Positions 1 to 64,000 of a DNA stretch of 64,000 nt are shown piece after piece. Position 1 is the first letter of the stretch. Each line of letters opens with the position of its first letter. A program made the translations under genes and the position numbers. The notes below the pieces were generated by a model. It searched no databases. It was not told the DNA's origin and saw only the letters and a program-made list of their open reading frames with translations. Source of the stretch: Gelidibacter gilvus (GTDB taxonomy: Bacteria; Bacteroidota; Bacteroidia; Flavobacteriales; Flavobacteriaceae); contig NZ_SDDZ01000001.1 of assembly GCF_004115975.1 (NCBI RefSeq), forward strand, positions 496,001-560,000, in the 5' to 3' direction.

Positions 1-160
1 TTCTTCAACAGAAATGATGTGTAGGGATATTGAAGTGGAAACTGCGTTTCTTGATGCCTTGGCAAGTATCACATCGTACACTTTAAAGGATGATAAACTT
101 CAGTTGTTAGATGAGAATAAAGAACTGCTTATAGAATGCAACTACTTGAAATCGGAGTAG
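1..160 (+). CDS. META domain (HslJ-like) protein, C-terminal fragment
   Basis: The reading frame is open from base 2 to a TAG at 158-160; the 5' part lies outside the window. The visible 52 residues start S-S-T-E-M-M-C, continue into E-x-x-F-L-x-A-L, and end with a D-x-L-x-L-L-D stretch. This matches the second half of META domains (HslJ family), where a T-x-M-M-C motif is followed by a helix and two strands. Such proteins are usually envelope or lipoproteins linked to stress tolerance. Localisation cannot be judged because the N-terminus is missing. Assignment rests on motif memory only. Confidence 0.6.
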   Translation, partial: SSTEMMCRDIEVETAFLDALASITSYTLKDDKLQLLDENKELLIECNYLKSE

Positions 161-221
161 AAAATTAGATTTAATGGCTTGATATCCATTGTTAAAATGC
201 TTATTTTGAAGAGATAAATTG

Positions 222-229
222 TAACTTTG
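222..229 (+). promoter_or_regulatory. Bacteroidota -7 box upstream of sufE
   Basis: TAACTTTG matches the TAnnTTTG consensus of the Bacteroidota primary sigma factor and lies 14 bases before the sufE ATG. No TTG element sits at the ideal 17-23 nt spacing, so the call rests on the -7 box alone. Confidence 0.5.
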
Positions 230-243
230 TATAAAATTTTAGA

Positions 244-666
244 ATGACTATAAAAGCGATACAAGAAGACCTTATTGATGAGTTTTCAATGTTTGAAGAT
301 TGGGAAGAACGCTATCAATACATGATCGATTTGGGTAAGACCTTACCGTTGATTGACGAGCAATACAAAACTCAAGAGAACATCATTAAAGGCTGTCAAA
401 GTAAAGTTTGGGTACATGCTGAAATGGACGGCGACAAAGTGGTCTTTACTGCAGATAGTGACGCCATTATCACTAAAGGCATTATTGCGATTTTAATTCG
501 TGTATTTTCAAATCAAAGTCCTCAAGCGATTATAGACGCCGATACTGATTTTATCGATGCTATTGGTCTTAAGGAACATTTATCGCCAACACGTGCCAAC
601 GGATTGGTGAGTATGATAAAACAATTAAAAATGTATGCTATTGCATACCAAACACAGTTAAACTAA
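244..666 (+). CDS. sufE: SufE, cysteine desulfurase sulfur acceptor
   Basis: This 140-residue protein is full length for SufE. It takes persulfide sulfur from the desulfurase SufS and passes it to the SufBCD scaffold for Fe-S cluster assembly in the cytoplasm. The acceptor cysteine is visible in I-K-G-C-Q-S-K-V-W at Cys51, the same position as in E. coli SufE. The C-terminal part, with L-S-P-T-R-A-N-G, is also characteristic. A TAnnTTTG box sits just upstream. The DUF59 gene downstream belongs to the same pathway, although about 230 bp of repeat-containing spacer separates them. Confidence 0.95.
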   Translation: MTIKAIQEDLIDEFSMFEDWEERYQYMIDLGKTLPLIDEQYKTQENIIKGCQSKVWVHAEMDGDKVVFTADSDAIITKGIIAILIRVFSNQSPQAIIDADTDFIDAIGLKEHLSPTRANGLVSMIKQLKMYAIAYQTQLN

Positions 667-674
667 ATTCCTGA

Positions 675-694
675 ATTCCTGCGCAGGCAGGAAT
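675..694. repeat. Dispersed 20-bp palindromic repeat, copy 1
   Basis: ATTCCTGCGCAGGCAGGAAT has 8-bp inverted arms and a 4-base loop, and lies just after the sufE stop. Closely related copies occur near 22212, 35832, 44912 and 57763, always between genes. Confidence 0.75.
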
Positions 695-895
695 CTCAAA
701 CAAATTCTTGTGTAAACAGGAATCACGGAATTGTTATTTCGAAACAGATTGTTATAGCAAGATAAAGCTTGAATGCTTTCTGATTAGAAAATAGATTTTA
801 TACAAACACAGTACAGTTGAATTAAGTTGATGCGTTGTAGAGTTGAGGTGTTTATCCTAAACTCTTGAACACCTAAACTTCTAAACTTTTGAATA

Positions 896-1219
896 ATGAG
901 TGAAAAAATAGACACGTTCGCCTTAGGCGAAAAGATAGTGAACGTTATAAAAACAGTTTACGACCCTGAAATCCCTGTTGATATCTATGAATTGGGATTG
1001 ATTTACGATGTTTTTGTCAATGAAGATTACGATGTTAAGATCCTGATGACCTTAACTACTCCAAACTGTCCGGTAGCTGAAAGTTTACCATTGGAAGTTG
1101 AAGAGCGCGTTAAATCAATTGACGAGGTGAGATCGGCTATAGTAGAAATGACATTTGATCCACCATGGAGTCAAGATTTGATGAGTGAAGAAGCTAAATT
1201 GGAATTGGGGATGCTGTAG
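896..1219 (+). CDS. SufT-like DUF59/MIP18 family Fe-S assembly protein
   Basis: This 107-residue single-domain DUF59 protein belongs to the MIP18 family, whose members act in Fe-S cluster maturation or delivery. Family hallmarks are D-P-E-I-P-V-D-I-Y-E-L-G-L (residues 23-35) and T-x-P-N-C-P near residues 55-59, with conserved Cys58. The C-terminal D-P-P-W-S-x-D-x-M-S is also typical. It lies downstream of sufE on the same strand. In related flavobacteria, from memory, it is followed by DUF2480 and DUF3078 genes, which here come only after an intervening ABC exporter. It probably supports the SUF pathway; its exact client is unknown. Confidence 0.9.
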   Translation: MSEKIDTFALGEKIVNVIKTVYDPEIPVDIYELGLIYDVFVNEDYDVKILMTLTTPNCPVAESLPLEVEERVKSIDEVRSAIVEMTFDPPWSQDLMSEEAKLELGML

Positions 1220-1223
1220 TGTT

Positions 1224-1240
1224 CAGTTGGCAGTTGGCAG
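1224..1240 (+). repeat. Heptanucleotide repeat CAGTTGG
   Basis: Two and a half tandem copies of CAGTTGG follow the DUF59 stop codon. It is one of several 7-bp-period arrays in this window, the others being at 1323, 49403, 49803, 51840, 54516, 55478 and 55535. Confidence 0.6.
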
Positions 1241-1322
1241 CCTTCCCGTCGTAGCAAGAGCTGAAGATGGACGGACAGTTGATTGCCTATGGAAGACGAT
1301 TTGTAAGTTTTTATCTTGGTTT

Positions 1323-1350
1323 CGGTCACCCGTCATCGGTCACCCGTCCT
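1323..1350 (+). repeat. Heptanucleotide repeat CGGTCAC/CCGTCAT
   Basis: Four degenerate 7-bp units (CGGTCAC, CCGTCAT, CGGTCAC, CCGTCCT) stand upstream of the ABC exporter gene. The motif is the same family as the GATGACC array inside the coding region at 54516-54540, read on the other strand. Confidence 0.65.
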
Positions 1351-1407
1351 TAAGATGATCTCCAATTGATGCTTAGAAAACCTAAATCCTACATCCCTCT
1401 TTAAACA

Positions 1408-3243
1408 ATGGCAAGACCAACTCCTAAATCATTAAAAGACAAAGACAAGACAAGTCTAAGAAAGTCTTTCAGTGCTTTGGTATTTATTCCCCGATTCTTT
1501 AAGGAAATCTGGAAGACCAATAAAAAATTATTTCTATTATCGGCGTTTTGCCGACTTGTAGGTGCCCTTTTACCTGTGGTTATCTTATGGGTTGGTAAGC
1601 TTATTATTGATGAGATTATTCTTCAAACTCAGATAGACGCCTCAGATCTAACACAACTGTGGACCTATGTGGGTATTGAATTGGGTCTCATCGTCCTTTC
1701 TGATCTCATGAGTCGCGCCATTTCATTGACCGACGGTCTTTTGGGAGATGCTTACTCCATAGAATCTTCAGTTACCATTATTAAAAAAACCAATCAAATA
1801 GATATCAGTCTCTTGGAAGATTCTGAGTTCTATGATAAATTGGAACGCGCCAGGATGCAAACTGCAGGGCGTGTAGGGCTTTTGTCTAATGCCTTAGGCG
1901 AAGTTCAGAGTTTGATTTCCATTACCACACTCGTTGCAGGATTGATCTACTTTGAACCCTATCTGATTATTTTATTGGTGTTAAGTATCATCCCTTCTTT
2001 TATTAATGAGATTTGGTTCAGTCAGCAGCAATATTCATTGGCAAGAGGGTGGACGGCAGAAAGACGGGAACTCGATTACTTAAGATTTATCGGTGCGAAT
2101 AACGTTACTGCAAAGGAGATTAAACTCTTTGGATTGACCGATTTTATTGTCGATCGTTTTAAAAACCTTTCCCAAGAATATTATGAACTCAACAAAAAGT
2201 TGGCGGTCAAACGCTCAGCTTTAGGCTTTGTGTTCAATGTTTTGGGCACTTTGAGTTATTATGGGGCTTATGTATTCATTATTTATCGGGTGATCTCTGG
2301 AGTGATTACTCTTGGTGAATTGACATTTTTATCGGGCTCTTTCAATAGGCTGACCCGAAACCTTCAGGATTTCTTTTCAAAATTTACAAGAATTACAGAA
2401 AGTGCACTTTATTTGAAAGATTATTTTGAGTTCATTGACCTCTCGATTGTTCCAAACCACCTTGAAGATCAAGTTTTACCAGAAAAGATAAAAACAGGTT
2501 TTGAATTTAGAAATGTGCATTTTTCTTATCCAGATTCTGAAACTGAAATTCTAAAAGGCGTGAGTTTTAAAATATCTGCCGGTGAAAAAATGGCTTTTGT
2601 AGGTCAAAATGGCGCAGGAAAAACCACACTGACCAAACTGATGTTACGGTTTTACGAACCTACATCTGGTGAAATATTGTTGGACGGCATCAATATCAAT
2701 CGGTTTAAACAAGATGACTATCAAAAGTTTTTTGGGGTCATTTTTCAAGATTTTTTCAGATATGAATTTACGGTCAGGGAAAACATTGCCATTGGCGATA
2801 TTGACGAATTGGACAATCAAGAAAAAATTGAAAATGCCGCTCAATTGAGTTTGGCTGATGAAGTTATTTCTGAATTTAAAAAAGGTTATGATCAACAACT
2901 CGGAAAACGCTTTTATAAAGGACAGGAACTTTCAGGTGGCCAATGGCAAAAGGTAGCTTTGGCAAGAGCGTATATGAAGGACGCTGAGGTGATGATTTTA
3001 GATGAACCAACTTCAGCCTTGGACGCCAAGGCAGAAAGTGATGTGTTTAAGCGTTTTATTGCGTTGACTAAAGGGAAAACAAGCATCATCATCTCTCACA
3101 GATTTAGTACCGTCAGGCAAGCCGATCGGATTTTGGTATTGGAAGAAGGAAAAGTATTAGAAATGGGAACGCATGAGGAATTGATGGCAAATGATGCACT
3201 TTACGCACAACTCTTTCAATTGCAAGCGGAAGGCTATCAGTAA
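1408..3243 (+). CDS. ABC transporter, fused permease and ATPase (exporter type)
   Basis: This 611-residue half-transporter has an N-terminal membrane region (about residues 30-330) and a C-terminal ATPase (about 370-600). It would act as a dimer in the inner membrane. Walker A G-Q-N-G-A-G-K-T-T is at residues 399-407, the signature L-S-G-G-Q near 508, Walker B followed by D-E-P-T-S-A-L-D near 528-538, and the H-loop in I-S-H-R-F-S-T. The substrate cannot be read from sequence; lipid, drug or peptide export are possible. It interrupts what looks like a SufE-DUF59-DUF2480-DUF3078 neighbourhood and is flanked by repeats on both sides, which suggests later insertion. Confidence 0.9.
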   Translation: MARPTPKSLKDKDKTSLRKSFSALVFIPRFFKEIWKTNKKLFLLSAFCRLVGALLPVVILWVGKLIIDEIILQTQIDASDLTQLWTYVGIELGLIVLSDLMSRAISLTDGLLGDAYSIESSVTIIKKTNQIDISLLEDSEFYDKLERARMQTAGRVGLLSNALGEVQSLISITTLVAGLIYFEPYLIILLVLSIIPSFINEIWFSQQQYSLARGWTAERRELDYLRFIGANNVTAKEIKLFGLTDFIVDRFKNLSQEYYELNKKLAVKRSALGFVFNVLGTLSYYGAYVFIIYRVISGVITLGELTFLSGSFNRLTRNLQDFFSKFTRITESALYLKDYFEFIDLSIVPNHLEDQVLPEKIKTGFEFRNVHFSYPDSETEILKGVSFKISAGEKMAFVGQNGAGKTTLTKLMLRFYEPTSGEILLDGININRFKQDDYQKFFGVIFQDFFRYEFTVRENIAIGDIDELDNQEKIENAAQLSLADEVISEFKKGYDQQLGKRFYKGQELSGGQWQKVALARAYMKDAEVMILDEPTSALDAKAESDVFKRFIALTKGKTSIIISHRFSTVRQADRILVLEEGKVLEMGTHEELMANDALYAQLFQLQAEGYQ

Positions 3244-3292
3244 AGAGATGTGCTTGAATAGTTTGTAGGAGATTTATCTCTTTAGTTTTCCG

Positions 3293-3518
3293 CGCACGTC
3301 GTCCTTGATGGATTGATTAAGAGCAACGGTTCTTTGGATTTAAAATGAGATCCCGCCCAAAAGCGGGATTAGTTCAACCAACTATTTTGTCAGCGCACTT
3401 CGTGCTTGATGGTTCGATTAAGAGCAATAGTTCTTAAGTTTAAATATGAGATCCCGCCCAAAAGCGGGATTAGTTCAACCAACTATTTTGTCAGCGCACT
3501 TCGTGCTTGACAAAATAG
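3293..3518 (+). repeat. 101-bp tandem repeat with nested hairpins
   Basis: Two full direct copies of a ~101-bp unit (from about 3293 and 3393) are followed by a partial third copy that ends at 3518. Each unit carries a hairpin with arms ATCCCGC/GCGGGAT (3350-3369 and 3451-3470). The array closes with a longer inverted repeat, arms CTATTTTGTC (3483-3492) and GACAAAATAG (3509-3518), enclosing a GCAC-TTC-GTGC stem. It fills most of the gap between the ABC exporter and the DUF2480 gene. No ORF is present. Confidence 0.8.
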
Positions 3519-3550
3519 GGTTTCACTAACAAAAAACTTAATTTTACATT

Positions 3551-4057
3551 ATGGAAAATGAAATTATCAACAGAGTAGCCAATAGTAAATTGGTAGTGGT
3601 AAACTTAGAGGATTATTATCCAAAGGGTCAGCGTACCGTTTTTGATATCAAGGATTGGTTGTTTCAGGAATTAGTGCTTCGAGAAAAGGATTTTAGAGCA
3701 CACGTCAATGAACATAATTGGTCGCAGTATCAAGACCAATACGTAGCCTTGACCTGTACTTCAGATGCCATTGTGCCGGCATGGGCTTTTATGTTGCTGA
3801 CCATGCATTTACAACCTTATGCAAAAACAATCGTTGTGGGCAGTTTGGAACAACTTGAAACGTCCATATATCAGGAGGTCATTCAAAACATAGAAACCGA
3901 TGCGTTTGTAGATCAACCGCTCATCATTAAAGGGTGCACAAATAAACCCGTTCCTGCCAATGCGTATATCATGCTGTCACAAAAATTAAAACCTTTGGCA
4001 AGATCTATTATGTATGGAGAAGCTTGTTCTTCAGTACCTCTGTATAAAAGAAAATAA
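3551..4057 (+). CDS. DUF2480 family protein
   Basis: This 168-residue soluble protein is recognised as the Bacteroidota DUF2480 family by its N-terminal V-N-L-E-D-Y-Y-P, the D-I-K-D-W-L-F-Q-x-L-x-L-R-E-K-D-F-R segment and the C-terminal G-E-A-C-S-S-V-P. Conserved features include an N-H-x-W-S-Q-Y-x-D motif and cysteines in G-C-T and E-A-C-S. No signal peptide is seen, so it is probably cytoplasmic. The molecular function is unknown. Its recurrent position beside SUF genes and DUF3078, as here, suggests a role related to Fe-S assembly, but this is inference from neighbourhood only. Confidence 0.85.
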   Translation: MENEIINRVANSKLVVVNLEDYYPKGQRTVFDIKDWLFQELVLREKDFRAHVNEHNWSQYQDQYVALTCTSDAIVPAWAFMLLTMHLQPYAKTIVVGSLEQLETSIYQEVIQNIETDAFVDQPLIIKGCTNKPVPANAYIMLSQKLKPLARSIMYGEACSSVPLYKRK

Positions 4058-4065
4058 TAGTCGAC

Positions 4066-4096
4066 TTGAAAAAATATTGATTAAATCTTATCTTTG
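4066..4096 (+). promoter_or_regulatory. Promoter of the DUF3078 gene
   Basis: A TTG at 4066-4068, a 20-nt spacer and TATCTTTG at 4089-4096 match the Bacteroidota promoter consensus (TTG, 17-23 nt, TAnnTTTG). The start codon is 43 nt downstream. So this gene can be transcribed on its own, apart from the DUF2480 gene. Confidence 0.7.
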
Positions 4097-4138
4097 CACG
4101 TTTTTAAAATTAATCTAAAGAATTTAAAACATTAAATT

Positions 4139-5077
4139 ATGAAAAACAAAGTAATTTTAAGTTTCGTCTTAATGCTGACTATGTCATTTGGTTTTGCACA
4201 AACTAAAGAAGAGTTACAAGCTCAAAAGTCAGAGAAACAAGCTGTAGCCGATGCGGCTCAAGCTGAAGCAAATGCTATCCAAGCGCAAATAGACGCCCTT
4301 CCTGGCTGGAAAAAAGGCGCATTTGGAGTTATTGGTGGAAGTTTATCGAACTTCAACAATTGGTATGCTCAAGGCGCACCTAACAACAGTTCTGGGAATA
4401 TTGGAATTAATTTCAATGCCTTTGCCAACAAATTGGAAGACAAATATTTTTGGAGAAACTCTTTAACGGTTAATTTGGCTTGGGTGAAATTGGACGATAA
4501 AGATAACCCTGCTGATAATGATAGTTTTCAGCCGACCTCTGACGTGTTTAATATTTCGTCATTGTATGGTCAAAAATTAAGCGATAAATGGGCTGCTTCT
4601 GCATTGGGAGAATACAGAACAACCATTTTGAACAATTTCAATGATCCTGGATACTTAGATTTGGGTGTTGGTTTTACGTGGACGCCAGTCAACGACTTAA
4701 TTGTTGTGATCCATCCTTTAAACTACAACTTTGTATTTGCAGATAACGATGCCGTTTTTGAATCCTCTTTAGGTGCTAAAATTATGGCAGATTATACTAG
4801 AAAAATGGGTGCAATCGATTTTAAATCAAATCTATCTGCGTTTTTCAGTTATAAAGGATCTGATTTGTCTAACTGGACGTGGACCAACAATTTCAGCTAT
4901 ACCCTTTGGAAAAATATTGGGGTAGGTTTTGATTTTGCATTGAGAAGCAATAAGCAAGAAGCTTTAAATTATGCGCTAGGTCAGTATAACGGACCAATTG
5001 GAAGTGAGCCTACTTTTGGAACTGTTGACAACGATTTACAAACCTACTACACTGTTGGTTTGACTTATAAATTCTAA
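4139..5077 (+). CDS. DUF3078 domain-containing outer-membrane-type protein
   Basis: The 312-residue protein begins with a clear signal peptide cleaved after F-G-F-A-Q (residue ~21). A short Ala/Gln/Glu-rich coiled coil (about 22-52) follows. The rest is a beta-rich region with many aromatic alternating strands (N-F-N-N-W-Y, L-G-V-G-F-T-W-T) ending in Y-T-V-G-L-T-Y-K-F, typical of an outer-membrane barrel with a terminal aromatic. It matches the Bacteroidota DUF3078 family, function unknown. It has its own promoter upstream and a strong terminator downstream. Confidence 0.8.
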   Translation: MKNKVILSFVLMLTMSFGFAQTKEELQAQKSEKQAVADAAQAEANAIQAQIDALPGWKKGAFGVIGGSLSNFNNWYAQGAPNNSSGNIGINFNAFANKLEDKYFWRNSLTVNLAWVKLDDKDNPADNDSFQPTSDVFNISSLYGQKLSDKWAASALGEYRTTILNNFNDPGYLDLGVGFTWTPVNDLIVVIHPLNYNFVFADNDAVFESSLGAKIMADYTRKMGAIDFKSNLSAFFSYKGSDLSNWTWTNNFSYTLWKNIGVGFDFALRSNKQEALNYALGQYNGPIGSEPTFGTVDNDLQTYYTVGLTYKF

Positions 5078-5094
5078 GTAAAATTAAATTATAT

Positions 5095-5126
5095 AAAAAA
5101 TGCTACCTGATTCGGGTAGCATTTTT
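5095..5126. terminator. Bidirectional terminator between DUF3078 gene and hflX
   Basis: Stem AATGCTACC / GGGTAGCATT with a 6-base loop is flanked by A-runs and T-runs, so it can end transcription from both converging genes. Confidence 0.85.
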
Positions 5127-5148
5127 TTTTGAATAAAATAGAATGAGA

Positions 5149-6363
5149 TTACTCTTCTTCCTCTATATAATCAGGATAAAGGAAATCGTTATATGGAAAA
5201 CGGGTCACGTGAATATCTCTTACTTCATCATAAACACGATGTTTAAAACTTTCTAGATTTTCTTTGTTCAGCGCTGAGATAAAAATGGCGTCATCCCCAA
5301 TTTTGTTCATCCAAGTCTTTTTCCATTCCTCTAACGTATAATTGTCCTTGGTTTTAACGGCAATTAAATCGTCCTCATCAAACGGCACTGGTTCATAGGC
5401 ATCAATTTTATTGAAGACCATGATGGTGGGCTTTTGTCCACTGTCAATTTCATTCAATATTTTACGAACGGAAGCTATTTGCTCTTCAAAATTATGATGC
5501 GAAATATCTACCACATGCAGCAATAGATCTGCTTCCCTAACCTCGTCCAAAGTACTTTTAAATGATTCAATGAGCTGTGTAGGTAGTTTTCTGATAAATC
5601 CAACCGTATCACTCACCAAAAATGGCAGATTGCCAATCACTACTTTTCTTACCGTAGTATCAAGAGTGGCAAATAATTTGTCCTCGACAAAAACCTCACT
5701 ATTGCTAATGACATTCATTAAGGTGGATTTACCAACGTTGGTATATCCAACTAAAGCTACGCGTACCAAGTGACCTCTATTGCCACGTTGTATAGCTTGT
5801 TGTTTGTCAATGACCTTTAATTTATCTTTTAAAAGTGTGATTCGATCCCTGACGATACGACGGTCAGTTTCAATTTCACGCTCCCCAGGACCACGCATCC
5901 CAATACCTCCTCGTTGACGTTCCAAGTGGGTCCACATCCCTTTTAATCTTGGGAGTAAATATTCACACTGCGCCAATTCAACTTGTGTCCTTGCGTAACT
6001 GGTTTGGGCACGTTGGGCAAAAATATCAAGAATAAGATTGGTTCTATCCAACACCTTGCATTCTAATATCTTGCTTATATTCCGTTCTTGGGCCGCTGAT
6101 AATTCATCATCAAAAATGGCAGTATCAATTTCATTTTCTTTGATGAAATTCAATACCTCTTGCAACTTCCCCGTCCCGATAAATGTTTTGGGATGGGGTG
6201 CTTCCATTTTTTGTTTGAAGCGTTTTACCACCTCGCCACCGGCTGTAAAGGTTAAGAACTCCAACTCATCTAAATATTCTCTAGCTTGTAATTCATCTTG
6301 ATCTTTGGTGATCACCCCAATTAAAACCGCTCTTTCTAATTTTATATCTGTTTTTTCTAGCAT
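5149..6363 (-). CDS. hflX: GTPase HflX
   Basis: This 404-residue protein has the usual HflX layout: an N-terminal nucleotide-binding subdomain with a long coiled coil containing the glycine-rich G-x-G-M-R-G-P-G-E segment, then a TRAFAC GTPase domain. The P-loop G-Y-T-N-V-G-K-S-T starts at residue 206, the G3 motif D-T-V-G-F and G4 N-K-I-D follow. HflX binds the 50S subunit and rescues or splits stalled ribosomes, especially under heat stress. It acts in the cytoplasm. A TAACTTTG promoter box lies on the minus strand at 6380-6387. Confidence 0.95.
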   Translation of the reverse strand: MLEKTDIKLERAVLIGVITKDQDELQAREYLDELEFLTFTAGGEVVKRFKQKMEAPHPKTFIGTGKLQEVLNFIKENEIDTAIFDDELSAAQERNISKILECKVLDRTNLILDIFAQRAQTSYARTQVELAQCEYLLPRLKGMWTHLERQRGGIGMRGPGEREIETDRRIVRDRITLLKDKLKVIDKQQAIQRGNRGHLVRVALVGYTNVGKSTLMNVISNSEVFVEDKLFATLDTTVRKVVIGNLPFLVSDTVGFIRKLPTQLIESFKSTLDEVREADLLLHVVDISHHNFEEQIASVRKILNEIDSGQKPTIMVFNKIDAYEPVPFDEDDLIAVKTKDNYTLEEWKKTWMNKIGDDAIFISALNKENLESFKHRVYDEVRDIHVTRFPYNDFLYPDYIEEEE

Positions 6364-6379
6364 AAATGTATTTAAAATA

Positions 6380-6387
6380 CAAAGTTA
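6380..6387 (-). promoter_or_regulatory. -7 promoter box of hflX
   Basis: Minus-strand TAACTTTG fits TAnnTTTG and lies 17 nt before the hflX start codon. No matching TTG was seen upstream. Confidence 0.55.
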
Positions 6388-6436
6388 CATAATTGATTGG
6401 CTATCATTTAGTATTTTTAAAACTTAAATTGTTAAT

Positions 6437-7393
6437 GTGAGCCTTCAAACCCCAAATTCTGAAACTTATACGATTGCTTTTTATAATACGGAGAATTTAG
6501 TTGATTATATAGATAATCCGCTGACTCTTGACGACGGTTTTTTAGAAACATCATCTAAAAAATGGAACAAAGATCGGTATGAAAATAAAATCTATAAAAC
6601 GGGGTTGGCAATTTCCAAAATAGGATTTGATGAGCTTCAAAAGCCACCCACATTAATTGGTTTGGCTGAGGTTGAAAACGATAGGGTCTTGAGTGCTTTG
6701 GTTGAAAGCGCACATCTAAAAGATTATAATTACGGTTATATACGCTACGACTCGCCAGACGAACGAGGTATTGATGTCGCCTTATTATATGATAAAGATA
6801 GTTTTACCGTTGAAAACTCAGATAATATTGTGCTTGAAGTTGAAAGTGAACTTGGCGTAAGAGATTATACTAGGGATATCCTCAAAGTGAGCGGCTATTT
6901 GGATGGGGAAAAGATTCATCTCTTGATCAATCATTGGCCTTCAAGGCACCAAGGATCCGACACCACAGGACATAAACGGATGTATGCTGCCCAAAAAGTC
7001 GTTGCTCTTATTAATGGTATTTTGGAGAATGATGCTGAAGCAAAGGTTATTGTTATGGGCGATTTTAATGACAATCCAAAAAATGAAAGTATCCAATACT
7101 TAAAAAACACCAAATCATTATTTAATCCCATGGAAAAATTGATGTCCTACACTAGAGGTAGTGCCAACCACAATTTTAAATGGATTTTATTTGATCAAAT
7201 TTTGATGACCAAAAACTTTTTGGAACCACATAATAAAGGTTTAAAGTTTTTGAAAGCTGATATTTTTGATGATAAATTCTTAGCGGAATATCATGGGAAA
7301 TATAAGGGACAACCTTTTAGAACTTATGCCGGGAATAAATATAAGGGTGGCTTTAGTGATCATTTCCCTGTGTATATTCAGCTGAAAAAGTAG
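6437..7393 (+). CDS. Endonuclease/exonuclease/phosphatase family protein, no signal peptide
   Basis: This 318-residue EEP-superfamily hydrolase starts at a GTG because an in-frame stop lies four codons upstream. Motifs in order: Y-N-T-E-N-L (metal-binding Asn/Glu, residues 16-21), L-A-E-V-E-N (about 76-81), N-H-W-P-S-R-H, V-M-G-D-F-N-D-N-P, and the terminal S-D-H-F-P-V-Y-I with the catalytic Asp-His. EEP enzymes cleave phosphodiester or phosphomonoester bonds, often in nucleic acids. It is paralogous to the secreted EEP at 12451, but has no signal peptide, so it is predicted cytoplasmic unless exported otherwise. It ends convergently with the membrane protein gene at 7486. Confidence 0.88.
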   Translation: MSLQTPNSETYTIAFYNTENLVDYIDNPLTLDDGFLETSSKKWNKDRYENKIYKTGLAISKIGFDELQKPPTLIGLAEVENDRVLSALVESAHLKDYNYGYIRYDSPDERGIDVALLYDKDSFTVENSDNIVLEVESELGVRDYTRDILKVSGYLDGEKIHLLINHWPSRHQGSDTTGHKRMYAAQKVVALINGILENDAEAKVIVMGDFNDNPKNESIQYLKNTKSLFNPMEKLMSYTRGSANHNFKWILFDQILMTKNFLEPHNKGLKFLKADIFDDKFLAEYHGKYKGQPFRTYAGNKYKGGFSDHFPVYIQLKK

Positions 7394-7485
7394 GTGAAAT
7401 AAAAGTGAGATAATAATAAGATCATCTACACATGGTAAGAAAAGTGTGAATTTTAACTTCTAGATATATCTCAATAGGACATCCG

Positions 7486-7860
7486 CTAAAAAACCTTCAT
7501 GAAAATTACAGCCAAAAATATAGCCACAGCAGGAATCAGCCAAAGCGTAAAAATACCATAACTCGATTTCTTCTTTTGATTGGCGTTCATAATCTTTCGT
7601 TTTTTACCACTGTACTGAATCCAATTTTTAAAGTAAAGAATTAGGGAAGCCAATACAAACAACACCCAGGCTTTTGTTGCAGTCATGGTTGCCACATGCA
7701 TCTGATGGAAGAACTCCGCAAAGAACACCCCTAAAACAAGTAAGATTGATGCTTGTACTATGGTGATGTAAAGAATAGCAATGGTGTTGGCCTTTTTTTT
7801 ATAAGTGCCATTTTTGTAATGGTTAAAACTATTGAAAAATAGTTGGTCAAATAGGGTCAT
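7486..7860 (-). CDS. Small membrane protein of unknown function
   Basis: This 124-residue protein has three hydrophobic segments (about residues 28-50, 61-77 and 102-122) joined by lysine-rich loops, including a K-K-R-K-I-M-N-A-N-Q-K-K-K stretch. It is predicted to be an inner-membrane protein. I do not recognise a family. It lies 26 bp downstream of the DUF5689 lipoprotein gene on the same strand, so it may be cotranscribed with the receptor/lipoprotein pair. No function can be assigned. Confidence 0.65.
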   Translation of the reverse strand: MTLFDQLFFNSFNHYKNGTYKKKANTIAILYITIVQASILLVLGVFFAEFFHQMHVATMTATKAWVLFVLASLILYFKNWIQYSGKKRKIMNANQKKKSSYGIFTLWLIPAVAIFLAVIFMKVF

Positions 7861-7886
7861 ATAAAGTTGGTGTCACTACGATTTAC

Positions 7887-9308
7887 TCATTTTTCCGAAA
7901 TAAGAATATCGTCAATTAGGTAAGCGCCAGACAATGATGTTGTTCTTCCGTTGCCAGTCACTTTAAAGGCAATGTACAAAATTCCTTCATAGGACGATAG
8001 ATCAATTAAACCGGAATCAAGGAATTCATGAGATGGGGTACTTTGTGACGGCAAGGAAGCTTCCAAATGGTGCCAGGTTGCGGCTTGGACATTGCTGCCA
8101 TCATAATCTGTAGATATCATTACTTCCAAAATATTGGTGGAAGACCTCACTTGGTATTGGGCAGCTTTAAAGTTTAAATAAGCACGAGATTGTGCGTTTT
8201 TATGATAACCTGGCGTTATCAGCCATCCAATATTAGAAGTATTTCCTGATCCCACAGGATTAAATTCGGCATATCCATTTGCGTCAGAAATATTCGTTTT
8301 CCATTTTACCTTTCCGGCTTGAGAAAAATTGGTCCAACCTTCAAAATCTACATCGGCGTCGTCAACTGCCGATTCAAAGTCTTCTTTAAAAACGATATTG
8401 AAATCGTCAATACCCACTGGTGTGCATCTACTTTCGTTCATGTCGACACCTTCCAAATCATTCAAAGCTAAAACGATCGCGCTGCCATCAAATGTTTTTG
8501 TAATCACGCCCTTAATCGTTCCATTTCCAAGAGGCAGCAAGACATCTTTAAAGGTTGTAAAAGAACTCGTTTCCAAAGGGAAATAAAAATATCCAATAGC
8601 ACTTGAGCATGTTTGCATCTCTCTAACCGTATCAAAATCCTGAGCAGGATCAAAGTAGCGTTTTCCCTCCAAGCCATCATTAAATTCCACGTCATTAAAC
8701 TGCACATACAGCCCTAAATTGGCGGCGCTAACTTCTGAAAATTGAAGTTGCAGTGGTATTAATTCTAAAGTATTTTGGGAACGGAATAGCTGCTGTTTAC
8801 GTTGATTTTCGGTCAAACGTTTTACCGTGGTTCCATATTGATCAGTAGCCGTTTCACCCCCGATGGTCACAAGCCCATTACCCACACGTTCCTCGCCGAT
8901 ATAAAGACCTTTTAATTTGATATATACTTCTCTTCCAAAATTATATTGGTTATAAGTTTCCACTTGATTGAGGATGACTTTAATACCGGCAGTAGGATTT
9001 TCTGGGGCATTCTGAAGAAAGATTTCTTTAAAAAAATTACCTTCTTTATCTGAGGAACTGACGTACCCTTTAACATAAAGATCCGTGTCAATTAAAACCG
9101 GTTTCTTATAATTGTTGCTGTATTTTAATTTCAATTCGGTAAATGAAACTTCAATGGCGCCACTTGCCAAAAGTGCTTCCAGACCTTTGTTTTCTTCAAC
9201 ACCCAGGTCGTCAGGAACCGAAAAGTCATCGTCTTGTACACAAGAAGTCATCACCATACTCATGGTTATCGTGATGAAAGTCGCTAAAATTCTATTTGTC
9301 ATAAACAT
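7887..9308 (-). CDS. DUF5689 lipoprotein with C-terminal choice-of-anchor-J-like domain
   Basis: The start at 9308 (473 aa) is preferred over a longer frame because it gives a lipoprotein signal with lipobox M-T-S-C. The first half (about residues 40-260) carries DUF5689: G-Y-V-S-S-S-D-K-E-G-N-F-F-K, then I-K-V-I-L-N and V-Y-I-K-L-K-G-L, an OB-like strand pattern. The second half (about 310-470) has the F-E-x-W motif and beta-sandwich pattern of choice-of-anchor J domains. Probably surface-anchored on the outer membrane. It lies directly downstream of the TonB-dependent receptor, as SusD-type partners do, and is likely its substrate-binding partner. The ligand is unknown. Confidence 0.8.
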   Translation of the reverse strand: MFMTNRILATFITITMSMVMTSCVQDDDFSVPDDLGVEENKGLEALLASGAIEVSFTELKLKYSNNYKKPVLIDTDLYVKGYVSSSDKEGNFFKEIFLQNAPENPTAGIKVILNQVETYNQYNFGREVYIKLKGLYIGEERVGNGLVTIGGETATDQYGTTVKRLTENQRKQQLFRSQNTLELIPLQLQFSEVSAANLGLYVQFNDVEFNDGLEGKRYFDPAQDFDTVREMQTCSSAIGYFYFPLETSSFTTFKDVLLPLGNGTIKGVITKTFDGSAIVLALNDLEGVDMNESRCTPVGIDDFNIVFKEDFESAVDDADVDFEGWTNFSQAGKVKWKTNISDANGYAEFNPVGSGNTSNIGWLITPGYHKNAQSRAYLNFKAAQYQVRSSTNILEVMISTDYDGSNVQAATWHHLEASLPSQSTPSHEFLDSGLIDLSSYEGILYIAFKVTGNGRTTSLSGAYLIDDILISEK

Positions 9309-9357
9309 AATTTTGTAGTTTTTAGAAGTCTTAGATTCTTGATATTTCTGTTCATTT

Positions 9358-12117
9358 TCAGAACCTGACATGAACGTTCAAAAAGTAAGTCGTTCCACGG
9401 CCATACCAATATTTTGATCCAAATACAGGAATGTCATTGCTCGCATCTTTTTTAAGCATTCTATAATTTGCATTTCTACCTTGTTCAAAGCCTCCAGTTT
9501 TGTGTGCTACGTCCAGGAGATTATTAACACTTGCAAAGAATCCCACAAAATAGCTGTTGATCCGCCATGATTTTCCACCCACAAGATTCACGATCATATA
9601 GTCGTCAAATTTTTCCTGTTTTAAAAGCTGTCTTGCCACCTCAGGATCATAGTCGTTAAAAGGTAAACCATCAGCATCCGTATAGAAATTATGTGTTCTC
9701 GTTAGCGGACTGATGTCGATATAGGTATTATCAAAAAAATTGGCGGTGGCACCAAACCACCAATAATCCGGATCCCGATATTCAAAACCTACAGAATATG
9801 CGGTTTGAGGTCCGCCAGCAAGTCTGTAGTTTTTAAGATTGGCCTTTCCAAAATCAATCCCGTTAGGATTAGTGAAACTCGAAGAAGTCAAATATAAATT
9901 TGGATTGTTGGCATAGGTATATTGCCCGTAAGAAGCGACACCTTTTATTTTTATCCCTGGGGTAACTTGTGCTTCAATGCCAAATTCCCCACCAAAATGT
10001 GTTTTATCAATCCCTTGTGAGATTTCTTGAACAAATGCTGAGGTTTGGTTTTCTGCAATTTCAAAACTGCTCAGGCCATCGGCGTAGTAAAAGGAAATTT
10101 TATTGGCATCTTCAATTTTTGAATAATACCCGGTCAATTTTGCCTTTACCATGGAAGAGCGGAAAATATAGCTCGCATCCACAGAAGATGTTTTTTCCTC
10201 GGTTATATTTTTCACTACGTTGTGATTTTCCCTCGCGTTGGAATAAGTATTTCTAAGCGTTGGTGCTTTTGAAAGATAGCTCGCATTGACATTCAATACG
10301 TGTTTTCCACTAAGCTTATAGGTCAACCCAGCCTTGGCTCCCAAACCCGTAAAGCTTTGTTTTTCGCCTTTTCCGAGAGAATTATTCTCGTAGATCTCAT
10401 GTTGATAAAGTCCTTCGCGTTGATAAGTGGTGTTTGAAACACTAAAAGCTGCAAAATAGTCGACTTTTTTGTACCTAAATTGTGCCTGTGCAAATCCGGA
10501 AATCACGCGAGCATAAATGTTGTAATTGTATCTAAACCGATCCCCTTCACCAACAATTCTATTCGGATTTTGTAAATCATATTGAATATTGTCAAAGGAA
10601 TCCACATTCAAGACACCTGATGCACCCAATAAATCTTTGACCTCGGCAAAATTCTCAGATTTTAGATGGCGATAATTGATGGCACCATTTATAGTGATAT
10701 GGTCGGTAATATCAGAAGTAAGGATGCTATTTACAGTGAATTGGGTGTCATCATTTCTGTCCTCATATATAGCATAGGCTGCGTTTAAACCACTGCTATT
10801 ATTGGTGATATTGGCATCATAGGTTCTGTTCCAATCAATCTGACCGTCTTTTAAAAAGGCTTGTTCCAGTTGATAAGCCTTGGCATAATCCGGGCCATTT
10901 TTATCTGCTAAAGCATAACTTGGCAATTTTTGATAATACGCAGGACTTGGATTGGCGCCACCAGGATAATCCAATCGGCTGTTTCCTGTTTTACCAAATT
11001 GGTAGCCAAGGTTAGTATTCAAACTGGTTTTACTGTTTAAGTCCCAATAATGATTCAACATGAAGATAGGTTCATCCACCTCCTTAACACGTGAATTGCG
11101 TTTTTCACCGTTTTGAAATCCCCAATACTCATTGTACTTGATGCCTTTTAAATCGTAAACTTCTTGTGTGTTTGGAGAGGATTTCCCTCGACGATTAGGT
11201 GTATAAAAAGAGGTAAAATTGATACTATGTTCGTCATTTATTTTCTTCTCAACGGAAGCAAAGAATGAATTGGAAGCATAGAATGTGGCGTCTTGAAAAC
11301 CTTCTTCTCCCCATCGCCTTCCAACAGCGGCAGATATTGACCAACCGCCTTCCATGAGTCCTGTGGCATAACTTGCAATCACTCTTTGTGTATAACTTCT
11401 GTCCGAGATTGAGTATGTGAGACGGCCGCCCTTTCTATATTCTGAAGCTCTGGTAGTGATGTGGGTTGATCCTAAGATGCCACCAAAAGTATAATTTGAT
11501 GGCGACAGGTTTGGTGACAGCTCTTGATTTCTCAGTACATCATTTAAGCCACCCCAGTTGCTCCACTCTGGTCGTCCACTGTAAAGCTTGTTCATTTCAA
11601 TACCATTGATCAATACTGAACTATTTTCTGAATCGAGACCTCTTACTTTAAAAAACGAAGAGCTAAATTCAAAGGCGACGGTGCGTTGGTAAACATCTTG
11701 AGAAGACTGCAAAAGGCCGGAAATATTATCTGATCCGCCAGTACTGTCATCATTTAACTCATCATCAGATAGGGTGATGATATACATATCAACGGAATCA
11801 GCAACATTAATATCGAGCATCATATCCTGGATATCCAAGGTTTGCCCTTCGTTTACAATGATAGGAAAGCGTTTGGTAACATATCCCGCTTTTTCAACCT
11901 TGAGTATCTGTTCGCCTAAAGGGACATTGGAAGTGAAGTTGAATTGTCCTTCGGCATCAGTATGGGTAATTTGAAGGGTTTCTTCAATGGTGATGACCAC
12001 GTTAGGAATTGGAACATTAGTGGTGCCATCAATAACGCTTCCTTTTACGATGGTTTCTTGCGCAGTGGCTGTAAAGACAGAGAAAATTCCAAATAAGAAA
12101 ACAGAACTTTTTTTCAT
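9358..12117 (-). CDS. TonB-dependent receptor with CarboxypepD-regulatory N-terminal domain
   Basis: This 919-residue outer-membrane receptor starts with a signal peptide ending T-A-T-A-Q, then a CarboxypepD_reg-like beta-sandwich (about 22-105, V-K-G-S-V-I-D-G...E-G-Q-F-N-F). A plug domain follows (about 130-240, with F-K-V-R-G-L-D and V-L-I-N-G-I-E-M-N). The remainder is a 22-strand-type barrel ending in V-H-V-R-F, a terminal aromatic. TonB/ExbBD energy would drive import across the outer membrane. It is followed after 49 bp by the DUF5689 lipoprotein. Flanking EEP hydrolases hint at a nucleic-acid or phosphate-rich ligand; this is inference. Confidence 0.92.
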   Translation of the reverse strand: MKKSSVFLFGIFSVFTATAQETIVKGSVIDGTTNVPIPNVVITIEETLQITHTDAEGQFNFTSNVPLGEQILKVEKAGYVTKRFPIIVNEGQTLDIQDMMLDINVADSVDMYIITLSDDELNDDSTGGSDNISGLLQSSQDVYQRTVAFEFSSSFFKVRGLDSENSSVLINGIEMNKLYSGRPEWSNWGGLNDVLRNQELSPNLSPSNYTFGGILGSTHITTRASEYRKGGRLTYSISDRSYTQRVIASYATGLMEGGWSISAAVGRRWGEEGFQDATFYASNSFFASVEKKINDEHSINFTSFYTPNRRGKSSPNTQEVYDLKGIKYNEYWGFQNGEKRNSRVKEVDEPIFMLNHYWDLNSKTSLNTNLGYQFGKTGNSRLDYPGGANPSPAYYQKLPSYALADKNGPDYAKAYQLEQAFLKDGQIDWNRTYDANITNNSSGLNAAYAIYEDRNDDTQFTVNSILTSDITDHITINGAINYRHLKSENFAEVKDLLGASGVLNVDSFDNIQYDLQNPNRIVGEGDRFRYNYNIYARVISGFAQAQFRYKKVDYFAAFSVSNTTYQREGLYQHEIYENNSLGKGEKQSFTGLGAKAGLTYKLSGKHVLNVNASYLSKAPTLRNTYSNARENHNVVKNITEEKTSSVDASYIFRSSMVKAKLTGYYSKIEDANKISFYYADGLSSFEIAENQTSAFVQEISQGIDKTHFGGEFGIEAQVTPGIKIKGVASYGQYTYANNPNLYLTSSSFTNPNGIDFGKANLKNYRLAGGPQTAYSVGFEYRDPDYWWFGATANFFDNTYIDISPLTRTHNFYTDADGLPFNDYDPEVARQLLKQEKFDDYMIVNLVGGKSWRINSYFVGFFASVNNLLDVAHKTGGFEQGRNANYRMLKKDASNDIPVFGSKYWYGRGTTYFLNVHVRF

Positions 12118-12450
12118 AAGAACATTTTTTTATTCACACCAATGGGTTTTAAGATCCCGAGACTTGCCTCGATCGAAAAGACAATTTCTTATTCATACCT
12201 CGTGGGCTCGACCCAAGGTCCCTGATTTCAGTTTTGAAAAACCTATCTGCTATAGTTAGATCTGCATTTGGCTCAAAATAGTGTCGTATTTATAGCAAAA
12301 AATAGATTTGACTTGATTCTGTTTAAGATTATATCTTTTTTCTTTACCATCTAGTAATTAGGCATTTAAGATAGTCAAAATATGTATTGTTTATAATAAA
12401 GTTTTACATTTGGTATAATCTTTTAGTGACTTATCAAAAATGTGCAAAGA
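12118..12450. other. Divergent intergenic region, TonB receptor / EEP
   Basis: This 333-bp region separates divergent genes and must hold both promoters. A clear TAnnTTTG box (TACATTTG, 12405-12412) serves the rightward gene. No convincing box was found for the receptor gene, and no ORF or strong hairpin is visible. Confidence 0.5.
12387..12412 (+). promoter_or_regulatory. Promoter of secreted EEP gene
   Basis: TTG at 12387-12389 and TACATTTG at 12405-12412 are separated by 15 nt, slightly short of the 17-23 nt consensus. The ATG is 38 nt downstream. Confidence 0.5.
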
Positions 12451-13503
12451 ATGAAATTTCAAAAATCAGTTTTTACATTGATATTTTTAGTGTTGGTCAC
12501 TAACCTTTGGTCTCAAGAATCTAAAAGATTTAAGATCCATACCATTGCCTTTTATAATTTGGAGAATTTATTCGATACGATTAATGATCCTACCAAATTT
12601 GATGAGGCGAGTCCGATAATGGAAATGACTACGGGACGATCAGAAGTGTACAAAAAGAAGGTCCGCAATATGGCGCGGGTTATCGCGGATATTGGTACTG
12701 ATGGCGCAGGCAATGCTCCGGCGATTTTGGGTGTTGCAGAAATTGAGAACCGAGATGTCATGGTTGATGTGGTGAATGACCCGCTACTATTGGGATTTGA
12801 TTATGGGATTATTCATTACGATTCTCCAGACAAACGCGGCATTGACGTAGGAATGATTTATCAGAAGGCGATATTTCAACCGATACAAACCAGTAGCCAT
12901 ACCTTATATATTTATGACGACATCACCAGAAACCGTGTGTATACCAGAGATCAGCTTTTAGTGAGTGGAAATTTGGAAGGCGATTTGATACACATTATTG
13001 TCAACCACTGGCCTTCTCGAAGTGGAGGAGAAGAACGCAGTAGAAGCAAGCGTGTTGGTGCAGCCAAGCTCAATAAACGAATTATCGATTCCTTACAGAT
13101 TATTGATCCCTATGCTAAAATTATTATTATGGGCGATTTGAATGACGACCCCATCAATGTCAGCGTTAAGGACATTTTAAAAGCAAAATCAGAAAAAAAA
13201 GAGGTGGAATTGAAAGGCATTTACAATCCTTACGAAAGTTTTTACAAAAGTGGATTGGGTACGAATGCTTGGCGTGATGCCTGGAGTTTATTTGATCAAA
13301 TTATGATGACCCAACCCTTATTGGAAAAGGATTATTCTTCCTTCAGGTTTTATAAAGCCTTTATCTACAATAAAAATTATTTGACCACAAAACGAGGCCG
13401 ATGGAAAGGCTATCCTTTTAGAAGTTTTGCCGATGGAGGATTTACCGGAGGCTTTAGTGACCACTTTCCTGTGTACATTTACTTGATTAAGGAAGTTGAG
13501 TAA
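12451..13503 (+). CDS. Secreted endonuclease/exonuclease/phosphatase family protein
   Basis: This 350-residue EEP protein has an N-terminal signal peptide (hydrophobic T-L-I-F-L-V-L-V core, cleavage near N-L-W-S-Q). The ATG at 12451 was chosen over a GTG three codons upstream. Catalytic motifs mirror the paralogue at 6437: Y-N-L-E-N-L-F-D, V-A-E-I-E-N, N-H-W-P-S-R-S, I-M-G-D-L-N-D-D-P and S-D-H-F-P-V-Y-I. It should hydrolyse phosphodiester or phosphoester substrates in the periplasm or outside. Its position, divergent from the receptor/lipoprotein pair, suggests a scavenging role. The exact substrate is unknown. Confidence 0.9.
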   Translation: MKFQKSVFTLIFLVLVTNLWSQESKRFKIHTIAFYNLENLFDTINDPTKFDEASPIMEMTTGRSEVYKKKVRNMARVIADIGTDGAGNAPAILGVAEIENRDVMVDVVNDPLLLGFDYGIIHYDSPDKRGIDVGMIYQKAIFQPIQTSSHTLYIYDDITRNRVYTRDQLLVSGNLEGDLIHIIVNHWPSRSGGEERSRSKRVGAAKLNKRIIDSLQIIDPYAKIIIMGDLNDDPINVSVKDILKAKSEKKEVELKGIYNPYESFYKSGLGTNAWRDAWSLFDQIMMTQPLLEKDYSSFRFYKAFIYNKNYLTTKRGRWKGYPFRSFADGGFTGGFSDHFPVYIYLIKEVE

Positions 13504-13606
13504 AACGGCCTGTGCGAAATTGGAAACCAATCCCCTGCAAGTTTGGACGGATCCTAAGACTGAAATACTTAACTATTATTCGATTAAATTTCTCTCTGAA
13601 AGTTGA

Positions 13607-13690
13607 AAAAATCCCAGAGGGATGACATCTTTGTAAGAAACATAACTTCTAAAACCCAAGCTCCGTAGGAGCGACATCTTATTCGCCGTT
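13607..13690. repeat. Degenerate dispersed repeat pair (GATGACATCTT type)
   Basis: In the ~300-bp gap after the EEP gene, TCCCAGAGGGATGACATCTT (13612-13631) and a variant with GCTCCGTAGGAGC followed by GACATCTT (13660-13680) each carry a small palindrome and a shared GACATCTT tail. They look like two decayed copies of an intergenic repeat. No coding sequence is seen in the gap. Confidence 0.5.
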
Positions 13691-13748
13691 TATATGATAA
13701 GAAATGCGAAGTTTAAAATTCTAATCTGGTAGTAAGGCTTGTTTATAC

Positions 13749-13780
13749 AAAAAAAGCCACCTTTTAAAAAGTGGCTTTTA
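13749..13780 (-). terminator. Terminator of the aldehyde dehydrogenase gene
   Basis: Stem AAAGCCAC / GTGGCTTT with flanking A and T runs lies 20-50 bp beyond the stop codon of the minus-strand gene. Confidence 0.8.
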
Positions 13781-13800
13781 AATAAAATATGTTTATCGGT

Positions 13801-15354
13801 TTACAAGTCAAACTTAATCCCTTGTGCTAAAGGTAAATCTGCTGTGTAATTAATGGTATTCGTTTGACGTCTCATATACACTTTCCATGCATCTGATCCT
13901 GATTGACGTCCGCCACCGGTATCTTTTTCACCTCCAAAAGCACCGCCAATTTCGGCACCTGAAGTTCCAATATTCACGTTTGAAATCCCACAATCAGATC
14001 CTTGTACCGATAAGAAAGCTTCGGCTTCACGTAAATTACTCGTCATAATTGCTGAAGACAAGCCTTGCATCACACCATTTTGAATCTCTATGGCACTGTG
14101 TACGTCTCCAGAATACTTTAATAAATAAAGAACTGGCGCAAATGTTTCATGTTGAACGATTTCATATTCAGGTTGTGCTTCAGCGATTGCTGGTTTTACA
14201 TAGCATCCACTTTCATAACCTTCGCCTGAAAGCACGCCGCCTTCTACGATGATTTTTCCACCCTCTTCAACTACTTTTTCTAAAGCTTCTTGGTACATTC
14301 TCACCGCATCCTTATCAATCAACGGCCCCACATGGTTATTTTCATCCAACGGATTTCCAATACGCAATTGCTTGTAGGCAGTTATCAAGCCTTCCTTAAC
14401 TTTATCGTATATACTCTCATGAATAATCAATCTACGGGTTGAAGTACAACGTTGTCCTGCAGTACCAACAGCGCCAAACACAGCACCGATGATGGTCATT
14501 TTGATATCAGCATTTGGCGTAACAATGATCGCATTGTTTCCACCCAATTCCAATAGCGATCTTCCTAAACGCGCTGCAATTTCCTGTGCTACAATTTTAC
14601 CCATTCTGGTTGAACCTGTTGCAGAAATCAATGACATACGCGCATCTTTTGTCATCATTTCACCCACGCGATAATCGCCAGTGATCAAACAAGAAATACC
14701 TTCTGGTAAATTGTTGGCTTTAAAAACTTCAGCCGCAATATTCTGACAAGCGATGCCACATAATGGCGCTTTTTCACTTGGTTTCCAAACACAAACATCA
14801 CCACAAACCCACGCCAAAGCAGTGTTCCAAGACCAAACAGCTACTGGGAAGTTAAACGCCGAAATAATCCCAACAACACCTAATGGATGGTATTGCTCAT
14901 ACATTCTATGTCCTGGGCGTTCAGAATGCATGGTTAAACCGTGAAGTTGACGGGAAAGACCCACTGCAAAATCGCAGATATCAATCATTTCCTGTACTTC
15001 GCCTAAACCTTCTTGATAGGATTTACCCATTTCATAGGATACCAATTTACCAAGGGCTTCTTTCTTTTCTCTCAATTTCTCACCAAACTGACGCACAATT
15101 TCTCCTCGTTGAGGTGCTGGCATCATTTTCCAAGTTTTAAAAGCCGAAGTTGCAGTCTGCATGACCTTTTCATAATCTTCTTTGGTAGTTGTTTTGACCT
15201 TGCCTATCAGTTTTCCATCTACTGGAGAGTAGCTTTCAATAACCTCGCCGTTAGAAAAATTATTCGAGCCTGTAGAAGAGCCCTCATTTATATCTTTAAC
15301 GCCTAATTCCTTTAGGGCTTTTTCAATTCCAAAATCTGTAGCAACTGCTTGCAT
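13801..15354 (-). CDS. ALDH7-type aldehyde dehydrogenase (aminoadipate-semialdehyde dehydrogenase)
   Basis: This 517-residue NAD(P)-dependent aldehyde dehydrogenase is full length. The catalytic cysteine is Cys303 in G-T-A-G-Q-R-C-T-S-T-R-R, and the general base Glu269 is in L-E-L-G-G-N-N. The S-A-F-N-F-P-V-A-V-W and W-K-P-S-E-K motifs form the cofactor site. The N-N-A-I-I-V and Q-R-C-T-S-T-R-R-L variants point to the ALDH7/AmaB clade, which oxidises alpha-aminoadipate semialdehyde in lysine catabolism. That substrate is assigned from clade resemblance only. It is divergent from the peptidase gene at 15473 and ends at a good terminator. Confidence 0.88.
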   Translation of the reverse strand: MQAVATDFGIEKALKELGVKDINEGSSTGSNNFSNGEVIESYSPVDGKLIGKVKTTTKEDYEKVMQTATSAFKTWKMMPAPQRGEIVRQFGEKLREKKEALGKLVSYEMGKSYQEGLGEVQEMIDICDFAVGLSRQLHGLTMHSERPGHRMYEQYHPLGVVGIISAFNFPVAVWSWNTALAWVCGDVCVWKPSEKAPLCGIACQNIAAEVFKANNLPEGISCLITGDYRVGEMMTKDARMSLISATGSTRMGKIVAQEIAARLGRSLLELGGNNAIIVTPNADIKMTIIGAVFGAVGTAGQRCTSTRRLIIHESIYDKVKEGLITAYKQLRIGNPLDENNHVGPLIDKDAVRMYQEALEKVVEEGGKIIVEGGVLSGEGYESGCYVKPAIAEAQPEYEIVQHETFAPVLYLLKYSGDVHSAIEIQNGVMQGLSSAIMTSNLREAEAFLSVQGSDCGISNVNIGTSGAEIGGAFGGEKDTGGGRQSGSDAWKVYMRRQTNTINYTADLPLAQGIKFDL

Positions 15355-15472
15355 ATATGTGTTTTTTTATTAATTAATGATTCTTGCGAAGATAACAATA
15401 AAATGTCGCTTTTTGAAGCGAGAGCTTCTTAAAAAAATGCTAACTTTAAGGCTGATTTTCAATTTATATACT

Positions 15473-16558
15473 ATGAAAAACCTGATTTATTTTCCCCTTT
15501 TGATGTTTTTATTTTTAAACTGTAAAGACGATCAAAAAGCTTCTGCTTCAGAGCAACAAACAAAAATCGAAACCCCAGACACCAAGGATATCAAGTCTAA
15601 AAAAACCAACGAGTTTGCCATTGTCATCCATGGAGGTGCTGGAACTATTTTAAGAAAAAATATGTCGCCAGAAGATGAAGCTGCTTATAATGCGAAGTTG
15701 GAGGAAGCTATTAGAGTTGGTCATGACATTCTAAAAAACGGTGGATCGAGTTTGGATGCGGTTGAGAAGACCATTAACGTTTTAGAAAATTCGCCTTTGT
15801 TCAATGCGGGAAAAGGGGCTGTGTTTACAAACGCTGGCATTAATGAATTGGACGCTTCCATTATGGATGGCAAAAACTTGGATGCTGGAGCATCTGCCGG
15901 AACAAAAACAGTAAAAAACCCCATCAACTTAGCACGAGCAGTAATGGAGAAATCACCTCATGTGATGTTATCTGGAGAGGGCGCAGAGCAGTTTGCAAAA
16001 GAACAAGGTTTGGAAATTGTTGATCCGTCTTATTTTTATACCGAAGCACGTTTCAAAGCCTTAGAAAGGGTAAAAGCTTCTGAAGAAAACGAAACAGCCA
16101 GAGATAAGTCGGCGTTTTATGACCCCACAATTAAAGATTCAAAATTTGGAACTGTGGGCTGTGTGGCATTGGATAAAAACGGAAATCTTGCTGCAGGAAC
16201 GTCAACTGGAGGCATGACCAACAAACGTTGGGGACGTATTGGAGATGCGCCAATCATTGGAGCTGGGACTTATGCCAATAACGCCACCTGCGCTGTAAGC
16301 AGTACCGGTTGGGGTGAATATTTTATACGTGCTATGGTAGCCCATGATATTTCAGCATTGATGGACTATAAAGGCATGAGTTTACAGGAAGCTGCCAAAG
16401 AGGTCATCCAGAAAAAAGTACCAGATCTGGGTGGTGATGGTGGTATTATTGCAGTAGATAAGGATGGAAATATGGTGATGGAATTCAATACTGAAGGCAT
16501 GTACAGAGCGTCAATGGATGCTTCTGGAAACCTAACCATTGGAATTTACAAAGATTAA
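15473..16558 (+). CDS. Lipoprotein isoaspartyl peptidase/L-asparaginase (Ntn hydrolase)
   Basis: The ATG at 15473 (361 aa) was chosen because it starts a lipoprotein signal with lipobox F-L-N-C; a longer frame adds 32 unrelated residues. The N-hydrolase core follows: I-H-G-G-A-G-T-I near residue 45, N-A-G-K-G-A-V-F, then the autocleavage site K-F-G/T-V-G-C-V-A with nucleophile Thr227, and G-T-S-T-G-G-M-T. The enzyme self-cleaves into alpha and beta chains and removes isoaspartyl residues from peptides or hydrolyses asparagine. A membrane-anchored periplasmic location is predicted. The 15 or so Lys/Glu/Ser-rich residues after the lipobox look like a linker. Confidence 0.92.
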   Translation: MKNLIYFPLLMFLFLNCKDDQKASASEQQTKIETPDTKDIKSKKTNEFAIVIHGGAGTILRKNMSPEDEAAYNAKLEEAIRVGHDILKNGGSSLDAVEKTINVLENSPLFNAGKGAVFTNAGINELDASIMDGKNLDAGASAGTKTVKNPINLARAVMEKSPHVMLSGEGAEQFAKEQGLEIVDPSYFYTEARFKALERVKASEENETARDKSAFYDPTIKDSKFGTVGCVALDKNGNLAAGTSTGGMTNKRWGRIGDAPIIGAGTYANNATCAVSSTGWGEYFIRAMVAHDISALMDYKGMSLQEAAKEVIQKKVPDLGGDGGIIAVDKDGNMVMEFNTEGMYRASMDASGNLTIGIYKD

Positions 16559-16618
16559 TTTTTAGAATTAGTTCTATATTTACAACAGCCTTAATCTTCA
16601 TAATTTCCATTTAACACC

Positions 16619-19600
16619 ATGAATTGTATGTCCTTTAAAAATAGTATTACATGTGTCTTTGCACTACTTCTCGTGGTTTCTTGTAAAAAGGACAACATTT
16701 CACATGAAGAAACCGATAACCTTTTCAAGTTCCGTGATTATATCAGTTACACCACTGCTGGTCGTGTGTCTATTGCCGATCCTATCATTATCAATCTGAC
16801 CAATGATGTGGAAGGCTGGACTATTGGGCAGGAAATTTCCGAAAAGATTGTCACTATAAAACCTCATGTTCAAGGAAAATTATTGGTAGAAAATGCGCAC
16901 GCTTTAGTTTTTAAACCAGACGAAACACTTCAACCAGATACAGAGTATAGTGTGACGGTTAAGTTGGACAAGATTTATAAAAATCAACCCAAAGAATTTG
17001 GAGCCTATACGTTTCAATTCAAAACGATTGCACCGAATTTCAATGTAGTGACTAATAACTTACAGTCTTACAGCAAAAACTGGCAGTACTTGGAAGCGGC
17101 TTTAAAATCGGCAGATATTATTGACATTAAAGATGCCAAACAACTTGTTGAAGCATGGCAAAAGGGTAAGAAACTCAAGTTGCAATGGAATGAGTCCATT
17201 GAAAAATCCAAAGTTTTTGAATTCAAAATTGATAGCATTAATCGACTTATTGAAGACAGCGAGATTTTGGTCAAATGGAATGGGAAAGCTATTAAGGCAG
17301 ATAATTCGGGAGAGAATAAATTCAATATTCCAGGCATCAATAATTTTACCATTGTTAATGTTGAGGTGGTTCAAACACCAGAACAGTACTTATCGCTTAA
17401 TTTTTCTGATCCTTTAAAAAAGCAACAAAACTTTGATGGTCTGGTCACCATTCAGAATTCTAAAAATCCAAAATTTATTGTGGATGGTAACGTATTGAAA
17501 GTGTATCCAAGCTCAAAATTGGTGGGTGATGTTTTGGTCGATGTTTTTCAGGGGATAACCAATACAGACGGATTCAAACTTAAAAAGCAATTTTCACAAA
17601 CCATCTCTTTTGAAGACTTAAAACCACAGGTCAGGTTGATCAGCAACGGCACCATTCTGCCTAATTCCAATGAATTAAAATTCAATTTTGAAGCGGTCAA
17701 TTTAAAGGCGGTTGATGTACGGATCATCAAGATCTTTGAGGATAACGTGTTACAATTTCTTCAGGATAACCAATTGCAAAGCAATAATGAATCGGCTATA
17801 AAGCGAGTAGGAAGGCGGATTGCCAAACAAACCATTACCCTGCAAAATGATGCGGTTGAAAATGATGGCAAATGGAAAGCCTATAGCATTGATCTTTCTA
17901 AATTCTTCAATGCCGATGCTGGTGCGATTTACCGTGTCGAATTGAGCATTAAAAAAGAATATTCAATGTTCAATTGTGATAATTATACCAATGTTGAAAA
18001 TTCAGACGAGGATTATTATGAGGACTATTACTACAACGATTATTATGAAGATAATTACAATGAAAGCACTACTGAAGATGATGATCTCCGCGAAGAGGAA
18101 TATTGGGATAATTTAATCTACAGTTACCGAAATTCCAACTACAACTGGAATGAGCGTAATAATCCATGTCACGAGGCGTACTATAATGAAAATCGTGTTG
18201 TAGCCCAGAACTTATTAGCGTCCAATTTGGGCGTTATTGCAAAACAAGGCGCTAATAATACCTACTATTTTGCGGTCACTAATATTTTGGATACGAGTCC
18301 AGAAGCTGGAGCCATGGTACGTTTGTTCAATTTCCAACAACAGGAGGTTGGAAGAGCCACAACCGACAGTGAAGGCTTGACCACATTCAAGACCAATAAA
18401 TTTGCAACTTTCGCCATTGTTACCAAAGGGAAAAACACCACTTATATCAAATTGGTAGATGGCAACTCCTTGTCGTTAAGCAAATTTGATGTGTCTGGAA
18501 ATAGCTTACAACGGGGACTTAAAGGATATATCTATGGCGAACGTGGAGTTTGGCGTCCTGGAGATTCGTTGTTTTTAACGTTTATGTTGAATGATAACGA
18601 CAACAAATTACCAAAAGGACATCCTGTTAAGATGGAAATCACCGACCCCAGTGGTAAACTGATTTACAAAAATATCAGTACAGAAAATATCAATAATTTC
18701 TACCGATTTACCGTGCCAACCCACAGTGAGCACAAAACGGGAAGTTATAGTGCGAAGGTTTCGGTTGGTGGTGCGTCGTTTTATAAGAGCTTGCGTGTAG
18801 AAACCGTAAAGCCTAACCGATTAAAAATTAAAATAGATTTTGAAGATGAAGTGCTTTCGAGCAATGCCCCTTTAAATGGTACTTTGGATGTCAAATGGTT
18901 GCATGGCGCTCCTGCAAAGAATTTAAAAGCGGAGATAAAAGCCAAATTCAGCACCTCTTACGAAGGCTTCAAAAATTATAAGGATTATGAATTTGTGGAT
19001 CCAACACGCTCGTTTTCTTCGGAAGAAATGAATGTTTTTGAAGGGAATTTGAATGAAGATGGCATCGCGAACGTCAATACGTCTTTAAATGTTGGCAAAA
19101 ATGCTCCGGGATTATTGAACGTTCAGTTTTTAGTAAGAGCTTTTGAAAATGGCGGTGATTTCTCATTGGATGCTTTTACAAAAATCTATGCACCTTACAA
19201 TTCCTTTGTCGGATTGAAATCCCCGGAAGGGAATCGCTACGGCTCGTTCTTTACGGATGAAAACCAAACCTTTGACGTGGTTACGGTAGATGCAAAAGGC
19301 AATCCTGTAAAGCGTGAAAATCTCGAAGTCAAAGTCTATAAAATCGAATGGCGTTGGTGGTGGAACTCATCTTATGATAATCTATCCAGTTATGTGTCCA
19401 GCAATTACCATCGTTCTTATTTGGATAAAAAAGTGACTACTGATGCCAACGGGAAAGGAAGATTCACCCTAAACATTCCAGAAAATGAACGCGGACGCTA
19501 TTTGATCAGGATTACAGATCCAAAAAGTGGTCATGCTACGGGAAGAACGGCATATTTCTACAAGAACTGGTATCAAAACTCGCCAGATACAGATAAAGAA

Positions 19601-22210
19601 GCAGCAAAAATGTTGATTTTTGCGGCGGACAAAGAAAATTATAATGTTGGAGAAGCCGCTAAGATTACATTCCCTTCAGGAACTCAAGGCAGGGCCCTTG
19701 TCAGTATTGAAAATGGATCAGAAGTGTTGTCCTATAAATGGGTAGTGACCACGCAAGGTGAAACAACGGTCAATATACCAATTACGGCTGAAATGGCACC
19801 TAATGTCTTTGTCAATATCTCGTTATTGCAACCGCATGCCACAACGGCTAATGATTTACCAATTCGTTTATTCGGAGTGATTCCAATAATGGTTGAAAAC
19901 CCAGCCACCAAATTGAAACCGGAGATCAAGATGCCAGATGTACTTCAGCCAGAACAGGAGTTTGAAGTGGTAGTCAGTGAAAAGAATAAAAAATCAATGA
20001 CCTACACCATCGCCATTGTTGAAGAAGGTTTATTGGATCTCACCCGATTTAAAACGCCAAATGCGTGGGATGAGTTTTTTGCGCGGGAAGCACTGGGTGT
20101 AAAAACTTGGGATATTTTTGATGACGTTATTGGCGCTTATAGTGGTAGTATTGACCAGGTATTCGCCATTGGTGGTGATGCCAATGCCGCCGCAGGGAAA
20201 AATAAAAAAGCCAACCGATTTAAACCGGTGGTTACTTATTTAGGACCTTTTACTTTGGGTGCAGGCGAAAAGAAATCGCATAAAATAAAAATGCCGAACT
20301 ATATAGGTGCAGTCCGGGCGATGGTAGTTGCGGGAGATGCAAAAACTGAAGCTTATGGTAGTGTTGATAAATCGGTGCAGGTCAAAAAACCGTTGATGGT
20401 CTTAGCCAGCTTGCCAAGAAAATTGAGTCCGGGAGAAAAAGTAACCTTACCGGTTACGGTATTTGCCATGGAGTCTAAAGTTAAAAATGTCAACATTAGT
20501 TTAAAACTCAGTGATGGTATTTCAGTGGTTGGAGACAAATCGAAATCGCTCACTTTTGCAAGACCAGACGAGCAAATGGCTTATTTTGAATTGGATGTGA
20601 GTAAGGCAAAAGGCTTCAACACCGTAGAAGTGATTGCCAGCGGAAATGGCGAGAAATCAACTTACAAAGTAGAAATTGATGTTTACAATCCTAATCCAAT
20701 CAGCTCAAAAGCACTGGATGAAACTTTAGAAGCCAACGCTTCAAAAACGATGGATTTCTCAACCTTTGGTGAAATGGGCACCAATAGTGCAACCGTTGAG
20801 TTTTCGACTTTGCCGCCAATGGACTTCTCGAGGCGTTTACAGTTTTTAGTACAATATCCACATGGATGTTTGGAGCAAACCACTTCTGGGGTGTTTCCAC
20901 AATTATATTTGACCGATATCTTCGATTTGACCGCTCAGAAAAAGCAGGAAATCCAAAAGAATATTGAAAGCGGAATCAAGCGTTTGGGTAATTTCCAATT
21001 GGCATCAGGCGGGATGAGTTATTGGATGGGAGAAAACACCGCGAATGATTGGAGCACAACTTATACCGGTCATTTTATGTTGGAAGCGGAGAAGAAAGGA
21101 TTTGTATTGCCATTGACGTTCAAGAGCAATTGGTTACGCTACCAAAAACAGGCTGCGAGTGATTGGCGCCCGAGTTATAGAGCAGCAAATACTGATTTAG
21201 CCCAGGCTTATCGTCTTTACACATTGGCATTGGCGGGAAGTGCAGATTTGGCAGCCATGAACCGTTTGCGTGAGTTTAGCGAAATTTCCAATGAAGCCAA
21301 ATGGCGATTGGCTGCAGCCTATGCTTTGGCGGGACAGAAAGAAGCAAGCGATAATATTTCGAATACGGCAAATATCAACTTCTTGCCTCCACAAAATAAT
21401 TATTATACTTATGGTTCTGTAGATAGAAATAGAGCGATGGCTTTGGAAACGATGGTGTTGACCAAAAACCCTAAAATGCGCGAATTGGCACAAGATCTTG
21501 CCAAAGATCTTTCCAGTAATCGATGGATGAGTACGCAAACCACGGCTTATAGCTTATTGGCGATGGCAAAAATGGTAGAAGCAAACGGCGGAAAAGCATT
21601 AAAAGTGGAATATACGCTGAATGGCAAATCTGAAACCATCGATACAAAAAGTGCCATTGCACAACGTGAGTTGTTAGTAAAAGAGGGGAGCAATACATTT
21701 AGCATCAAAAACAATCAAGCCAATGTGGTCTATGTTCGCGTGTTGAATTCTGGTAAATTACCGCTTGGTGAGGAGATTTCAGAACAACGCGGGTTGAGTG
21801 TTTCTGTGGTTTATAAAGATTTAAATGGCAATGTTATAGACATCGGAAAGTTAAACCAAGGTCAGGATTTTGTTGCTGTGGTTAAAGTCAGTAATCTTAA
21901 AAATCAAGATGTAAATGATGTGGCGTTAACCCAAATCTTTCCATCTGGCTGGGAAATTGTCAATACACGTTTTACCGCTTTTGGAGATACCACCACAAGT
22001 CAGGCGAGATATACAGACATCAGGGATGATCGGGTAAACTTTTATTTCGACTTGCCACAACGTGGTAAAAATGACAGCAAGACATTTACCGTCATGTTGA
22101 ACGCATCTTATTTAGGCACTTATTATTTGCCAGGCGTTCAAGCGGAAGCCATGTATGATAATGAGTTTTTGGTAAGAAGTAAAGGAAGGTGGATTGAAGT
22201 GAATCAGTAA
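16619..22210 (+). CDS. Alpha-2-macroglobulin-like lipoprotein (YfhM/ECAM type)
   Basis: At 1863 residues this is a typical bacterial alpha-2-macroglobulin. A lipobox V-V-S-C (Cys22) anchors it to a membrane. Domains in order: N-terminal Ig-like region, MG domains, the macroglobulin core with G-E-R-G-V-W-R-P-G-D near residue 640, and the thioester domain with G-C-L-E-Q-T (thioester Cys1417 to Gln1420). Such proteins trap attacking proteases in the periplasm and work with PBP1C, which repairs the cell wall; pbpC is the next large gene here. Residues ~460-500 form an unusual Asp/Glu/Tyr/Asn-rich acidic stretch, probably a disordered insertion. Confidence 0.93.
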   Translation: MNCMSFKNSITCVFALLLVVSCKKDNISHEETDNLFKFRDYISYTTAGRVSIADPIIINLTNDVEGWTIGQEISEKIVTIKPHVQGKLLVENAHALVFKPDETLQPDTEYSVTVKLDKIYKNQPKEFGAYTFQFKTIAPNFNVVTNNLQSYSKNWQYLEAALKSADIIDIKDAKQLVEAWQKGKKLKLQWNESIEKSKVFEFKIDSINRLIEDSEILVKWNGKAIKADNSGENKFNIPGINNFTIVNVEVVQTPEQYLSLNFSDPLKKQQNFDGLVTIQNSKNPKFIVDGNVLKVYPSSKLVGDVLVDVFQGITNTDGFKLKKQFSQTISFEDLKPQVRLISNGTILPNSNELKFNFEAVNLKAVDVRIIKIFEDNVLQFLQDNQLQSNNESAIKRVGRRIAKQTITLQNDAVENDGKWKAYSIDLSKFFNADAGAIYRVELSIKKEYSMFNCDNYTNVENSDEDYYEDYYYNDYYEDNYNESTTEDDDLREEEYWDNLIYSYRNSNYNWNERNNPCHEAYYNENRVVAQNLLASNLGVIAKQGANNTYYFAVTNILDTSPEAGAMVRLFNFQQQEVGRATTDSEGLTTFKTNKFATFAIVTKGKNTTYIKLVDGNSLSLSKFDVSGNSLQRGLKGYIYGERGVWRPGDSLFLTFMLNDNDNKLPKGHPVKMEITDPSGKLIYKNISTENINNFYRFTVPTHSEHKTGSYSAKVSVGGASFYKSLRVETVKPNRLKIKIDFEDEVLSSNAPLNGTLDVKWLHGAPAKNLKAEIKAKFSTSYEGFKNYKDYEFVDPTRSFSSEEMNVFEGNLNEDGIANVNTSLNVGKNAPGLLNVQFLVRAFENGGDFSLDAFTKIYAPYNSFVGLKSPEGNRYGSFFTDENQTFDVVTVDAKGNPVKRENLEVKVYKIEWRWWWNSSYDNLSSYVSSNYHRSYLDKKVTTDANGKGRFTLNIPENERGRYLIRITDPKSGHATGRTAYFYKNWYQNSPDTDKEAAKMLIFAADKENYNVGEAAKITFPSGTQGRALVSIENGSEVLSYKWVVTTQGETTVNIPITAEMAPNVFVNISLLQPHATTANDLPIRLFGVIPIMVENPATKLKPEIKMPDVLQPEQEFEVVVSEKNKKSMTYTIAIVEEGLLDLTRFKTPNAWDEFFAREALGVKTWDIFDDVIGAYSGSIDQVFAIGGDANAAAGKNKKANRFKPVVTYLGPFTLGAGEKKSHKIKMPNYIGAVRAMVVAGDAKTEAYGSVDKSVQVKKPLMVLASLPRKLSPGEKVTLPVTVFAMESKVKNVNISLKLSDGISVVGDKSKSLTFARPDEQMAYFELDVSKAKGFNTVEVIASGNGEKSTYKVEIDVYNPNPISSKALDETLEANASKTMDFSTFGEMGTNSATVEFSTLPPMDFSRRLQFLVQYPHGCLEQTTSGVFPQLYLTDIFDLTAQKKQEIQKNIESGIKRLGNFQLASGGMSYWMGENTANDWSTTYTGHFMLEAEKKGFVLPLTFKSNWLRYQKQAASDWRPSYRAANTDLAQAYRLYTLALAGSADLAAMNRLREFSEISNEAKWRLAAAYALAGQKEASDNISNTANINFLPPQNNYYTYGSVDRNRAMALETMVLTKNPKMRELAQDLAKDLSSNRWMSTQTTAYSLLAMAKMVEANGGKALKVEYTLNGKSETIDTKSAIAQRELLVKEGSNTFSIKNNQANVVYVRVLNSGKLPLGEEISEQRGLSVSVVYKDLNGNVIDIGKLNQGQDFVAVVKVSNLKNQDVNDVALTQIFPSGWEIVNTRFTAFGDTTTSQARYTDIRDDRVNFYFDLPQRGKNDSKTFTVMLNASYLGTYYLPGVQAEAMYDNEFLVRSKGRWIEVNQ

Positions 22211-22211
22211 A

Positions 22212-22231
22212 ATTCCTGCGAAGGCAGGAAT
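22212..22231. repeat. Dispersed 20-bp palindromic repeat, copy 2
   Basis: ATTCCTGCGAAGGCAGGAAT differs in one loop base from copy 1 and starts two bases after the macroglobulin stop codon. It could act as a weak 3' hairpin. Confidence 0.75.
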
Positions 22232-22272
22232 CTTAGAGTTTTTAAGACCGAGGCATCGATACTGAAAATTTT

Positions 22273-22462
22273 AACCACCTCGCCTGCCTGTCGGGAGACA
22301 GGTCTTCATCCCGATGCTCGTGATGAAGCCACTGCTCCTTTTAAAGGAGGGGAAGTTAAGTTGGTGATAAAAATTTAAAAATATAGCCAAATCAAAAACT
22401 TCCTTCCCTTTTTAAGGGAAGGTGGCTTTAAGCTCAGAATAGAGCTTAAAGGCGGAAGGGTT
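22273..22462 (+). repeat. DUF559-associated structured repeat, unit 1
   Basis: Core of 190 bp from AACC to GGTT. It contains, in order, a CTTCATC/GATGAAG hairpin, a CTCC..GGAG palindrome, an AT-rich spacer, a CTTCCCTT/AAGGGAAG palindrome and a CTTTAAGCTC/GAGCTTAAAG-type hairpin. This unit is the most diverged: it has an extra CCTGCCTGTCGGGAGACAGG insertion near its left end. It is followed by the heme-protein gene rather than by the 55-bp linker. Confidence 0.8.
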
Positions 22463-22580
22463 TTCTATAAAAATAAAATATTTTAAACCCTATTGAATTA
22501 ATCATAAAAGTCCTGAGTATAATAATTTAGCTGCAATACAACAGCACCAAACAAATAGTAACCATTAAAAAGTAAGAAAC

Positions 22581-22820
22581 ATGTCAGAACAAGTTCAATT
22601 GGTACCTAACAACTCTTTAATCACAAAAACGCCAGAGGAAGGCAGGCAATTAGCTGTAAAAATGGCAAGACTCATCATAAAAGTCACTCAACCTGATGCT
22701 GCGGTGAGAGAAAAACTTCGTCCCGTATATGCTGAAGATGCGGCAATGCTAATTGCAATAGGACAAACGGTTGCTACAGAATTTGCGACTATTGCGGCTG
22801 CGAATAATTATTGGAGATAA
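22581..22820 (+). CDS. Hexameric tyrosine-coordinated heme protein (HTHP)
   Basis: This 79-residue protein is recognised by T-P-E-E-G-R-Q-L-A-V-K, K-V-T-Q-P-D-A-A-V-R and the C-terminal T-I-A-A-A-N-N-Y-W. They match the HTHP family first described from a marine alphaproteobacterium. Members form a hexameric ring with one heme per subunit, coordinated by a tyrosine, and show peroxidase/catalase-like activity. Tyr50 in R-P-V-Y-A-E-D is the likely heme ligand, by analogy. No signal peptide is present. The gene is bracketed by structured repeat units 1 and 2, so it may be a passenger or simply a repeat-flanked resident. Confidence 0.88.
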   Translation: MSEQVQLVPNNSLITKTPEEGRQLAVKMARLIIKVTQPDAAVREKLRPVYAEDAAMLIAIGQTVATEFATIAAANNYWR

Positions 22821-22853
22821 GTTTTTGATAAAGGACAATTTGCTCGTTTTAAC

Positions 22854-23024
22854 AACCACCTCGCCTTCATCCCGTTTTCTCTGGATGAAGCCACTCCTCC
22901 TTCAAAAGGAGGAGAGTTTAAGTTGGTGATAAAAATTTTAAAATTTAGCACAATCAAAAAATTCCTTCCCTTTTTAAGGGAAGGTGGCTTTAAGCTCGGG
23001 AGAGAGCTTAAAGACGGAAGGGTC
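22854..23024 (+). repeat. DUF559-associated structured repeat, unit 2
   Basis: Same element order as the other units but only 171 bp because of a shorter middle spacer, and it ends GGTC in place of GGTT. It is followed by a 55-bp linker (23025-23079) whose bases from 23040 are identical to the 3' end of the DUF559 gene. Confidence 0.85.
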
Positions 23025-23039
23025 GTTTTTTCTAAATTA

Positions 23040-23089
23040 TGCTAAATGAAATAAAACTTAGTTTTAAATGATAGTTATTAACCACCTCG
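23040..23089 (+). repeat. DUF559 3'-end relic plus unit start, copy a
   Basis: This 50-bp stretch equals 23613-23662, which covers the last ten codons and stop of the DUF559 gene, 8 bp of spacer and the AACCACCTCG start of the next unit. Identical stretches begin at 23857 and 24099. The matching upstream part of the gene is absent at all three places. Confidence 0.85.
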
Positions 23090-23265
23090 ACTTCATCTCG
23101 ATTCTCGTGATGAAGCCACTCCTCCTTCAAAAGGAGGTGAATTTGAGCTTATCATTCGATTTAAAATTGCGCTACTTTTTTAAATAGTGCCGAATCAAAA
23201 ACTTCCTTCCCTTTTTAAGGGAAGGTGGCTTTAAGCTCCGGAGAGAGCTTCAAGACGGAAGGGTT
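23080..23265 (+). repeat. DUF559-associated structured repeat, unit 3
   Basis: A 186-bp AACC..GGTT core. This unit immediately precedes the intact DUF559 gene, whose ATG is 20 bp beyond the GGTT end. The CTCCTCCTTcAAAAGGAGG and CTTCCCTT/AAGGGAAG palindromes are intact. Confidence 0.85.
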
Positions 23266-23284
23266 TATATTGAGTTAATTAAAA

Positions 23285-23644
23285 ATGAAATCAAACATCC
23301 ATAATCGAAAGTATCTTATAGAGCGGAGGAAAGAACTCAGAAACAATTCCACCTCTGCTGAAGCGACTTTATGGAAGTCACTACAAAGAAATCAATTGGA
23401 CGGACGAAAATTTAGAAGGCAACACAGTATTGAAAATTATATCGTCGATTTTTATTGTGCCTCTGAAAAATTAGTAATTGAATTGGATGGCGCGGTTCAT
23501 TTGGATTTTGCAATTAGTAATTATGATTATGAGAGGGAACAAAAATTGAAATCCCTTGGATTTAAGGTGCTGAGGTTTGAAAACAGGGAGGTTTTTGAAA
23601 ATTTAGAAAGCTTGCTAAATGAAATAAAACTTAGTTTTAAATGA
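23285..23644 (+). CDS. DUF559 family (Vsr/PD-(D/E)XK-like) endonuclease
   Basis: This 119-residue protein is full length for DUF559 and belongs to the Vsr-like restriction-endonuclease fold. The active-site residues are visible: Asp55 in I-V-D-F-Y-C, Glu66 and Asp68 in V-I-E-L-D-G, and His72. The basic N-terminal R-R-K-E-L-R and R-K-F-R-R-Q-H stretches suit DNA contact. There is no fused partner domain. The gene sits precisely between structured units 3 and 4. Its last ten codons recur as gene-less relics at 23040, 23857 and 24099. It may be the enzyme that moves or copies the repeats, by analogy to RAYT/REP pairs; this is inference. Confidence 0.85.
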   Translation: MKSNIHNRKYLIERRKELRNNSTSAEATLWKSLQRNQLDGRKFRRQHSIENYIVDFYCASEKLVIELDGAVHLDFAISNYDYEREQKLKSLGFKVLRFENREVFENLESLLNEIKLSFK

Positions 23645-23652
23645 TAGTTATT

Positions 23653-23841
23653 AACCACCTCGTCTTCATCCCGTTTTCTCGGGATGAAGCCACTCCTCCT
23701 TAAAAAGGAGGAGAAGTTTAGATTATGATTAGATTTGAAATTAGGCGTACATTTTTAAATAAGGTCGAATCAAAAAAATTCCTTCCCTTTTTAAGGGAAG
23801 GTGGCTTTAAGCTTCGAAGAGTATTTAAAGGCGGAAAGGTT
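23653..23841 (+). repeat. DUF559-associated structured repeat, unit 4
   Basis: A 189-bp AACC..GGTT core directly after the DUF559 stop codon. It is followed by the 55-bp linker 23842-23896 that contains a copy of the DUF559 3' end. Confidence 0.85.
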
Positions 23842-23856
23842 GTTTTTTCTAAATTA

Positions 23857-23906
23857 TGCTAAATGAAATAAAACTTAGTTTTAAATGATAGTTATTAACC
23901 ACCTCG
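23857..23906 (+). repeat. DUF559 3'-end relic plus unit start, copy b
   Basis: Identical to 23613-23662. It carries the coding tail for L-N-E-I-K-L-S-F-K and its stop, without the rest of the gene. Confidence 0.85.
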
Positions 23907-24083
23907 ACTTCATCTCGATTCTCGTGATGAAGCCACTCCTCCTTTAAAAGGAGGAGAATTTGAGCTTATTATTCTATTTAAAATTGCGCATACGTTTTTA
24001 AATAATGCCGAATCAAAAAATTCCTTCCCTTTTCAAGGGAAGGTGGCTTTAAGCTCCGGAGAAAGCTTTAAGGCGGAAGGGTT
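23897..24083 (+). repeat. DUF559-associated structured repeat, unit 5
   Basis: A 187-bp core that is nearly identical to unit 6. Unit 5 plus linker forms a 242-bp tandem period with the next copy, implying a recent duplication. Confidence 0.85.
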
Positions 24084-24098
24084 GTTTTTTCTAAATTA

Positions 24099-24148
24099 TG
24101 CTAAATGAAATAAAACTTAGTTTTAAATGATAGTTATTAACCACCTCG
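24099..24148 (+). repeat. DUF559 3'-end relic plus unit start, copy c
   Basis: Third gene-less copy of the 50-bp stretch, exactly 242 bp after copy b. Confidence 0.85.
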
Positions 24149-24326
24149 ACTTCATCTCGATTCTCGTGATGAAGCCACTCCTCCTTTAAAAGGAGGAGAA
24201 TTTGAGCTTATTATTCTATTTAAAATTGCGCATACGTTTTTAAATAATGCCGAATCAAAAAACTTCCTTCCCTTTTTAAGGGAAGGTGGCTTTAAGCTCC
24301 GGAGAGAGCTTAAAGACGGAAGGGTT
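24139..24326 (+). repeat. DUF559-associated structured repeat, unit 6
   Basis: Last unit of the array, a 188-bp AACC..GGTT core. It is not followed by the 55-bp linker; the sequence runs into the intergenic region of the pbpC gene. Confidence 0.85.
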
Positions 24327-24354
24327 ATGTATCAATTTAAATATAAAACAAATT

Positions 24355-24389
24355 AAGACCTCACAGGTTTTTAAAACCTGTGAGGTCTT
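24355..24389. repeat. AAGACCTCACAGG palindrome before pbpC
   Basis: A perfect 17-bp-arm inverted repeat (arms AAGACCTCACAGGTTTT and its complement, single central T) ends 5 bp before the pbpC ATG. A related palindrome, AGACCTGTCAGG type, lies at 44506-44539. The stem would place the start codon right after a strong hairpin. Confidence 0.8.
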
Positions 24390-24394
24390 TAACC

Positions 24395-26746
24395 ATGAAC
24401 AAACTACTAAGATATATTAAACGCCACAAATTCAAATCGGCCATTATTTTTATAGTAGTGGTGGTCTATTATTTTTGTTTGCCACAACAATTGTTCAAAG
24501 ATCCAACGGCAACCGTTATTACAAGCTCTAATAACGAACTTTTAGGAGCTATGATTGCCGAAGATGGCCAATGGCGATTTCCTCAAAACGACACCGTTCC
24601 AGAAAAATTCAAAGTCTGTATTCTTCAATTTGAAGATGCCTATTTTTATCGACATCCTGGATTCAATCCAGTGTCTATTTTTAAAGCTTTAAGGCAAAAC
24701 TTAAGTTCGGGAGGTGTGAAAAGAGGCGGCAGTACCATCACACAACAAGTCATCCGTTTATCCCGAAAAGGTCAATCCAGAACCTATTTTGAGAAAATTA
24801 AGGAAATTGTTTTCGCCACTCGATTGGAATTTAGAGCATCCAAAGAGAAAATCCTTTCCTATTACAGTAGCAATGCGCCTTTTGGAGGAAATGTCGTGGG
24901 ATTGGATGCAGCATCATGGCGTTATTTTAATAGAGATGCCTCACAATTATCTTGGGCAGAAAGCGCCACTTTAGCCGTTTTGCCAAATGCACCAAGTTTA
25001 ATCTATCCCGGAAAAAACCAAGAGCAACTGTTCAAAAAACGCAATCGGTTATTGGAGAAATTGATGACACAGGGCGTTATTGACACGTTGACCTATCAAT
25101 TGTCCATAGCTGAAGGATTGCCTCAAAAACCGTATCCTTTGCCACAAATTGCACCGCATTTACTTCAAAAAGTGACTCAAACACATTTTGGAAAATATGT
25201 CCAGACCACGGTCAAAAAGCCGATTCAGGAGCAAGTCAACAGAATTGTATATAACCACTATACCAACCTCAAACAGAACGAAATTTACAATGCAGCGGTT
25301 CTGGTATTGGATGTCAAAACTCGTAAAGTTTTGGCGTATGTTGGCAATACGCCCACAGATAAGGAACACGAAAAAGACGTTGATGTCATTGACAAACCGA
25401 GAAGTACAGGAAGTATTTTAAAACCATTTTTATATGCCGCCATGTTGGATGCCGGAGATCTCTTGCCCAACACTTTGGTGGCGGATGTGCCCACGCAATA
25501 CGGAAGTTACAATCCTGAGAATTATGACAAACAATACGATGGCGCGGTTCCTGCAAGTCGTGCCTTGTCACGTTCGTTGAATGTGCCGTCTGTAAGGATG
25601 TTGCAGGAATTTGGATTGGATCGGTTTCATCATTATTTAAAAGCATTGCACTTAAAGGACTTACAATACAATGCCAATCATTATGGATTGTCGCTCATTC
25701 TTGGTGGTGCTGAAAGTAATCTATGGGATTTATGCAAAAGCTACGCATCCTTATCATCAACTCTAAATCATTTTAACGAGACCTCCAGCGAATACTTCAG
25801 CAATGAATTCTGTGAACCTACATATTTAGAAGATAAAACAATTGACTTTGGCAAAAGAACATCTGATAAAACCTTATTTGATGCGGCTTCAATTTATTTG
25901 ACATTTGAAAGTTTGAAAGAAGTGAACCGTCCGGAAGGCAATGAAAATTGGGAGTTTTACGACAGCTCCAAACAGATTGCCTGGAAAACAGGAACGAGTT
26001 TCGGATTCAGGGATGCTTGGGCGATCGGTACCACTAAAGATTATGTCGTAGGGGTTTGGGTTGGAAATGCTGATGGCGAAGGCAGACCAGGTTTGGTTGG
26101 GGTGCAAACTGCAGCGCCAATTTTATTTGATGTGTTTGATGTTTTGCCCAAAAGTGATTGGTTTTCCAAGCCTTTCGATGAAATGCAGGAAGTCGATATT
26201 TGCTCACAATCGGGACATCGGGCATCTCCAAATTGTGAAAACAAAGAACCAAAATACATTCAGATTGCTGGACTTAAAACGCCGCCTTGTCCTTATCATA
26301 TTTTAGTGCATTTGGATAAAAATGAGCAATACCAAGTGAATTCTTCTTGTGAAGATTTAAATAATATGGTGCATAAATCATGGTTTGTCCTGCCACCACT
26401 TATGGAATATTATTACAAAGCGCAGAATCCATTTTACAAACCATTGCCGCCATTTAGAGAGGATTGTTTTGGGGAGAGCACTGTTGTTATGGAATTCATT
26501 TATCCGAAGGAAAACAACACCATTTTTTTACCTAAGGATTTTGACGGACAAACCAACGATTTGATATTGAAAGTGGCGCATTCCAAACCCGAAACTTTGG
26601 TGTTTTGGTATCTGGATGAGCGTTATTTAGGGAGCACCACAGACATTCATGAATTCGCCATGCAGCCAAAAAACGGGAAACATATGATTACGGTCGTGGA
26701 CGCATTTGGCAATGAAAGTAAGCGCTGGATTGAAATTTCAGAATAA
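24395..26746 (+). CDS. pbpC: Penicillin-binding protein 1C
   Basis: The ATG at 24395 gives 783 residues; an upstream GTG lies within a palindrome. After one N-terminal membrane helix (about 15-33) comes a GT51 glycosyltransferase domain (E-D-A-Y-F-Y-R-H near residue 75, G-G-S-T-I-T-Q-Q-V-I). The transpeptidase domain has S340-I-L-K343, S-L-N and K-T-G-T. The C-terminal ~90 residues form the BiPBP_C domain. PBP1C polymerises peptidoglycan and pairs functionally and genetically with YfhM-type macroglobulins, the next gene upstream here. Strand and order keep the pairing, but the repeat array separates them by 2.2 kb. Confidence 0.95.
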   Translation: MNKLLRYIKRHKFKSAIIFIVVVVYYFCLPQQLFKDPTATVITSSNNELLGAMIAEDGQWRFPQNDTVPEKFKVCILQFEDAYFYRHPGFNPVSIFKALRQNLSSGGVKRGGSTITQQVIRLSRKGQSRTYFEKIKEIVFATRLEFRASKEKILSYYSSNAPFGGNVVGLDAASWRYFNRDASQLSWAESATLAVLPNAPSLIYPGKNQEQLFKKRNRLLEKLMTQGVIDTLTYQLSIAEGLPQKPYPLPQIAPHLLQKVTQTHFGKYVQTTVKKPIQEQVNRIVYNHYTNLKQNEIYNAAVLVLDVKTRKVLAYVGNTPTDKEHEKDVDVIDKPRSTGSILKPFLYAAMLDAGDLLPNTLVADVPTQYGSYNPENYDKQYDGAVPASRALSRSLNVPSVRMLQEFGLDRFHHYLKALHLKDLQYNANHYGLSLILGGAESNLWDLCKSYASLSSTLNHFNETSSEYFSNEFCEPTYLEDKTIDFGKRTSDKTLFDAASIYLTFESLKEVNRPEGNENWEFYDSSKQIAWKTGTSFGFRDAWAIGTTKDYVVGVWVGNADGEGRPGLVGVQTAAPILFDVFDVLPKSDWFSKPFDEMQEVDICSQSGHRASPNCENKEPKYIQIAGLKTPPCPYHILVHLDKNEQYQVNSSCEDLNNMVHKSWFVLPPLMEYYYKAQNPFYKPLPPFREDCFGESTVVMEFIYPKENNTIFLPKDFDGQTNDLILKVAHSKPETLVFWYLDERYLGSTTDIHEFAMQPKNGKHMITVVDAFGNESKRWIEISE

Positions 26747-26773
26747 TGCATCCAAATCAATATATAAAATGAC

Positions 26774-26781
26774 TATTTTTG
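26774..26781 (+). promoter_or_regulatory. -7 promoter box of the four-helix membrane gene
   Basis: TATTTTTG fits TAnnTTTG and lies 25 nt before the start codon. No well-spaced TTG partner was seen. Confidence 0.45.
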
Positions 26782-26806
26782 TTTTTAACCTTTCAAACAA
26801 AAAACC

Positions 26807-27238
26807 ATGTACGAAACAGTAAAAATGTTGCATTCCTATTGGGCCTATTTGACCCTTTTATTGATTGTAATTGCTACTTTAAACGCTTTGTTTAAATATT
26901 TTGGAAAGAAGGAATTCCATCCTTTGGATTTTAGAATTTCTTTATTTACCCTTATTGTAACACATATTCAGCTACTTATAGGCATCGTGCTACTCTTTGC
27001 TTATCTGGACGTGATTTCAGGTGCAGGCATGAAAGAGATTATGGGGAATAGCGTCCTAAGATCAAATGTTGTGGAACATCCCCTCATGATGATTATAGCC
27101 GTGGTTTTAATTACTATCGGTTACTCAAAGCACAAAAAGAAATTGACTTCAACGCCAAAATTCAAAATGTTGGCCATTTTTTATACCTTGGCTCTTATTT
27201 CTGTCTTGGCAAAAATTCCTTGGAATACTTGGTTCTAA
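26807..27238 (+). CDS. Four-helix membrane protein, cytochrome-b-like
   Basis: This 143-residue protein has four hydrophobic helices (about 12-32, 45-66, 90-108 and 122-140). Histidines sit in or next to helices: M-L-H-S-Y-W (His9), V-T-H-I-Q (His53) and V-E-H-P-L (His92), which suits heme or metal coordination. Bacteroidota homologues are often simply labelled cytochrome B; I treat that as a hint. It has its own promoter box and terminator. The role is unknown. Confidence 0.7.
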   Translation: MYETVKMLHSYWAYLTLLLIVIATLNALFKYFGKKEFHPLDFRISLFTLIVTHIQLLIGIVLLFAYLDVISGAGMKEIMGNSVLRSNVVEHPLMMIIAVVLITIGYSKHKKKLTSTPKFKMLAIFYTLALISVLAKIPWNTWF

Positions 27239-27263
27239 CAAATCATTATTAATTTCAATTCAT

Positions 27264-27300
27264 AAAAAAACCAGAGCTATAAACTCTGGTTTTAGTTTTT
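27264..27300 (+). terminator. Terminator after the four-helix membrane gene
   Basis: Stem AAAACCAGAG / CTCTGGTTTT with a 7-base loop, followed by a T-rich tract. Confidence 0.85.
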
Positions 27301-27452
27301 TGTAAGGATTTATCTCAATGGAATGTAGTTGTAATCATTAGAACTTTAATCGACTTTAGACGTTATAAACAATGAAAGCTAATTATTATTGATCAGGAAC
27401 CAAGTCTTGATTCTCAGCCTGTCGATAGGTAGGTTTGATCTAAAACCGACCC

Positions 27453-27473
27453 GTGCTGAGTGTAGTCGAAGCA
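27453..27473. repeat. Dispersed GTCGAAG-type repeat
   Basis: TGCTGAGTGTAGTCGAAGCA here resembles two degenerate copies at about 44998-45017 and 45021-45040. It lies in the gap between two genes. Confidence 0.5.
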
Positions 27474-27492
27474 AGCGGTCTTTGCTCTGATT

Positions 27493-27924
27493 TTATCTAT
27501 TCATGTTTTTCATTTCATCAATAAACGTGTCAATGTCAACACCATTGGCAACTAGCGTTAACGCTTTGTCAACAATATACTTTACGTTATCGGGCTTAAA
27601 ACCTAAGCCAACACCAATCTTCTTCAACAACACCTCTTCTCCGTCACCTTGGATATGGTCAACATGTACCATTCGTGCCAAATCAAATAAACGCTCTAAA
27701 CGGCTGTCATAAGATGTGGGAGGATTTATGGGATGTGACTGATAGTTCTTAAGGATGTTTTTATATTCGCCTTCACTAATGTCCAAACTGTGCGCTAAAC
27801 GATCTAAAAATGCCTTCTCATCGTCGGTTATAACACCATCATCCATGGCTACTCTTACAATTGAAGCAAAATGATCTTCATTACGCTTTTTAAATCCACT
27901 ATCGAATAAATCTGAAATTGACAT
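27493..27924 (-). CDS. TerB family protein
   Basis: This 143-residue helical protein has the TerB pattern: V-A-M-D-D-G-V-I-T-D-D-E-K-A-F-L (residues ~25-40), then L-x-I-S-E-G-E-Y, with acidic residues at conserved metal-binding places. TerB domains occur in tellurite-resistance and other stress systems. No other ter gene is nearby, so this is a stand-alone TerB of unknown role, predicted cytoplasmic. A well-formed promoter precedes it. Confidence 0.8.
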   Translation of the reverse strand: MSISDLFDSGFKKRNEDHFASIVRVAMDDGVITDDEKAFLDRLAHSLDISEGEYKNILKNYQSHPINPPTSYDSRLERLFDLARMVHVDHIQGDGEEVLLKKIGVGLGFKPDNVKYIVDKALTLVANGVDIDTFIDEMKNMNR

Positions 27925-27960
27925 ACTTGTTTTGTTTTAATCGCCACGTTTTGTGACCTT

Positions 27961-27994
27961 CAAAACTACATATTTTTTTTATTATGGCCCTCAA
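27961..27994 (-). promoter_or_regulatory. Promoter of terB-like gene
   Basis: On the minus strand, TTG (27992-27994), a 23-nt spacer and TAGTTTTG (27961-27968) match the Bacteroidota consensus. Confidence 0.6.
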
Positions 27995-28115
27995 AAATAT
28001 AATGAAAAATAGTGACTTGTTCTTACACTTCCCATATAAGAAATAGACCTGGTTGATCAATTTCTTTTAAGATTAAATTCACAGACGTAATATGGTACAT
28101 ATAGATACTAACCTT

Positions 28116-28123
28116 TATATTTG
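28116..28123 (+). promoter_or_regulatory. -7 promoter box of mfd
   Basis: TATATTTG fits TAnnTTTG and lies only 16 nt before the TTG start codon, so the leader should be very short. Confidence 0.55.
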
Positions 28124-28139
28124 CCTAAAATAAATTGCC

Positions 28140-31100
28140 TTGAGTAAATTACATCTCTCGCAAGCTTATACACAGACTTTGCAAACGCGAAATCTGCAAG
28201 CTGCTATTGCCATATATCAAAGTAAGACACATTTAAAAGGACTAATTGGGTCGTCCTTAAGTTTTGTTATTTCAGAAACATTCAAGACTGCGGAATCTCC
28301 TTTTTTGCTGGTTTTTAATGATAAAGAAGAAGCTGCTTTTTACCTTAACGATTTAGAGCTGCTGATCAACGACAAGGACGTGCTTTTTTATCCGGGAAGC
28401 TACAGGCGACCTTATCAAATTGAAGAAACAGATAACGCAAACGTGCTTTTGCGCGCAGAGGTTCTAAACAGAATCAATAGTCGTAAAAAGCCAGCGATTA
28501 TAGTCACCTATCCCGATGCACTTTTTGAGAAAGTTGTGACACGAAAGGAGTTGGAACGCAATACCTTAAAAATTTCTGTAAATGATAATCTGTCCATCGA
28601 CTTTGTAAACGAGGTACTTTTTGAATACCAATTCAAACGGGTGGATTTTGTTACAGAACCAGGTGAGTTTTCGGTGCGTGGCGGAATTGTAGACGTATTT
28701 TCATTCTCTAACGACGAACCTTACCGAATTGAGTTTTTTGGTGATGAAGTGGATAGCATCAGAACTTTTGATGTTGAAACACAATTGTCGACCGAAAAAA
28801 TTAAGAAAATCAACGTGATTCCCAATGTTGAAAATAAATTTTCAGATGAGACTCGAGAAAGTTTCTTGAAATATATTGCCTCAAAAACGGTGGTATTTTC
28901 TAAGAACTTAGATTTATTGTTTTCAAGAATAGACGATTTTTACGAGAAAGCAGAAGAGGCTTTTAAATCCCTTTCCCAAGAAATTAGACGCGCTTCTCCG
29001 GAAGAATTGTTCTGCAGTTCAGAATTTTTGAAAAGACAACTGCTTGAATTTACTTTGGTTGAATTTGGTGCTTCATCTGTAATGAGTAAAGAATTGGTTG
29101 AATTTCATACCACGCCACAACCGTCTTTCAATAAGCAATTTGATTTATTGATTGAGAATTTAAATAGTTATCACGATAAAGGCTACACCAATTTTATTGC
29201 ATGTGCGAGCGAGCAACAGGCCAAGCGTTTTCACGATATTTTTGAAGATGTCAGTACAGAGCGCCATAGAGCATTGGAGCTTGGCGTGCATTATAAAACT
29301 ATTGTCTTGTCTTTGTATCAGGGATTTATTGATCACGACAACAAGATTATCTGTTATACCGATCACCAAATCTTTGAACGTTACCATAAATTCCATCTTA
29401 AAAATGGTTACGCCAAAAAACAGGCCATTACTTTAAAAGAATTGACCAACCTTGATATTGGCGACTATGTCACCCATATTGATCACGGGATTGGACGTTT
29501 TGGAGGATTGCAGAAGATTGATGTGGAAGGCAAAAAGCAAGAAGCCATCAAATTGATCTATGGCGAACGTGATGTACTTTATTTAAGCATTCACTCGCTC
29601 CATAAAATATCCAAGTTTAATGGTAAAGATGGCAAGCCACCAAAAATTTACAAACTTGGCAGTAATGCTTGGAAAAACTTAAAGCAAAAGACCAAAACAC
29701 GAGTTAAGGAAATTGCCTTCAATTTGATTCAGCTGTACGCCAAACGTAAATTGGAAAAAGGTTTTCAATACCATCCCGATAGCGCCATGCAAATGGAGTT
29801 GGAAGCGTCGTTTATTTATGAAGATACGCCAGATCAGACTACAGCTACCGCCGATATAAAATCCGATATGGAAAGCGAACGCCCAATGGATCGATTGATC
29901 TGTGGCGATGTGGGTTTTGGTAAAACCGAAGTGGCTGTTAGAGCTGCTTTTAAAGCGGTAGATAATGGCAAACAAGTGGCCATTTTAGTGCCAACGACCA
30001 TTTTGGCCTATCAACATTCCAGAACGTTTAAGGAACGGTTGAAAGATTTTCCTGTAACCGTCGATTATTTGAACCGATTTAGAACGGCAAAGGAAAAACG
30101 TGACACGCTGGAGCGTCTTGAAAGTGGCAACTTGGATATCATCATTGGTACCCATCAATTGGTCAATAAAAATGTAAAATTTAAGGATTTAGGACTTTTG
30201 ATCGTTGATGAGGAGCAGAAATTTGGTGTGGCGGTCAAGGAAAAATTAAAAACTCTCAAGGATAATGTGGACGTATTGACTTTAACTGCTACGCCCATTC
30301 CAAGAACTCTACAGTTCAGTTTGATGGCTGCGCGAGATTTATCGGTCATTACAACGCCACCTCCAAATCGATATCCCATAGAAAGTCATGTCATTAGATT
30401 TAGTGAGGAAACCATTCGCGATGCGGTGATTTATGAAATCCAACGTGGCGGACAGGTGTTCTTTATCCATAATCGTATAGAAAACATTAAGGAAGTTGCC
30501 GGTATGATCCAACGTTTGGTGCCCGATGCTAAAATTGGTATTGGACACGGGCAGTTGGAAGGTAAAAAATTAGAGCAGTTAATGCTTGCTTTTATGAATG
30601 GTGAATTTGACGTTTTGGTCAGTACCACTATTGTAGAAAGTGGTTTGGACGTCGCAAATGCCAATACGATTTTCATTAATAATGCGAATAATTTTGGTTT
30701 AAGCGATTTGCACCAAATGCGCGGTAGGGTGGGAAGAAGCAATAAAAAGGCATTCTGTTATTTTATTACGCCAGAGTATTCAGCCATGACAGATGATGCA
30801 CGAAAGCGAATCACAGCTCTTGAGCAATTCACAGAATTGGGAAGTGGTTTCAATATTGCCATGAAAGATTTGGAAATCAGAGGCGCTGGTGATTTGTTGG
30901 GAGGTGAACAAAGCGGATTTATAAATGATATTGGCTTTGATACTTATCAAAAAATATTAAATGAAGCCATAGAGGAATTGAAGGAAAATGAATTTAAAGA
31001 TTTATATCAAGACGAGCATATAGAAAGGGATTATGTCAAAGACATTACCATCGATACAGATTTTGAATTGTTGTTTCCTGATGATTATGTGAATAATATC

Positions 31101-31499
31101 GCGGAGCGTTTGAATCTCTACACTAAACTTAATGAGATCAAAACTGAGGAAGAACTTCAAAAGTTTGAAACCGATATTATCGATCGCTTTGGTGAAATGC
31201 CAAAACAAGTGGTTGATTTATTAAACAGTGTCCGTATCAAATGGGTTGCTACCAAAATTGGTTTGGAAAAAGTAGTGATGAAACAAGGCAAGTTGATAGG
31301 GTATTTTATTAGTGATCAGCAAAGTGCATTTTATCAAAGTGCAGGATTTAACAAAGTGATCCAGTATATCCAAACCCATCCAGGCGCAGGGAAAATGAGA
31401 GAAAAGCAGACCAGGACAGGGCTACGTTTATTGCTTACCTTTGAACATATTAAAACGGTTAACCAAGCCTTAACGGCATTGAAGCCTATAGTGGCGTGA
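28140..31499 (+). CDS. mfd: Transcription-repair coupling factor Mfd
   Basis: At 1119 residues this is full length for Mfd, which removes RNA polymerase stalled at DNA lesions and recruits UvrA. It starts at TTG. Domains in order: UvrB-homology N-terminal region (G-S-Y-R-R-P-Y, residues ~80-260), CarD-type RNA-polymerase interaction domain (G-D-Y-V-T-H-I-D-H-G-I-G-R near residue 440), and a helicase core with G-D-V-G-F-G-K-T-E and D-E-E-Q-K-F-G. The motif-VI region has G-R-V-G-R-S, and a C-terminal TRCF domain closes the protein. It appears intact. Confidence 0.97.
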   Translation: MSKLHLSQAYTQTLQTRNLQAAIAIYQSKTHLKGLIGSSLSFVISETFKTAESPFLLVFNDKEEAAFYLNDLELLINDKDVLFYPGSYRRPYQIEETDNANVLLRAEVLNRINSRKKPAIIVTYPDALFEKVVTRKELERNTLKISVNDNLSIDFVNEVLFEYQFKRVDFVTEPGEFSVRGGIVDVFSFSNDEPYRIEFFGDEVDSIRTFDVETQLSTEKIKKINVIPNVENKFSDETRESFLKYIASKTVVFSKNLDLLFSRIDDFYEKAEEAFKSLSQEIRRASPEELFCSSEFLKRQLLEFTLVEFGASSVMSKELVEFHTTPQPSFNKQFDLLIENLNSYHDKGYTNFIACASEQQAKRFHDIFEDVSTERHRALELGVHYKTIVLSLYQGFIDHDNKIICYTDHQIFERYHKFHLKNGYAKKQAITLKELTNLDIGDYVTHIDHGIGRFGGLQKIDVEGKKQEAIKLIYGERDVLYLSIHSLHKISKFNGKDGKPPKIYKLGSNAWKNLKQKTKTRVKEIAFNLIQLYAKRKLEKGFQYHPDSAMQMELEASFIYEDTPDQTTATADIKSDMESERPMDRLICGDVGFGKTEVAVRAAFKAVDNGKQVAILVPTTILAYQHSRTFKERLKDFPVTVDYLNRFRTAKEKRDTLERLESGNLDIIIGTHQLVNKNVKFKDLGLLIVDEEQKFGVAVKEKLKTLKDNVDVLTLTATPIPRTLQFSLMAARDLSVITTPPPNRYPIESHVIRFSEETIRDAVIYEIQRGGQVFFIHNRIENIKEVAGMIQRLVPDAKIGIGHGQLEGKKLEQLMLAFMNGEFDVLVSTTIVESGLDVANANTIFINNANNFGLSDLHQMRGRVGRSNKKAFCYFITPEYSAMTDDARKRITALEQFTELGSGFNIAMKDLEIRGAGDLLGGEQSGFINDIGFDTYQKILNEAIEELKENEFKDLYQDEHIERDYVKDITIDTDFELLFPDDYVNNIAERLNLYTKLNEIKTEEELQKFETDIIDRFGEMPKQVVDLLNSVRIKWVATKIGLEKVVMKQGKLIGYFISDQQSAFYQSAGFNKVIQYIQTHPGAGKMREKQTRTGLRLLLTFEHIKTVNQALTALKPIVA

Positions 31500-31540
31500 T
31501 TATTGAAGCACTAAGATTTTAAAAATCACGAAGTTTACGG

Positions 31541-31556
31541 TCCCGATGCATCGGGA
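31541..31556. repeat. Perfect 16-bp palindrome after mfd
   Basis: TCCCGATGCATCGGGA is a perfect palindrome in the gap between mfd and the thioredoxin-fold gene. No T-run follows, so it is not a standard terminator. Confidence 0.6.
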
Positions 31557-31591
31557 TTTGTGGAATTATAAAAAATAAAAATAGTCATCGA

Positions 31592-32914
31592 ATGAGAAAA
31601 TTGATTTTACTTTTGACGTTGTTTCCATCGTTATTAATGGCACAACACTCCATTGAAGGCACCTTTTCGCCAGTTGAAGATTTCACCTACGCTTTTCTAT
31701 ACAAAGCAAGTCCGACGGGTGCAGAATATGTAGATAGAGGTAAAGTAGATGAAAATGGCCAGTTCAAAATTGAATTGGACACTACAGAAACCGCCGGGAT
31801 TTATAAAATAGTCTATGGGGTACCTCAAGAAATGAACAATTTTGATTTGATCTATAGTGGCAATGAAGATGTTGTTTTACATTTTAGCTTGACCGAGGGT
31901 TTGGAGTTTAAAGAATCCAATGAGAATAAATTATGGGCCTCCTACACCAATAGCATTGAAATGATCAACAGGGCCATCGGTAATTTTTATACGCAGAAAA
32001 GTGACGATAAAGCAGCTTTTAAGGACATTTTCAAAACCTTGAAAGAGACTCAGGATGCTTTTGAACTGGCTTCAAAGGGCACCATGGCTTCGGTATTTAT
32101 TAAAGCAAATAAGTCTTATATACCTGAAACTTACGAAGATATTTCTACCTATTCCAAAAATTTGAAAGACACGTATCTCGCCAATGTCGATTTTAGCAAT
32201 CCGCTCTTGCAAAGTTCAGAGTTTTTGACCGATAGGGTGAGGGCTTATATTTTTGGAATGTCAGAAGATGCATCGGAAGATTTTTATAAACACCAGATTG
32301 ATAATTTGGTCAATTATATTGGGAAAGACAATTCAGAAATAAAGATGGCATTATTACAGGCCATTTGGTCTAATATGGTGCAAATTGAAGAGGATAAGGT
32401 CGCTAATTATATTTCGGATGCTTATTTATTGAAACTGGCAACGGAGGCAAATAATACGATGTTGGTTAACGTATTGACAATTTTTAAAAACACTTCTGTT
32501 GGGGCTTTGGCAATAGATTTTCCTATTCATATGGAGGTGGATGGCAAGACCATTGCAACCACACTACATGACCTAAACATGGCAGATAATTACTTGCTTA
32601 TTTTTTGGAATAGTGGTTGTTCACATTGTTTAGAACAATTACCTGAAATTAAGAAAACAGTTGATCAAATAGATCCTAAAATATTGAAAGTGATTGCTTA
32701 TGCTACACAGGGGGAAGATGTGGCATGGGATAGAGAAATCCTTAAGTACCCTAAGTTCATTCATCTTATTGATTCTGGAACTCCAAGACGCTTTGTGAGC
32801 AGTGAATATGGTGTGGAAAGTACGCCTACCTACTTTATTTTGGATAAAAACAAGAAAATTATCGCAAAACCCGATAGTTTAGAAGAGTTACAAACCCTTT
32901 TAAATGATTTGTAA
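31592..32914 (+). CDS. Thioredoxin-like (TlpA/redoxin) protein with DUF4369-like N-terminus
   Basis: This 440-residue protein has a signal peptide ending L-L-M-A-Q (residue 18) and is therefore periplasmic or outer-membrane associated. A beta-rich N-terminal domain (about 20-120) resembles the DUF4369 domain common before thioredoxin folds in Bacteroidota. The C-terminal domain (about 305-440) holds the redox motif Cys343-S-H-Cys346 and the cis-proline loop S-T-P-T-Y. It should catalyse disulfide reduction or exchange. A perfect terminator hairpin follows. Confidence 0.85.
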   Translation: MRKLILLLTLFPSLLMAQHSIEGTFSPVEDFTYAFLYKASPTGAEYVDRGKVDENGQFKIELDTTETAGIYKIVYGVPQEMNNFDLIYSGNEDVVLHFSLTEGLEFKESNENKLWASYTNSIEMINRAIGNFYTQKSDDKAAFKDIFKTLKETQDAFELASKGTMASVFIKANKSYIPETYEDISTYSKNLKDTYLANVDFSNPLLQSSEFLTDRVRAYIFGMSEDASEDFYKHQIDNLVNYIGKDNSEIKMALLQAIWSNMVQIEEDKVANYISDAYLLKLATEANNTMLVNVLTIFKNTSVGALAIDFPIHMEVDGKTIATTLHDLNMADNYLLIFWNSGCSHCLEQLPEIKKTVDQIDPKILKVIAYATQGEDVAWDREILKYPKFIHLIDSGTPRRFVSSEYGVESTPTYFILDKNKKIIAKPDSLEELQTLLNDL

Positions 32915-32950
32915 AAAAAGCGTCTGTTTTTAAAAACAGACGCTTTTTTT
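32913..32950. terminator. Bidirectional terminator, thioredoxin-like gene / LysM gene
   Basis: A perfect palindrome with arms A-run plus GCGTCTGTTTTT and its complement. T-runs on both strands serve the two converging genes. Confidence 0.9.
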
Positions 32951-32953
32951 GTC

Positions 32954-33457
32954 TTATGACAAACTGGGAATTCTCAGAACTTGTCCTGGATAGATTTTAT
33001 CAGGATCTGTCAACATAGGTTTATTGGCGTCAAATATTAGGGGATACTTCATGGCGTTCCCATAATATTTTTTGGCTATTTTTCCTAAGGTATCCCCTTT
33101 TATAACCGTATGAAATTGTGCTTCAGGTTCGGCGTGCTCAACACTCATCTGGTCATCTACTGACGCAATTCCGTTGGTGTTACCAATTACTAAAACGACT
33201 TTCTCTTTGGTAGATTGGTCGTGAGCCTGTCCTGTTACAGTAGCCATGTCGTCGTCAATCTGGATTTTCAGATCTTCAACCTCAAGTTTCAAATCTTTTA
33301 TTGTTTCTTCAAGTTTTCTGGCTCCCGCTTCTTTTGTTTTAAGTTCGTCTGCAGCTGCTTTAGTATTTGCAGCAGCTTCTGTTTTTTCTTTAGCTTCTGC
33401 TTTTCCCACACCAAAGACCTTTTCTCCGGCATTTTTAATAAATGAAAATAGTCCCAT
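32954..33457 (-). CDS. LysM/BON domain protein (Kbp/YgaU-like)
   Basis: This 167-residue protein has an N-terminal Ala/Lys/Glu-rich helical stretch (about 15-65). A BON-like segment follows (about 66-110, A-T-V-T-G-Q-A and V-V-L-V-I-G-N-T-N-G-I-A-S-V). A LysM domain ends it (about 116-165, H-T-V-I-K-G-D-T-L-G-K-I-A...Y-P-G-Q-V-L-R-I-P). The layout matches E. coli Kbp/YgaU, a potassium-binding protein also tied to cell-wall stress. No signal peptide is visible, as in Kbp. Potassium binding itself is not shown by the sequence. Confidence 0.88.
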   Translation of the reverse strand: MGLFSFIKNAGEKVFGVGKAEAKEKTEAAANTKAAADELKTKEAGARKLEETIKDLKLEVEDLKIQIDDDMATVTGQAHDQSTKEKVVLVIGNTNGIASVDDQMSVEHAEPEAQFHTVIKGDTLGKIAKKYYGNAMKYPLIFDANKPMLTDPDKIYPGQVLRIPSLS

Positions 33458-33563
33458 ATAATTTTAAGTTTTTAAGAGTTAACAATTGATTTGATAGGTA
33501 ATTTACAACAACTTATTGAAATCTTGTGGCTTGGGTTGTCAATATATTGTTAAATAAAAAGAG

Positions 33564-33595
33564 AACGCTCATCTGAAATAAATCAGATGAGCGTT
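33564..33595 (-). terminator. Terminator of the unknown lipoprotein gene
   Basis: A 13-bp stem, arms AACGCTCATCTGA and TCAGATGAGCGTT, lies just past the stop codon of the minus-strand gene. It is followed on that strand by a T-rich tract. Confidence 0.8.
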
Positions 33596-33622
33596 TCCAG
33601 AAACTAAATAACCAACCAAAAT

Positions 33623-34576
33623 TTAGTCTCTTTTGTTTACCCTAGGGTTATCTTTTTTAGCAGTTTTCTGCTTACGTTTTTTCTCTAGTTCAGATGATTT
33701 TAGCTTGCCATCGTTTTCAACACCTCTGGCTTGGGCATTCCTCATATATTGGATGTAGCCACGACCGGTAAATTCATAGGTTGTACCAGATTTCGCATGG
33801 TAAAGCTCTATCACTTGATCATTAAGAACGCTCAACTCGAAGAATTCATTATCAAAATAATCATAATCTAATGTTAATGTTTTGAGGTGCGTATTTCCTG
33901 TAATATTTCCGACGCCATAAATTCCGGTGTAGTCCCAATAAATATCATTAGGATTGGAGATGTTGTAGTCTTGCGAGCTTCTAAATTCAGAATCATTTCC
34001 GCCCGCTAAAAACTGTAGATAATTCTCACTGTCAAACTCATTTAAGGCCCCCATTTGACTTGTGTAGGTTTTTTCCCAAGCCTTATATTCTTGCAGGAAA
34101 TAATGGATGTTATCATAAAAAACAAAGTCATAATCAAATGCCGATTTTTGATACCCATGTAAAAAGTACGAGGTGTCATTAAAAGGGTTGTACAATTCGA
34201 TGGTGTCGTAATCTACTTGATAGACATCAAAACTTTGAAAGCCATCCAGGTCATGATACACATCTAAAATCATGTCATAAGCATCATATTCTCCAACATC
34301 AATTCCCAAGCCGTTGCCTTGTCCGTTAGGTCCAAAACCAACCAAATTGTTATTGGCAAACAGTACGCCATTTCTAAAAGAAAGCGTAAACGCAATTTGT
34401 AAAAAAGGCGTTTCTCCATAGCCTGCGGTTTGATTGATGTCAACATACCATAAATCATAAGAACCTAATAACTGATTTAATGAAATTGCTGGTTCTTCAT
34501 AAACAGGATTGGTAGTACAAGATGTAAATATGGTTGCAACTAGGGCAAGTCCGAAGAGTAATTTTAGAGCTTTCAT
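33623..34576 (-). CDS. Lipoprotein of unknown function
   Basis: This 317-residue protein has a lipoprotein signal with lipobox F-T-S-C (Cys20). The middle (about 35-280) is rich in Asp, Tyr and Phe with an alternating pattern that suggests a beta-sandwich or lipocalin-like fold. The last ~35 residues are strongly basic (K-K-R-K-Q-K-T-A-K-K). I do not recognise a family. It forms a single-gene unit with its own terminator. It is probably anchored in a membrane facing the periplasm or outside; no function can be assigned. Confidence 0.7.
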   Translation of the reverse strand: MKALKLLFGLALVATIFTSCTTNPVYEEPAISLNQLLGSYDLWYVDINQTAGYGETPFLQIAFTLSFRNGVLFANNNLVGFGPNGQGNGLGIDVGEYDAYDMILDVYHDLDGFQSFDVYQVDYDTIELYNPFNDTSYFLHGYQKSAFDYDFVFYDNIHYFLQEYKAWEKTYTSQMGALNEFDSENYLQFLAGGNDSEFRSSQDYNISNPNDIYWDYTGIYGVGNITGNTHLKTLTLDYDYFDNEFFELSVLNDQVIELYHAKSGTTYEFTGRGYIQYMRNAQARGVENDGKLKSSELEKKRKQKTAKKDNPRVNKRD

Positions 34577-34794
34577 CTGTTCAGTTTTAGTTTAAATCGT
34601 GGTTTATCTGTTGGCTTAAAGTGCGATGAAATTAGCAAAACAAACTAAAATCGCAATTTATATTTTGGGATTTGAAATGGCTATGCAATTTCCAGAATCC
34701 GACAATTTAAAGATTATAGTGTGAAGAATTCAAAACACGTGCCAAAAATTAATGATCCGTTGATTTCGAAATGGAAAAACCGTAAATTTTTATG

Positions 34795-34802
34795 TACTTT
34801 TG
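34795..34802 (+). promoter_or_regulatory. -7 promoter box of gpsA-like gene
   Basis: TACTTTTG fits TAnnTTTG. It overlaps the upstream alternative TTG start at 34800, which supports the ATG at 34827 as the true start. Confidence 0.55.
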
Positions 34803-34826
34803 AAATGCATTAACTTTTATATATTT

Positions 34827-35828
34827 ATGAGTACACCAATAAAATATGCCGTTTTTGGATCAGGAAGCTGGGCCACAGCGATCGTAAAAATGCTTTGTGA
34901 AAATCTAGATGAAGTAGGTTGGTATATGCGAAGTGTTTACATTAAAGAACACTTGCTAAAGGAACAGCACAATCCAAGCTATTTAAGCTCAGTCGAATTT
35001 AAGACCTCACAACTTAAGATCAGCAATGACATCAATGAGATGGCAACTTATGCTGATGTGTTGATTTTTGTAATTCCATCTGCTTTTATTCATGACGAAT
35101 TGTTAAAGTTAGAGGTAGACTTTAAAGATAAAATTATCGTTTCTGCAGTAAAAGGTATTATGCCTGAAACCGGTAAATTGGTAGGTGAACATTTTCATGA
35201 TATTTATGGTGTTTCTTATGATAATATAGCCGTAATCTCAGGGCCTTGTCATGCGGAAGAAGTCGCATTGGAACGTTTGTCTTATTTGACCATTGCCTGT
35301 GCAGATGAGACCAAAGCCGCACAAATTGCTAAAGCTTTAGCAAGTAGTTATATAAAAACCTCAACAAGTGATGATGTCATAGGCATTGAATATGCTGTCA
35401 TGCTCAAAAACATTTATGCTATTGCAGCCGGGATTGCGCACGGATTGGGATATGGCGATAATTTTCAAAGCGTCTTGATGAGTAATGCCATCCGAGAAAT
35501 GAAACGCTTTATTAAAAAACGTCACAAGATGAAGCGTAATATCAATGATTCTGCTTATTTGGGCGATTTGTTGGTTACCGGATATTCCCTATTTTCACGT
35601 AACAGAATGTTCGGAAATATGATAGGGAAGGGCTATACGGTCAAATCTGCGCAAATGGAAATGAATATGGTAGCTGAGGGTTATTATGCCACCAAAAGTG
35701 CCTATGATCTTATTGAAAAGGATGAAAGAAAAGGCAAACTACCTATTATTACTGCAACGTATGCCATTTTGTATGAAGGCAAAGATCCAAAAAGGACATT
35801 TCAGAAATTGACGGAAAAGTTGGATTGA
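34827..35828 (+). CDS. gpsA: NAD(P)-dependent glycerol-3-phosphate dehydrogenase
   Basis: This 333-residue enzyme reduces dihydroxyacetone phosphate to sn-glycerol-3-phosphate for phospholipid synthesis. The Rossmann motif V-F-G-S-G-S-W-A-T-A is at the N-terminus. V-S-A-V-K-G-I, S-G-P-C-H-A-E-E and E-Y-A-V-M-L-K-N-I-Y-A-I-A-A-G follow, with the catalytic lysine region conserved. S-G-P-C-H is a variant of the more usual S-G-P-S. The ATG at 34827 is preferred since the longer TTG frame overlaps the promoter box. No operon partner is evident. Confidence 0.92.
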   Translation: MSTPIKYAVFGSGSWATAIVKMLCENLDEVGWYMRSVYIKEHLLKEQHNPSYLSSVEFKTSQLKISNDINEMATYADVLIFVIPSAFIHDELLKLEVDFKDKIIVSAVKGIMPETGKLVGEHFHDIYGVSYDNIAVISGPCHAEEVALERLSYLTIACADETKAAQIAKALASSYIKTSTSDDVIGIEYAVMLKNIYAIAAGIAHGLGYGDNFQSVLMSNAIREMKRFIKKRHKMKRNINDSAYLGDLLVTGYSLFSRNRMFGNMIGKGYTVKSAQMEMNMVAEGYYATKSAYDLIEKDERKGKLPIITATYAILYEGKDPKRTFQKLTEKLD

Positions 35829-35831
35829 CCA

Positions 35832-35851
35832 ATTCCTGCGAAGGCAGGAAT
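35832..35851. repeat. Dispersed 20-bp palindromic repeat, copy 3
   Basis: ATTCCTGCGAAGGCAGGAAT, identical to copy 2, starts 4 bp after the gpsA stop codon. Confidence 0.75.
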
Positions 35852-35963
35852 CTTGTGTTTAATAAGAAAATTCTTGTCAATAATTTTGAATTTAATGAAG
35901 TTTTTGAAATCGACAAAAGTATTGAAGTTTTAACTATGGGTTTGCAGCCTTCGCAGTACTGTA

Positions 35964-36359
35964 TTATTTAACCAATATTCCCTTCATTTCCATCAACGGA
36001 ATATTCTGAAAAGCCTTTTCATTGATCGTATTCCTTCTGAATAGGAAGTTTTTCTCATGCATGGTATTCCCTTCAAAAAACGTCACTTTAAATTCATTGT
36101 TCAATACGAACAACTCCTCAGGCATAAATTCGATTTTGGCATAGCTCTTTTTTGGAAGTAGATCCAGTTTTTTACGGAAGGTCGATGTCACTTTCTTTTC
36201 GGAATAACCGTTAGTAACGATGAGCACGAGCTCTAAATCGATGTTCTTGTCATTGATGATGTAGGCATTCCAATCGTGGGTTTTGTAAAGGTCATTATAC
36301 TCATTAACGATGGCTAAATACACGCCTTCAACTTTCGGAATTTGGATGTCTTTTTTCAT
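35964..36359 (-). CDS. Conserved Bacteroidota protein of unknown function
   Basis: The start at 36359 (131 aa, M-K-K-D-I-Q-I-P-K-V-E-G) fits the family; a longer frame adds 18 residues. The protein is soluble with alternating strands (V-Y-L-A-I-V-N-E, W-N-A-Y-I-I-N, L-E-L-V-L-I-V-T-N-G-Y) and likely an all-beta fold. From memory, homologues are widespread in Flavobacteriaceae and are sometimes mislabelled as a phenylalanyl-tRNA synthetase subunit. Nothing in the sequence supports that; the real pheS is at 43402. Function unknown. Confidence 0.7.
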   Translation of the reverse strand: MKKDIQIPKVEGVYLAIVNEYNDLYKTHDWNAYIINDKNIDLELVLIVTNGYSEKKVTSTFRKKLDLLPKKSYAKIEFMPEELFVLNNEFKVTFFEGNTMHEKNFLFRRNTINEKAFQNIPLMEMKGILVK

Positions 36360-36527
36360 AAATAAGATCAGGTCATTTCCTTGAAGAAGGAAAACTTTTA
36401 AATTGAACTGCAAAGTTACTGTTTTATAGTAAATATCAATTCTTGAGAAATCGCACTTTATTTAAAAAGATAGGCACTTTATTTAATTCTAATTTTTTTG
36501 TACATTTTAGACGTTGAAAATATTTAA

Positions 36528-36608
36528 GATGGAATAGTTACTCTTATTCGAATGAAATGCCCCATATCTGGAAATCCAAGTCAAGTTGAAATCATTGGTT
36601 ATAATTAA
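36528..36608 (+). pseudogene. higB toxin remnant (C-terminal end only)
   Basis: The open frame just before higA encodes a segment ending G-N-P-S-Q-V-E-I-I-G-Y-N then stop. This closely matches the usual HigB ending G-N-x-S-E-V-E-I-I-D-Y-H. The upstream part (I-R-M-K-C-P-I-S) looks like a garbled W-R-I-C-F-I-W-K-S. A stop codon at 36525 removes everything before it, so no functional toxin can be made. The order higB-higA and a 12-bp gap between this stop and the higA ATG keep the normal operon geometry. Confidence 0.65.
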
Positions 36609-36620
36609 AAGGTTGTTAAA

Positions 36621-36923
36621 ATGGAAAAATTAGATAATGTACATCCAGGAGAAATATTGCACTATGAGTTTCTTGAGCCCCTTGAAATAACAGCCTACAG
36701 ACTAGCGAAGGATTTGAAAATTCCACAAACACGAATTTCTGAAATTTTAAAGGGAAATAGGAGAATTTCCGCAGATACAGCTTTGCGATTGAGCAAATAT
36801 TTTGGAAATTCTGCAAAATTCTGGCTTGGAATCCAGAATGATGATGATATCGAACAAGAAAAGGAAAACAAAAAAGAGGAACTGAAGGAGATTAAAAAGT
36901 ATTCTGAAAAAGACGTTGCTTAA
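36621..36923 (+). CDS. higA: HigA family antitoxin (XRE-type)
   Basis: This 100-residue protein has the HigA/VapI layout. The N-terminal H-P-G-E-I-L-x-x-E-F-L-E-P-L motif is followed by a helix-turn-helix (residues ~25-70, Y-R-L-A-K-D-L...I-S-E-I-L-K-G-N-R-R-I-S-A-D-T-A-L-R-L) and F-W-L-G-I-Q. The tail (about 78-100) is Lys/Glu-rich. HigA neutralises HigB mRNA interferases and represses its operon. Its partner toxin here is only a relic (36528-36608), so it is an orphan antitoxin that may persist as a regulator or against related toxins. Confidence 0.92.
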   Translation: MEKLDNVHPGEILHYEFLEPLEITAYRLAKDLKIPQTRISEILKGNRRISADTALRLSKYFGNSAKFWLGIQNDDDIEQEKENKKEELKEIKKYSEKDVA

Positions 36924-36970
36924 GACATTAAACCGCCATTGTTTTTTTTGAATAACTTGAATTTTGCAAA

Positions 36971-37007
36971 AAAAAAAGAAGACCCAGTTACCCAAGTCTT
37001 CTTTTTT
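36971..37007. terminator. Bidirectional terminator, higA / efflux operon
   Basis: Stem of A-run plus GAAGAC and GTCTTC plus T-run, with an imperfect inner loop, lies between the converging higA and outer-membrane-factor genes. Confidence 0.75.
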
Positions 37008-37032
37008 AATGTATAAATTTATTATTAACGGT

Positions 37033-38442
37033 CTACTTCCAGCCACCACCAAGAGCCTCGTACAGCTCAACGATAGTCAACAATTGTTGTAATTTACTAT
37101 CAATCACATTCAACTCCGAGTTTAAAGCGCTCTGTCTGGTAATCAATAAATCTAAATAATTGGCAAATCCGCTTTTTAACAGTTCCGATGAATTTCTTTC
37201 TGCATTTCTCAAGGCCTCAACTTCCAGAAGTCTGAATTCGAATTTCCTGGTCTCAGCATTGTAGGCATATAAGGCATTTGAAACCTCATTTCCTGCCACC
37301 AATAACGAACGTTTAAATTCTAATAAGGCTTGCTCTTGCTGTGCGTCTGCTACTTCCTTTTGCGTTCTTAATTTACGCTGATTAAAGATCGGTTGCGCCA
37401 ATCCACCAACAATATTCGCAAATAGCGAATTGGTATTCAGCAACTGATCCAATTCTAAACTTTGAAAACCACCAGCGGCTGAAATGGTCAATGAAGGATA
37501 GAAGCTACTTCGAGCCACATTGGTCATTTCAAAAGCACGAACTAAATTATATTCTGCCGATATGACATCGGGTCTATTTCTCAACAAAGTGGAGGGAACA
37601 CCTAATTTTAAGTCAGATTGCAATCTTTGTTCATCTAGAATACCGCGTGCATACTTTTGAGGTTGCTGCCCCAATAGGATACTCATGACGTTTTCAGTTT
37701 GAAAAATTGCGGTTTCTAAATCTACCACCAAGGCTCTAGCTTGATTATATTGGGCAATATTTTGATCTACCGCTACTTGGTTTACATTTCCCGCGTCTTT
37801 TAGAGCTTGTATGGTACTCACACTTGAATCTCTTACAATCACGGTTTTTTTGGTAATTTCCAATTGAGCATCCAAAGCTAGCATTTGGTAATAAGTTGCT
37901 GCAATATCAGACACTAAACGTGATTTTACCGCCTGATGCGCGGCGACAATTCTTAAATAATCAGCTTCAGAAGCGCGTTTGTTACTTCTTATTTTTCCCC
38001 AGATATCAGCCTCCCAAGATAAACTTGCAGTCAAATCAAACTGATCTGAAGATCGGCTAGACAAGAAAGAACCCAATTGGCTGTTTTTTGACATCTCTTG
38101 ATGGGTCACTGAAGCATTTCCGTTTATTGAAGGGAAAAATGCTGCCTTTCCTTGTTTTACATACGCCTCCGCAGCCAATACCTGTTGCATGGCCACGCGG
38201 ATGTCGATGTTATTTTGAAGTCCTGTTTCAATGTACTGAACCAAATACGGATCGGTGAACAGTTCTTTCCAAGACAAATCGGCCATGGAAAGCGTATCTG
38301 TTGGTAAAGCATCCGTTCTGAACAGATTTTGGGTTTCTTCAACTTGTGGTCGGTCATAGTCTTTTGCTACAAAACAACTTTGAAGGGAGAATGCTGAAAC
38401 GGTCAGCATTACCATATATTTAAATGTGCGAGTTTTAAGCAT
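37033..38442 (-). CDS. RND efflux outer-membrane lipoprotein (OprM/NodT family)
   Basis: This ~469-residue TolC-like factor has a lipobox L-Q-S-C and two repeated helical halves. Family marks are Y-x-R-P after the lipobox, L-S-W-E-A-D-I-W-G-K-I-R-S, and L-G-V-P-S-T-L-L-R-N-R-P-D-V. Y-P-S-L-T-I-S-A-A-G-G follows. It forms the outer-membrane channel of a tripartite efflux pump. An ATG at 38451 is an alternative start; either overlaps the end of the pump gene, showing tight coupling. It is last in the operon and ends at a bidirectional terminator. Confidence 0.93.
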   Translation of the reverse strand: MLKTRTFKYMVMLTVSAFSLQSCFVAKDYDRPQVEETQNLFRTDALPTDTLSMADLSWKELFTDPYLVQYIETGLQNNIDIRVAMQQVLAAEAYVKQGKAAFFPSINGNASVTHQEMSKNSQLGSFLSSRSSDQFDLTASLSWEADIWGKIRSNKRASEADYLRIVAAHQAVKSRLVSDIAATYYQMLALDAQLEITKKTVIVRDSSVSTIQALKDAGNVNQVAVDQNIAQYNQARALVVDLETAIFQTENVMSILLGQQPQKYARGILDEQRLQSDLKLGVPSTLLRNRPDVISAEYNLVRAFEMTNVARSSFYPSLTISAAGGFQSLELDQLLNTNSLFANIVGGLAQPIFNQRKLRTQKEVADAQQEQALLEFKRSLLVAGNEVSNALYAYNAETRKFEFRLLEVEALRNAERNSSELLKSGFANYLDLLITRQSALNSELNVIDSKLQQLLTIVELYEALGGGWK

Positions 38443-41400
38443 TGTTATCATGATTTTGATCGTCGTTAAGTTCTAATGTTTGTTGATTAGCTTCCGCTTC
38501 TAGTTCTAATACGCGTTGTGGTGCTCCTGATATTTTCTCCTGTAACCATTGGAAGAACATGAACAGAATTGGAATGACAAACACCCCAAGAACGGTTCCT
38601 ATCAATACGCCACCTACAGCTCCTGTTCCAATGGATCGGTTTCCTTCCGCACCTACACCACTTGCAAACACCAATGGCGATAATCCGAAGATAAAAGCAA
38701 AGGAGGTCATTAAAATAGGTCGTAGACGCGCTTCAGCACCATGGACGGCAGCTGCCAAGATGGATTCACCTCTACGTCGTCTTTGCAGTGCGAACTCCAC
38801 AATTAAAATGGCATTCTTCGCCAAGAGTCCGAGTAGCATAATTAATGCAATTTGGAAATAGATATTGTTTTGTAACCCTGTAAGTTGCGTTGTAAAATAC
38901 GCTCCAAATACACCTAATGGTAAGGATAGAAGTACAGAGAAAGGAATTAAATAACTTTCGTACTGCGCTGCCAACAAGAAATAAACAAACACTAACGACA
39001 ATATAAAAATGGTCGTCGTTTGGTTTCCTGCGTTCACTTCCTCACGGGTTAATCCAGAATACGCGGTGGTATAATTGGCAGGTAAGCTTTGTGAAACTTC
39101 ATCTACTGCTTTGATGGCATCACCAGAACTATAACCCGGAGCTATGGCCGCGTTTAAGGTTACCGAATTAAATAGGTTAAAACGTGTTACAGATTGTGGT
39201 CCATAAACTCTTTCTAAGTTTACAAACGTTGTAATTGGTGTCATTTCTCCTGTTCCGGTACGTACATAAAGTTTGCCCAGATCACTCTCTTCTGCACGGT
39301 CTTGTGGTAAGGCCTGTACATAAACACGGTATTGTTTACCAAATCTTGAGAAATCGGCGGCAAAAATACTTCCAATATACCCTTGAAGTGTTGAAAAGAT
39401 ATCACTAATCGGAACGCCTAATTCTTTGGCCAATTCTGCATTGAGTTCAATCTCATACTGCGGATATTTGGTGTTAAATGAGGATTGTGCATATTGAATT
39501 TCTGGACGTTGCGAAAGTTTATTTGCAAAATCCTGAGTGACTTTATCAAGGTCGGTAAAGCTTCCACCGGAACGGTCCAATAAGTTCACTTCAATACCTG
39601 CCGAGTTTCCGAATCCTGGAATACTTGGCGGTGAAAAGAAAAGGATATTGGCTTCAGGAATCTGTGCAGCAGCACCAAACATTTGTCCGGTAATACTTTG
39701 TGCACTAAGAGACTCGTCTTTACGGTCTTCCATGTCATCTAATCGAATAAAACCCAATCCGAAGTTACTTCCTGCACCTCCCAAAAAGCTACTTCCTTCA
39801 ATAAGTGACCCGCCTTTAACCCCAGGGATTGCTCTTAATTTTTCATATAGATCGGCATTTACCTGATGGGTTCTGTCTATTGAAGATCCTGGAGGAAGTT
39901 CGACGTTCACGAATACGATACCTCTATCTTCATCGGGAACAAATCCTGTTGGCAATACGGAAGAAGACCACCAAATAGCACCTACCGATATGGCAAGAAC
40001 AACTACGGTAATCCATTTGTGTCTGTATAGAAAATGTACCGATTTTCCGTATCTATTGACCGTGGCATCAAAACCTCTATTGAAGCCATCAAAGAAACGT
40101 CCAAGAAAGCCTTTCTTCTTTTTGTTTTGTTTGTCGTCATGTCCTTTTAAGAACAGGGCACATAATGCAGGACTCAGGGTTAAAGCATTAACAGCCGAAA
40201 TCATAATGGCTACAATAAGCGTAACTCCAAACTGTTCATAGAAGACTCCCGTTGGTCCTTGTATAAATGTTACCGGAACAAATACGGCAGCCATCACCAA
40301 GGTAATGGAAATAATAGCTCCAGTAATATCGTCCATGGCGTCTACAGTTGCCTTCTTTGGATCGGTTTCGCCTTCATCAATCTTGGCATGCACCGCTTCA
40401 ACCACCACAATGGCATCATCCACCACAATACCAATAGCCAATACTAAAGCGAAAAGTGTTAATAGGTTGATAGAATATCCAAAGAGATTCAGGAAGAAAA
40501 AAGTACCAATAATAGATACCGGAACTGCAATGGCAGGAATTAGGGTGGATCTAAAATCCTGTAAGAAAATGAATACTACTAAGAACACTAGCAAAAATGC
40601 TTCGGCTAAAGTGGTCACCACCTTTTCAATGGAGGCGTTTAAGAACGTATTGGTATTATAAGGAATAAAGATCTCAACACCTTTAGGTAAATCGGCTTTA
40701 ATCTCGTCCAGTTTTTTCTCGATTTCAATAATAATGTCACGCGCATTGGAACCTTTGGTTTGGAAAATACCCATGTTTACTGCAGGTAATCCATTTGTAA
40801 TGGATCCTCCGGCATAGGACTGAGCGCCCAATTCAATATCGGCCACATCAGAGAGCTTCAGAAATTGTCCGTTACCCAAGGCTTTAATGATAATGTCACT
40901 ATACTGCGCTTCAGTTTTAAATCGTCCGCCATATTTGATCACATAACTAAAAGCTTCCCCGTCATTTTCTCCTAACGATCCTGCGGCAGCTTCTAAACTT
41001 TGTTCACGCAGTGCTGCTGTAACATCTGTAGGAATTAATCCGTAAGCTGCCATTTTTTCTGGACGTAACCAAATACGCATGGCGTAATCTTTGGCTCCAA
41101 ACACACTGACATCACCAACACCGTCAACCCTTTGTAATTCTGGAATAACGTTTATTTTTAGGTAATTCTGAATAAATGTGGCGTCATAATCAGGATTGGT
41201 ACTGTAGAATGAGGTAAACATCAAGGCACTGGTTTGCTGCTTTGAGGTGGTCACACCGGTTTGCAACACTGCTTGTGGCAATTGCGAATTTGCCCGTGCT
41301 ACACGGTTTTGAACGTTTACTGCTGCAATATCAGGATCGACGTCCTGATCAAAAAACACCGTAATGGTTGCACTTCCTGTATTGGAAGCACTGGAGGTAA

Positions 41401-41632
41401 TGTAAGTCATTCCTTCCACGCCGTTGATTTGTTCTTCTATGGGAATGATGACACTTTCCAAGATAGTTTCAGCATTTGCACCAGGATAATTGGCGTTAAC
41501 TGAAATAGTTGGTGGTGCAATATCTGGATATTGCGTAATAGGCAATGCGGTAAGACCAAGAATACCCAAAATCACAATGATGATGGAGACGACCGTTGAA
41601 AGGACTGGTCTTTCTATAAACATTTTTATCAT
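38435..41632 (-). CDS. RND multidrug efflux permease (HAE1/AcrB type)
   Basis: At 1065 residues this is a full-length proton-driven trimeric pump of the inner membrane. It has the standard M-F-I-E-R-P-V-L start, twelve transmembrane helices in two halves, two large periplasmic loops and the paired aspartates of the proton relay in I-G-I-V-V-D-D-A-I-V-V-V-E. F-x-G-F-x-P-type V-L-P-T-G-F-V-P-D-E-D-R-G marks the HAE1 class. Substrates are likely drugs, dyes, bile-salt-like compounds or solvents, but cannot be read from sequence. It is the third gene of the regulator-adaptor-pump-channel operon. Confidence 0.96.
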   Translation of the reverse strand: MIKMFIERPVLSTVVSIIIVILGILGLTALPITQYPDIAPPTISVNANYPGANAETILESVIIPIEEQINGVEGMTYITSSASNTGSATITVFFDQDVDPDIAAVNVQNRVARANSQLPQAVLQTGVTTSKQQTSALMFTSFYSTNPDYDATFIQNYLKINVIPELQRVDGVGDVSVFGAKDYAMRIWLRPEKMAAYGLIPTDVTAALREQSLEAAAGSLGENDGEAFSYVIKYGGRFKTEAQYSDIIIKALGNGQFLKLSDVADIELGAQSYAGGSITNGLPAVNMGIFQTKGSNARDIIIEIEKKLDEIKADLPKGVEIFIPYNTNTFLNASIEKVVTTLAEAFLLVFLVVFIFLQDFRSTLIPAIAVPVSIIGTFFFLNLFGYSINLLTLFALVLAIGIVVDDAIVVVEAVHAKIDEGETDPKKATVDAMDDITGAIISITLVMAAVFVPVTFIQGPTGVFYEQFGVTLIVAIMISAVNALTLSPALCALFLKGHDDKQNKKKKGFLGRFFDGFNRGFDATVNRYGKSVHFLYRHKWITVVVLAISVGAIWWSSSVLPTGFVPDEDRGIVFVNVELPPGSSIDRTHQVNADLYEKLRAIPGVKGGSLIEGSSFLGGAGSNFGLGFIRLDDMEDRKDESLSAQSITGQMFGAAAQIPEANILFFSPPSIPGFGNSAGIEVNLLDRSGGSFTDLDKVTQDFANKLSQRPEIQYAQSSFNTKYPQYEIELNAELAKELGVPISDIFSTLQGYIGSIFAADFSRFGKQYRVYVQALPQDRAEESDLGKLYVRTGTGEMTPITTFVNLERVYGPQSVTRFNLFNSVTLNAAIAPGYSSGDAIKAVDEVSQSLPANYTTAYSGLTREEVNAGNQTTTIFILSLVFVYFLLAAQYESYLIPFSVLLSLPLGVFGAYFTTQLTGLQNNIYFQIALIMLLGLLAKNAILIVEFALQRRRRGESILAAAVHGAEARLRPILMTSFAFIFGLSPLVFASGVGAEGNRSIGTGAVGGVLIGTVLGVFVIPILFMFFQWLQEKISGAPQRVLELEAEANQQTLELNDDQNHDNNA

Positions 41633-41651
41633 AACTTCTTATCTTACTTTA

Positions 41652-42776
41652 TTATCTGAATACTTTTTCAATAGGTTTTGCAATAGTATCAAAAGGTACT
41701 TCCATAGGCTTAATTTGTGAATCGCCTCTTAACTTAGCAACACCTTTCGCAACTATCTTATCACCAACTTTAAGGCCTTCAGAAACGACGTAAACGTTGT
41801 TAACATCAGCTAAAACTGAGATTCGCGTAGAAACAGCCATATCATCTTCAGCTAACTTATAAACATAATAGCTGCCTTGTTGCTCATAGGTAGACTCTTT
41901 AGGAACTACCACAACATCCGTATAGGTTTTAGGAACCCTAATCTTTCCACTGTTTCCGTTGGTTAATAATCTTGCGTCGTTATTAAACACCGCACGGAAT
42001 GAAATAGAACCTGTATTCACATTCACTTGGGAGTTAATGGTTTCAATGGTCCCTTCTTTGTCATAAGTGCTTCCATTGGCTAAAGTCAAAGTGACTTTAG
42101 GGAAATTTTTGATTTTTTCTTTAATGTTTTCACCTTTTGCATTTTGAATAAAATCAAGATACTCCTTTTCATTCATTGAGAAATAAGCATAGACCTCACT
42201 AATGTCAGAAACCGTAGTTAAAGGCTCTGGACCTGTAGGACTAACTAAAGATCCTTTACGAAGTCGGATCGAACCAACATAGCCATCTACAGGGCTTTTG
42301 ATATTTGCGTAGTCAATGTTGGCACCAATACTGTTATATGCACTTTGCGCCTGGAGTAATTTTGCCTTTGCAGTTTCTAACTGAACGCTACTGATGATAT
42401 TTTTATCCACCAAAGGTTTTAGCTTGTCCACTTCCACTTGAGCTGCATTTACATTCGCTTTTGCTCCCGCAGCATCTTGACTAAGTGTTTGGGTTTCTAA
42501 TTTGAAAAGAGTTTGTCCCTTTCTTACTTTCTGACCTTCGTCCACTAATACCTCTGTAATATAACCTGAAATTTTTGGGCGCACTTCACTGTTATTAACG
42601 CCTTCAATGCTCGTTGGATACGTAGTATATCCTGTTACCGTTTTTTGAGGAATTGTAGTCACCTGAAACGGCATTGGTCCTTGTGGTCCTTGTGGTGCTT
42701 GTTCTTTATCTCCACAGCTCATAAAAAGAGCTATAAAACTAAGGGAGATGACTAATGGAAGTTTAATTGTTTTCAT
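41652..42776 (-). CDS. RND efflux periplasmic adaptor (membrane fusion protein)
   Basis: This 374-residue lipoprotein (lipobox F-M-S-C) has an AcrA-like layout. After a proline/glycine spacer (Q-G-P-Q-G-P), the barrel-sandwich half-motif S-G-Y-I-T-E-V-L-V-D-E-G-Q-x-V-R-K-G-Q-T-L-F is seen. An alpha-hairpin follows (about 100-150), then the second lipoyl half I-K-S-P-V-D-G-Y-V-G and beta-barrel regions. It links the inner-membrane pump to the outer-membrane channel. Only 19 bp separate it from the pump gene and 3 bp from the regulator gene, so the four genes are one operon. Confidence 0.94.
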   Translation of the reverse strand: MKTIKLPLVISLSFIALFMSCGDKEQAPQGPQGPMPFQVTTIPQKTVTGYTTYPTSIEGVNNSEVRPKISGYITEVLVDEGQKVRKGQTLFKLETQTLSQDAAGAKANVNAAQVEVDKLKPLVDKNIISSVQLETAKAKLLQAQSAYNSIGANIDYANIKSPVDGYVGSIRLRKGSLVSPTGPEPLTTVSDISEVYAYFSMNEKEYLDFIQNAKGENIKEKIKNFPKVTLTLANGSTYDKEGTIETINSQVNVNTGSISFRAVFNNDARLLTNGNSGKIRVPKTYTDVVVVPKESTYEQQGSYYVYKLAEDDMAVSTRISVLADVNNVYVVSEGLKVGDKIVAKGVAKLRGDSQIKPMEVPFDTIAKPIEKVFR

Positions 42777-42779
42777 TGA

Positions 42780-43280
42780 TTACAGTTTAGTGTTTTTTTC
42801 TAGAATTTTTGATTTTAATGTGGATACTGATTTGGTGACTTCATCTAAAAACTCGATGTAATTGTCATGAAAATCCAAGTTAAATTTTGAAGCATAATTG
42901 CTATTTATTTGATTGGTCTTTTCTTTATATTCTCTAATTTCTAAATGCAGTTCTTTTTGGAAAATCCAAGACTCTGTCAAGGCGTCAATACTTTGTAGGA
43001 TACTATCTTCATTGATGGTGTAGTACTTTTTCCGATCACCAGTTTTAGTGAAATAAAGAATTCTCTTTAAATCGGCTAAATGGTTCAAATGTGTAGAAAT
43101 AGTGCTTTTACTGGCACGTAGATCCCTAACTAGATCTTCAAAAGTAGTTCCGGACTTCCCGGTCAAAATGATATAAGATAAAATACGGGCAGCCATAGGA
43201 GCAAGTTGCTCTTGCTTCTCCATAAAGACGCCTAGTCTTTCGACCAAGTGTTCTTTGTCATTACGAATTTTGCTTACCAT
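42780..43280 (-). CDS. GbsR/MarR family transcriptional regulator of the efflux operon
   Basis: The ATG at 43280 gives 166 residues; a TTG six codons upstream overlaps the promoter box and is rejected. A winged helix-turn-helix lies at about 25-95 (M-A-A-R-I-L-S-Y-I-I-L-T, A-S-K-S-T-I-S-T-H-L-N-H-L, wing K-T-G-D-R-K-K-Y-Y). A helical dimerisation tail follows. The family usually represses its own operon and releases on ligand binding. It is the first gene of the pump operon. A perfect inverted repeat at 43309-43328, at the -33 region, is the likely operator. Confidence 0.88.
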   Translation of the reverse strand: MVSKIRNDKEHLVERLGVFMEKQEQLAPMAARILSYIILTGKSGTTFEDLVRDLRASKSTISTHLNHLADLKRILYFTKTGDRKKYYTINEDSILQSIDALTESWIFQKELHLEIREYKEKTNQINSNYASKFNLDFHDNYIEFLDEVTKSVSTLKSKILEKNTKL

Positions 43281-43295
43281 GTTACAAATTTTGTG

Positions 43296-43303
43296 CAAAG
43301 ATA
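43296..43303 (-). promoter_or_regulatory. -7 box of the efflux operon promoter
   Basis: Minus-strand TATCTTTG fits TAnnTTTG and lies 15 nt before the regulator ATG. TTG candidates upstream are spaced 14 and 24 nt, just outside the ideal range, and fall inside the operator palindrome. Confidence 0.6.
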
Positions 43304-43308
43304 AGTCA

Positions 43309-43328
43309 GGTTCGGAACAATCCGAACC
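43309..43328. promoter_or_regulatory. Candidate operator of the GbsR/MarR regulator
   Basis: GGTTCGGA, a 4-base spacer and TCCGAACC form a perfect 8-bp-arm inverted repeat immediately upstream of the -7 box. Its size and position fit a dimeric winged-helix repressor site that would block RNA polymerase. Confidence 0.65.
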
Positions 43329-43358
43329 AATCGAAGTTAAAAAAATGTTAAATAAAGA

Positions 43359-43380
43359 AACCGACGAAATTTCATCGGTT
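43359..43380 (-). terminator. Terminator of pheS
   Basis: Arms AACCGA-C-GAAA and TTTC-A-TCGGTT (one mismatch) lie just past the pheS stop codon and are followed on the minus strand by a T-rich tract. Confidence 0.65.
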
Positions 43381-43401
43381 AGAGTTATGAATCTTAGAGA
43401 T

Positions 43402-44421
43402 TTATAAAGACGATTTAAATTGTTCTAAAAACCGAACGTCATTTTCGCTCAATAATCGGATATCGCCAATTTGGTGTAAAAGCATTGTAATGCGATCGAT
43501 TCCCATTCCAAAAGCGAATCCAGAATAAACTTTTGAATCGATACCACAGTTTTCAAGAACGTTGGGATCCACCATGCCGCACCCCATAATTTCCAACCAT
43601 CCAGTACCTTTGGTGATGCGATGGTCGATTTCACTTTCCAGTCCCCAATACACATCAACTTCTGCACTTGGCTCCGTAAATGGGAAATAGGAAGGACGTA
43701 AACGGATCTTACTTTTCCCAAACATTTCCGTAGTGAAATATTGAAGGGTTTGTTTCAAATCGGCAAAACTTACGTCTTTATCAATGTATAAACCTTCCAC
43801 TTGATGGAAGAAACAATGCGAGCGTGATGAAATGGCTTCATTTCTAAACACACGTCCCGGAGAAATAGTACGGATTGGTGGTTTGTTGGTTTCCATATAA
43901 CGTACCTGAACAGAACTTGTGTGGGTCCGTAATAAAATATCAGGATTGGTTTGAATGAAAAATGTGTCCTGCATATCTCTTGCTGGGTGGTATTCCGGTA
44001 AATTCAGTGCTGTAAAATTATGCCAATCGTCTTCAATTTCAGGACCTTCACTAACGTTGAATCCAACACGCGAAAAGATTTCAATAATTTGATTTTTTAC
44101 GATCGAAATCGGATGACGCGCTCCAATGGCAATGGGTTCGCCGGGGCGTGATAAATCGCCAAAAATTCCTTTGACCTCCTCTTTGCTTTCTAGTTCTTCC
44201 TTTAGCGCGCTGACTTTTTCTTCAGCGGTTTTTTTCAATTGATTGATAACCTGCCCGAACTCTTTCTTTTGATCATTGGCAACATTTTTGAATTCTGCGA
44301 AATAATCATTCAACACCCCTTTTTTTCCTAAGTACTTAATGCGGAATGCTTCAATTTCTTCCTTGGATTGGGCTTTAAACGCTTCGGCTTCAGCGATGAG
44401 TTCTTTAATCTTGTCTATCAT
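43402..44421 (-). CDS. pheS: Phenylalanine-tRNA ligase alpha subunit
   Basis: At 339 residues this is full length for bacterial PheS. It has an N-terminal coiled-coil tRNA-binding arm (about 1-85) and a class II synthetase core: H-P-A-R-D-M-Q-D-T-F, R-T-H-T-S-S-V-Q, F-R-N-E-A-I-S-S-R-S-H-C-F-F-H-Q-V-E-G, R-P-S-Y-F-P-F-T-E-P-S-A-E-V and G-F-A-F-G-M-G-I-D-R. Together with PheT it charges tRNA-Phe; pheT is not in the window. A good promoter lies upstream. Confidence 0.97.
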   Translation of the reverse strand: MIDKIKELIAEAEAFKAQSKEEIEAFRIKYLGKKGVLNDYFAEFKNVANDQKKEFGQVINQLKKTAEEKVSALKEELESKEEVKGIFGDLSRPGEPIAIGARHPISIVKNQIIEIFSRVGFNVSEGPEIEDDWHNFTALNLPEYHPARDMQDTFFIQTNPDILLRTHTSSVQVRYMETNKPPIRTISPGRVFRNEAISSRSHCFFHQVEGLYIDKDVSFADLKQTLQYFTTEMFGKSKIRLRPSYFPFTEPSAEVDVYWGLESEIDHRITKGTGWLEIMGCGMVDPNVLENCGIDSKVYSGFAFGMGIDRITMLLHQIGDIRLLSENDVRFLEQFKSSL

Positions 44422-44440
44422 AAATCAAAAAAATGAATGG

Positions 44441-44473
44441 CAAATTTAAGGTTTTTCGGATAAAAACCTACAA
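44441..44473 (-). promoter_or_regulatory. Promoter of pheS
   Basis: On the minus strand TTG (44471-44473), a 22-nt spacer and TAAATTTG (44441-44448) match the Bacteroidota consensus; the ATG is 19 nt beyond. Confidence 0.6.
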
Positions 44474-44539
44474 GATTTTGCAAACCTTGTAGATTGGAAT
44501 GCATAAGACCTGTCAGGTTTTTTAAAACCTGACAGGTCT
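44468..44539. repeat. Pair of palindromic repeats (CTACAAG and AGACCTGTCAGG types)
   Basis: Arms CTACAAG/CTTGTAG (44468-44492) and a near-perfect AGACCTGTCAGGTTTT inverted repeat (44506-44539) stand side by side downstream of the small conserved gene. The second is a variant of the palindrome before pbpC at 24355. Confidence 0.75.
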
Positions 44540-44549
44540 GAAAATGGAA

Positions 44550-44906
44550 TTAGATAATATATTCTGTTTCAATAAAATAGTTGACAATAGCTTCTTTCAT
44601 TAAAACACTCTGCTCTCCTGCTTTTAAAGGAGGTAGTTGTTCTTTTACAATATAATGTGGCCATTTTTCTTCATCAAAATAGTCAAATTCGTAATAGCCA
44701 TAAGGTTCGAGCAATCGGCAAATGGCAATATGCATCAAATCTAATTTATGGTCTTTTTTGAATTTTCTATGGATTTGTCCCAGTTCTTGTACACCAATCA
44801 AATAGATGATGGCATCTAGGTCTAATATATCGCCTTCAGCGAATTGGTCAGAAAGTTTCTTTACTACTAACTCCCAGCGTTTTTTTAATTCTACGTCTCT
44901 TGACAT
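44550..44906 (-). CDS. Small conserved protein of unknown function
   Basis: This 118-residue soluble protein starts M-S-R-D-V-E-L-K-K-R-W; a GTG two codons upstream is less likely. Helical segments hold D-L-D-A-I-I-Y-L-I-G-V-Q-E-L-G and H-K-L-D-L-M-H-I-A-I-C-R-L-L, followed by Y-Y-E-F-D-Y-F-D-E-E-K-W-P-H-Y. I believe homologues are common in Flavobacteriaceae but know no function. It precedes pheS on the same strand, with a repeat-filled gap, so cotranscription is uncertain. Confidence 0.7.
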   Translation of the reverse strand: MSRDVELKKRWELVVKKLSDQFAEGDILDLDAIIYLIGVQELGQIHRKFKKDHKLDLMHIAICRLLEPYGYYEFDYFDEEKWPHYIVKEQLPPLKAGEQSVLMKEAIVNYFIETEYII

Positions 44907-44911
44907 GATCA

Positions 44912-45050
44912 CTTCCTGCGAAGGCAGGAATCTTTTTTAGTTAATATTACATTGTCATTAGCATAATAGCCGTGACAATTTTAATTTCCCGCGTGCTTAC
45001 TGAGTTTGTCGAAGTCAGGTTGCTGAACTCGTCGAAGTAAAGGCAGGAAT
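44912..45050. repeat. Repeat cluster upstream of cvpA (palindrome copy 4 and GTCGAAG repeats)
   Basis: In this gene-free gap (44907-45263) a CTTCCTGCGAAGGCAGGAAT palindrome (44912-44931) is a variant of the 20-bp repeat. Two GTCGAAG-type repeats (about 44998-45017 and 45021-45040) follow, and then a half copy of the palindrome, AAGGCAGGAAT. The rest of the gap shows only the cvpA promoter box. Confidence 0.6.
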
Positions 45051-45238
45051 GTTTTTAGTGAGTATTGAAATTGAAATGGAATTTAAAGTCCAACTGAGCT
45101 TCAAGTTCAATTTTGTCGGTAACCAAACAGTAGCGACTGATGTAGTTGAATGTAATCTTTCAACTAAAACTCTTGGGCAAAGTTAACAAACTATGCATTC
45201 TGTTTAGAATTTATAAGTCTAAAAATCTGAAATTTATG

Positions 45239-45246
45239 TACGTTTG
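45239..45246 (+). promoter_or_regulatory. -7 promoter box of cvpA
   Basis: TACGTTTG fits TAnnTTTG and lies 17 nt before the ATG. No well-spaced TTG was found. Confidence 0.5.
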
Positions 45247-45263
45247 CTAAAATACAACAGCTT

Positions 45264-45815
45264 ATGAGTGTTTTGGATATCGTTTTAGTGGCGCTTATTA
45301 TTTTCGGATTGGTACGTGGATTGATGAAAGGCTTTTTTGTAGAAATTGCTTCCCTTGTCGCTTTGATTGCCGGGGTTTATGGTGCGATCCATTTTAGCAG
45401 TTACGCCGCTACATTTATTGATGACAATTCAGAATGGAATGATAACACCGTCGAAATTATTGCGTTTGCGGTAACCTTCCTCATTATTGTTTTGGCGATA
45501 GCCTTGGCAGGAAAAGCTTTGACAAAACTAGCAGATTTTGCTGCCTTAGGTATTGTTAATAAACTTTTGGGTGCTCTTTTTGGCGCTTTAAAAATTGCTC
45601 TGATCTTGAGTGTGGTACTCAATATTTATGATAGTTTAAATCGTGCCATGCCATTGACGGATGAAAAAAGTATTGAGGATTCTACGCTTTATAATCCTGT
45701 GAAATCATTAATGCCGATGATTTTTCCGATTATTTTAGAAAAGAAAAAGGAATTTGAAGAAAATTTGGAGGAAGATGCTACTGAAACCGATTTGAACTCT
45801 TCTAAGCCCATCTGA
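45264..45815 (+). CDS. CvpA family membrane protein
   Basis: This 183-residue protein has four membrane helices (about 2-20, 24-45, 66-88 and 102-122) and the family pattern V-L-D-I-V-L-V-A-L-I-I-F-G-L-V-R-G-L-x-K-G at the N-terminus. The charged C-terminal tail (E-K-K-K-E-F-E-E-N-L-E-E-D) is cytoplasmic or disordered. CvpA was named for colicin V production in E. coli and is implicated in envelope tolerance to bile. It is a single-gene unit with its own promoter. Confidence 0.88.
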   Translation: MSVLDIVLVALIIFGLVRGLMKGFFVEIASLVALIAGVYGAIHFSSYAATFIDDNSEWNDNTVEIIAFAVTFLIIVLAIALAGKALTKLADFAALGIVNKLLGALFGALKIALILSVVLNIYDSLNRAMPLTDEKSIEDSTLYNPVKSLMPMIFPIILEKKKEFEENLEEDATETDLNSSKPI

Positions 45816-45896
45816 TTTAGAAATGTTGGATAAGGAAAATCATTAGAAACCGCTCCATTTACAAAGGTTGAATCCCTAAAGAGCGGTCTTTTGTTT

Positions 45897-46523
45897 TTAT
45901 TCCAAATGATAAATCTCCATGATTTTACTCAGATACTTATTAAAATCAATTTTCAAATCGATCAACTTTCCTGTTTTAACATCAAATACCCAACCGTGAA
46001 CCTTTAATCCTCTATCTCTATTTGCTTTTTGGACGGCTGCGGTTTTTATCAAATTGACACATTGTTCCTGAACATTGAGTTCTACCAATCGGTCATATCG
46101 TTTTTCTTCATCTGCAATGGCGTTCAGTTTATTGCGATGGATGCGATAGACATCACGTATATTACGAAGCCAAGGATTTAAAATCCCCAAATCAGCCGAT
46201 TGCATCGCCGCTTTTACGCCACCACATGAGTAATGGCCACAAACGATCACGTCTTTAACTTGTAAATGATCTACTGCATAATTGACCACAGACATGACAT
46301 TGAGGTCAATACTAATGACCATGTTTGCGATATTGCGATGTACAAAGACTTCGCCAGGACCTAAGCCCATCAATTCTTCTGCCGCAACCCGACTGTCCGA
46401 ACAACCAATAAACAGTAACTCTGGGTTTTGTCCTTTACTTAGTTTCTCAAAGAAATCTGGGTCAGCAGACAGCCTTTCTTTGATCCAAGTTTTATTGTTT
46501 GCAAATACTTTGTTTAAATCCAT
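45897..46523 (-). CDS. can: Beta-carbonic anhydrase
   Basis: This 208-residue protein matches the E. coli Can class. Zinc ligands are Cys41 and Asp43 (with Arg45) in G-C-S-D-S-R, and His97 and Cys100 in C-G-H-Y-S-C-G-G-V. It interconverts carbon dioxide and bicarbonate in the cytoplasm, supplying bicarbonate to carboxylases. The length and ligand spacing are normal. It lies downstream of the Bat operon on the same strand, but a 328-bp gap suggests separate transcription. Confidence 0.95.
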   Translation of the reverse strand: MDLNKVFANNKTWIKERLSADPDFFEKLSKGQNPELLFIGCSDSRVAAEELMGLGPGEVFVHRNIANMVISIDLNVMSVVNYAVDHLQVKDVIVCGHYSCGGVKAAMQSADLGILNPWLRNIRDVYRIHRNKLNAIADEEKRYDRLVELNVQEQCVNLIKTAAVQKANRDRGLKVHGWVFDVKTGKLIDLKIDFNKYLSKIMEIYHLE

Positions 46524-46851
46524 CTTATTTGGGCCTTATCTTAAACATTCCATTTTATGTGTGGAATTGATGCATTAAAAGTAGTGATAAAATGGGTTTT
46601 TTTGAATCAATTAATAATATAAAGCGCTTGGGTAAATGTTAAGTACATGGATTTGAGTTTTCATCATTCTGAATTCACTATAAAACAGTAGGGTACCGCA
46701 ATAATATCACTGCATTGATTGTCATATTAATGCATAAATTAGCTCTAAAATGAATCTCAAAAAACTAAAATAGTGTGATGTTATACGAAGCGTTGAGAAT
46801 GTACAATTGAACTTATAAAGTATTTATCACTAGAAATTCACTCATAAAAAT
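46524..46851. other. Gene-free gap between batE and carbonic anhydrase
   Basis: This is 328 bp of AT-rich sequence without an ORF, a clear TAnnTTTG box on the minus strand, or a strong hairpin. It presumably contains the carbonic anhydrase promoter in a form I cannot recognise. Confidence 0.4.
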
Positions 46852-47601
46852 CTATAGCGCTTTTATGGCCTCCGAAGGAATCCAACCCATTTTACCATCG
46901 GCAAGTTTGATTTTTTTCCAATTATTGACCGTGTCCAAAATTTGTACTTTAGTGCCTTCATGAAGTTTAAATGATTCCGAACTTCTGAGATTTGGTTCAC
47001 TTTTCACTTGACTCTCTTTGGCAAAAACAATGGCAGGTTGGTCGTTTTTTACGAGATGGTAATTGTTAAAAGCCAATGCCACGGCAGAGCAGGCAAGAAT
47101 TAGAAAAGTCATCGCAGCAATGAATGCCAATCGTTTTTTTGTAGAGCTGTAATTAAAATAATAGATGAGATAGAACACCACAAAAAGTACCATCAAGAGG
47201 ATGGATAACTTCGCCCAATTATCAAAAGTCAGCCAATTGGTGATGCTTTTTGAAAATTTAGCAAACCCTAATTCTGGAGTTTTATCAATCGCATCAATGG
47301 TCATATTACGGGCAAATGCAATATTGTTATGGATTTCTTTATCATTGGGATCCAAGACCAAGGCCTTCTCATAATAATAAATACTTGGTGCAATATGATT
47401 GAGTTTATAATGTGCATTCGCCAAATTAAAGTACAAGGCTGCAGAGTGTTCACCAGACTCAATAATGCTTTCATATTTTGAAATGGCATCCTCAAAATCA
47501 CCTTTATTGTACAAGTCATTGGCTTGTTCAAAAAGCTGTTCATTTTGGCTAAATCCTAAGCTACTAATCAAAAATGCCAGTATGTAAATAAAATGCTTCA
47601 T
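46852..47601 (-). CDS. batE: BatE, TPR and SH3 domain protein
   Basis: The start at 47601 (249 aa) gives a signal peptide cleaved near L-G-F-S-Q; a longer frame runs into batD. TPR repeats lie at about 22-100 (A-N-D-L-Y-N-K-G-D-F-E-D-A-I...A-A-L-Y-F-N-L-A-N-A-H-Y-K-L). Two membrane helices follow (about 134-185). A C-terminal bacterial SH3 domain (about 195-249) ends W-I-P-S-E-A-I. This TPR-TM-SH3 layout is typical of BatE, the last gene of Bat operons. Confidence 0.88.
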   Translation of the reverse strand: MKHFIYILAFLISSLGFSQNEQLFEQANDLYNKGDFEDAISKYESIIESGEHSAALYFNLANAHYKLNHIAPSIYYYEKALVLDPNDKEIHNNIAFARNMTIDAIDKTPELGFAKFSKSITNWLTFDNWAKLSILLMVLFVVFYLIYYFNYSSTKKRLAFIAAMTFLILACSAVALAFNNYHLVKNDQPAIVFAKESQVKSEPNLRSSESFKLHEGTKVQILDTVNNWKKIKLADGKMGWIPSEAIKAL

Positions 47602-47602
47602 C

Positions 47603-49378
47603 TTATCGAATCTGTTTATCAATTACCGAAATAGTTTGGGCGGCCTTATCATAATCATGTTGCATGGTCACTTCTGAAAAAGGCGTATAGCGTGCCAATT
47701 CACAACTATCTAAAATGGTTACAAACTCGTCAATTACCGATTCTTCCACTTGACGCTTTAAGAGCAATTCTTTAATCCGGTCCTTGCTGAAATCGCTAGT
47801 TTCAATATGCAGTTTCGCTTTGAGATAATTATGAAGTGCTTTTTCAAGCGCAATATAAAACGCTTCTTTTTGACCTAATGATTTTCTGGCTTCTCCCAGA
47901 TATTTTTTTGCAAGTCTATCTGCCTTACGTATTTTATTTCCTTGAACGTCAGCGCGGCGCTCTGCTTTTTTCTTACGGAACACCATCGCTAAAGGAATGG
48001 CCATAAGTGGCAATAAAAACGAACTCCAAAACCACGAAGAGTTGAGGAAGGGTTCAGAGCTGATTGGTTTAAGATTGGCTTCGCTTTTTACAAATGCAAA
48101 CTGATCATTATTCATGATCACACGTTGTTTGCCCTCGCCAACTGTGGCGATATTGCTATCAGTATGCGTACTGTTTGTTGGCCCTTCAAGAACGTTGATC
48201 ACCAATTCTCCAGAAGATACCGTTTTATACGACTCTGTTTTTAAATCGAAATATGAAAAGTCAACATTTGGAATAGGATATTTCCCTTTAAACTGCGGAA
48301 CAATCGTATAACTATCTGCAATGCCACCTTGCATGCCATCTATTGTAGTTCTTATGTTTTGAGTGTGTTCTGGCTCATAAACTTCTAAAGAACTTGGTAG
48401 GGTTAATTTTGGCAGTTGGAACAATTTGAGATTTCCTGTCCCTTTAACTTCTAATCGTGCTTGCAAAGACTCAGTGGCATTTAATTCGGTTTTGGAGGTG
48501 GTAACCTTAAAATCGAAATTACCCACAGCACCAGTAAAGTTTTCTGGTTTTCCGATTTCCGGAAGTGGTTTTACTTGAAGTGATCTGCTTCCGGCCGATA
48601 CCGTTTTATGCACTTGAGACATCATCCGTCCACCAAAAAAGTCACGTCTATTACTAGGTACTTCTACCGTAACATCTAAACTTAAAGGTTCAATTTCCAA
48701 CTTTCCTGATTTTTGTGGGTATAAAACCACTTGCTTGATTACCAAAAACCGATAAGGGCGGCCTTTAAATTGGATGTTTTGAATTTTGTTGCCTTTGAGA
48801 TCAATATTTTGACTCCAAAAATCATTGTATTTAGGGCTGTCAATTTCTCTAAATGTACTGACGCCAATATCTTCAGAAACATATAGTTTATAAACAACAG
48901 TAACGGCTTCGTTGAGATATGGGTTTCCTTTTGATATTTCAGCAATGAGATGAAGGTTATCATCTGCGACAATTTCAGCATTGTCAGGATCATTAGGTCT
49001 GTTTACTGCTGAAGTAATTTGAACGGCTACTGGTGATGTTTTATAAATTTCACCTTCAATTTCAATGGTTGCCTGATTGATGGTAATCGTTCCTGTTTTC
49101 TTAGGAGCCAAAAAATAACTGTAGGTTTTTGTGAATGAGCGAACACCATTGATCCAAGAATGGCTTACCGATTGGTTTGGCCCACCAACAATCGTAAAAT
49201 CACTGAACGACGGCGGATTGAAATTATCGCCATCCGTGTTCATTTCAAAATCCACACGTAAACGCTCATTGATGCCGAGTTTGGTCTTGCTTACTTTGGC
49301 CTCAAACTTTACTTGGGCCGCAACAAAACTTGTGCTTGCTACAATTAAAAATAATGATATGTATGCTTTTAATTTCAT
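47603..49378 (-). CDS. batD: BatD, aerotolerance-related protein
   Basis: This 591-residue protein has a signal peptide (A-S-T-S-F-V-A-A-Q) and a series of Ig-like beta domains: K-T-K-L-G-I-N-E-R-L-R-V-D-F, F-x-I-V-G-G-P-N-Q-S-x-S and Y-F-L-A-P-K-K-T-G-T. A single membrane helix near 445-465 is followed by a basic cytoplasmic helical tail. It matches the BatD/oxygen-tolerance family. BatD probably bridges the periplasm and the inner-membrane VWA proteins. Its gene is followed at once by batE. Confidence 0.9.
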   Translation of the reverse strand: MKLKAYISLFLIVASTSFVAAQVKFEAKVSKTKLGINERLRVDFEMNTDGDNFNPPSFSDFTIVGGPNQSVSHSWINGVRSFTKTYSYFLAPKKTGTITINQATIEIEGEIYKTSPVAVQITSAVNRPNDPDNAEIVADDNLHLIAEISKGNPYLNEAVTVVYKLYVSEDIGVSTFREIDSPKYNDFWSQNIDLKGNKIQNIQFKGRPYRFLVIKQVVLYPQKSGKLEIEPLSLDVTVEVPSNRRDFFGGRMMSQVHKTVSAGSRSLQVKPLPEIGKPENFTGAVGNFDFKVTTSKTELNATESLQARLEVKGTGNLKLFQLPKLTLPSSLEVYEPEHTQNIRTTIDGMQGGIADSYTIVPQFKGKYPIPNVDFSYFDLKTESYKTVSSGELVINVLEGPTNSTHTDSNIATVGEGKQRVIMNNDQFAFVKSEANLKPISSEPFLNSSWFWSSFLLPLMAIPLAMVFRKKKAERRADVQGNKIRKADRLAKKYLGEARKSLGQKEAFYIALEKALHNYLKAKLHIETSDFSKDRIKELLLKRQVEESVIDEFVTILDSCELARYTPFSEVTMQHDYDKAAQTISVIDKQIR

Positions 49379-49402
49379 TGAAATAAATAAAAATTAACGA
49401 AC

Positions 49403-49423
49403 AACGATTAACGATTAACGATT
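49403..49423 (+). repeat. Heptanucleotide repeat AACGATT x3 (left flank of four-helix gene)
   Basis: Three perfect copies of AACGATT overlap the 3' end of the four-helix-bundle gene. The inverted form AATCGTT x2 occurs on the other side of that gene at 49803-49816. Confidence 0.75.
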
Positions 49424-49785
49424 TTTGAATTGTTGTTTTTAGAGGTTTTAATACTTGCGACAAAAATTGAAATAAGTTGATTATTCTCATCTAAAACCTT
49501 TAAGATGTTTTGCTTATCTCCAATATACAAGTTAGCACGAAAGATTATTTTCAAAAAGTTGTAACTTTCTCTCAACTCTTTTAAACAGATGCCCATTTTG
49601 TGAACAAAATCTTTATGAGACTCAGCACTTCTTGCTTCACCATAATTTAGAGCGGGTGAGCCAGAGGATCTGATCAATTGATTCCCATAATAATTGCCGG
49701 CATAATTATTTTTAATTTCTTCAACGATGTCTACAATTAACACTGCAAAATCAATAACGCGTTCTTCTAAATCATTTGTCGTCAT
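49408..49785 (-). CDS. Four-helix-bundle protein (S23/23S-intervening-sequence family)
   Basis: This 125-residue helical protein has the S23-like pattern: R-V-I-D-F-A-V-L-I-V-D-I, N-Q-L-I-R-S-S-G-S-P-A-L-N-Y-G-E-A-R-S-A-E-S, F-V-H-K-M-G-I-C-L-K-E-L-R-E-S. The family was first seen as ORFs within 23S rRNA intervening sequences and also occurs scattered in Bacteroidota genomes; its function is unsettled. Here it sits between batC and batD, where no such gene belongs. It is bracketed by inverted heptad repeats that also supply its last residues (K-I-V-N-R). Confidence 0.85.
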   Translation of the reverse strand: MTTNDLEERVIDFAVLIVDIVEEIKNNYAGNYYGNQLIRSSGSPALNYGEARSAESHKDFVHKMGICLKELRESYNFLKIIFRANLYIGDKQNILKVLDENNQLISIFVASIKTSKNNNSKIVNR

Positions 49786-49802
49786 ATCAATCTTATATCA
49801 TA

Positions 49803-49816
49803 AATCGTTAATCGTT
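49803..49816 (+). repeat. Heptanucleotide repeat AATCGTT x2 (right flank of four-helix gene)
   Basis: Two copies of AATCGTT form the inverted counterpart of the AACGATT array at 49403-49423. Confidence 0.7.
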
Positions 49817-49837
49817 ATTCAGAAATCAAAACTCTTT

Positions 49838-50647
49838 TTACCAGTCTTTTTCCGTTTGTACTTTAACGCCTTTTTGTTTATCGGCATTCATTTTTTCCTG
49901 AACCTTCTGTTCTTGATTATTCATGGCCTCCAATAAGTTCTTTATTTGTTGAGGGGATAATTTTCCCGGTTGTGGTTTTTGTTCTTGATTTTTATCTTCC
50001 TTTTCATCTGTTGGCTTATCCTCATCTTTTTTATCGTCGCCTTCTTTCTTGTCCTGATCACCTTGATCGTCTTTATTTTCTTTGTTATCCTGATCTTTGT
50101 TATCCTTGTCCTGATTGTCTTGATCTTTGTTTTCGTCCTGTTTGTCTTTGTCTTTATCCTGATTTTCATCCGGCTGATCATCTTTTTGTTGCTCAGCACA
50201 TTCTTTTGCTAAACCAAGATTGTAACGGGTTTCATCATCCGTTGGATCATTTCTTAAAGCATTTTTATAAGCTTCAACGGCATCTTTACATTGTTTGTTC
50301 TTCATTAAGATATTTCCAATATTATGGAATGCCTTATGCTTTTGCGATTTTTCGGTGGCATTTTTAGCAGCTTGTTGCTGTCTATAAAGGGCTTCTTCGT
50401 AGTTGCCTTCTTTAAAATAGGAATTTCCTAAATTATAGGTTCCTGCTACAGAGGAAGGTTGTTTGGAAATGGCTTTTCGATATTCTTTCTCTGCAGAAAT
50501 GAAATTATTATCATCCATTAACTCATTGGCTTCATAAATCAAATCATTCGATTTCTTTGCAGCCAGCAATTGTTCCTTCTCGTTCTCTTTATCTTGAGAA
50601 AAGCCGAAGCATGTAAAAAACACTAATAGAAGTGTAAGGTTTTTCAT
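49838..50647 (-). CDS. batC: BatC, TPR protein with charged low-complexity tail
   Basis: This 269-residue protein has a signal peptide (cleavage near C-F-G-F-S-Q) and TPR repeats at about 33-150, including A-G-T-Y-N-L-G-N-S-Y-F-K-E-G-N-Y-E-E-A-L and A-F-H-N-I-G-N-I-L. The stretch at ~155-225 is almost only D, K, E, N and Q. It may be a flexible linker. A final helical motif (L-S-P-Q-Q-I-K-N-L-L-E-A-M-N-N-Q-E) is conserved in BatC-type proteins. The strange composition creates long open frames on the opposite strand that are not genes. Confidence 0.88.
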   Translation of the reverse strand: MKNLTLLLVFFTCFGFSQDKENEKEQLLAAKKSNDLIYEANELMDDNNFISAEKEYRKAISKQPSSVAGTYNLGNSYFKEGNYEEALYRQQQAAKNATEKSQKHKAFHNIGNILMKNKQCKDAVEAYKNALRNDPTDDETRYNLGLAKECAEQQKDDQPDENQDKDKDKQDENKDQDNQDKDNKDQDNKENKDDQGDQDKKEGDDKKDEDKPTDEKEDKNQEQKPQPGKLSPQQIKNLLEAMNNQEQKVQEKMNADKQKGVKVQTEKDW

Positions 50648-50800
50648 TTATCTAGGTCATTATGAACTCTTTTTGTAAACTGATGGCTGTGTGCATCAGA
50701 AGTTCAATTCAATCAAAATCATAATTTATCTTCCTCATTTTTAAACAGTTCATAAATCTAAAAAAACTATTGCTATCAATATTATAATGTTTTCTTAAAG

Positions 50801-51838
50801 TTATGCCGCGTTTTCGTTAAATAAATTCAAACGTTTTAACCATGAGGTACGTCTTTCAAGTAGTAAAATATCAATCATAAGGAAAAAAATGGCCGCACCC
50901 AAAAACCATTGGAATTGCGATTCAAAATCGGCAAATTGTTTGGCTTCAAATTCAGTTTTGTCCATTTTGTTCAAAATGTCGCGAATGTGTTCTACCACTT
51001 CCGTTGTGTTTCTTCCGTTAATATAAGAGCCATGAGCTTCTTGGGCAATACTTTTTAAGGTATTCTCATCCAAGCGGGTTATGACCGTTTCACCTTGTCG
51101 ATCTTTTTTATAGTTGACGATGATGCCATTTCGCTTTTCTGGGATGGGACCACCTTTGACATCGCCAACACCAATGGTAAAAATCCGGATGCCTTTATCA
51201 AAGGCTTCACGAGCTGCTTCTGTAGCCAAGTCACCATGATCCTCACCATCAGAAATAATAATGAGAACGCGATTAGTGTCTACGTCATCATCATAATAAT
51301 CTTTTGCAAGTTCAATAGCTTCATGGATCGCGGTGCCTTGAGATGAAAGCATGTCGGTATTCATACTTTGCAGAAACATTTTTGCCGATCCATAGTCTGT
51401 TGTAATTGGCAATTGCGGGAACGCTTTTCCTGCATATGCGATGATGCCTACACGATCACTCGCCAAATTATTAATGATTTGGGTGACCAATTGTTTTGAT
51501 TTTTCCAGACGATTCGGTGCGATATCCTCTGACAACATACTTTTTGATACGTCAACAGCAAACACGATATCAACGCCTTCACGTTTGACTGTTTCAAGTT
51601 TTGTACCAACTTTTGGGTTGACCAAAGCCAGGACCAAGCAGACAAAAGCAAGAGAGAGCACTACAACTTTCAAAATAGGTTTGAAAATGGATGTGTTCGG
51701 ACTTAATCTTTTTAATAATGGCTTGCTCGCAAATTTGCGCTGCATCCGATGTTTCCACCATTGCAGTAGCACAAATATGAGTACGATCAATGGGATGACC
51801 ATTAATCCCCAAAACCATATTTTTTCTTCTAATTGCAT
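50801..51838 (-). CDS. batB: BatB, von Willebrand factor A domain membrane protein
   Basis: This 345-residue protein has N-terminal membrane helices (about 7-27 and 55-73), a VWA domain (about 88-290) and a C-terminal helix (about 312-330). The metal-ion site D-V-S-K-S is at residues 96-100, followed by M-L-S-E-D-I-A-P-N-R-L. The D-G-E-D-H loop is also present. It pairs with BatA in the inner membrane with the VWA domain facing the periplasm. The operon is linked to oxidative or periplasmic stress tolerance; the exact mechanism is not settled. Confidence 0.92.
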   Translation of the reverse strand: MQLEEKIWFWGLMVIPLIVLIFVLLQWWKHRMQRKFASKPLLKRLSPNTSIFKPILKVVVLSLAFVCLVLALVNPKVGTKLETVKREGVDIVFAVDVSKSMLSEDIAPNRLEKSKQLVTQIINNLASDRVGIIAYAGKAFPQLPITTDYGSAKMFLQSMNTDMLSSQGTAIHEAIELAKDYYDDDVDTNRVLIIISDGEDHGDLATEAAREAFDKGIRIFTIGVGDVKGGPIPEKRNGIIVNYKKDRQGETVITRLDENTLKSIAQEAHGSYINGRNTTEVVEHIRDILNKMDKTEFEAKQFADFESQFQWFLGAAIFFLMIDILLLERRTSWLKRLNLFNENAA

Positions 51839-51839
51839 G

Positions 51840-51864
51840 TTCAGTATTCAGTATTCAGTATTCA
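51840..51864 (+). repeat. Heptanucleotide repeat TTCAGTA x3.5
   Basis: Three and a half copies of TTCAGTA begin two bases upstream of the batB start codon, in the batA-batB gap. A partial inverted counterpart, TGAATAC, lies at about 51884-51890. Confidence 0.7.
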
Positions 51865-51914
51865 TTTGGCGTCAATTTGCCATGAATACAGAAATGTGTT
51901 TCTATTATTTTTCA

Positions 51915-52922
51915 TTAATTAAAGCTTCTAAACAAGGTTGACCGCAATAAAAATTCAAATAACAAGAGTCCAAAAGCTAATAATATCAACGGACGGTACT
52001 TTTCTTCGTATTTGGAGTATTTAAACTCTTCAACTTCCGTTTTTTCTAGCTGATTAATTTCGTCATAGATGGCTTCCAGTTTTTTATTGTTATCAGCCCT
52101 AAAATATTTTCCTCCAGTGGCCTTGGCAATGTCCTTCATTAACTCCTCATCAATTTCTACCAATTGGCGTTCATATCGAAAATTTCCATTGGGTAAAATT
52201 TGAACAGGTGACAAAGCCATTCCGTTGGTTCCAATCCCAATAGTATACACTTTAATATCATAAGCTACTGCTAATTCACTTGCCGTTTTTGGGTCTATAA
52301 ATCCAGAGTTGTTGACGCCATCTGTCAATAAAATAATGACTTTACTTTTTGCCTTACTGTCTTTGATTCTGTTAACAGCGGTTGCTAAACCAGAACCAAT
52401 GGCAGTTCCGCCTTCAATAATGGTGTTATACCTGATATCGTTGAGCGCTCGCAATACAATGGCCTTGTCACTGGTAATGGGCGTTTTGGTATAAGCTTCT
52501 CCAGCATATTCCACAATCCCAATACGGTCATTCGGGCGGCTTTTTATAAATTCAGAAGCGACCACTTTTAGCGCTTCCAGTCGGTTGGGCAACAAATCTT
52601 TGGCCAGCATACTCGCAGAGACGTCAATAGCGATGACAATATCTATCCCTCTTGTGGTTTTTGTTTTTGTGGATACATCTACAGTTCTTGGTCGCGCCAA
52701 TGCGGTAATCACTAAAGATAATGCCAACAGCCTCATTACAAAAAGCGCATGTTTTGCTTTTGGCAACCAAGAGTTGGTCAACTTAAACCCTTTTATTGTT
52801 GATATTTTAAGTTCTGCCGTTTGCTTTTTATGTGTTAATACATACCATAAAATGAGCAGGGGCAGTAGTAAAAACAACCAGAAAAACTCTTTATTTACAA
52901 ATTCTATTCCTCCCAGCATCAT
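51915..52922 (-). CDS. batA: BatA, von Willebrand factor A domain membrane protein
   Basis: This 335-residue protein mirrors BatB: membrane helices at about 13-30 and 58-76, a VWA domain (about 93-300) and a terminal helix near 312-328. The metal site D-V-S-A-S is at residues 100-104, followed by M-L-A-K-D-L-L-P-N-R-L-E. The L-T-D-G-V-N-N-S-G motif is also present. The start codon overlaps the stop of the preceding gene (ATGA), so the two are translationally coupled. Confidence 0.92.
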   Translation of the reverse strand: MMLGGIEFVNKEFFWLFLLLPLLILWYVLTHKKQTAELKISTIKGFKLTNSWLPKAKHALFVMRLLALSLVITALARPRTVDVSTKTKTTRGIDIVIAIDVSASMLAKDLLPNRLEALKVVASEFIKSRPNDRIGIVEYAGEAYTKTPITSDKAIVLRALNDIRYNTIIEGGTAIGSGLATAVNRIKDSKAKSKVIILLTDGVNNSGFIDPKTASELAVAYDIKVYTIGIGTNGMALSPVQILPNGNFRYERQLVEIDEELMKDIAKATGGKYFRADNNKKLEAIYDEINQLEKTEVEEFKYSKYEEKYRPLILLAFGLLLFEFLLRSTLFRSFN

Positions 52923-54595
52923 TCTACCTTTTTAAGTTCAACGGAGTTCAAGACACGCTCCATAATTTCTTCAGCGTATTGGTCTTCTGCATCCCAAACC
53001 AAAATGATTTGCTGTAATATATTCTGAGCAGTGAATGCCAGAAAAACATATTTGCCTTTACGGTATTGGTCTGGTAAAAGGCCCGGAAACGACGCCGTAC
53101 CAAACACTTTCAATCCTTCGGCAGCATTAGGGGTAACAAATTTTTCTCGCTTAGTAATGATGTCCTTAACATTGTTCTTCTCCAACATCTGAAGACTTCC
53201 TTCAATGGCTAGATTTAAATCAACTTTTATTGAATCGGGAATGTTCAACCTTGAAGTGCTGACCGCAATATTCAATGAACTTAATAAGGTTCCATAACTG
53301 AACATTGTTGTTTTGGCATTAGAGATGGTATCAATAGCCTGTGATTCTACACGCTCTAATACGGCTGGTGTAGAAATGTAAATTGGAGGAACGCCGTAAT
53401 CGCTCGTCACCCAAACGCCTTCCAACAATGCTTTGCTCTCATGGCCAATGATGGTGTCTTTTACATAATCAAATCCGTATTTCACAGAAAATCCTACAAA
53501 CGTTGCCAAGATTAAAAACAGCGAAGCGACAACAGTGATAATGACTTTACGACGTTTCTTCTTGCGTGCTTGTTTTTCCTTATACTGTTGATCAAGTAGT
53601 TTTTCTTCTTCTGTAGGCTCCGGTAGGGCTTGTTTGACATTGTCAATTTCCAGGTCAACCGTATTCCTGTCAATCTTTGCCAATTCTACATCTGGTGTCA
53701 CCTTGGCGAATTTCACCAAATCGGCACGTTTTAAGATGGTTTCAATATTTCTAATATCGTTTTTGGTCAGTTCAATCTGATTGCCATCTTTAAGTAAGTT
53801 TAAGCGATTGATCAATTCATCAGTAGTACTTTCCAGCGCACGATCGTAAACCTGTTCGTCCAAATAACGCCGAATGATAAAGGTCAATTCCGAATAATAA
53901 CCCTTTAGTTCGGATTGCTGTAAATAATCAGATTCATCCAACTTTTGCAAGGCCATTTTCGCCCGTTCGTAAGGTGGGAGCAATGCGATTTCCTCGGCTT
54001 CGGTCAAAGGTTTCTTACGCCAAATGAACCAATACATTACAAATGCCACCAAGGCGAGAATGGCGAGAATGAAGAGTGCGGTCTTCCACCAATCACTACT
54101 GCTTTTCTCGACTTTTATAAAAGGTTTGATATCATAAAGCCCCTGTTTTGTTGAATCGACAAGAATATTGTTCACTTCTACTCTTAAAGAATCAGTGAAA
54201 TATTCTTTGGTACCTATGATTATTTTTTGTCTTGGGATGGTATAGCTACCCGAGTCAAATTGGGTTAACCCATATTTTTTGATGAGGTTGTACCTCGCTT
54301 TATTTTTTGTCGTATCCGGTTTATAGGATTCAATCATTTCCAACGGTATAAAAGTTTGCCCTTCGGGTAAAACGACTAAATCCGTAGTGTCTGCTTCTAC
54401 CTCAATCTTATAGGTAATCTGCTCTCCAATCTTGATTTTTGTTGAATCGATGGACGATTTAACTTGGGCGAAGGAGAAAATAGAGACAAGAAAAAAGAAA
54501 AAAGATAAAAGGACGGATGACCGATGACCGATGACCGATGTTGCTTTATTATAACCTAATCCAAAATTTTTCATTCTTAATTTTAAATTCTTCAT
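52919..54595 (-). CDS. BatD-like protein of the Bat operon, with repeat-derived N-terminus
   Basis: This ~558-residue protein has a signal peptide ending F-S-F-A-Q, an Ig-like domain (about 48-150), a membrane helix (about 170-190) and a cytoplasmic helical domain (about 200-330). A second helix near 350-372 and a C-terminal domain follow. The N-terminal ~28 residues before the signal core are encoded by simple repeats, including three and a half copies of GATGACC (54516-54540). The true ancestral start may have been lost or moved. Loss or gain of one 7-bp unit would shift the reading frame. The gene follows DUF58 by 3 bp and overlaps batA. Confidence 0.82.
   Translation of the reverse strand: MKNLKLRMKNFGLGYNKATSVIGHRSSVLLSFFFFLVSIFSFAQVKSSIDSTKIKIGEQITYKIEVEADTTDLVVLPEGQTFIPLEMIESYKPDTTKNKARYNLIKKYGLTQFDSGSYTIPRQKIIIGTKEYFTDSLRVEVNNILVDSTKQGLYDIKPFIKVEKSSSDWWKTALFILAILALVAFVMYWFIWRKKPLTEAEEIALLPPYERAKMALQKLDESDYLQQSELKGYYSELTFIIRRYLDEQVYDRALESTTDELINRLNLLKDGNQIELTKNDIRNIETILKRADLVKFAKVTPDVELAKIDRNTVDLEIDNVKQALPEPTEEEKLLDQQYKEKQARKKKRRKVIITVVASLFLILATFVGFSVKYGFDYVKDTIIGHESKALLEGVWVTSDYGVPPIYISTPAVLERVESQAIDTISNAKTTMFSYGTLLSSLNIAVSTSRLNIPDSIKVDLNLAIEGSLQMLEKNNVKDIITKREKFVTPNAAEGLKVFGTASFPGLLPDQYRKGKYVFLAFTAQNILQQIILVWDAEDQYAEEIMERVLNSVELKKVE
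54516..54540 (+). repeat. Heptanucleotide repeat GATGACC x3.6 inside coding sequence
   Basis: Perfect 7-bp units lie between the start codon and the signal-peptide core of the BatD-like gene. They encode the S-V-I-G-H-R-S-S-V stretch on the minus strand. Confidence 0.8.
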
Positions 54596-54598
54596 CAA

Positions 54599-55465
54599 TT
54601 AAGCTCTGCGTTTAAAATAGCCTAATAATTTTGTGACATAGCTCTCATCAACCCGGCAGTCTATAGCTCCGGCACCTGATTTTGTAAAGGTTTCCTTAAA
54701 ATAGTTGACGCGCTCGTTATAGTATTTACCATAGTCTGTTCGCATTCTTTTAGAACCTGTATTGACCAACATATATTCACCACTTTCGGCATCCATCATT
54801 TGGACCATGCCCAAATTTGGAATGTTTTCTTCCCGTTTATCGTAAACTCTTATTCCAGTTACGTCATGTTTGTTGGCGGCAATTTTAAGCGTTTGCTTGT
54901 AATCATCAGCCATAAAATCAGAAAGAATAAAAACAATGACTTTCTTTTTCATCACGCTGGATAAAAATTTGATGGCTTGCGTAATATCTGTTTTTTTACT
55001 TTTAGGCTTAAATTCTATCAATTCCCGGATGATGCGCAGCACATGGAATCTTCCTTTTTTTGGTGGAATATATAATTCGATGGCATCGGTAAATAGGATC
55101 AAGCCAATTTTATCATTATTTTGAGTCGCTGAAAACGCCAAGGTGGCGGCAATTTCAGTGATCACTTCATTTTTAAACTGCGATTCGGTTCCAAACCATT
55201 CCGATCCAGAAATATCCACCATGAGCATCATGGTCAACTCACGTTCTTCTTCAAATATTTTGATATGAGGTTCGTTGTAGCGTGCGGTAACATTCCAATC
55301 GATATTACGGACATCATCACCATACTGATATTGGCGCACTTCACTAAACGTCATACCACGCCCCTTAAAGGCCGAATGGTATTCTCCTCCAAAGATATGA
55401 TTAGACAAGCGTCGTGTCTTAATCTCAATTTTACGTACTTTTTTTAAAAGCTCTTTTGTATCCAT
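54599..55465 (-). CDS. DUF58 domain-containing protein
   Basis: This 288-residue soluble protein has the DUF58 core: F-K-G-R-G-M-T-F-S-E-V-R-Q-Y-Q-Y-G-D-D-V-R-N-I-D-W-N-V-T is split across residues 34-60. A VWA-like site D-I-S-G-S is at 84-88. DUF58 proteins almost always follow MoxR ATPases and are thought to be their clients or partners. Here the gene follows moxR after 103 bp of heptad repeats and precedes the BatD-like gene by 3 bp. Confidence 0.93.
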   Translation of the reverse strand: MDTKELLKKVRKIEIKTRRLSNHIFGGEYHSAFKGRGMTFSEVRQYQYGDDVRNIDWNVTARYNEPHIKIFEEERELTMMLMVDISGSEWFGTESQFKNEVITEIAATLAFSATQNNDKIGLILFTDAIELYIPPKKGRFHVLRIIRELIEFKPKSKKTDITQAIKFLSSVMKKKVIVFILSDFMADDYKQTLKIAANKHDVTGIRVYDKREENIPNLGMVQMMDAESGEYMLVNTGSKRMRTDYGKYYNERVNYFKETFTKSGAGAIDCRVDESYVTKLLGYFKRRA

Positions 55466-55477
55466 TTTTTTTTGAGT

Positions 55478-55505
55478 CTGCAGTTGGCAGTCTTCAGTTT
55501 TCAGT
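55478..55505 (+). repeat. Heptanucleotide repeat CTGCAGT/TTTCAGT x4
   Basis: Four degenerate 7-bp units ending CAGT. The inverted ACTG-starting array lies 30 bp away at 55535-55569. Together they fill the moxR-DUF58 gap. Confidence 0.7.
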
Positions 55506-55534
55506 CGCTAAAATTCAAAATGAGTGACTATATT

Positions 55535-55569
55535 ACTGCCAACTGCATACTGAATACTGCGGACTTAAT
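55535..55569 (+). repeat. Heptanucleotide repeat ACTGCCA/ACTGAAT x5
   Basis: Five degenerate 7-bp units reach to the moxR stop codon. They are the inverted counterpart of the array at 55478. Confidence 0.7.
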
Positions 55570-56567
55570 TATGGTACTTCAATTTGATTGACGATTTTGT
55601 TGATAATGTCAACAGAAGTGACATTTTCTGCCTCAGCTTCGTAAGTAATACCAATTCTGTGTCTAAGCACATCATGAACCACGGCACGGACATCTTCAGG
55701 AATCACATAGCCACGACGTTTGATAAAGGCGTAACATTTTGCAGCAATAGCTAAATTGATACTCCCACGTGGCGAAGCCCCAAATGAAATCAATGGTTTT
55801 AAATCGGCAAGTTTATATTTTTCAGGATAACGTGTGGCGAAGATGATATCGAGAATGTATTTTTCGATTTTTTCGTCCATATAAACCTCACGAACTGCTT
55901 CTTGTGCTCTTAAAATTTGTTCTGTAGAAACAACGGCATTGACTTTGTCAAAAGCACCTTTAAGATTGGCACGAACAATAAGTTGCTCTTCATCAATTTT
56001 TGGATAATCGATCACGGTTTTCAACATGAAACGGTCAATTTGCGCTTCAGGAAGTGGATAGGTTCCTTCTTGCTCAATTGGGTTTTGAGTGGCCATTACC
56101 AAAAATGGTCGATCGAGTTTAAAGGTTTCATCTCCAATGGTCACTTGCTTTTCCTGCATGGCCTCCAATAACGCCGATTGCACTTTGGCTGGGGCTCTGT
56201 TAATCTCATCCGCTAGGACAAAATTAGCAAAAATTGGCCCTTTCTTGATGGTGAAATCATTCACCTTCATGTTATAGATCAATGTTCCAACAACATCGGC
56301 CGGCAATAAATCTGGGGTGAATTGAATTCTGCTAAAACTGGATTCAATAGCTTGGGATAAGGTATTAATAGCTAGGGTTTTTGCTAGACCAGGAACACCT
56401 TCCAGCAAAATATGGCCTTGTCCCAATAAGCCAATCAGCAAGCGTTCTACCATATATTTCTGGCCAACAATCACCTTGTTCATTTCAAAAGTTAGCAAAT
56501 CAACAAAGGCACTTTCTCTTTCAATTTTTTCGTTAATGCTTTTGATATCAACAGTATCTTCCATCAT
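55569..56567 (-). CDS. MoxR family AAA+ ATPase
   Basis: The start at 56567 (332 aa) fits the family; longer frames from ATG 56600 or TTG 56618 add non-conserved residues. AAA+ motifs are clear: Walker A G-V-P-G-L-A-K-T, Walker B V-L-A-D-E-I-N-R-A-P, sensor 1 A-T-Q-N-P and the lid region S-F-G-A-S-P-R-G-S-I-N-L. MoxR ATPases act as chaperones for maturing VWA-domain or metal enzymes. It is the first gene of the operon leading to DUF58 and the Bat proteins. Confidence 0.95.
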   Translation of the reverse strand: MMEDTVDIKSINEKIERESAFVDLLTFEMNKVIVGQKYMVERLLIGLLGQGHILLEGVPGLAKTLAINTLSQAIESSFSRIQFTPDLLPADVVGTLIYNMKVNDFTIKKGPIFANFVLADEINRAPAKVQSALLEAMQEKQVTIGDETFKLDRPFLVMATQNPIEQEGTYPLPEAQIDRFMLKTVIDYPKIDEEQLIVRANLKGAFDKVNAVVSTEQILRAQEAVREVYMDEKIEKYILDIIFATRYPEKYKLADLKPLISFGASPRGSINLAIAAKCYAFIKRRGYVIPEDVRAVVHDVLRHRIGITYEAEAENVTSVDIINKIVNQIEVP

Positions 56568-56719
56568 ATTAGATTTAATTTTAGTCTCAAATAGGGTCAT
56601 TTTTTTTGAGTAGTGCAAATTGTTAAAATTTTTATTGGATTGCTGTTAAGGATTGGTTAAAAGTTAAAGAGCAACACCATTGGCGTTGCTCTTTTAATAT
56701 AGTTTTATGAAATATACCT

Positions 56720-57523
56720 CTATTTCATTGTTATTATGCCAATTGCAGTGTCTTTTTCTGCTGACACTACAACATTTTCCAGAAGTGATGGCGTAAGGTT
56801 TGATGTTGGATCGGGTGTTATGTTAACCGTGTAGTTACCAGGTGCTAAGCCAACCAATAGGAAGTTCCCTTCAACATCAGTGTAGGTTGTTATTTCTTCC
56901 ACACCATTGGTAGCGCTTATATGTGTTTGCACGCCCAGTTGTAAAATACTTCCTGAAATAGTTCCGGTGCTAGCTTCTGCACTAGCTCTAATTACAGGTT
57001 TTAAATTGATATTACCCGAGTTACCAGCAATAACTATAGATTTATCTACGTCAAAATCCAGTAGAAACGTATAAGCCATATTTGGCAATAAGGTTTGGTT
57101 GAGTTTAATTTTCAGTCCAGATTGCTGCGCACTTGGCGTTTTCAATGGATATGTTTTGCCATCAATAACGACGGTGTTATTATCACCCAGAATCAAACGG
57201 ATCTGATTTAAAGTACCTGCAAGCACTTCAAAATCATCAACTAAAAGGACATTCACACCGCCTGTCAAAGTGAGTAGATCATATACTCCAGTATTGATGG
57301 TTTTCAAGCTTTGCCATCCTTCATCACCATCACTGCCGTCATTCACTTTTATCTTAACATCAACGACGTCAATATAAACATGTTCAAAATCTCCGGGTGC
57401 ATCCATCAATTTTATAGAAATTTTTGCTTTTCCTTGTGCGTCCTGTGTGGAATCGTCGTCACTACAGCCAAAGGAAAAGAAAGTTATAAGGGCTAATAAA
57501 GTTGCTTTTTTAAATAAATTCAT
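56720..57523 (-). CDS. DUF4382 lipoprotein with carboxypeptidase-regulatory-like domain
   Basis: The start at 57523 (267 aa) gives a lipobox S-F-G-C; a longer frame adds 19 unrelated residues. The N-terminal domain (about 35-175) has the DUF4382 pattern L-M-D-A-P-G-D-F-E-H-V-Y-I-D-V and the Q-I-R-L-I-L-G-D-N-N motif. The C-terminal ~80 residues form a CarboxypepD_reg-type beta-sandwich (T-I-S-G-S-I...Y-T-D-V-E-G-N-F-L-L-V-G-L-A-P-G-N-Y). Surface or periplasmic location is likely; function unknown. Confidence 0.87.
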   Translation of the reverse strand: MNLFKKATLLALITFFSFGCSDDDSTQDAQGKAKISIKLMDAPGDFEHVYIDVVDVKIKVNDGSDGDEGWQSLKTINTGVYDLLTLTGGVNVLLVDDFEVLAGTLNQIRLILGDNNTVVIDGKTYPLKTPSAQQSGLKIKLNQTLLPNMAYTFLLDFDVDKSIVIAGNSGNINLKPVIRASAEASTGTISGSILQLGVQTHISATNGVEEITTYTDVEGNFLLVGLAPGNYTVNITPDPTSNLTPSLLENVVVSAEKDTAIGIITMK

Positions 57524-57926
57524 TGTGTTATATAATTTTAGGTTTGGTATATATACGCTTTCTTTAGCTAATTCGACCATTTGAGTTTTACGTCTAAGCT
57601 CATAGTGCTTATAGTCTGATGTTTATGCCTAATGAAATAATTGAAATTAATTAACAATTTGTAAATTTCGAAAATACGATCTCAAGATTCAATCCTCTTA
57701 AAGGGATAATCATAGAAACTAAAATCGCTTAATCTTTGAGTTTTAAGTATTTTTAAGGCACAAATTCCTGCGCAGGCAGGAATCCTTTGGTTCAACGTAG
57801 TTAATCTTATATAAGACAGCTTAGTTATTGCAACAAAAAAAAGGAAACATCGAAATAAGAAAAGTAAAATAAAATTTTTTAATATTAACAAAAATAGAGA
57901 TTCCCGTTTTCACGGGACTATTGGAC
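57524..57926. other. Gene-free divergent gap with two hairpins
   Basis: This gap between divergent genes holds the fifth copy of the dispersed 20-bp palindrome (57763-57782) and a CCCGTTTTCACGGG hairpin (57903-57916), 10 bp before the SDR start. No ORF is seen and no clear promoter box was identified. Confidence 0.5.
57763..57782. repeat. Dispersed 20-bp palindromic repeat, copy 5
   Basis: ATTCCTGCGCAGGCAGGAAT, identical to copy 1 at 675. Confidence 0.75.
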
Positions 57927-58679
57927 ATGAGAAAAACAGCATTAATCACAGGCGCCACGAGCGGTATTGGGCGCGCAACTGCACATGAGTTTGCAAAACA
58001 CGGTATTAATTTAATATTATGCGGCAGACGCCAAGAGCGTTTGGACACCATTAAAAAAGCATTGGAACGAACGACCGATGTCCACACCTTGAATTTTGAT
58101 GTCAGCGATAAGGTGGCTACTTTTGAAGCCATTGCATCACTGCCTGAGGATTTCAAAAAGATAGATATTTTAATCAATAACGCAGGAAATGCACACGGAT
58201 TGGATCCTATCCAAACTGGAGATACTGACGATTGGGATGCCATGATGGACATTAACGTCAAAGGTTTATTGTACGTTAGTAAAGCAATCATTCCTCAGAT
58301 GACCGAGCGGCAATCGGGGCATATCATCAACATCGGGTCTTCTGCCGGAAAGGAAGTCTATCCCAAAGGGAATGTATATTGTGCCAGTAAACATGCTGTT
58401 TTGGCAATTACGGAAGGGATGCGTATCGACTTGAATACTTTTGGCATTAAAGTCAGTGCGATTAATCCTGGATTGGTAGAAACCGAGTTTTCCCAAGTCC
58501 GCTTTAAAGGTGATGCTGTTGCCGATAGCGTTTATAAAGGTTATAAAGCATTGCAACCAGAGGATATAGCGGAGATAATTTATTTTGCCGTTTCCAGACC
58601 AGCGCATGTGAATATTGCGGATTTGTTGGTGTTTCCGACGGCACAGGCGTCGTCTACAATTATCAAAAAATCGAACTGA
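57927..58679 (+). CDS. SDR family oxidoreductase (YdfG-like)
   Basis: This 250-residue classical short-chain dehydrogenase starts at ATG 57927. The cofactor motif T-G-A-T-S-G-I-G is at residues 8-15, with C-G-R-R pointing to NADP. N-N-A-G follows, then the catalytic Ser138/139 in N-I-G-S-S-A-G and Tyr151-x-x-x-Lys155. The P-G-L-V-E-T-E-F-S motif and overall length match the YdfG group of 3-hydroxy acid (serine/allo-threonine) dehydrogenases. The substrate is inferred from resemblance only. Confidence 0.9.
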   Translation: MRKTALITGATSGIGRATAHEFAKHGINLILCGRRQERLDTIKKALERTTDVHTLNFDVSDKVATFEAIASLPEDFKKIDILINNAGNAHGLDPIQTGDTDDWDAMMDINVKGLLYVSKAIIPQMTERQSGHIINIGSSAGKEVYPKGNVYCASKHAVLAITEGMRIDLNTFGIKVSAINPGLVETEFSQVRFKGDAVADSVYKGYKALQPEDIAEIIYFAVSRPAHVNIADLLVFPTAQASSTIIKKSN

Positions 58680-58722
58680 TTTCTTGATAATTGTAGAGAT
58701 TTTTTATTTTTGATGCCTTATT

Positions 58723-59110
58723 ATGGTACACTTTGGATCATTTGAAGAATTGGAGGTTTATAGGAAGCAACACTGTTTTGTGAAGCTATTTGGAATATTA
58801 TATGTAGCACTTCGCTTCAGAAGGATTAAAAATTAAAAGAACGGATCAATGGATCTTCAGGTTCAATTATGGACCACATTGCTGAAGGCTTCGGTCGTGG
58901 AGGGATAAATAATTTATTATGTTTTTGGGGTTTTCAAGAGGTTCTTGTAGCGAATCAAAGGCACAACTATGATGAGCGTATAATAGACAGCATATTTCGG
59001 AAGAAACGTATCAAGATCTAAATAAAAAAGCTCAAAATTTTATTGACCAACTTTCAATATTCATTAATTATCTCAAAAATTCAGAGCGTAGAGGTTCAAA
59101 GTGTGATTGA
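58723..59110 (+). pseudogene. Decayed four-helix-bundle (S23-like) gene
   Basis: The sequence opens with an ATG and F-E-E-L-E-V-Y-R-K, then changes frame. D-H-I-A-E-G-F-G-R-G-G appears in one frame. Another frame carries I-M-F-L-G-F-S-R-G-S-C-S-E-S-K-A-Q-L and R-Q-H-I-S-E-E-T-Y-Q-D-L-N-K-K-A-Q-N-F-I. The ending is Y-L-K-N-S-E-R-R-G-S-K. These are successive pieces of a four-helix-bundle protein, broken by at least two frameshifts and a stop. It fills the gap between the SDR and AlbA_2 genes and is a second member of the family found intact at 49408. Confidence 0.75.
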
Positions 59111-59217
59111 ATAATGCCTTTTCAGAAGCAATAGAATAAATAATAGCAATAGAGAATATTCAATTTATCTTGGGTAAGAATAAATAATACTAATAACCAA
59201 TAATCAATCGCGTCGTC

Positions 59218-60351
59218 GTGATCAACAAACGTCTTCTCATAAAAAACCTATTGGCTCACAATGATGAGAACAGTTTCTATGACAAGAAGCGGCAGGTGGA
59301 TATTGGCGAAAAGGAAGGGAAGGCGAAATTTTTAAAGCATGTTTGCGCCCTGTCCAATAGCAATCCGAAAAACAATTCTTATATCGTTATAGGGGTGGAA
59401 GATGAGGATAATAGTATTACTGGAGTTGATTTTTTTGATGACAGTAAAATCCAAAATCTTATTAATGCTTATTTGACGAATCCACCGATTGTGCAATACG
59501 AGAATATTCCGTTTCCGCATCTGCCGGATGACAAAGTAGTGGGTTTGGTCACCATCAGACCTATTGATGGCTTGACCTCATTGCGGAAAAATATCTGGAA
59601 ATATTATGGGGGTTCGGTGTTTTTTAGGGTTGGAAGCATGAGCATGCCCAAGGTTTATGATATTGAGATTAAGGATGTCAACTCAAAAATTGTTGAAGCC
59701 ATTGAAAATCATTCTCAAAATAATATCCAACATACGCTTGATGGTGTTTTTGATTTTTTGAGTAAACGAAAAGATTACCATCCCCAATACAAGGTTTTTA
59801 AAGAGTATTTTGTTCTCTGTTGGGCGGGCCAAAAGAAAGTGTATAAGGACGAAACATTTTACAGTAGGGTAGATATTGAGCTTATCAATGAACAGGTACG
59901 ATTGTTTTTCTCAACTTTGGATGAAGTGACCATCAATTACGATGAAGATTCTTTTAAAATTGTGGAATATGTGAGCTTAGGATTACATAACGATTATAAA
60001 TATTATCCGTTAGAGGAAACACTCATCAACTTTGGAAATAATGCCACCTATCATATTGAAACTAAATTACTTTTTGAGGCACCTCAGTTCGATAAGAAAG
60101 TATTGCATCATATTTATAATACCAATAATGCTATTTTAGAAAAACTTAAAAAAGGGTTGACTTTAAGCGCCAATGAAGAAAAAGATCTGAAAAATCTGCC
60201 AGCAACCTATCTCATCTGCTATTTCAACTTATTTCATGATGCTGTTGACAAACTTACTGAGGCTAAACCCTTTTTAAAAGACTATAACGAAGGCGTTTAT
60301 AAGAGTTATAAGGAAACCTTACGGATTTTAAGGAAGGTGAAATATAATTAA
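59218..60351 (+). CDS. AlbA_2 (Schlafen-type) domain protein
   Basis: This 377-residue protein starts at GTG. The N-terminal ~130 residues match the AlbA_2/Schlafen divergent ATP-binding domain: F-L-K-H-V-C-A-L-S-N-S, Y-I-V-I-G-V-E-D-E-D-N-S-I-T-G-V and F-F-R-V-G-S-M-S. AlbA_2 domains bind nucleic acid or nucleotides and appear in regulators and in defence genes. The C-terminal two thirds (about 150-377) is helical with no family I recognise. No helix-turn-helix is evident. It stands alone between a pseudogene and a repeat region. Confidence 0.75.
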   Translation: MINKRLLIKNLLAHNDENSFYDKKRQVDIGEKEGKAKFLKHVCALSNSNPKNNSYIVIGVEDEDNSITGVDFFDDSKIQNLINAYLTNPPIVQYENIPFPHLPDDKVVGLVTIRPIDGLTSLRKNIWKYYGGSVFFRVGSMSMPKVYDIEIKDVNSKIVEAIENHSQNNIQHTLDGVFDFLSKRKDYHPQYKVFKEYFVLCWAGQKKVYKDETFYSRVDIELINEQVRLFFSTLDEVTINYDEDSFKIVEYVSLGLHNDYKYYPLEETLINFGNNATYHIETKLLFEAPQFDKKVLHHIYNTNNAILEKLKKGLTLSANEEKDLKNLPATYLICYFNLFHDAVDKLTEAKPFLKDYNEGVYKSYKETLRILRKVKYN

Positions 60352-60498
60352 GATGAAGATTTATTATTATCGTGCATTTCGTCGAACATTTTTGAATCAA
60401 CCTACCATTCATATAGATTTATTGACCAATTGTAGTTTTTTGCCGACTGTTTGAAAAATAATTTGCATTTTTACAGTGCTATTAATCATTTACATACA

Positions 60499-60546
60499 AT
60501 CCTGCTTCTCCCGATAATAATTCGGCACTGAAGCAGGATTTTTTTA
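60499..60546 (+). terminator. Isolated terminator hairpin (possible small RNA end)
   Basis: Arms AATCCTGCTTC and GAAGCAGGATT with a 20-base loop are followed by five Ts. It lies 147 bp beyond the AlbA_2 stop, far for a simple terminator, so it may end a short independent transcript. Confidence 0.55.
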
Positions 60547-60579
60547 TGGCGCAGTTTATCGATGTTATCTAAACAGCCA

Positions 60580-60957
60580 CTACTTTCACGGATTCTCACA
60601 GATTATGTACATCTGTCTCAGGTGATTTAGTGCTTCGTTTTTGGAATATTGTATTGAGACATAAATTCCACAAATACTTGCATATTATTGTTTGTCAGCT
60701 CCTTTGGAATTTGGTGCTTTGTTTCTGAGAGTTCGTATTGAGCCATAAATTCCACAAATACTTACACATTATTGTTTGTCTGCTCTATTGGAATTTGGTG
60801 CTTTGTAATGAGACACTAATTTCACGGATTCTCACAGATTTTTTAAATCTGTCTCATTGTAATTTGGTGCTTCGTTTTTGGAATTTCGTAATGAGACATA
60901 AATTTCCCGGATGCTCACACTTTATATTTTGTTAGCGCTATGGAAATTTTGTAATTC
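60580..60957 (+). repeat. Degenerate ~80-bp tandem repeat, five copies
   Basis: Five direct, imperfect copies follow one another, each with a TTCCACAAATACT or TTTCACGGATTCTCACAGATT-type segment, a GGAATTTGGTGCTT segment and GAGACATAA. The last copy abuts the fructose-bisphosphatase stop codon. Copies differ by substitutions and short indels. No ORF is supported. There are no unique spacers, so it is not a CRISPR. Confidence 0.75.
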
Positions 60958-60958
60958 C

Positions 60959-61978
60959 CTATTTCGGATTAGTATTGGCATTTTGAATAAACTCCTCACA
61001 TTTTTCCACCATGTTTTTACTTCCGCAGATAAAAGGGACACGTTCATGAAGTTCAGTTGGTTGGATGTCCAAAATACGCTCAAACCCATTACTGGCTTTT
61101 CCATTGGCCTGCTCTGCAAGAAATGCCATAGGATTACATTCATAGAGCAATCGTAATTTTCCATTAGAATTTAAAGAGCTTTTTGGATAGATGTAAATGC
61201 CGCCCTTAATCATGTTTCTATGGAAATCAGATACTAAAGAACCAATGTATCTGGAGGTATAAGGTCGGTCGCCTTCTTCCATTTGGCAATATTTAATATA
61301 ATTTTTCACGCCTTGTGGAAAGTGGATATAATTTCCTTCATTCACCGAATAAATACGGCCGTCTTCAGGAAACTGCATATTGGGGTGCGATAAATAAAAA
61401 GTACCTATGGCAGGATTGAGTGTAAATCCGTTAACGCCATCGCCAGTGGTATACACCAACATTGTTGAGGTGCCATAAACCACATAACCAGCCGCTACCT
61501 GTTGGTGCCCTGGTTGGAGAAAGTCTTTAAGCGTTACAGGTGTTCCAATAGGAGTGACACGTCTGTAGATTGAGAAAATGGTTCCCACAGATACATTCAC
61601 ATCAATGTTTGACGAACCATCCAATGGATCAATCAGAACTACATATTTGTTTTGATTATTCTCATCCTGACTGTTGATGGCAATAAAATCATCCTCTTCT
61701 TCACTTGCAATGCCACACACAATATTTCTATTGGTCATGGTCTGGATAAACTTTTCATTGGCATATACGTCCAGCTTCTGCTGATCTTCACCTTGAATAT
61801 TCTTGTCGCCCGCCGAACCGATTATATCGACCAATCCTGCTTTGTTGACCTCGTAGTTGACTACTTTTGCAGCAAGTCTAATGGAGTTGATGAGGCTAGA
61901 GAGTTCACCTGATGAGTATTTAAAAGATGCTTGGTTTTCAATAATAAATTCACCTAAGGTTTGATGTTTACGGTACAT
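60959..61978 (-). CDS. fbp: Class 1 fructose-1,6-bisphosphatase
   Basis: The ATG at 61978 (339 aa) fits the family start [12 protein letters not shown]; a longer TTG frame is rejected. The metal-binding motif D-P-L-D-G-S-S-N is at residues 117-124, with E-E-E-D-D upstream. The sugar-phosphate site includes [16 protein letters not shown] and [19 protein letters not shown]. The enzyme carries out the committed step of gluconeogenesis in the cytoplasm. It is divergent from the GNAT gene. Confidence 0.97.
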
Positions 61979-62075
61979 GGAATATTTTTGGATTTGTTTC
62001 TGCAAATATCGCCTTTTTTAGTAAACTACATCGTTTTCGTTCGTACTTAATGATTTTAATTTTCACCGTTTAAGT

Positions 62076-62083
62076 TATATTTG
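62076..62083 (+). promoter_or_regulatory. -7 promoter box of the GNAT-aspartate kinase pair
   Basis: TATATTTG fits TAnnTTTG and is 17 nt before the GNAT start codon. Confidence 0.5.
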
Positions 62084-62100
62084 AATACAATTTTTAACTC

Positions 62101-62595
62101 ATGGAATTCAAAATAAGAAAGGCAGTCTCACAGGACATGCCTCGAGTACTCGAATTAATAACAGAATTGGCGGTTTTTGAAGAGGAACCTGATGCTGTAG
62201 AAATCTCAGTATCAGATTTACAAACCGATGGTTTTGGAAAACAGCCTGCTTTTAGTTGCTTTGTCGCTGAAGTTGAAGGTCAAATAGAAGGCATTGCCTT
62301 GTTTTATGGCCGCTATTCCACTTGGAAAGGCAAGGTTTTACACTTGGAGGATTTGATTGTGAGCAAGAAAATGCGTGGCAGCGGCTTGGGAACTGCGTTA
62401 CTGGATGAAGTTGTACTGCACGGAAATCAATTGGGCATTAAACGCATTTGTTGGGAAGTTTTGGATTGGAATGAACCTGCGATTGAATTTTACCAAAAGA
62501 AAGGTGCTGATGTCAAACGCGATTGGGATGTGGTGCATTTGAATGAAATCGGGATTAGAAATTATATAGCAAAATTGGAAGATGCACGTATTTAA
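62101..62595 (+). CDS. GNAT family N-acetyltransferase
   Basis: This 164-residue single-domain acetyltransferase has the acetyl-CoA pyrophosphate loop M-R-G-S-G-L-G at about 91-97, preceded by L-E-D-L-I-V. The C-terminal W-E-V-L-D-W-N-E-P-A-I-E-F-Y-Q-K-K-G-A is typical of the spermidine/diamine-acetyltransferase-like group. The acceptor is unknown. Its end overlaps the aspartate kinase start by 14 bp, so the two are translationally coupled. Confidence 0.9.
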   Translation: MEFKIRKAVSQDMPRVLELITELAVFEEEPDAVEISVSDLQTDGFGKQPAFSCFVAEVEGQIEGIALFYGRYSTWKGKVLHLEDLIVSKKMRGSGLGTALLDEVVLHGNQLGIKRICWEVLDWNEPAIEFYQKKGADVKRDWDVVHLNEIGIRNYIAKLEDARI

Positions 62596-63841
62596 GTTTG
62601 GAGGCGCGTCTGTTAAGGATGCGCTGGGTGTTAAGAACTTGGAACGCGTTCTTAGAAAAGTTGGTTTCGAAAACACCCTGATTGTTGTTTCTGCCATGGG
62701 GAAAACGACCAATGCGTTAGAAACCGTTCTTGATAATTATTTCAACAATAAAAGCGAATTACAGAGTTCGCTCCAAGAGGTAAAAAAATACCATAATGCT
62801 ATTTTATTGGATCTTTTTGACACTAATCACGAGGAAACCCATCCAGTTTTTAAAAAAGTGACTTCTTTATTTGATGAATTGCGAAGCTTTTTTGATCGGA
62901 ATAAATCACCGGACTATAATTTTGTTTACGATCAAGTGATTGGGTATGGTGAGTTGGTGTCCACACTTATTGTAAGTGAATACCTCAATGTGGTTGGTAT
63001 CAAAAACAAGTGGTTGGATGTTAGGGAGTATATCAAAACCGATAATTATTACAGACGAGCTAACGTTAATTGGGAAGCCACGCAAACTGCCATCACTAAT
63101 AAATTAAGCAGGTCTGTTTTAAATATTACCCAAGGTTTTTTAGGGAGTGATGACAACAATTTTACAACTACGTTGGGAAGGGAAGGCAGTGACTACACGG
63201 CCGCCATTTTTGCATATTGCCTAAATGCTGAGAACGTGACCATTTGGAAAGATGTTCCAGGGGTATTAAATGCGGATCCGCGTTATTTTGAAAACTCACA
63301 ATTACTCAATAAAATCTCCTATCGTGAAGCGATAGAATTGGCGTTCTATGGTGCCTCGGTAATCCATCCTAAAACCCTGCAGCCCTTACAGCAAAAAGAA
63401 ATTCCTCTTTTTGTGAAATCTTTCATGCATCCAGAACAACCAGGAACGATGGTTGGAAAAGACCCTGGGATTGATCCGATGATTCCGTGTTTTATCGTTA
63501 AGAAAAATCAGGTATTGATTTCCTTGTCGTCCTTGGATTTTTCATACATTGTAGAAGAAAATATCAGTGAGATCTTTAAACTCTTGCATTTGTATAAAAT
63601 GAAGGTTGATGTGATTCAAAACTCGGCCATCAGTTTCTCTGTATGTGTGGATAATATGTATAACAATCTGCCAAATTTAATGCAGCATTTAAAGGCGAAA
63701 TTCAAGATCACTTGTCATGAAAATGTATCCTTATATACAATACGACATTACAATTTCGATTCCATAGCACAATTGGAGCTGGATAAAACTATACTTTTGA
63801 AGCAGTTAACACAGGAAACTGTTCAATTGGTCACACAATAG
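62582..63841 (+). CDS. lysC: Aspartate kinase
   Basis: This 419-residue enzyme phosphorylates aspartate at the entry of the lysine, threonine and methionine pathway. The amino-acid-kinase core begins K-F-G-G-A-S-V-K-D, and T-T-L-G-R-E-G-S-D-Y-T-A, W-K-D-V-P-G-V-L-N-A-D-P-R and the E-L-A-F-Y-G-A-x-V-I-H-P-K-T stretch follow. A C-terminal regulatory ACT-like region (about 305-400) suggests feedback control. It is a stand-alone kinase with no fused homoserine dehydrogenase. It is coupled to the upstream GNAT gene. Confidence 0.94.
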   Translation: MHVFKFGGASVKDALGVKNLERVLRKVGFENTLIVVSAMGKTTNALETVLDNYFNNKSELQSSLQEVKKYHNAILLDLFDTNHEETHPVFKKVTSLFDELRSFFDRNKSPDYNFVYDQVIGYGELVSTLIVSEYLNVVGIKNKWLDVREYIKTDNYYRRANVNWEATQTAITNKLSRSVLNITQGFLGSDDNNFTTTLGREGSDYTAAIFAYCLNAENVTIWKDVPGVLNADPRYFENSQLLNKISYREAIELAFYGASVIHPKTLQPLQQKEIPLFVKSFMHPEQPGTMVGKDPGIDPMIPCFIVKKNQVLISLSSLDFSYIVEENISEIFKLLHLYKMKVDVIQNSAISFSVCVDNMYNNLPNLMQHLKAKFKITCHENVSLYTIRHYNFDSIAQLELDKTILLKQLTQETVQLVTQ

Positions 63842-63914
63842 CATTTACGGCATAATTGTTCGTCAATTGTGGTTCTGCAAGGAAGCACAAAGACAATTTA
63901 TTAAAAAAAATGAT

Positions 63915-63922
63915 TAGGTTTG
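63915..63922 (+). promoter_or_regulatory. -7 promoter box abutting the last start codon
   Basis: TAGGTTTG fits TAnnTTTG and ends only 5 bases before the ATG at 63928, so transcription should begin at or next to the start codon. Confidence 0.5.
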
Positions 63923-63927
63923 TAGCC

Positions 63928-64000
63928 ATGACCAAACAGCAAGATTCAGGATTAGTAAATGCAAAAGAAGTCGCCAAAGCCATACGTATGGACAAGTACG
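63928..64000 (+). CDS. Acyltransferase-like protein, N-terminal fragment
   Basis: The frame is open to the window end and encodes 24 residues, including L-V-N-A-K-E-V-A-K-A-I-R-M-D-K-Y. This resembles the N-terminus of Bacteroidota lysophospholipid acyltransferase/GNAT (hemolysin-like) proteins, which share a L-V-x-A-K-E-V-A-K-A-I motif. The catalytic H-x-x-x-x-D lies beyond the window, so the call rests on a short match from memory. Confidence 0.5.
   Translation, partial: MTKQQDSGLVNAKEVAKAIRMDKY

Follow-up and report, generated by a model that had tools for sequence, protein, structure and literature searches.

A DUF559 nuclease gene among structured palindromic modules in Gelidibacter gilvus: a probable selfish, homing-like nuclease-repeat element

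Introduction

MITEs and solo LTRs are gene-deleted or solo derivatives of a gene-bearing unit. In the RAYT/REP systems (REPtrons, with GTAG-tagged REPs), a nuclease gene is flanked by short palindromic repeats, and solo REPs, frequently paired in inverted orientation, occur in the genome as well (PMC3733652). A further group, the CGTC-tagged REPs described by Di Nocera et al. (2013; PMC3733652), includes the Rickettsia palindromic elements; its hairpins bear the tag CGTC on one end, together with a CCA tail. These CGTC REPs have stems of 8-9 bp, form inverted dimers and occur as copies within genes, and they are said to be without a dedicated transposase (PMC3733652).

Here we describe an array of six direct repeats (cores) and a DUF559 nuclease gene in a window of 64,000 nucleotides of G. 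gilvus (contig NZ_SDDZ01000001.1, positions 496,001 to 560,000), this window being the whole stretch of DNA that was analysed. A literature search, covering mostly papers outside subscription, found no paper tying DUF559 to repeats.

Results

The features of the array are collected in Table 1. The original prediction described six direct cores running from AACC to GGTT; the AACC start holds for all of them (about 171-191 bp long), and they finish in GGTT or, as with GGGTCG in core 2, in a sequence close to it. The DUF559 gene proposed between cores 3 and 4 is indeed intact and matches PF04480, and the three gene-less linkers are remnants of the DUF559 3' end, as had been suggested. Three stretches of 75 nt (at 23029, 23846 and 24088) are mutually identical and share 89% identity with 23602-23676, a segment that contains the 3' end of the gene, and the last DUF559 codons find a fuzzy match in all three linkers and in the gene. 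The gene-bearing period of 573 bp was correctly predicted, and the gene-less periods, given as 242-244 bp, measure 226, 244 and 242 bp, the shortness of the first reflecting that of core 2. The interval of 581 bp between the starts of cores 1 and 2 holds a gene not mentioned in the prediction, that of a hexameric tyrosine-coordinated haem protein (HTHP), which lies between cores in the congener G271 too. A known structured RNA and a defence system were both rejected as readings of the locus: Rfam gave no match at gathering scores within 21500-25200, and the PADLOC search for defence systems yielded weak matches only, to HEase (E 2e-4) and DpdF (E 5e-3).

Table 1. Cores, genes and linkers of the array (positions in the window).
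Feature	Position	Strand	Profile match
Core 1 (L module + R module)	22273..22463	+	
HTHP gene, a possible passenger (between cores 1 and 2)	22581..22820	+	PF11534, E = 5.5e-36
Core 2	22854..23025	+	
Gene-less linker with DUF559 3' remnant	23026..23079	+	
Core 3	23080..23266	+	
Intact gene of a 119-aa DUF559 protein with Vsr/I-Bth0305I-like nuclease fold	23285..23644	+	PF04480, E = 1.3e-35
Core 4	23653..23842	+	
Second gene-less linker with DUF559 3' remnant	23843..23896	+	
Core 5	23897..24084	+	
Third gene-less linker with DUF559 3' remnant	24085..24138	+	
Core 6	24139..24326	+	

Each core is made of two inverted half-modules with a palindrome, a hairpin and a tag ending in GGTT, an organization that the original prediction had missed. 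Core 6, for example, consists of AACCACCTCG, a hairpin, CCAC and the palindrome CTCCTCC..GGAGGAG, followed at a distance by the palindrome CCTTCCC..GGGAAGG, TGG, a hairpin and GACGGAAGGGTT. As single-stranded DNA it folds at -41.5 kcal/mol, and none of 200 dinucleotide shuffles was as low (-18.6 +/- 3.1). In a module, a C/T-G/A palindrome is separated by a short spacer from what follows: in many cases a variable hairpin, flanked by a CGTC-type tag and, on its other side, by CCA, and then a G-rich tag, which can pair with the left arm of the palindrome and ends in GGTT in this genus. The stem has 9 bp and the loop 6 nt in the modules counted. The pairing of the hairpin is retained, with 38 two-sided changes against a single one-sided change, of the G-U type, in 171 cells.

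The parallel with RAYT/REP drawn in the original prediction is apt in layout, with short palindromic repeats, also found alone, around a single nuclease gene. However, the repeat-flanked gene is here DUF559, with a Vsr-type fold, and not an HUH Y1 transposase such as RAYT, and the DUF559 unit is found in frame inside other genes as well. The modules also resemble the CGTC REPs in having a CGTC tag by an 8-9 bp stem and a CCA tail, and in forming inverted dimers and copies inside genes. CGTC is the commonest tetranucleotide before stem and CCA, with 35 cases near DUF559 (GTAG 0, all tags 174) and 0 far from it, a count in which the CCA was imposed and some loci belong to two sets. The exact CGTC-hairpin-CCA arrangement is limited to 20 of 161 loci; without the imposed tail, GTGG (CCAC) is the top hairpin flank (29 of 488 flanks, 244 hairpins). 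Unlike the CGTC REPs, the DUF559 modules add a C/T-G/A palindrome and a G-rich tag beside the hairpin. The criterion for CGTC REPs is a loop of 4-5 nt with complementary AT at stem positions 1-2; the modules have a 6-nt loop and T:A at these positions in 19 of 19. The gene-deleted and solo derivatives of the DUF559 unit recall MITEs and solo LTRs, from which they differ in that the repeats are direct cores built of inverted halves.

The tie between DUF559 and repeats that had been proposed from the window recurs in other genomes and phyla. With a strict detector, palindromes were observed within 400 nt of DUF559 in 57 of 86 same-family, 74 of 80 database and all 24 Pseudomonadota loci examined, and in 1 of 22 Vsr-type control loci, mostly from the same genomes. 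Within the nearest 200-250 nt their density is 3.6-4.0 per kb, compared with 0-0.11 per kb beyond 1 kb, and 0.7% of the dinucleotide shuffles were positive. Distance profiles, shuffles and Vsr-type controls reject a chance proximity of DUF559 and palindromes. A palindrome together with its pairing tag was found near DUF559 in 56 of 104 loci, in 0 of 104 mononucleotide-shuffled sequences and in 2 of 66 distant real regions. The strict detector failed at 29 of the 86 same-family loci, including three with weak or decayed matches to DUF559; a relaxed detector rescued 11 of these 29 (background 6/77), and of 16 failing loci inspected by eye most were judged to have mixed-base palindromes. Viral contigs had palindromes close to three of seven DUF559 loci.

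As the original prediction implied, the module type of the window is rarer without DUF559: among 149 same-family genomes, it was found in 9 of 72 PF04480-positive and in 0 of 77 negative ones (Fisher p = 0.001). At 100 standalone loci the flank repeats track the similarity of the nucleases (Mantel r = 0.197, 0/999); the link is weak, and common descent confounds it. Identity with the CGTCATTGC repeat was discarded, this type being weakly tied to DUF559 (6 near, 6 far).

The DUF559 protein of the window matches the PF04480 profile with 122 bits (gathering cut-off 20.6), and its AlphaFold2 model has a mean pLDDT of 89.1; D55, E66 and D68 are conserved residues. The nearest solved folds in Foldseek and profile searches are 3hrl and the EDxHD homing endonuclease I-Bth0305I (3r3p; Foldseek E=3.1e-5, TMt 0.74; profile E=5.1e-6), whose Vsr-type fold is the closest one solved after that of a DUF559 protein itself. 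DUF559 is under purifying selection: for the window gene, dN/dS could be defined in 4 of 5 comparisons with relatives and was 0.05-0.09 in these, and it was 0.04-0.18 in the 12 of 15 DUF559 pairs that allowed a value. The family extends from Bacteroidota to Pseudomonadota and candidate phyla, the copy of E. coli K-12 being YcjD.

DUF559 with palindromic ends is also found in frame within LeuRS, IleRS, RecG and MetH, something that the original prediction did not mention, and units lie at the ends of HemD (its start), HisD and IlvA. On inspection, the insert in LeuRS is an open in-frame stretch of DUF559 and short ends that leaves no space for a splicing domain. The empty sites for which the original prediction proposed to look in relatives exist at LeuRS, which is occupied in two and empty in seven of nine congeneric species, but not at the array site of the window (A2M-pbpC), where at least half a core is present in all ten congeneric genomes inspected. 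The LeuRS loop of the empty alleles is too variable to define the element ends or a target duplication. Like the EDxHD homing endonucleases, DUF559 has both occupied and empty alleles at one fixed position of a conserved gene (LeuRS); in contrast to them, an intron or intein was not seen around the open-frame DUF559 unit, and DUF559 units have palindromic ends and form tandem intergenic arrays. In a tree of 193 DUF559 domains, the RecG (4 copies, support 0.992), MetH (3, 0.999) and HemD (6, 0.80) domains form one clade each, and the 12 LeuRS copies enclose RecG and IleRS with a support of only 0.597. The nuclease lineages are bound to their sites.

The A2M-pbpC site varies among the ten congeneric genomes from half a core up to two-gene arrays. 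Gelidibacter salicanalis has core-gene-core-gene-core there, and G271 also two full tandem genes, which supports the proposal that gene-less units are internal deletions. Since at least half a core is present in every one of these genomes, gain and loss by direct-repeat recombination can explain the array without transposition. A solo half-module upstream of metH is present, partly decayed, in six of nine congeners and absent in three.

In E. coli, ycjD is found in 3365 of 5426 genomes. In two ycjD-less strains inspected an RND efflux operon adjoins fabI instead, so that there is no clean empty site, and E. coli was rejected as an empty-site test. In the E. coli listing, rows with the fabI piece alone still give 2-6 places and one row is the 41-nt repeat alone; from this listing, strains without ycjD seem to retain copies of its repeat, which counts against a nuclease-driven element.

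Discussion

We consider that the array is probably a selfish, homing-like nuclease-repeat element, formed by a nuclease of the Vsr/EDxHD homing-endonuclease fold and its structured modules. The unit would be a single-domain DUF559 nuclease beside or between short copies of the module. The nuclease may nick or cut the module, or the allele without the element, and host repair would then copy module and gene into the break by homing or gene conversion. In this view the nuclease, and not general recombination, would be the driver of the copying. Tandem arrays, gene-deleted units and solo cores would then result from recombination between direct cores. The homing form would be represented by the in-frame units, placed in loops of essential genes that tolerate them, and the tandem form by the intergenic arrays. 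General recombination suffices for tandem arrays and gene loss, an observation that stands against a nuclease-driven element.

It is rather unlikely that DUF559 is a passenger which tolerates or prefers the flanks of REP-like modules moved in trans by a RAYT/IS200 Y1 transposase or by the replication machinery. Modules also stand alone elsewhere in the genome, which the original prediction had overlooked. Most of the 37 core matches in the genome, six of which are the window array, do not adjoin a DUF559 gene, and the position of HTHP between cores agrees with a passenger. Y1_Tnp proteins are found in seven of nine congeners, but G275 and G276 gave no Y1_Tnp match and have both modules and DUF559, which weakens the case for RAYT-driven repeats, and DUF559 stands beside such modules again in unrelated phyla. 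Local recombination is an unlikely account as well. According to it, unequal crossing-over or slippage produced the array by tandem duplication and internal deletion, DUF559 is domesticated for Vsr-like repair, and the palindromes are only terminators, or fragile sites that cause duplications. The tandem, direct cores and the presence of at least half a core at A2M-pbpC in all ten congeneric genomes fit this account, and for a Caulobacter DUF559 protein a role as a Vsr-like nuclease of mismatch repair has been predicted (PMC12907096); yet the units within seven host genes or at their ends, the patchy LeuRS occupancy and the cross-phylum layout are left unexplained, and the Vsr-type control genes mostly lack such flanks.

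In type III toxin-antitoxin loci, structured RNA repeats neutralise a nuclease. That the repeats are likewise transcribed, their hairpins regulating or neutralising DUF559, is highly improbable: the retained pairing and the tandem repeats beside a nuclease gene would agree with it, but Rfam has no match at gathering scores, the scarcity of G-U one-sided changes fits DNA pairing better, many repeat copies are far from any DUF559 gene, and the in-frame units are open for translation.

Returning to the selfish element, its flanking hairpins, in-frame residence and patchy presence in relatives are together the reason why it may be overlooked selfish DNA. More tentatively, DUF559 nucleases could be the enzymes of bacteria-wide mobile repeats (C-rich palindromes and CGTC hairpins, the in-gene elements of the CGTC superfamily included), spread by nuclease-driven copying and able to inhabit essential proteins without splicing. 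The enzyme said to be missing for CGTC-tagged REPs may be DUF559, and if so, a question left open in 2013 (PMC3733652) would be answered. The regular repeat partner is a concrete candidate substrate for DUF559. If this reading is true, a Vsr-type nuclease would join the ways in which bacteria move short palindromes, and those LeuRS, RecG, MetH and HemD proteins that carry an additional nuclease domain would be hosts of selfish DNA.

Architecture of the window array

In the window (496001-560000 of contig C24), six direct cores, one DUF559 nuclease gene (PF04480) and one gene for a hexameric tyrosine-coordinated haem protein (HTHP) are bounded by an alpha-2-macroglobulin-like gene on one side and a pbpC-like gene on the other. 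At the same site, Gelidibacter salicanalis has a protein with 88% identity to the DUF559 protein, which points to Gelidibacter as the probable genus. Every core consists of two halves inverted to each other. The right half-module runs from CCTTCCC-TT..AA-GGGAAGG through TGG and a hairpin to GACGGAAGGGTT, and the left half repeats this order in reverse (AACCACCTCG-hairpin-CCAC-CTCCTCC..GGAGGAG). As we read the core, the G-rich tag can pair with the left arm of the palindrome, and thus two alternative folds would be possible for the module.

Coordinates of the features discussed
Feature	Sequence	Position	Remark
Six cores	window	22273-24326	direct repeats, AACC..GGTT
HTHP gene	window	22581-22820	core on each side
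DUF559 gene	window	23285-23644	119 aa, between cores 3 and 4
Inverted repeat AGACCTCACAGG..CCTGTGAGGTCT	window	24350-24392	upstream of pbpC, distinct from the modules
ycjD (L311)	E. coli K-12	1351407-1351760	DUF559 gene; CCCTCTCCC-type stretch at 3' end

The HTHP gene is likewise flanked on both sides in the congener G271 and on one side in G272, and it is possibly a passenger of the array. The inverted repeat also precedes pbpC, in altered form, in the congeners whose sequence was inspected.

The same site was compared in ten congeneric genomes. G273, G013 and G270 have a single core and no gene, G276 half a core, G272 the HTHP gene followed by a single core, and G275 a right half-module, a broken gene and a core. 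G274 starts at a contig edge inside a gene tail, with a core next, and G271, whose sequence is interrupted by an assembly gap, holds two genes and also HTHP between its cores. The G. salicanalis array reads core-gene-core-gene-core, with two full genes, and the window has six cores, one gene and three tails, gene-less linkers that hold the 3' end of DUF559. This series makes the window's gene-less units most simply internal deletions of gene-bearing units, as the original prediction had proposed. The single-core state could be either a remnant, comparable to a solo LTR, or the original state.

Upstream of metH, six of nine congeners have a solo half-module, in part decayed, and three lack it. 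At these loci (L302-L310), the hairpin arms vary among species and the adjoining palindrome is constant; in G276 the palindrome is kept and the hairpin alone is gone. In G271 (L306), the first part of metH is apparently duplicated, with repeated AATTCCTGCGAAGGCAGGAATCT-like palindromes in between.

Hairpin pairing was scored over 171 cells, 9 pairs in each of 19 distinct modules from two genomes (structure read from the same sequences): 99.4% of the cells were paired, with 38 two-sided changes, one one-sided and one unpaired, and none of 500 shuffles matched the covariation score. Two-sided changes with nearly no intermediates suggest that arm-to-arm correction, or copying among modules, shapes the hairpins.

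The core query has 37 matches in the own genome, including several tandem arrays and several lone halves. The PF04480 profile has four: the window gene; one in frame within LeuRS and bounded by short palindromic ends that differ in type from the window's; one on contig C14, flanked by other repeats in the same layout; and one confined to profile positions 66-108 of 109 and treated here as a presumed true Vsr. More tandem module arrays (L013, L018 and L019 on contigs C3, C42 and C1; periods ~200-340 bp) lie away from all four.

Palindromes beside DUF559 genes across bacteria

PF04480 matched in 72 of 149 same-family genomes, a count that takes in Vsr-like partial matches. By a strict detector (7-nt all-pyrimidine arm with at least three C, loop 2-9 nt, exact complement), 57 of 86 family loci (three from the own genome and three weak matches included) had a palindrome no more than 400 nt from the DUF559 domain, and 42 had one on each side. 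Density fell from 3.6 per kb inside 200 nt to 0-0.1 per kb past 1 kb, and only 1/22 Vsr-type control loci, mostly from the same genomes, had a palindrome. A relaxed detector rescued 11 of the 29 strict misses (background 6/77), and most of the 16 misses inspected by eye held mixed-base palindromes, e.g., GTCCCCTCAAGGGGAC.

A database scan of one genome per species gave 80 loci (the best 80 of 565 confirmed, some repeating the family set). Of these, 74 had a palindrome no farther than 400 nt away and 43 had one on each side, whereas only 0.7% of dinucleotide-shuffled regions did; of the six misses, five were inspected, four showing imperfect copies and the fifth truncated by the contig end. PF04480 matched in 37/120 sampled Pseudomonadota genomes. 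All 24 loci examined there (those with a locus supplied, from 55 matches of at least 75 bits) had a palindrome at 400 nt or closer, 14 of them on each side, and only six palindromes in total lay beyond 700 nt. A palindrome with a pairing tag occurred near DUF559 at 56/104 loci, against 0/104 mononucleotide-shuffled and 2/66 distant regions, and 66 of 74 spacers of at least 14 nt folded below -2 kcal/mol. The expectation that DUF559 homologues adjoin such repeats in other genomes was thus borne out in all three sets.

The reverse comparison covered a single module type in family genomes. The pattern GGGARGGTGNN{6,36}ACGGARGGGT occurred in 9/149 genomes (its backward control had one match), 9 among the 72 PF04480-positive versus 0 among the 77 negative (p = 0.001, kinship-uncorrected). 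Eight of the nine carry a stop-free DUF559 match; in the remaining genome, G013, the match is broken. In E. coli, ycjD was found in 3365/5426 genomes, and strains without it seem, from the matches listed, to retain its repeat. In two such strains an RND efflux operon adjoins fabI; in K-12, a second C/G-rich palindrome lies upstream of fabI, near ycjD.

DUF559 units inside host genes

In the family set, LeuRS, MetH and RecG each contain in-frame DUF559 units with palindromic ends; such units also open the HemD and IlvA frames and close that of HisD (host genes named by reading translations, not by profile search). One congener has a unit in IleRS, and an HsdM-like frame of Pseudomonadota probably holds another. 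Rickettsia palindromic elements sit in frame, according to a 2024 review.

Occupied and empty sites coexist among nine congeners: two (G000, the own genome, and G270) have the unit in LeuRS, the other seven have a short variable loop there, and the reading frame is kept in every case. Two LeuRS copies (L108 and L111) have weak DUF559 matches (61 and 49 bits) and no palindromes, as a decayed state would. The empty loop of G272 (L260) reads VIANEAQQSQR, which we take to resemble the peptide of another common repeat, and thus the LeuRS loop may take several kinds of small repeat.

In a FastTree tree of 193 DUF559 domains, the RecG (4), MetH (3) and HemD (6) copies form single clades, and the 12 LeuRS copies make up a group that also takes in RecG and IleRS (weak support, 0.597). 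This pattern fits site-bound lineages with rare jumps, as for homing endonucleases.

Nature of the nuclease and of the element

The AlphaFold2 model of the DUF559 protein (mean pLDDT 89.1) is closest, among solved folds, to 3hrl, a DUF559-like Neisseria protein, and the homing endonuclease I-Bth0305I, followed by mitoribosomal proteins and PvuRts1I; E. coli Vsr ranks eighth (E 0.036). Across 21 relatives, the T, E, W, Q, D-F and E-x-D-G positions do not vary. For six copies from the window site, dN/dS is defined in 12 of 15 pairs and ranges there over 0.04-0.18 (several dS >1); the protein is therefore under selection. In a 2026 paper (PMC12907096), a DUF559 protein of Caulobacter figures as a predicted repair enzyme of the Vsr-like kind, and such repair is a real alternative function.

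The commonest tetranucleotide beside hairpins near DUF559 was GTGG (CCAC; 29/488 flanks), with CGTC fourth (16). Once a CCA tail was required, the lead passed to CGTC (35 near versus 0 far) and GTAG scored 0; exact CGTC-hairpin-CCA occurred at only 20/161 loci. According to Di Nocera et al. (2013; PMC3733652), CGTC-tagged REPs carry CCA tails, have copies inside genes and lack a transposase of their own. No DUF559-repeat link was found in the literature searched.

The parallel with RAYT/REP drawn in the original prediction fits the layout, and the window element is classed with nuclease-repeat elements, outside RAYT/REP. The unit layout and the DUF559-repeat association are solid, and putative nuclease-driven copying is the best reading of the mechanism.
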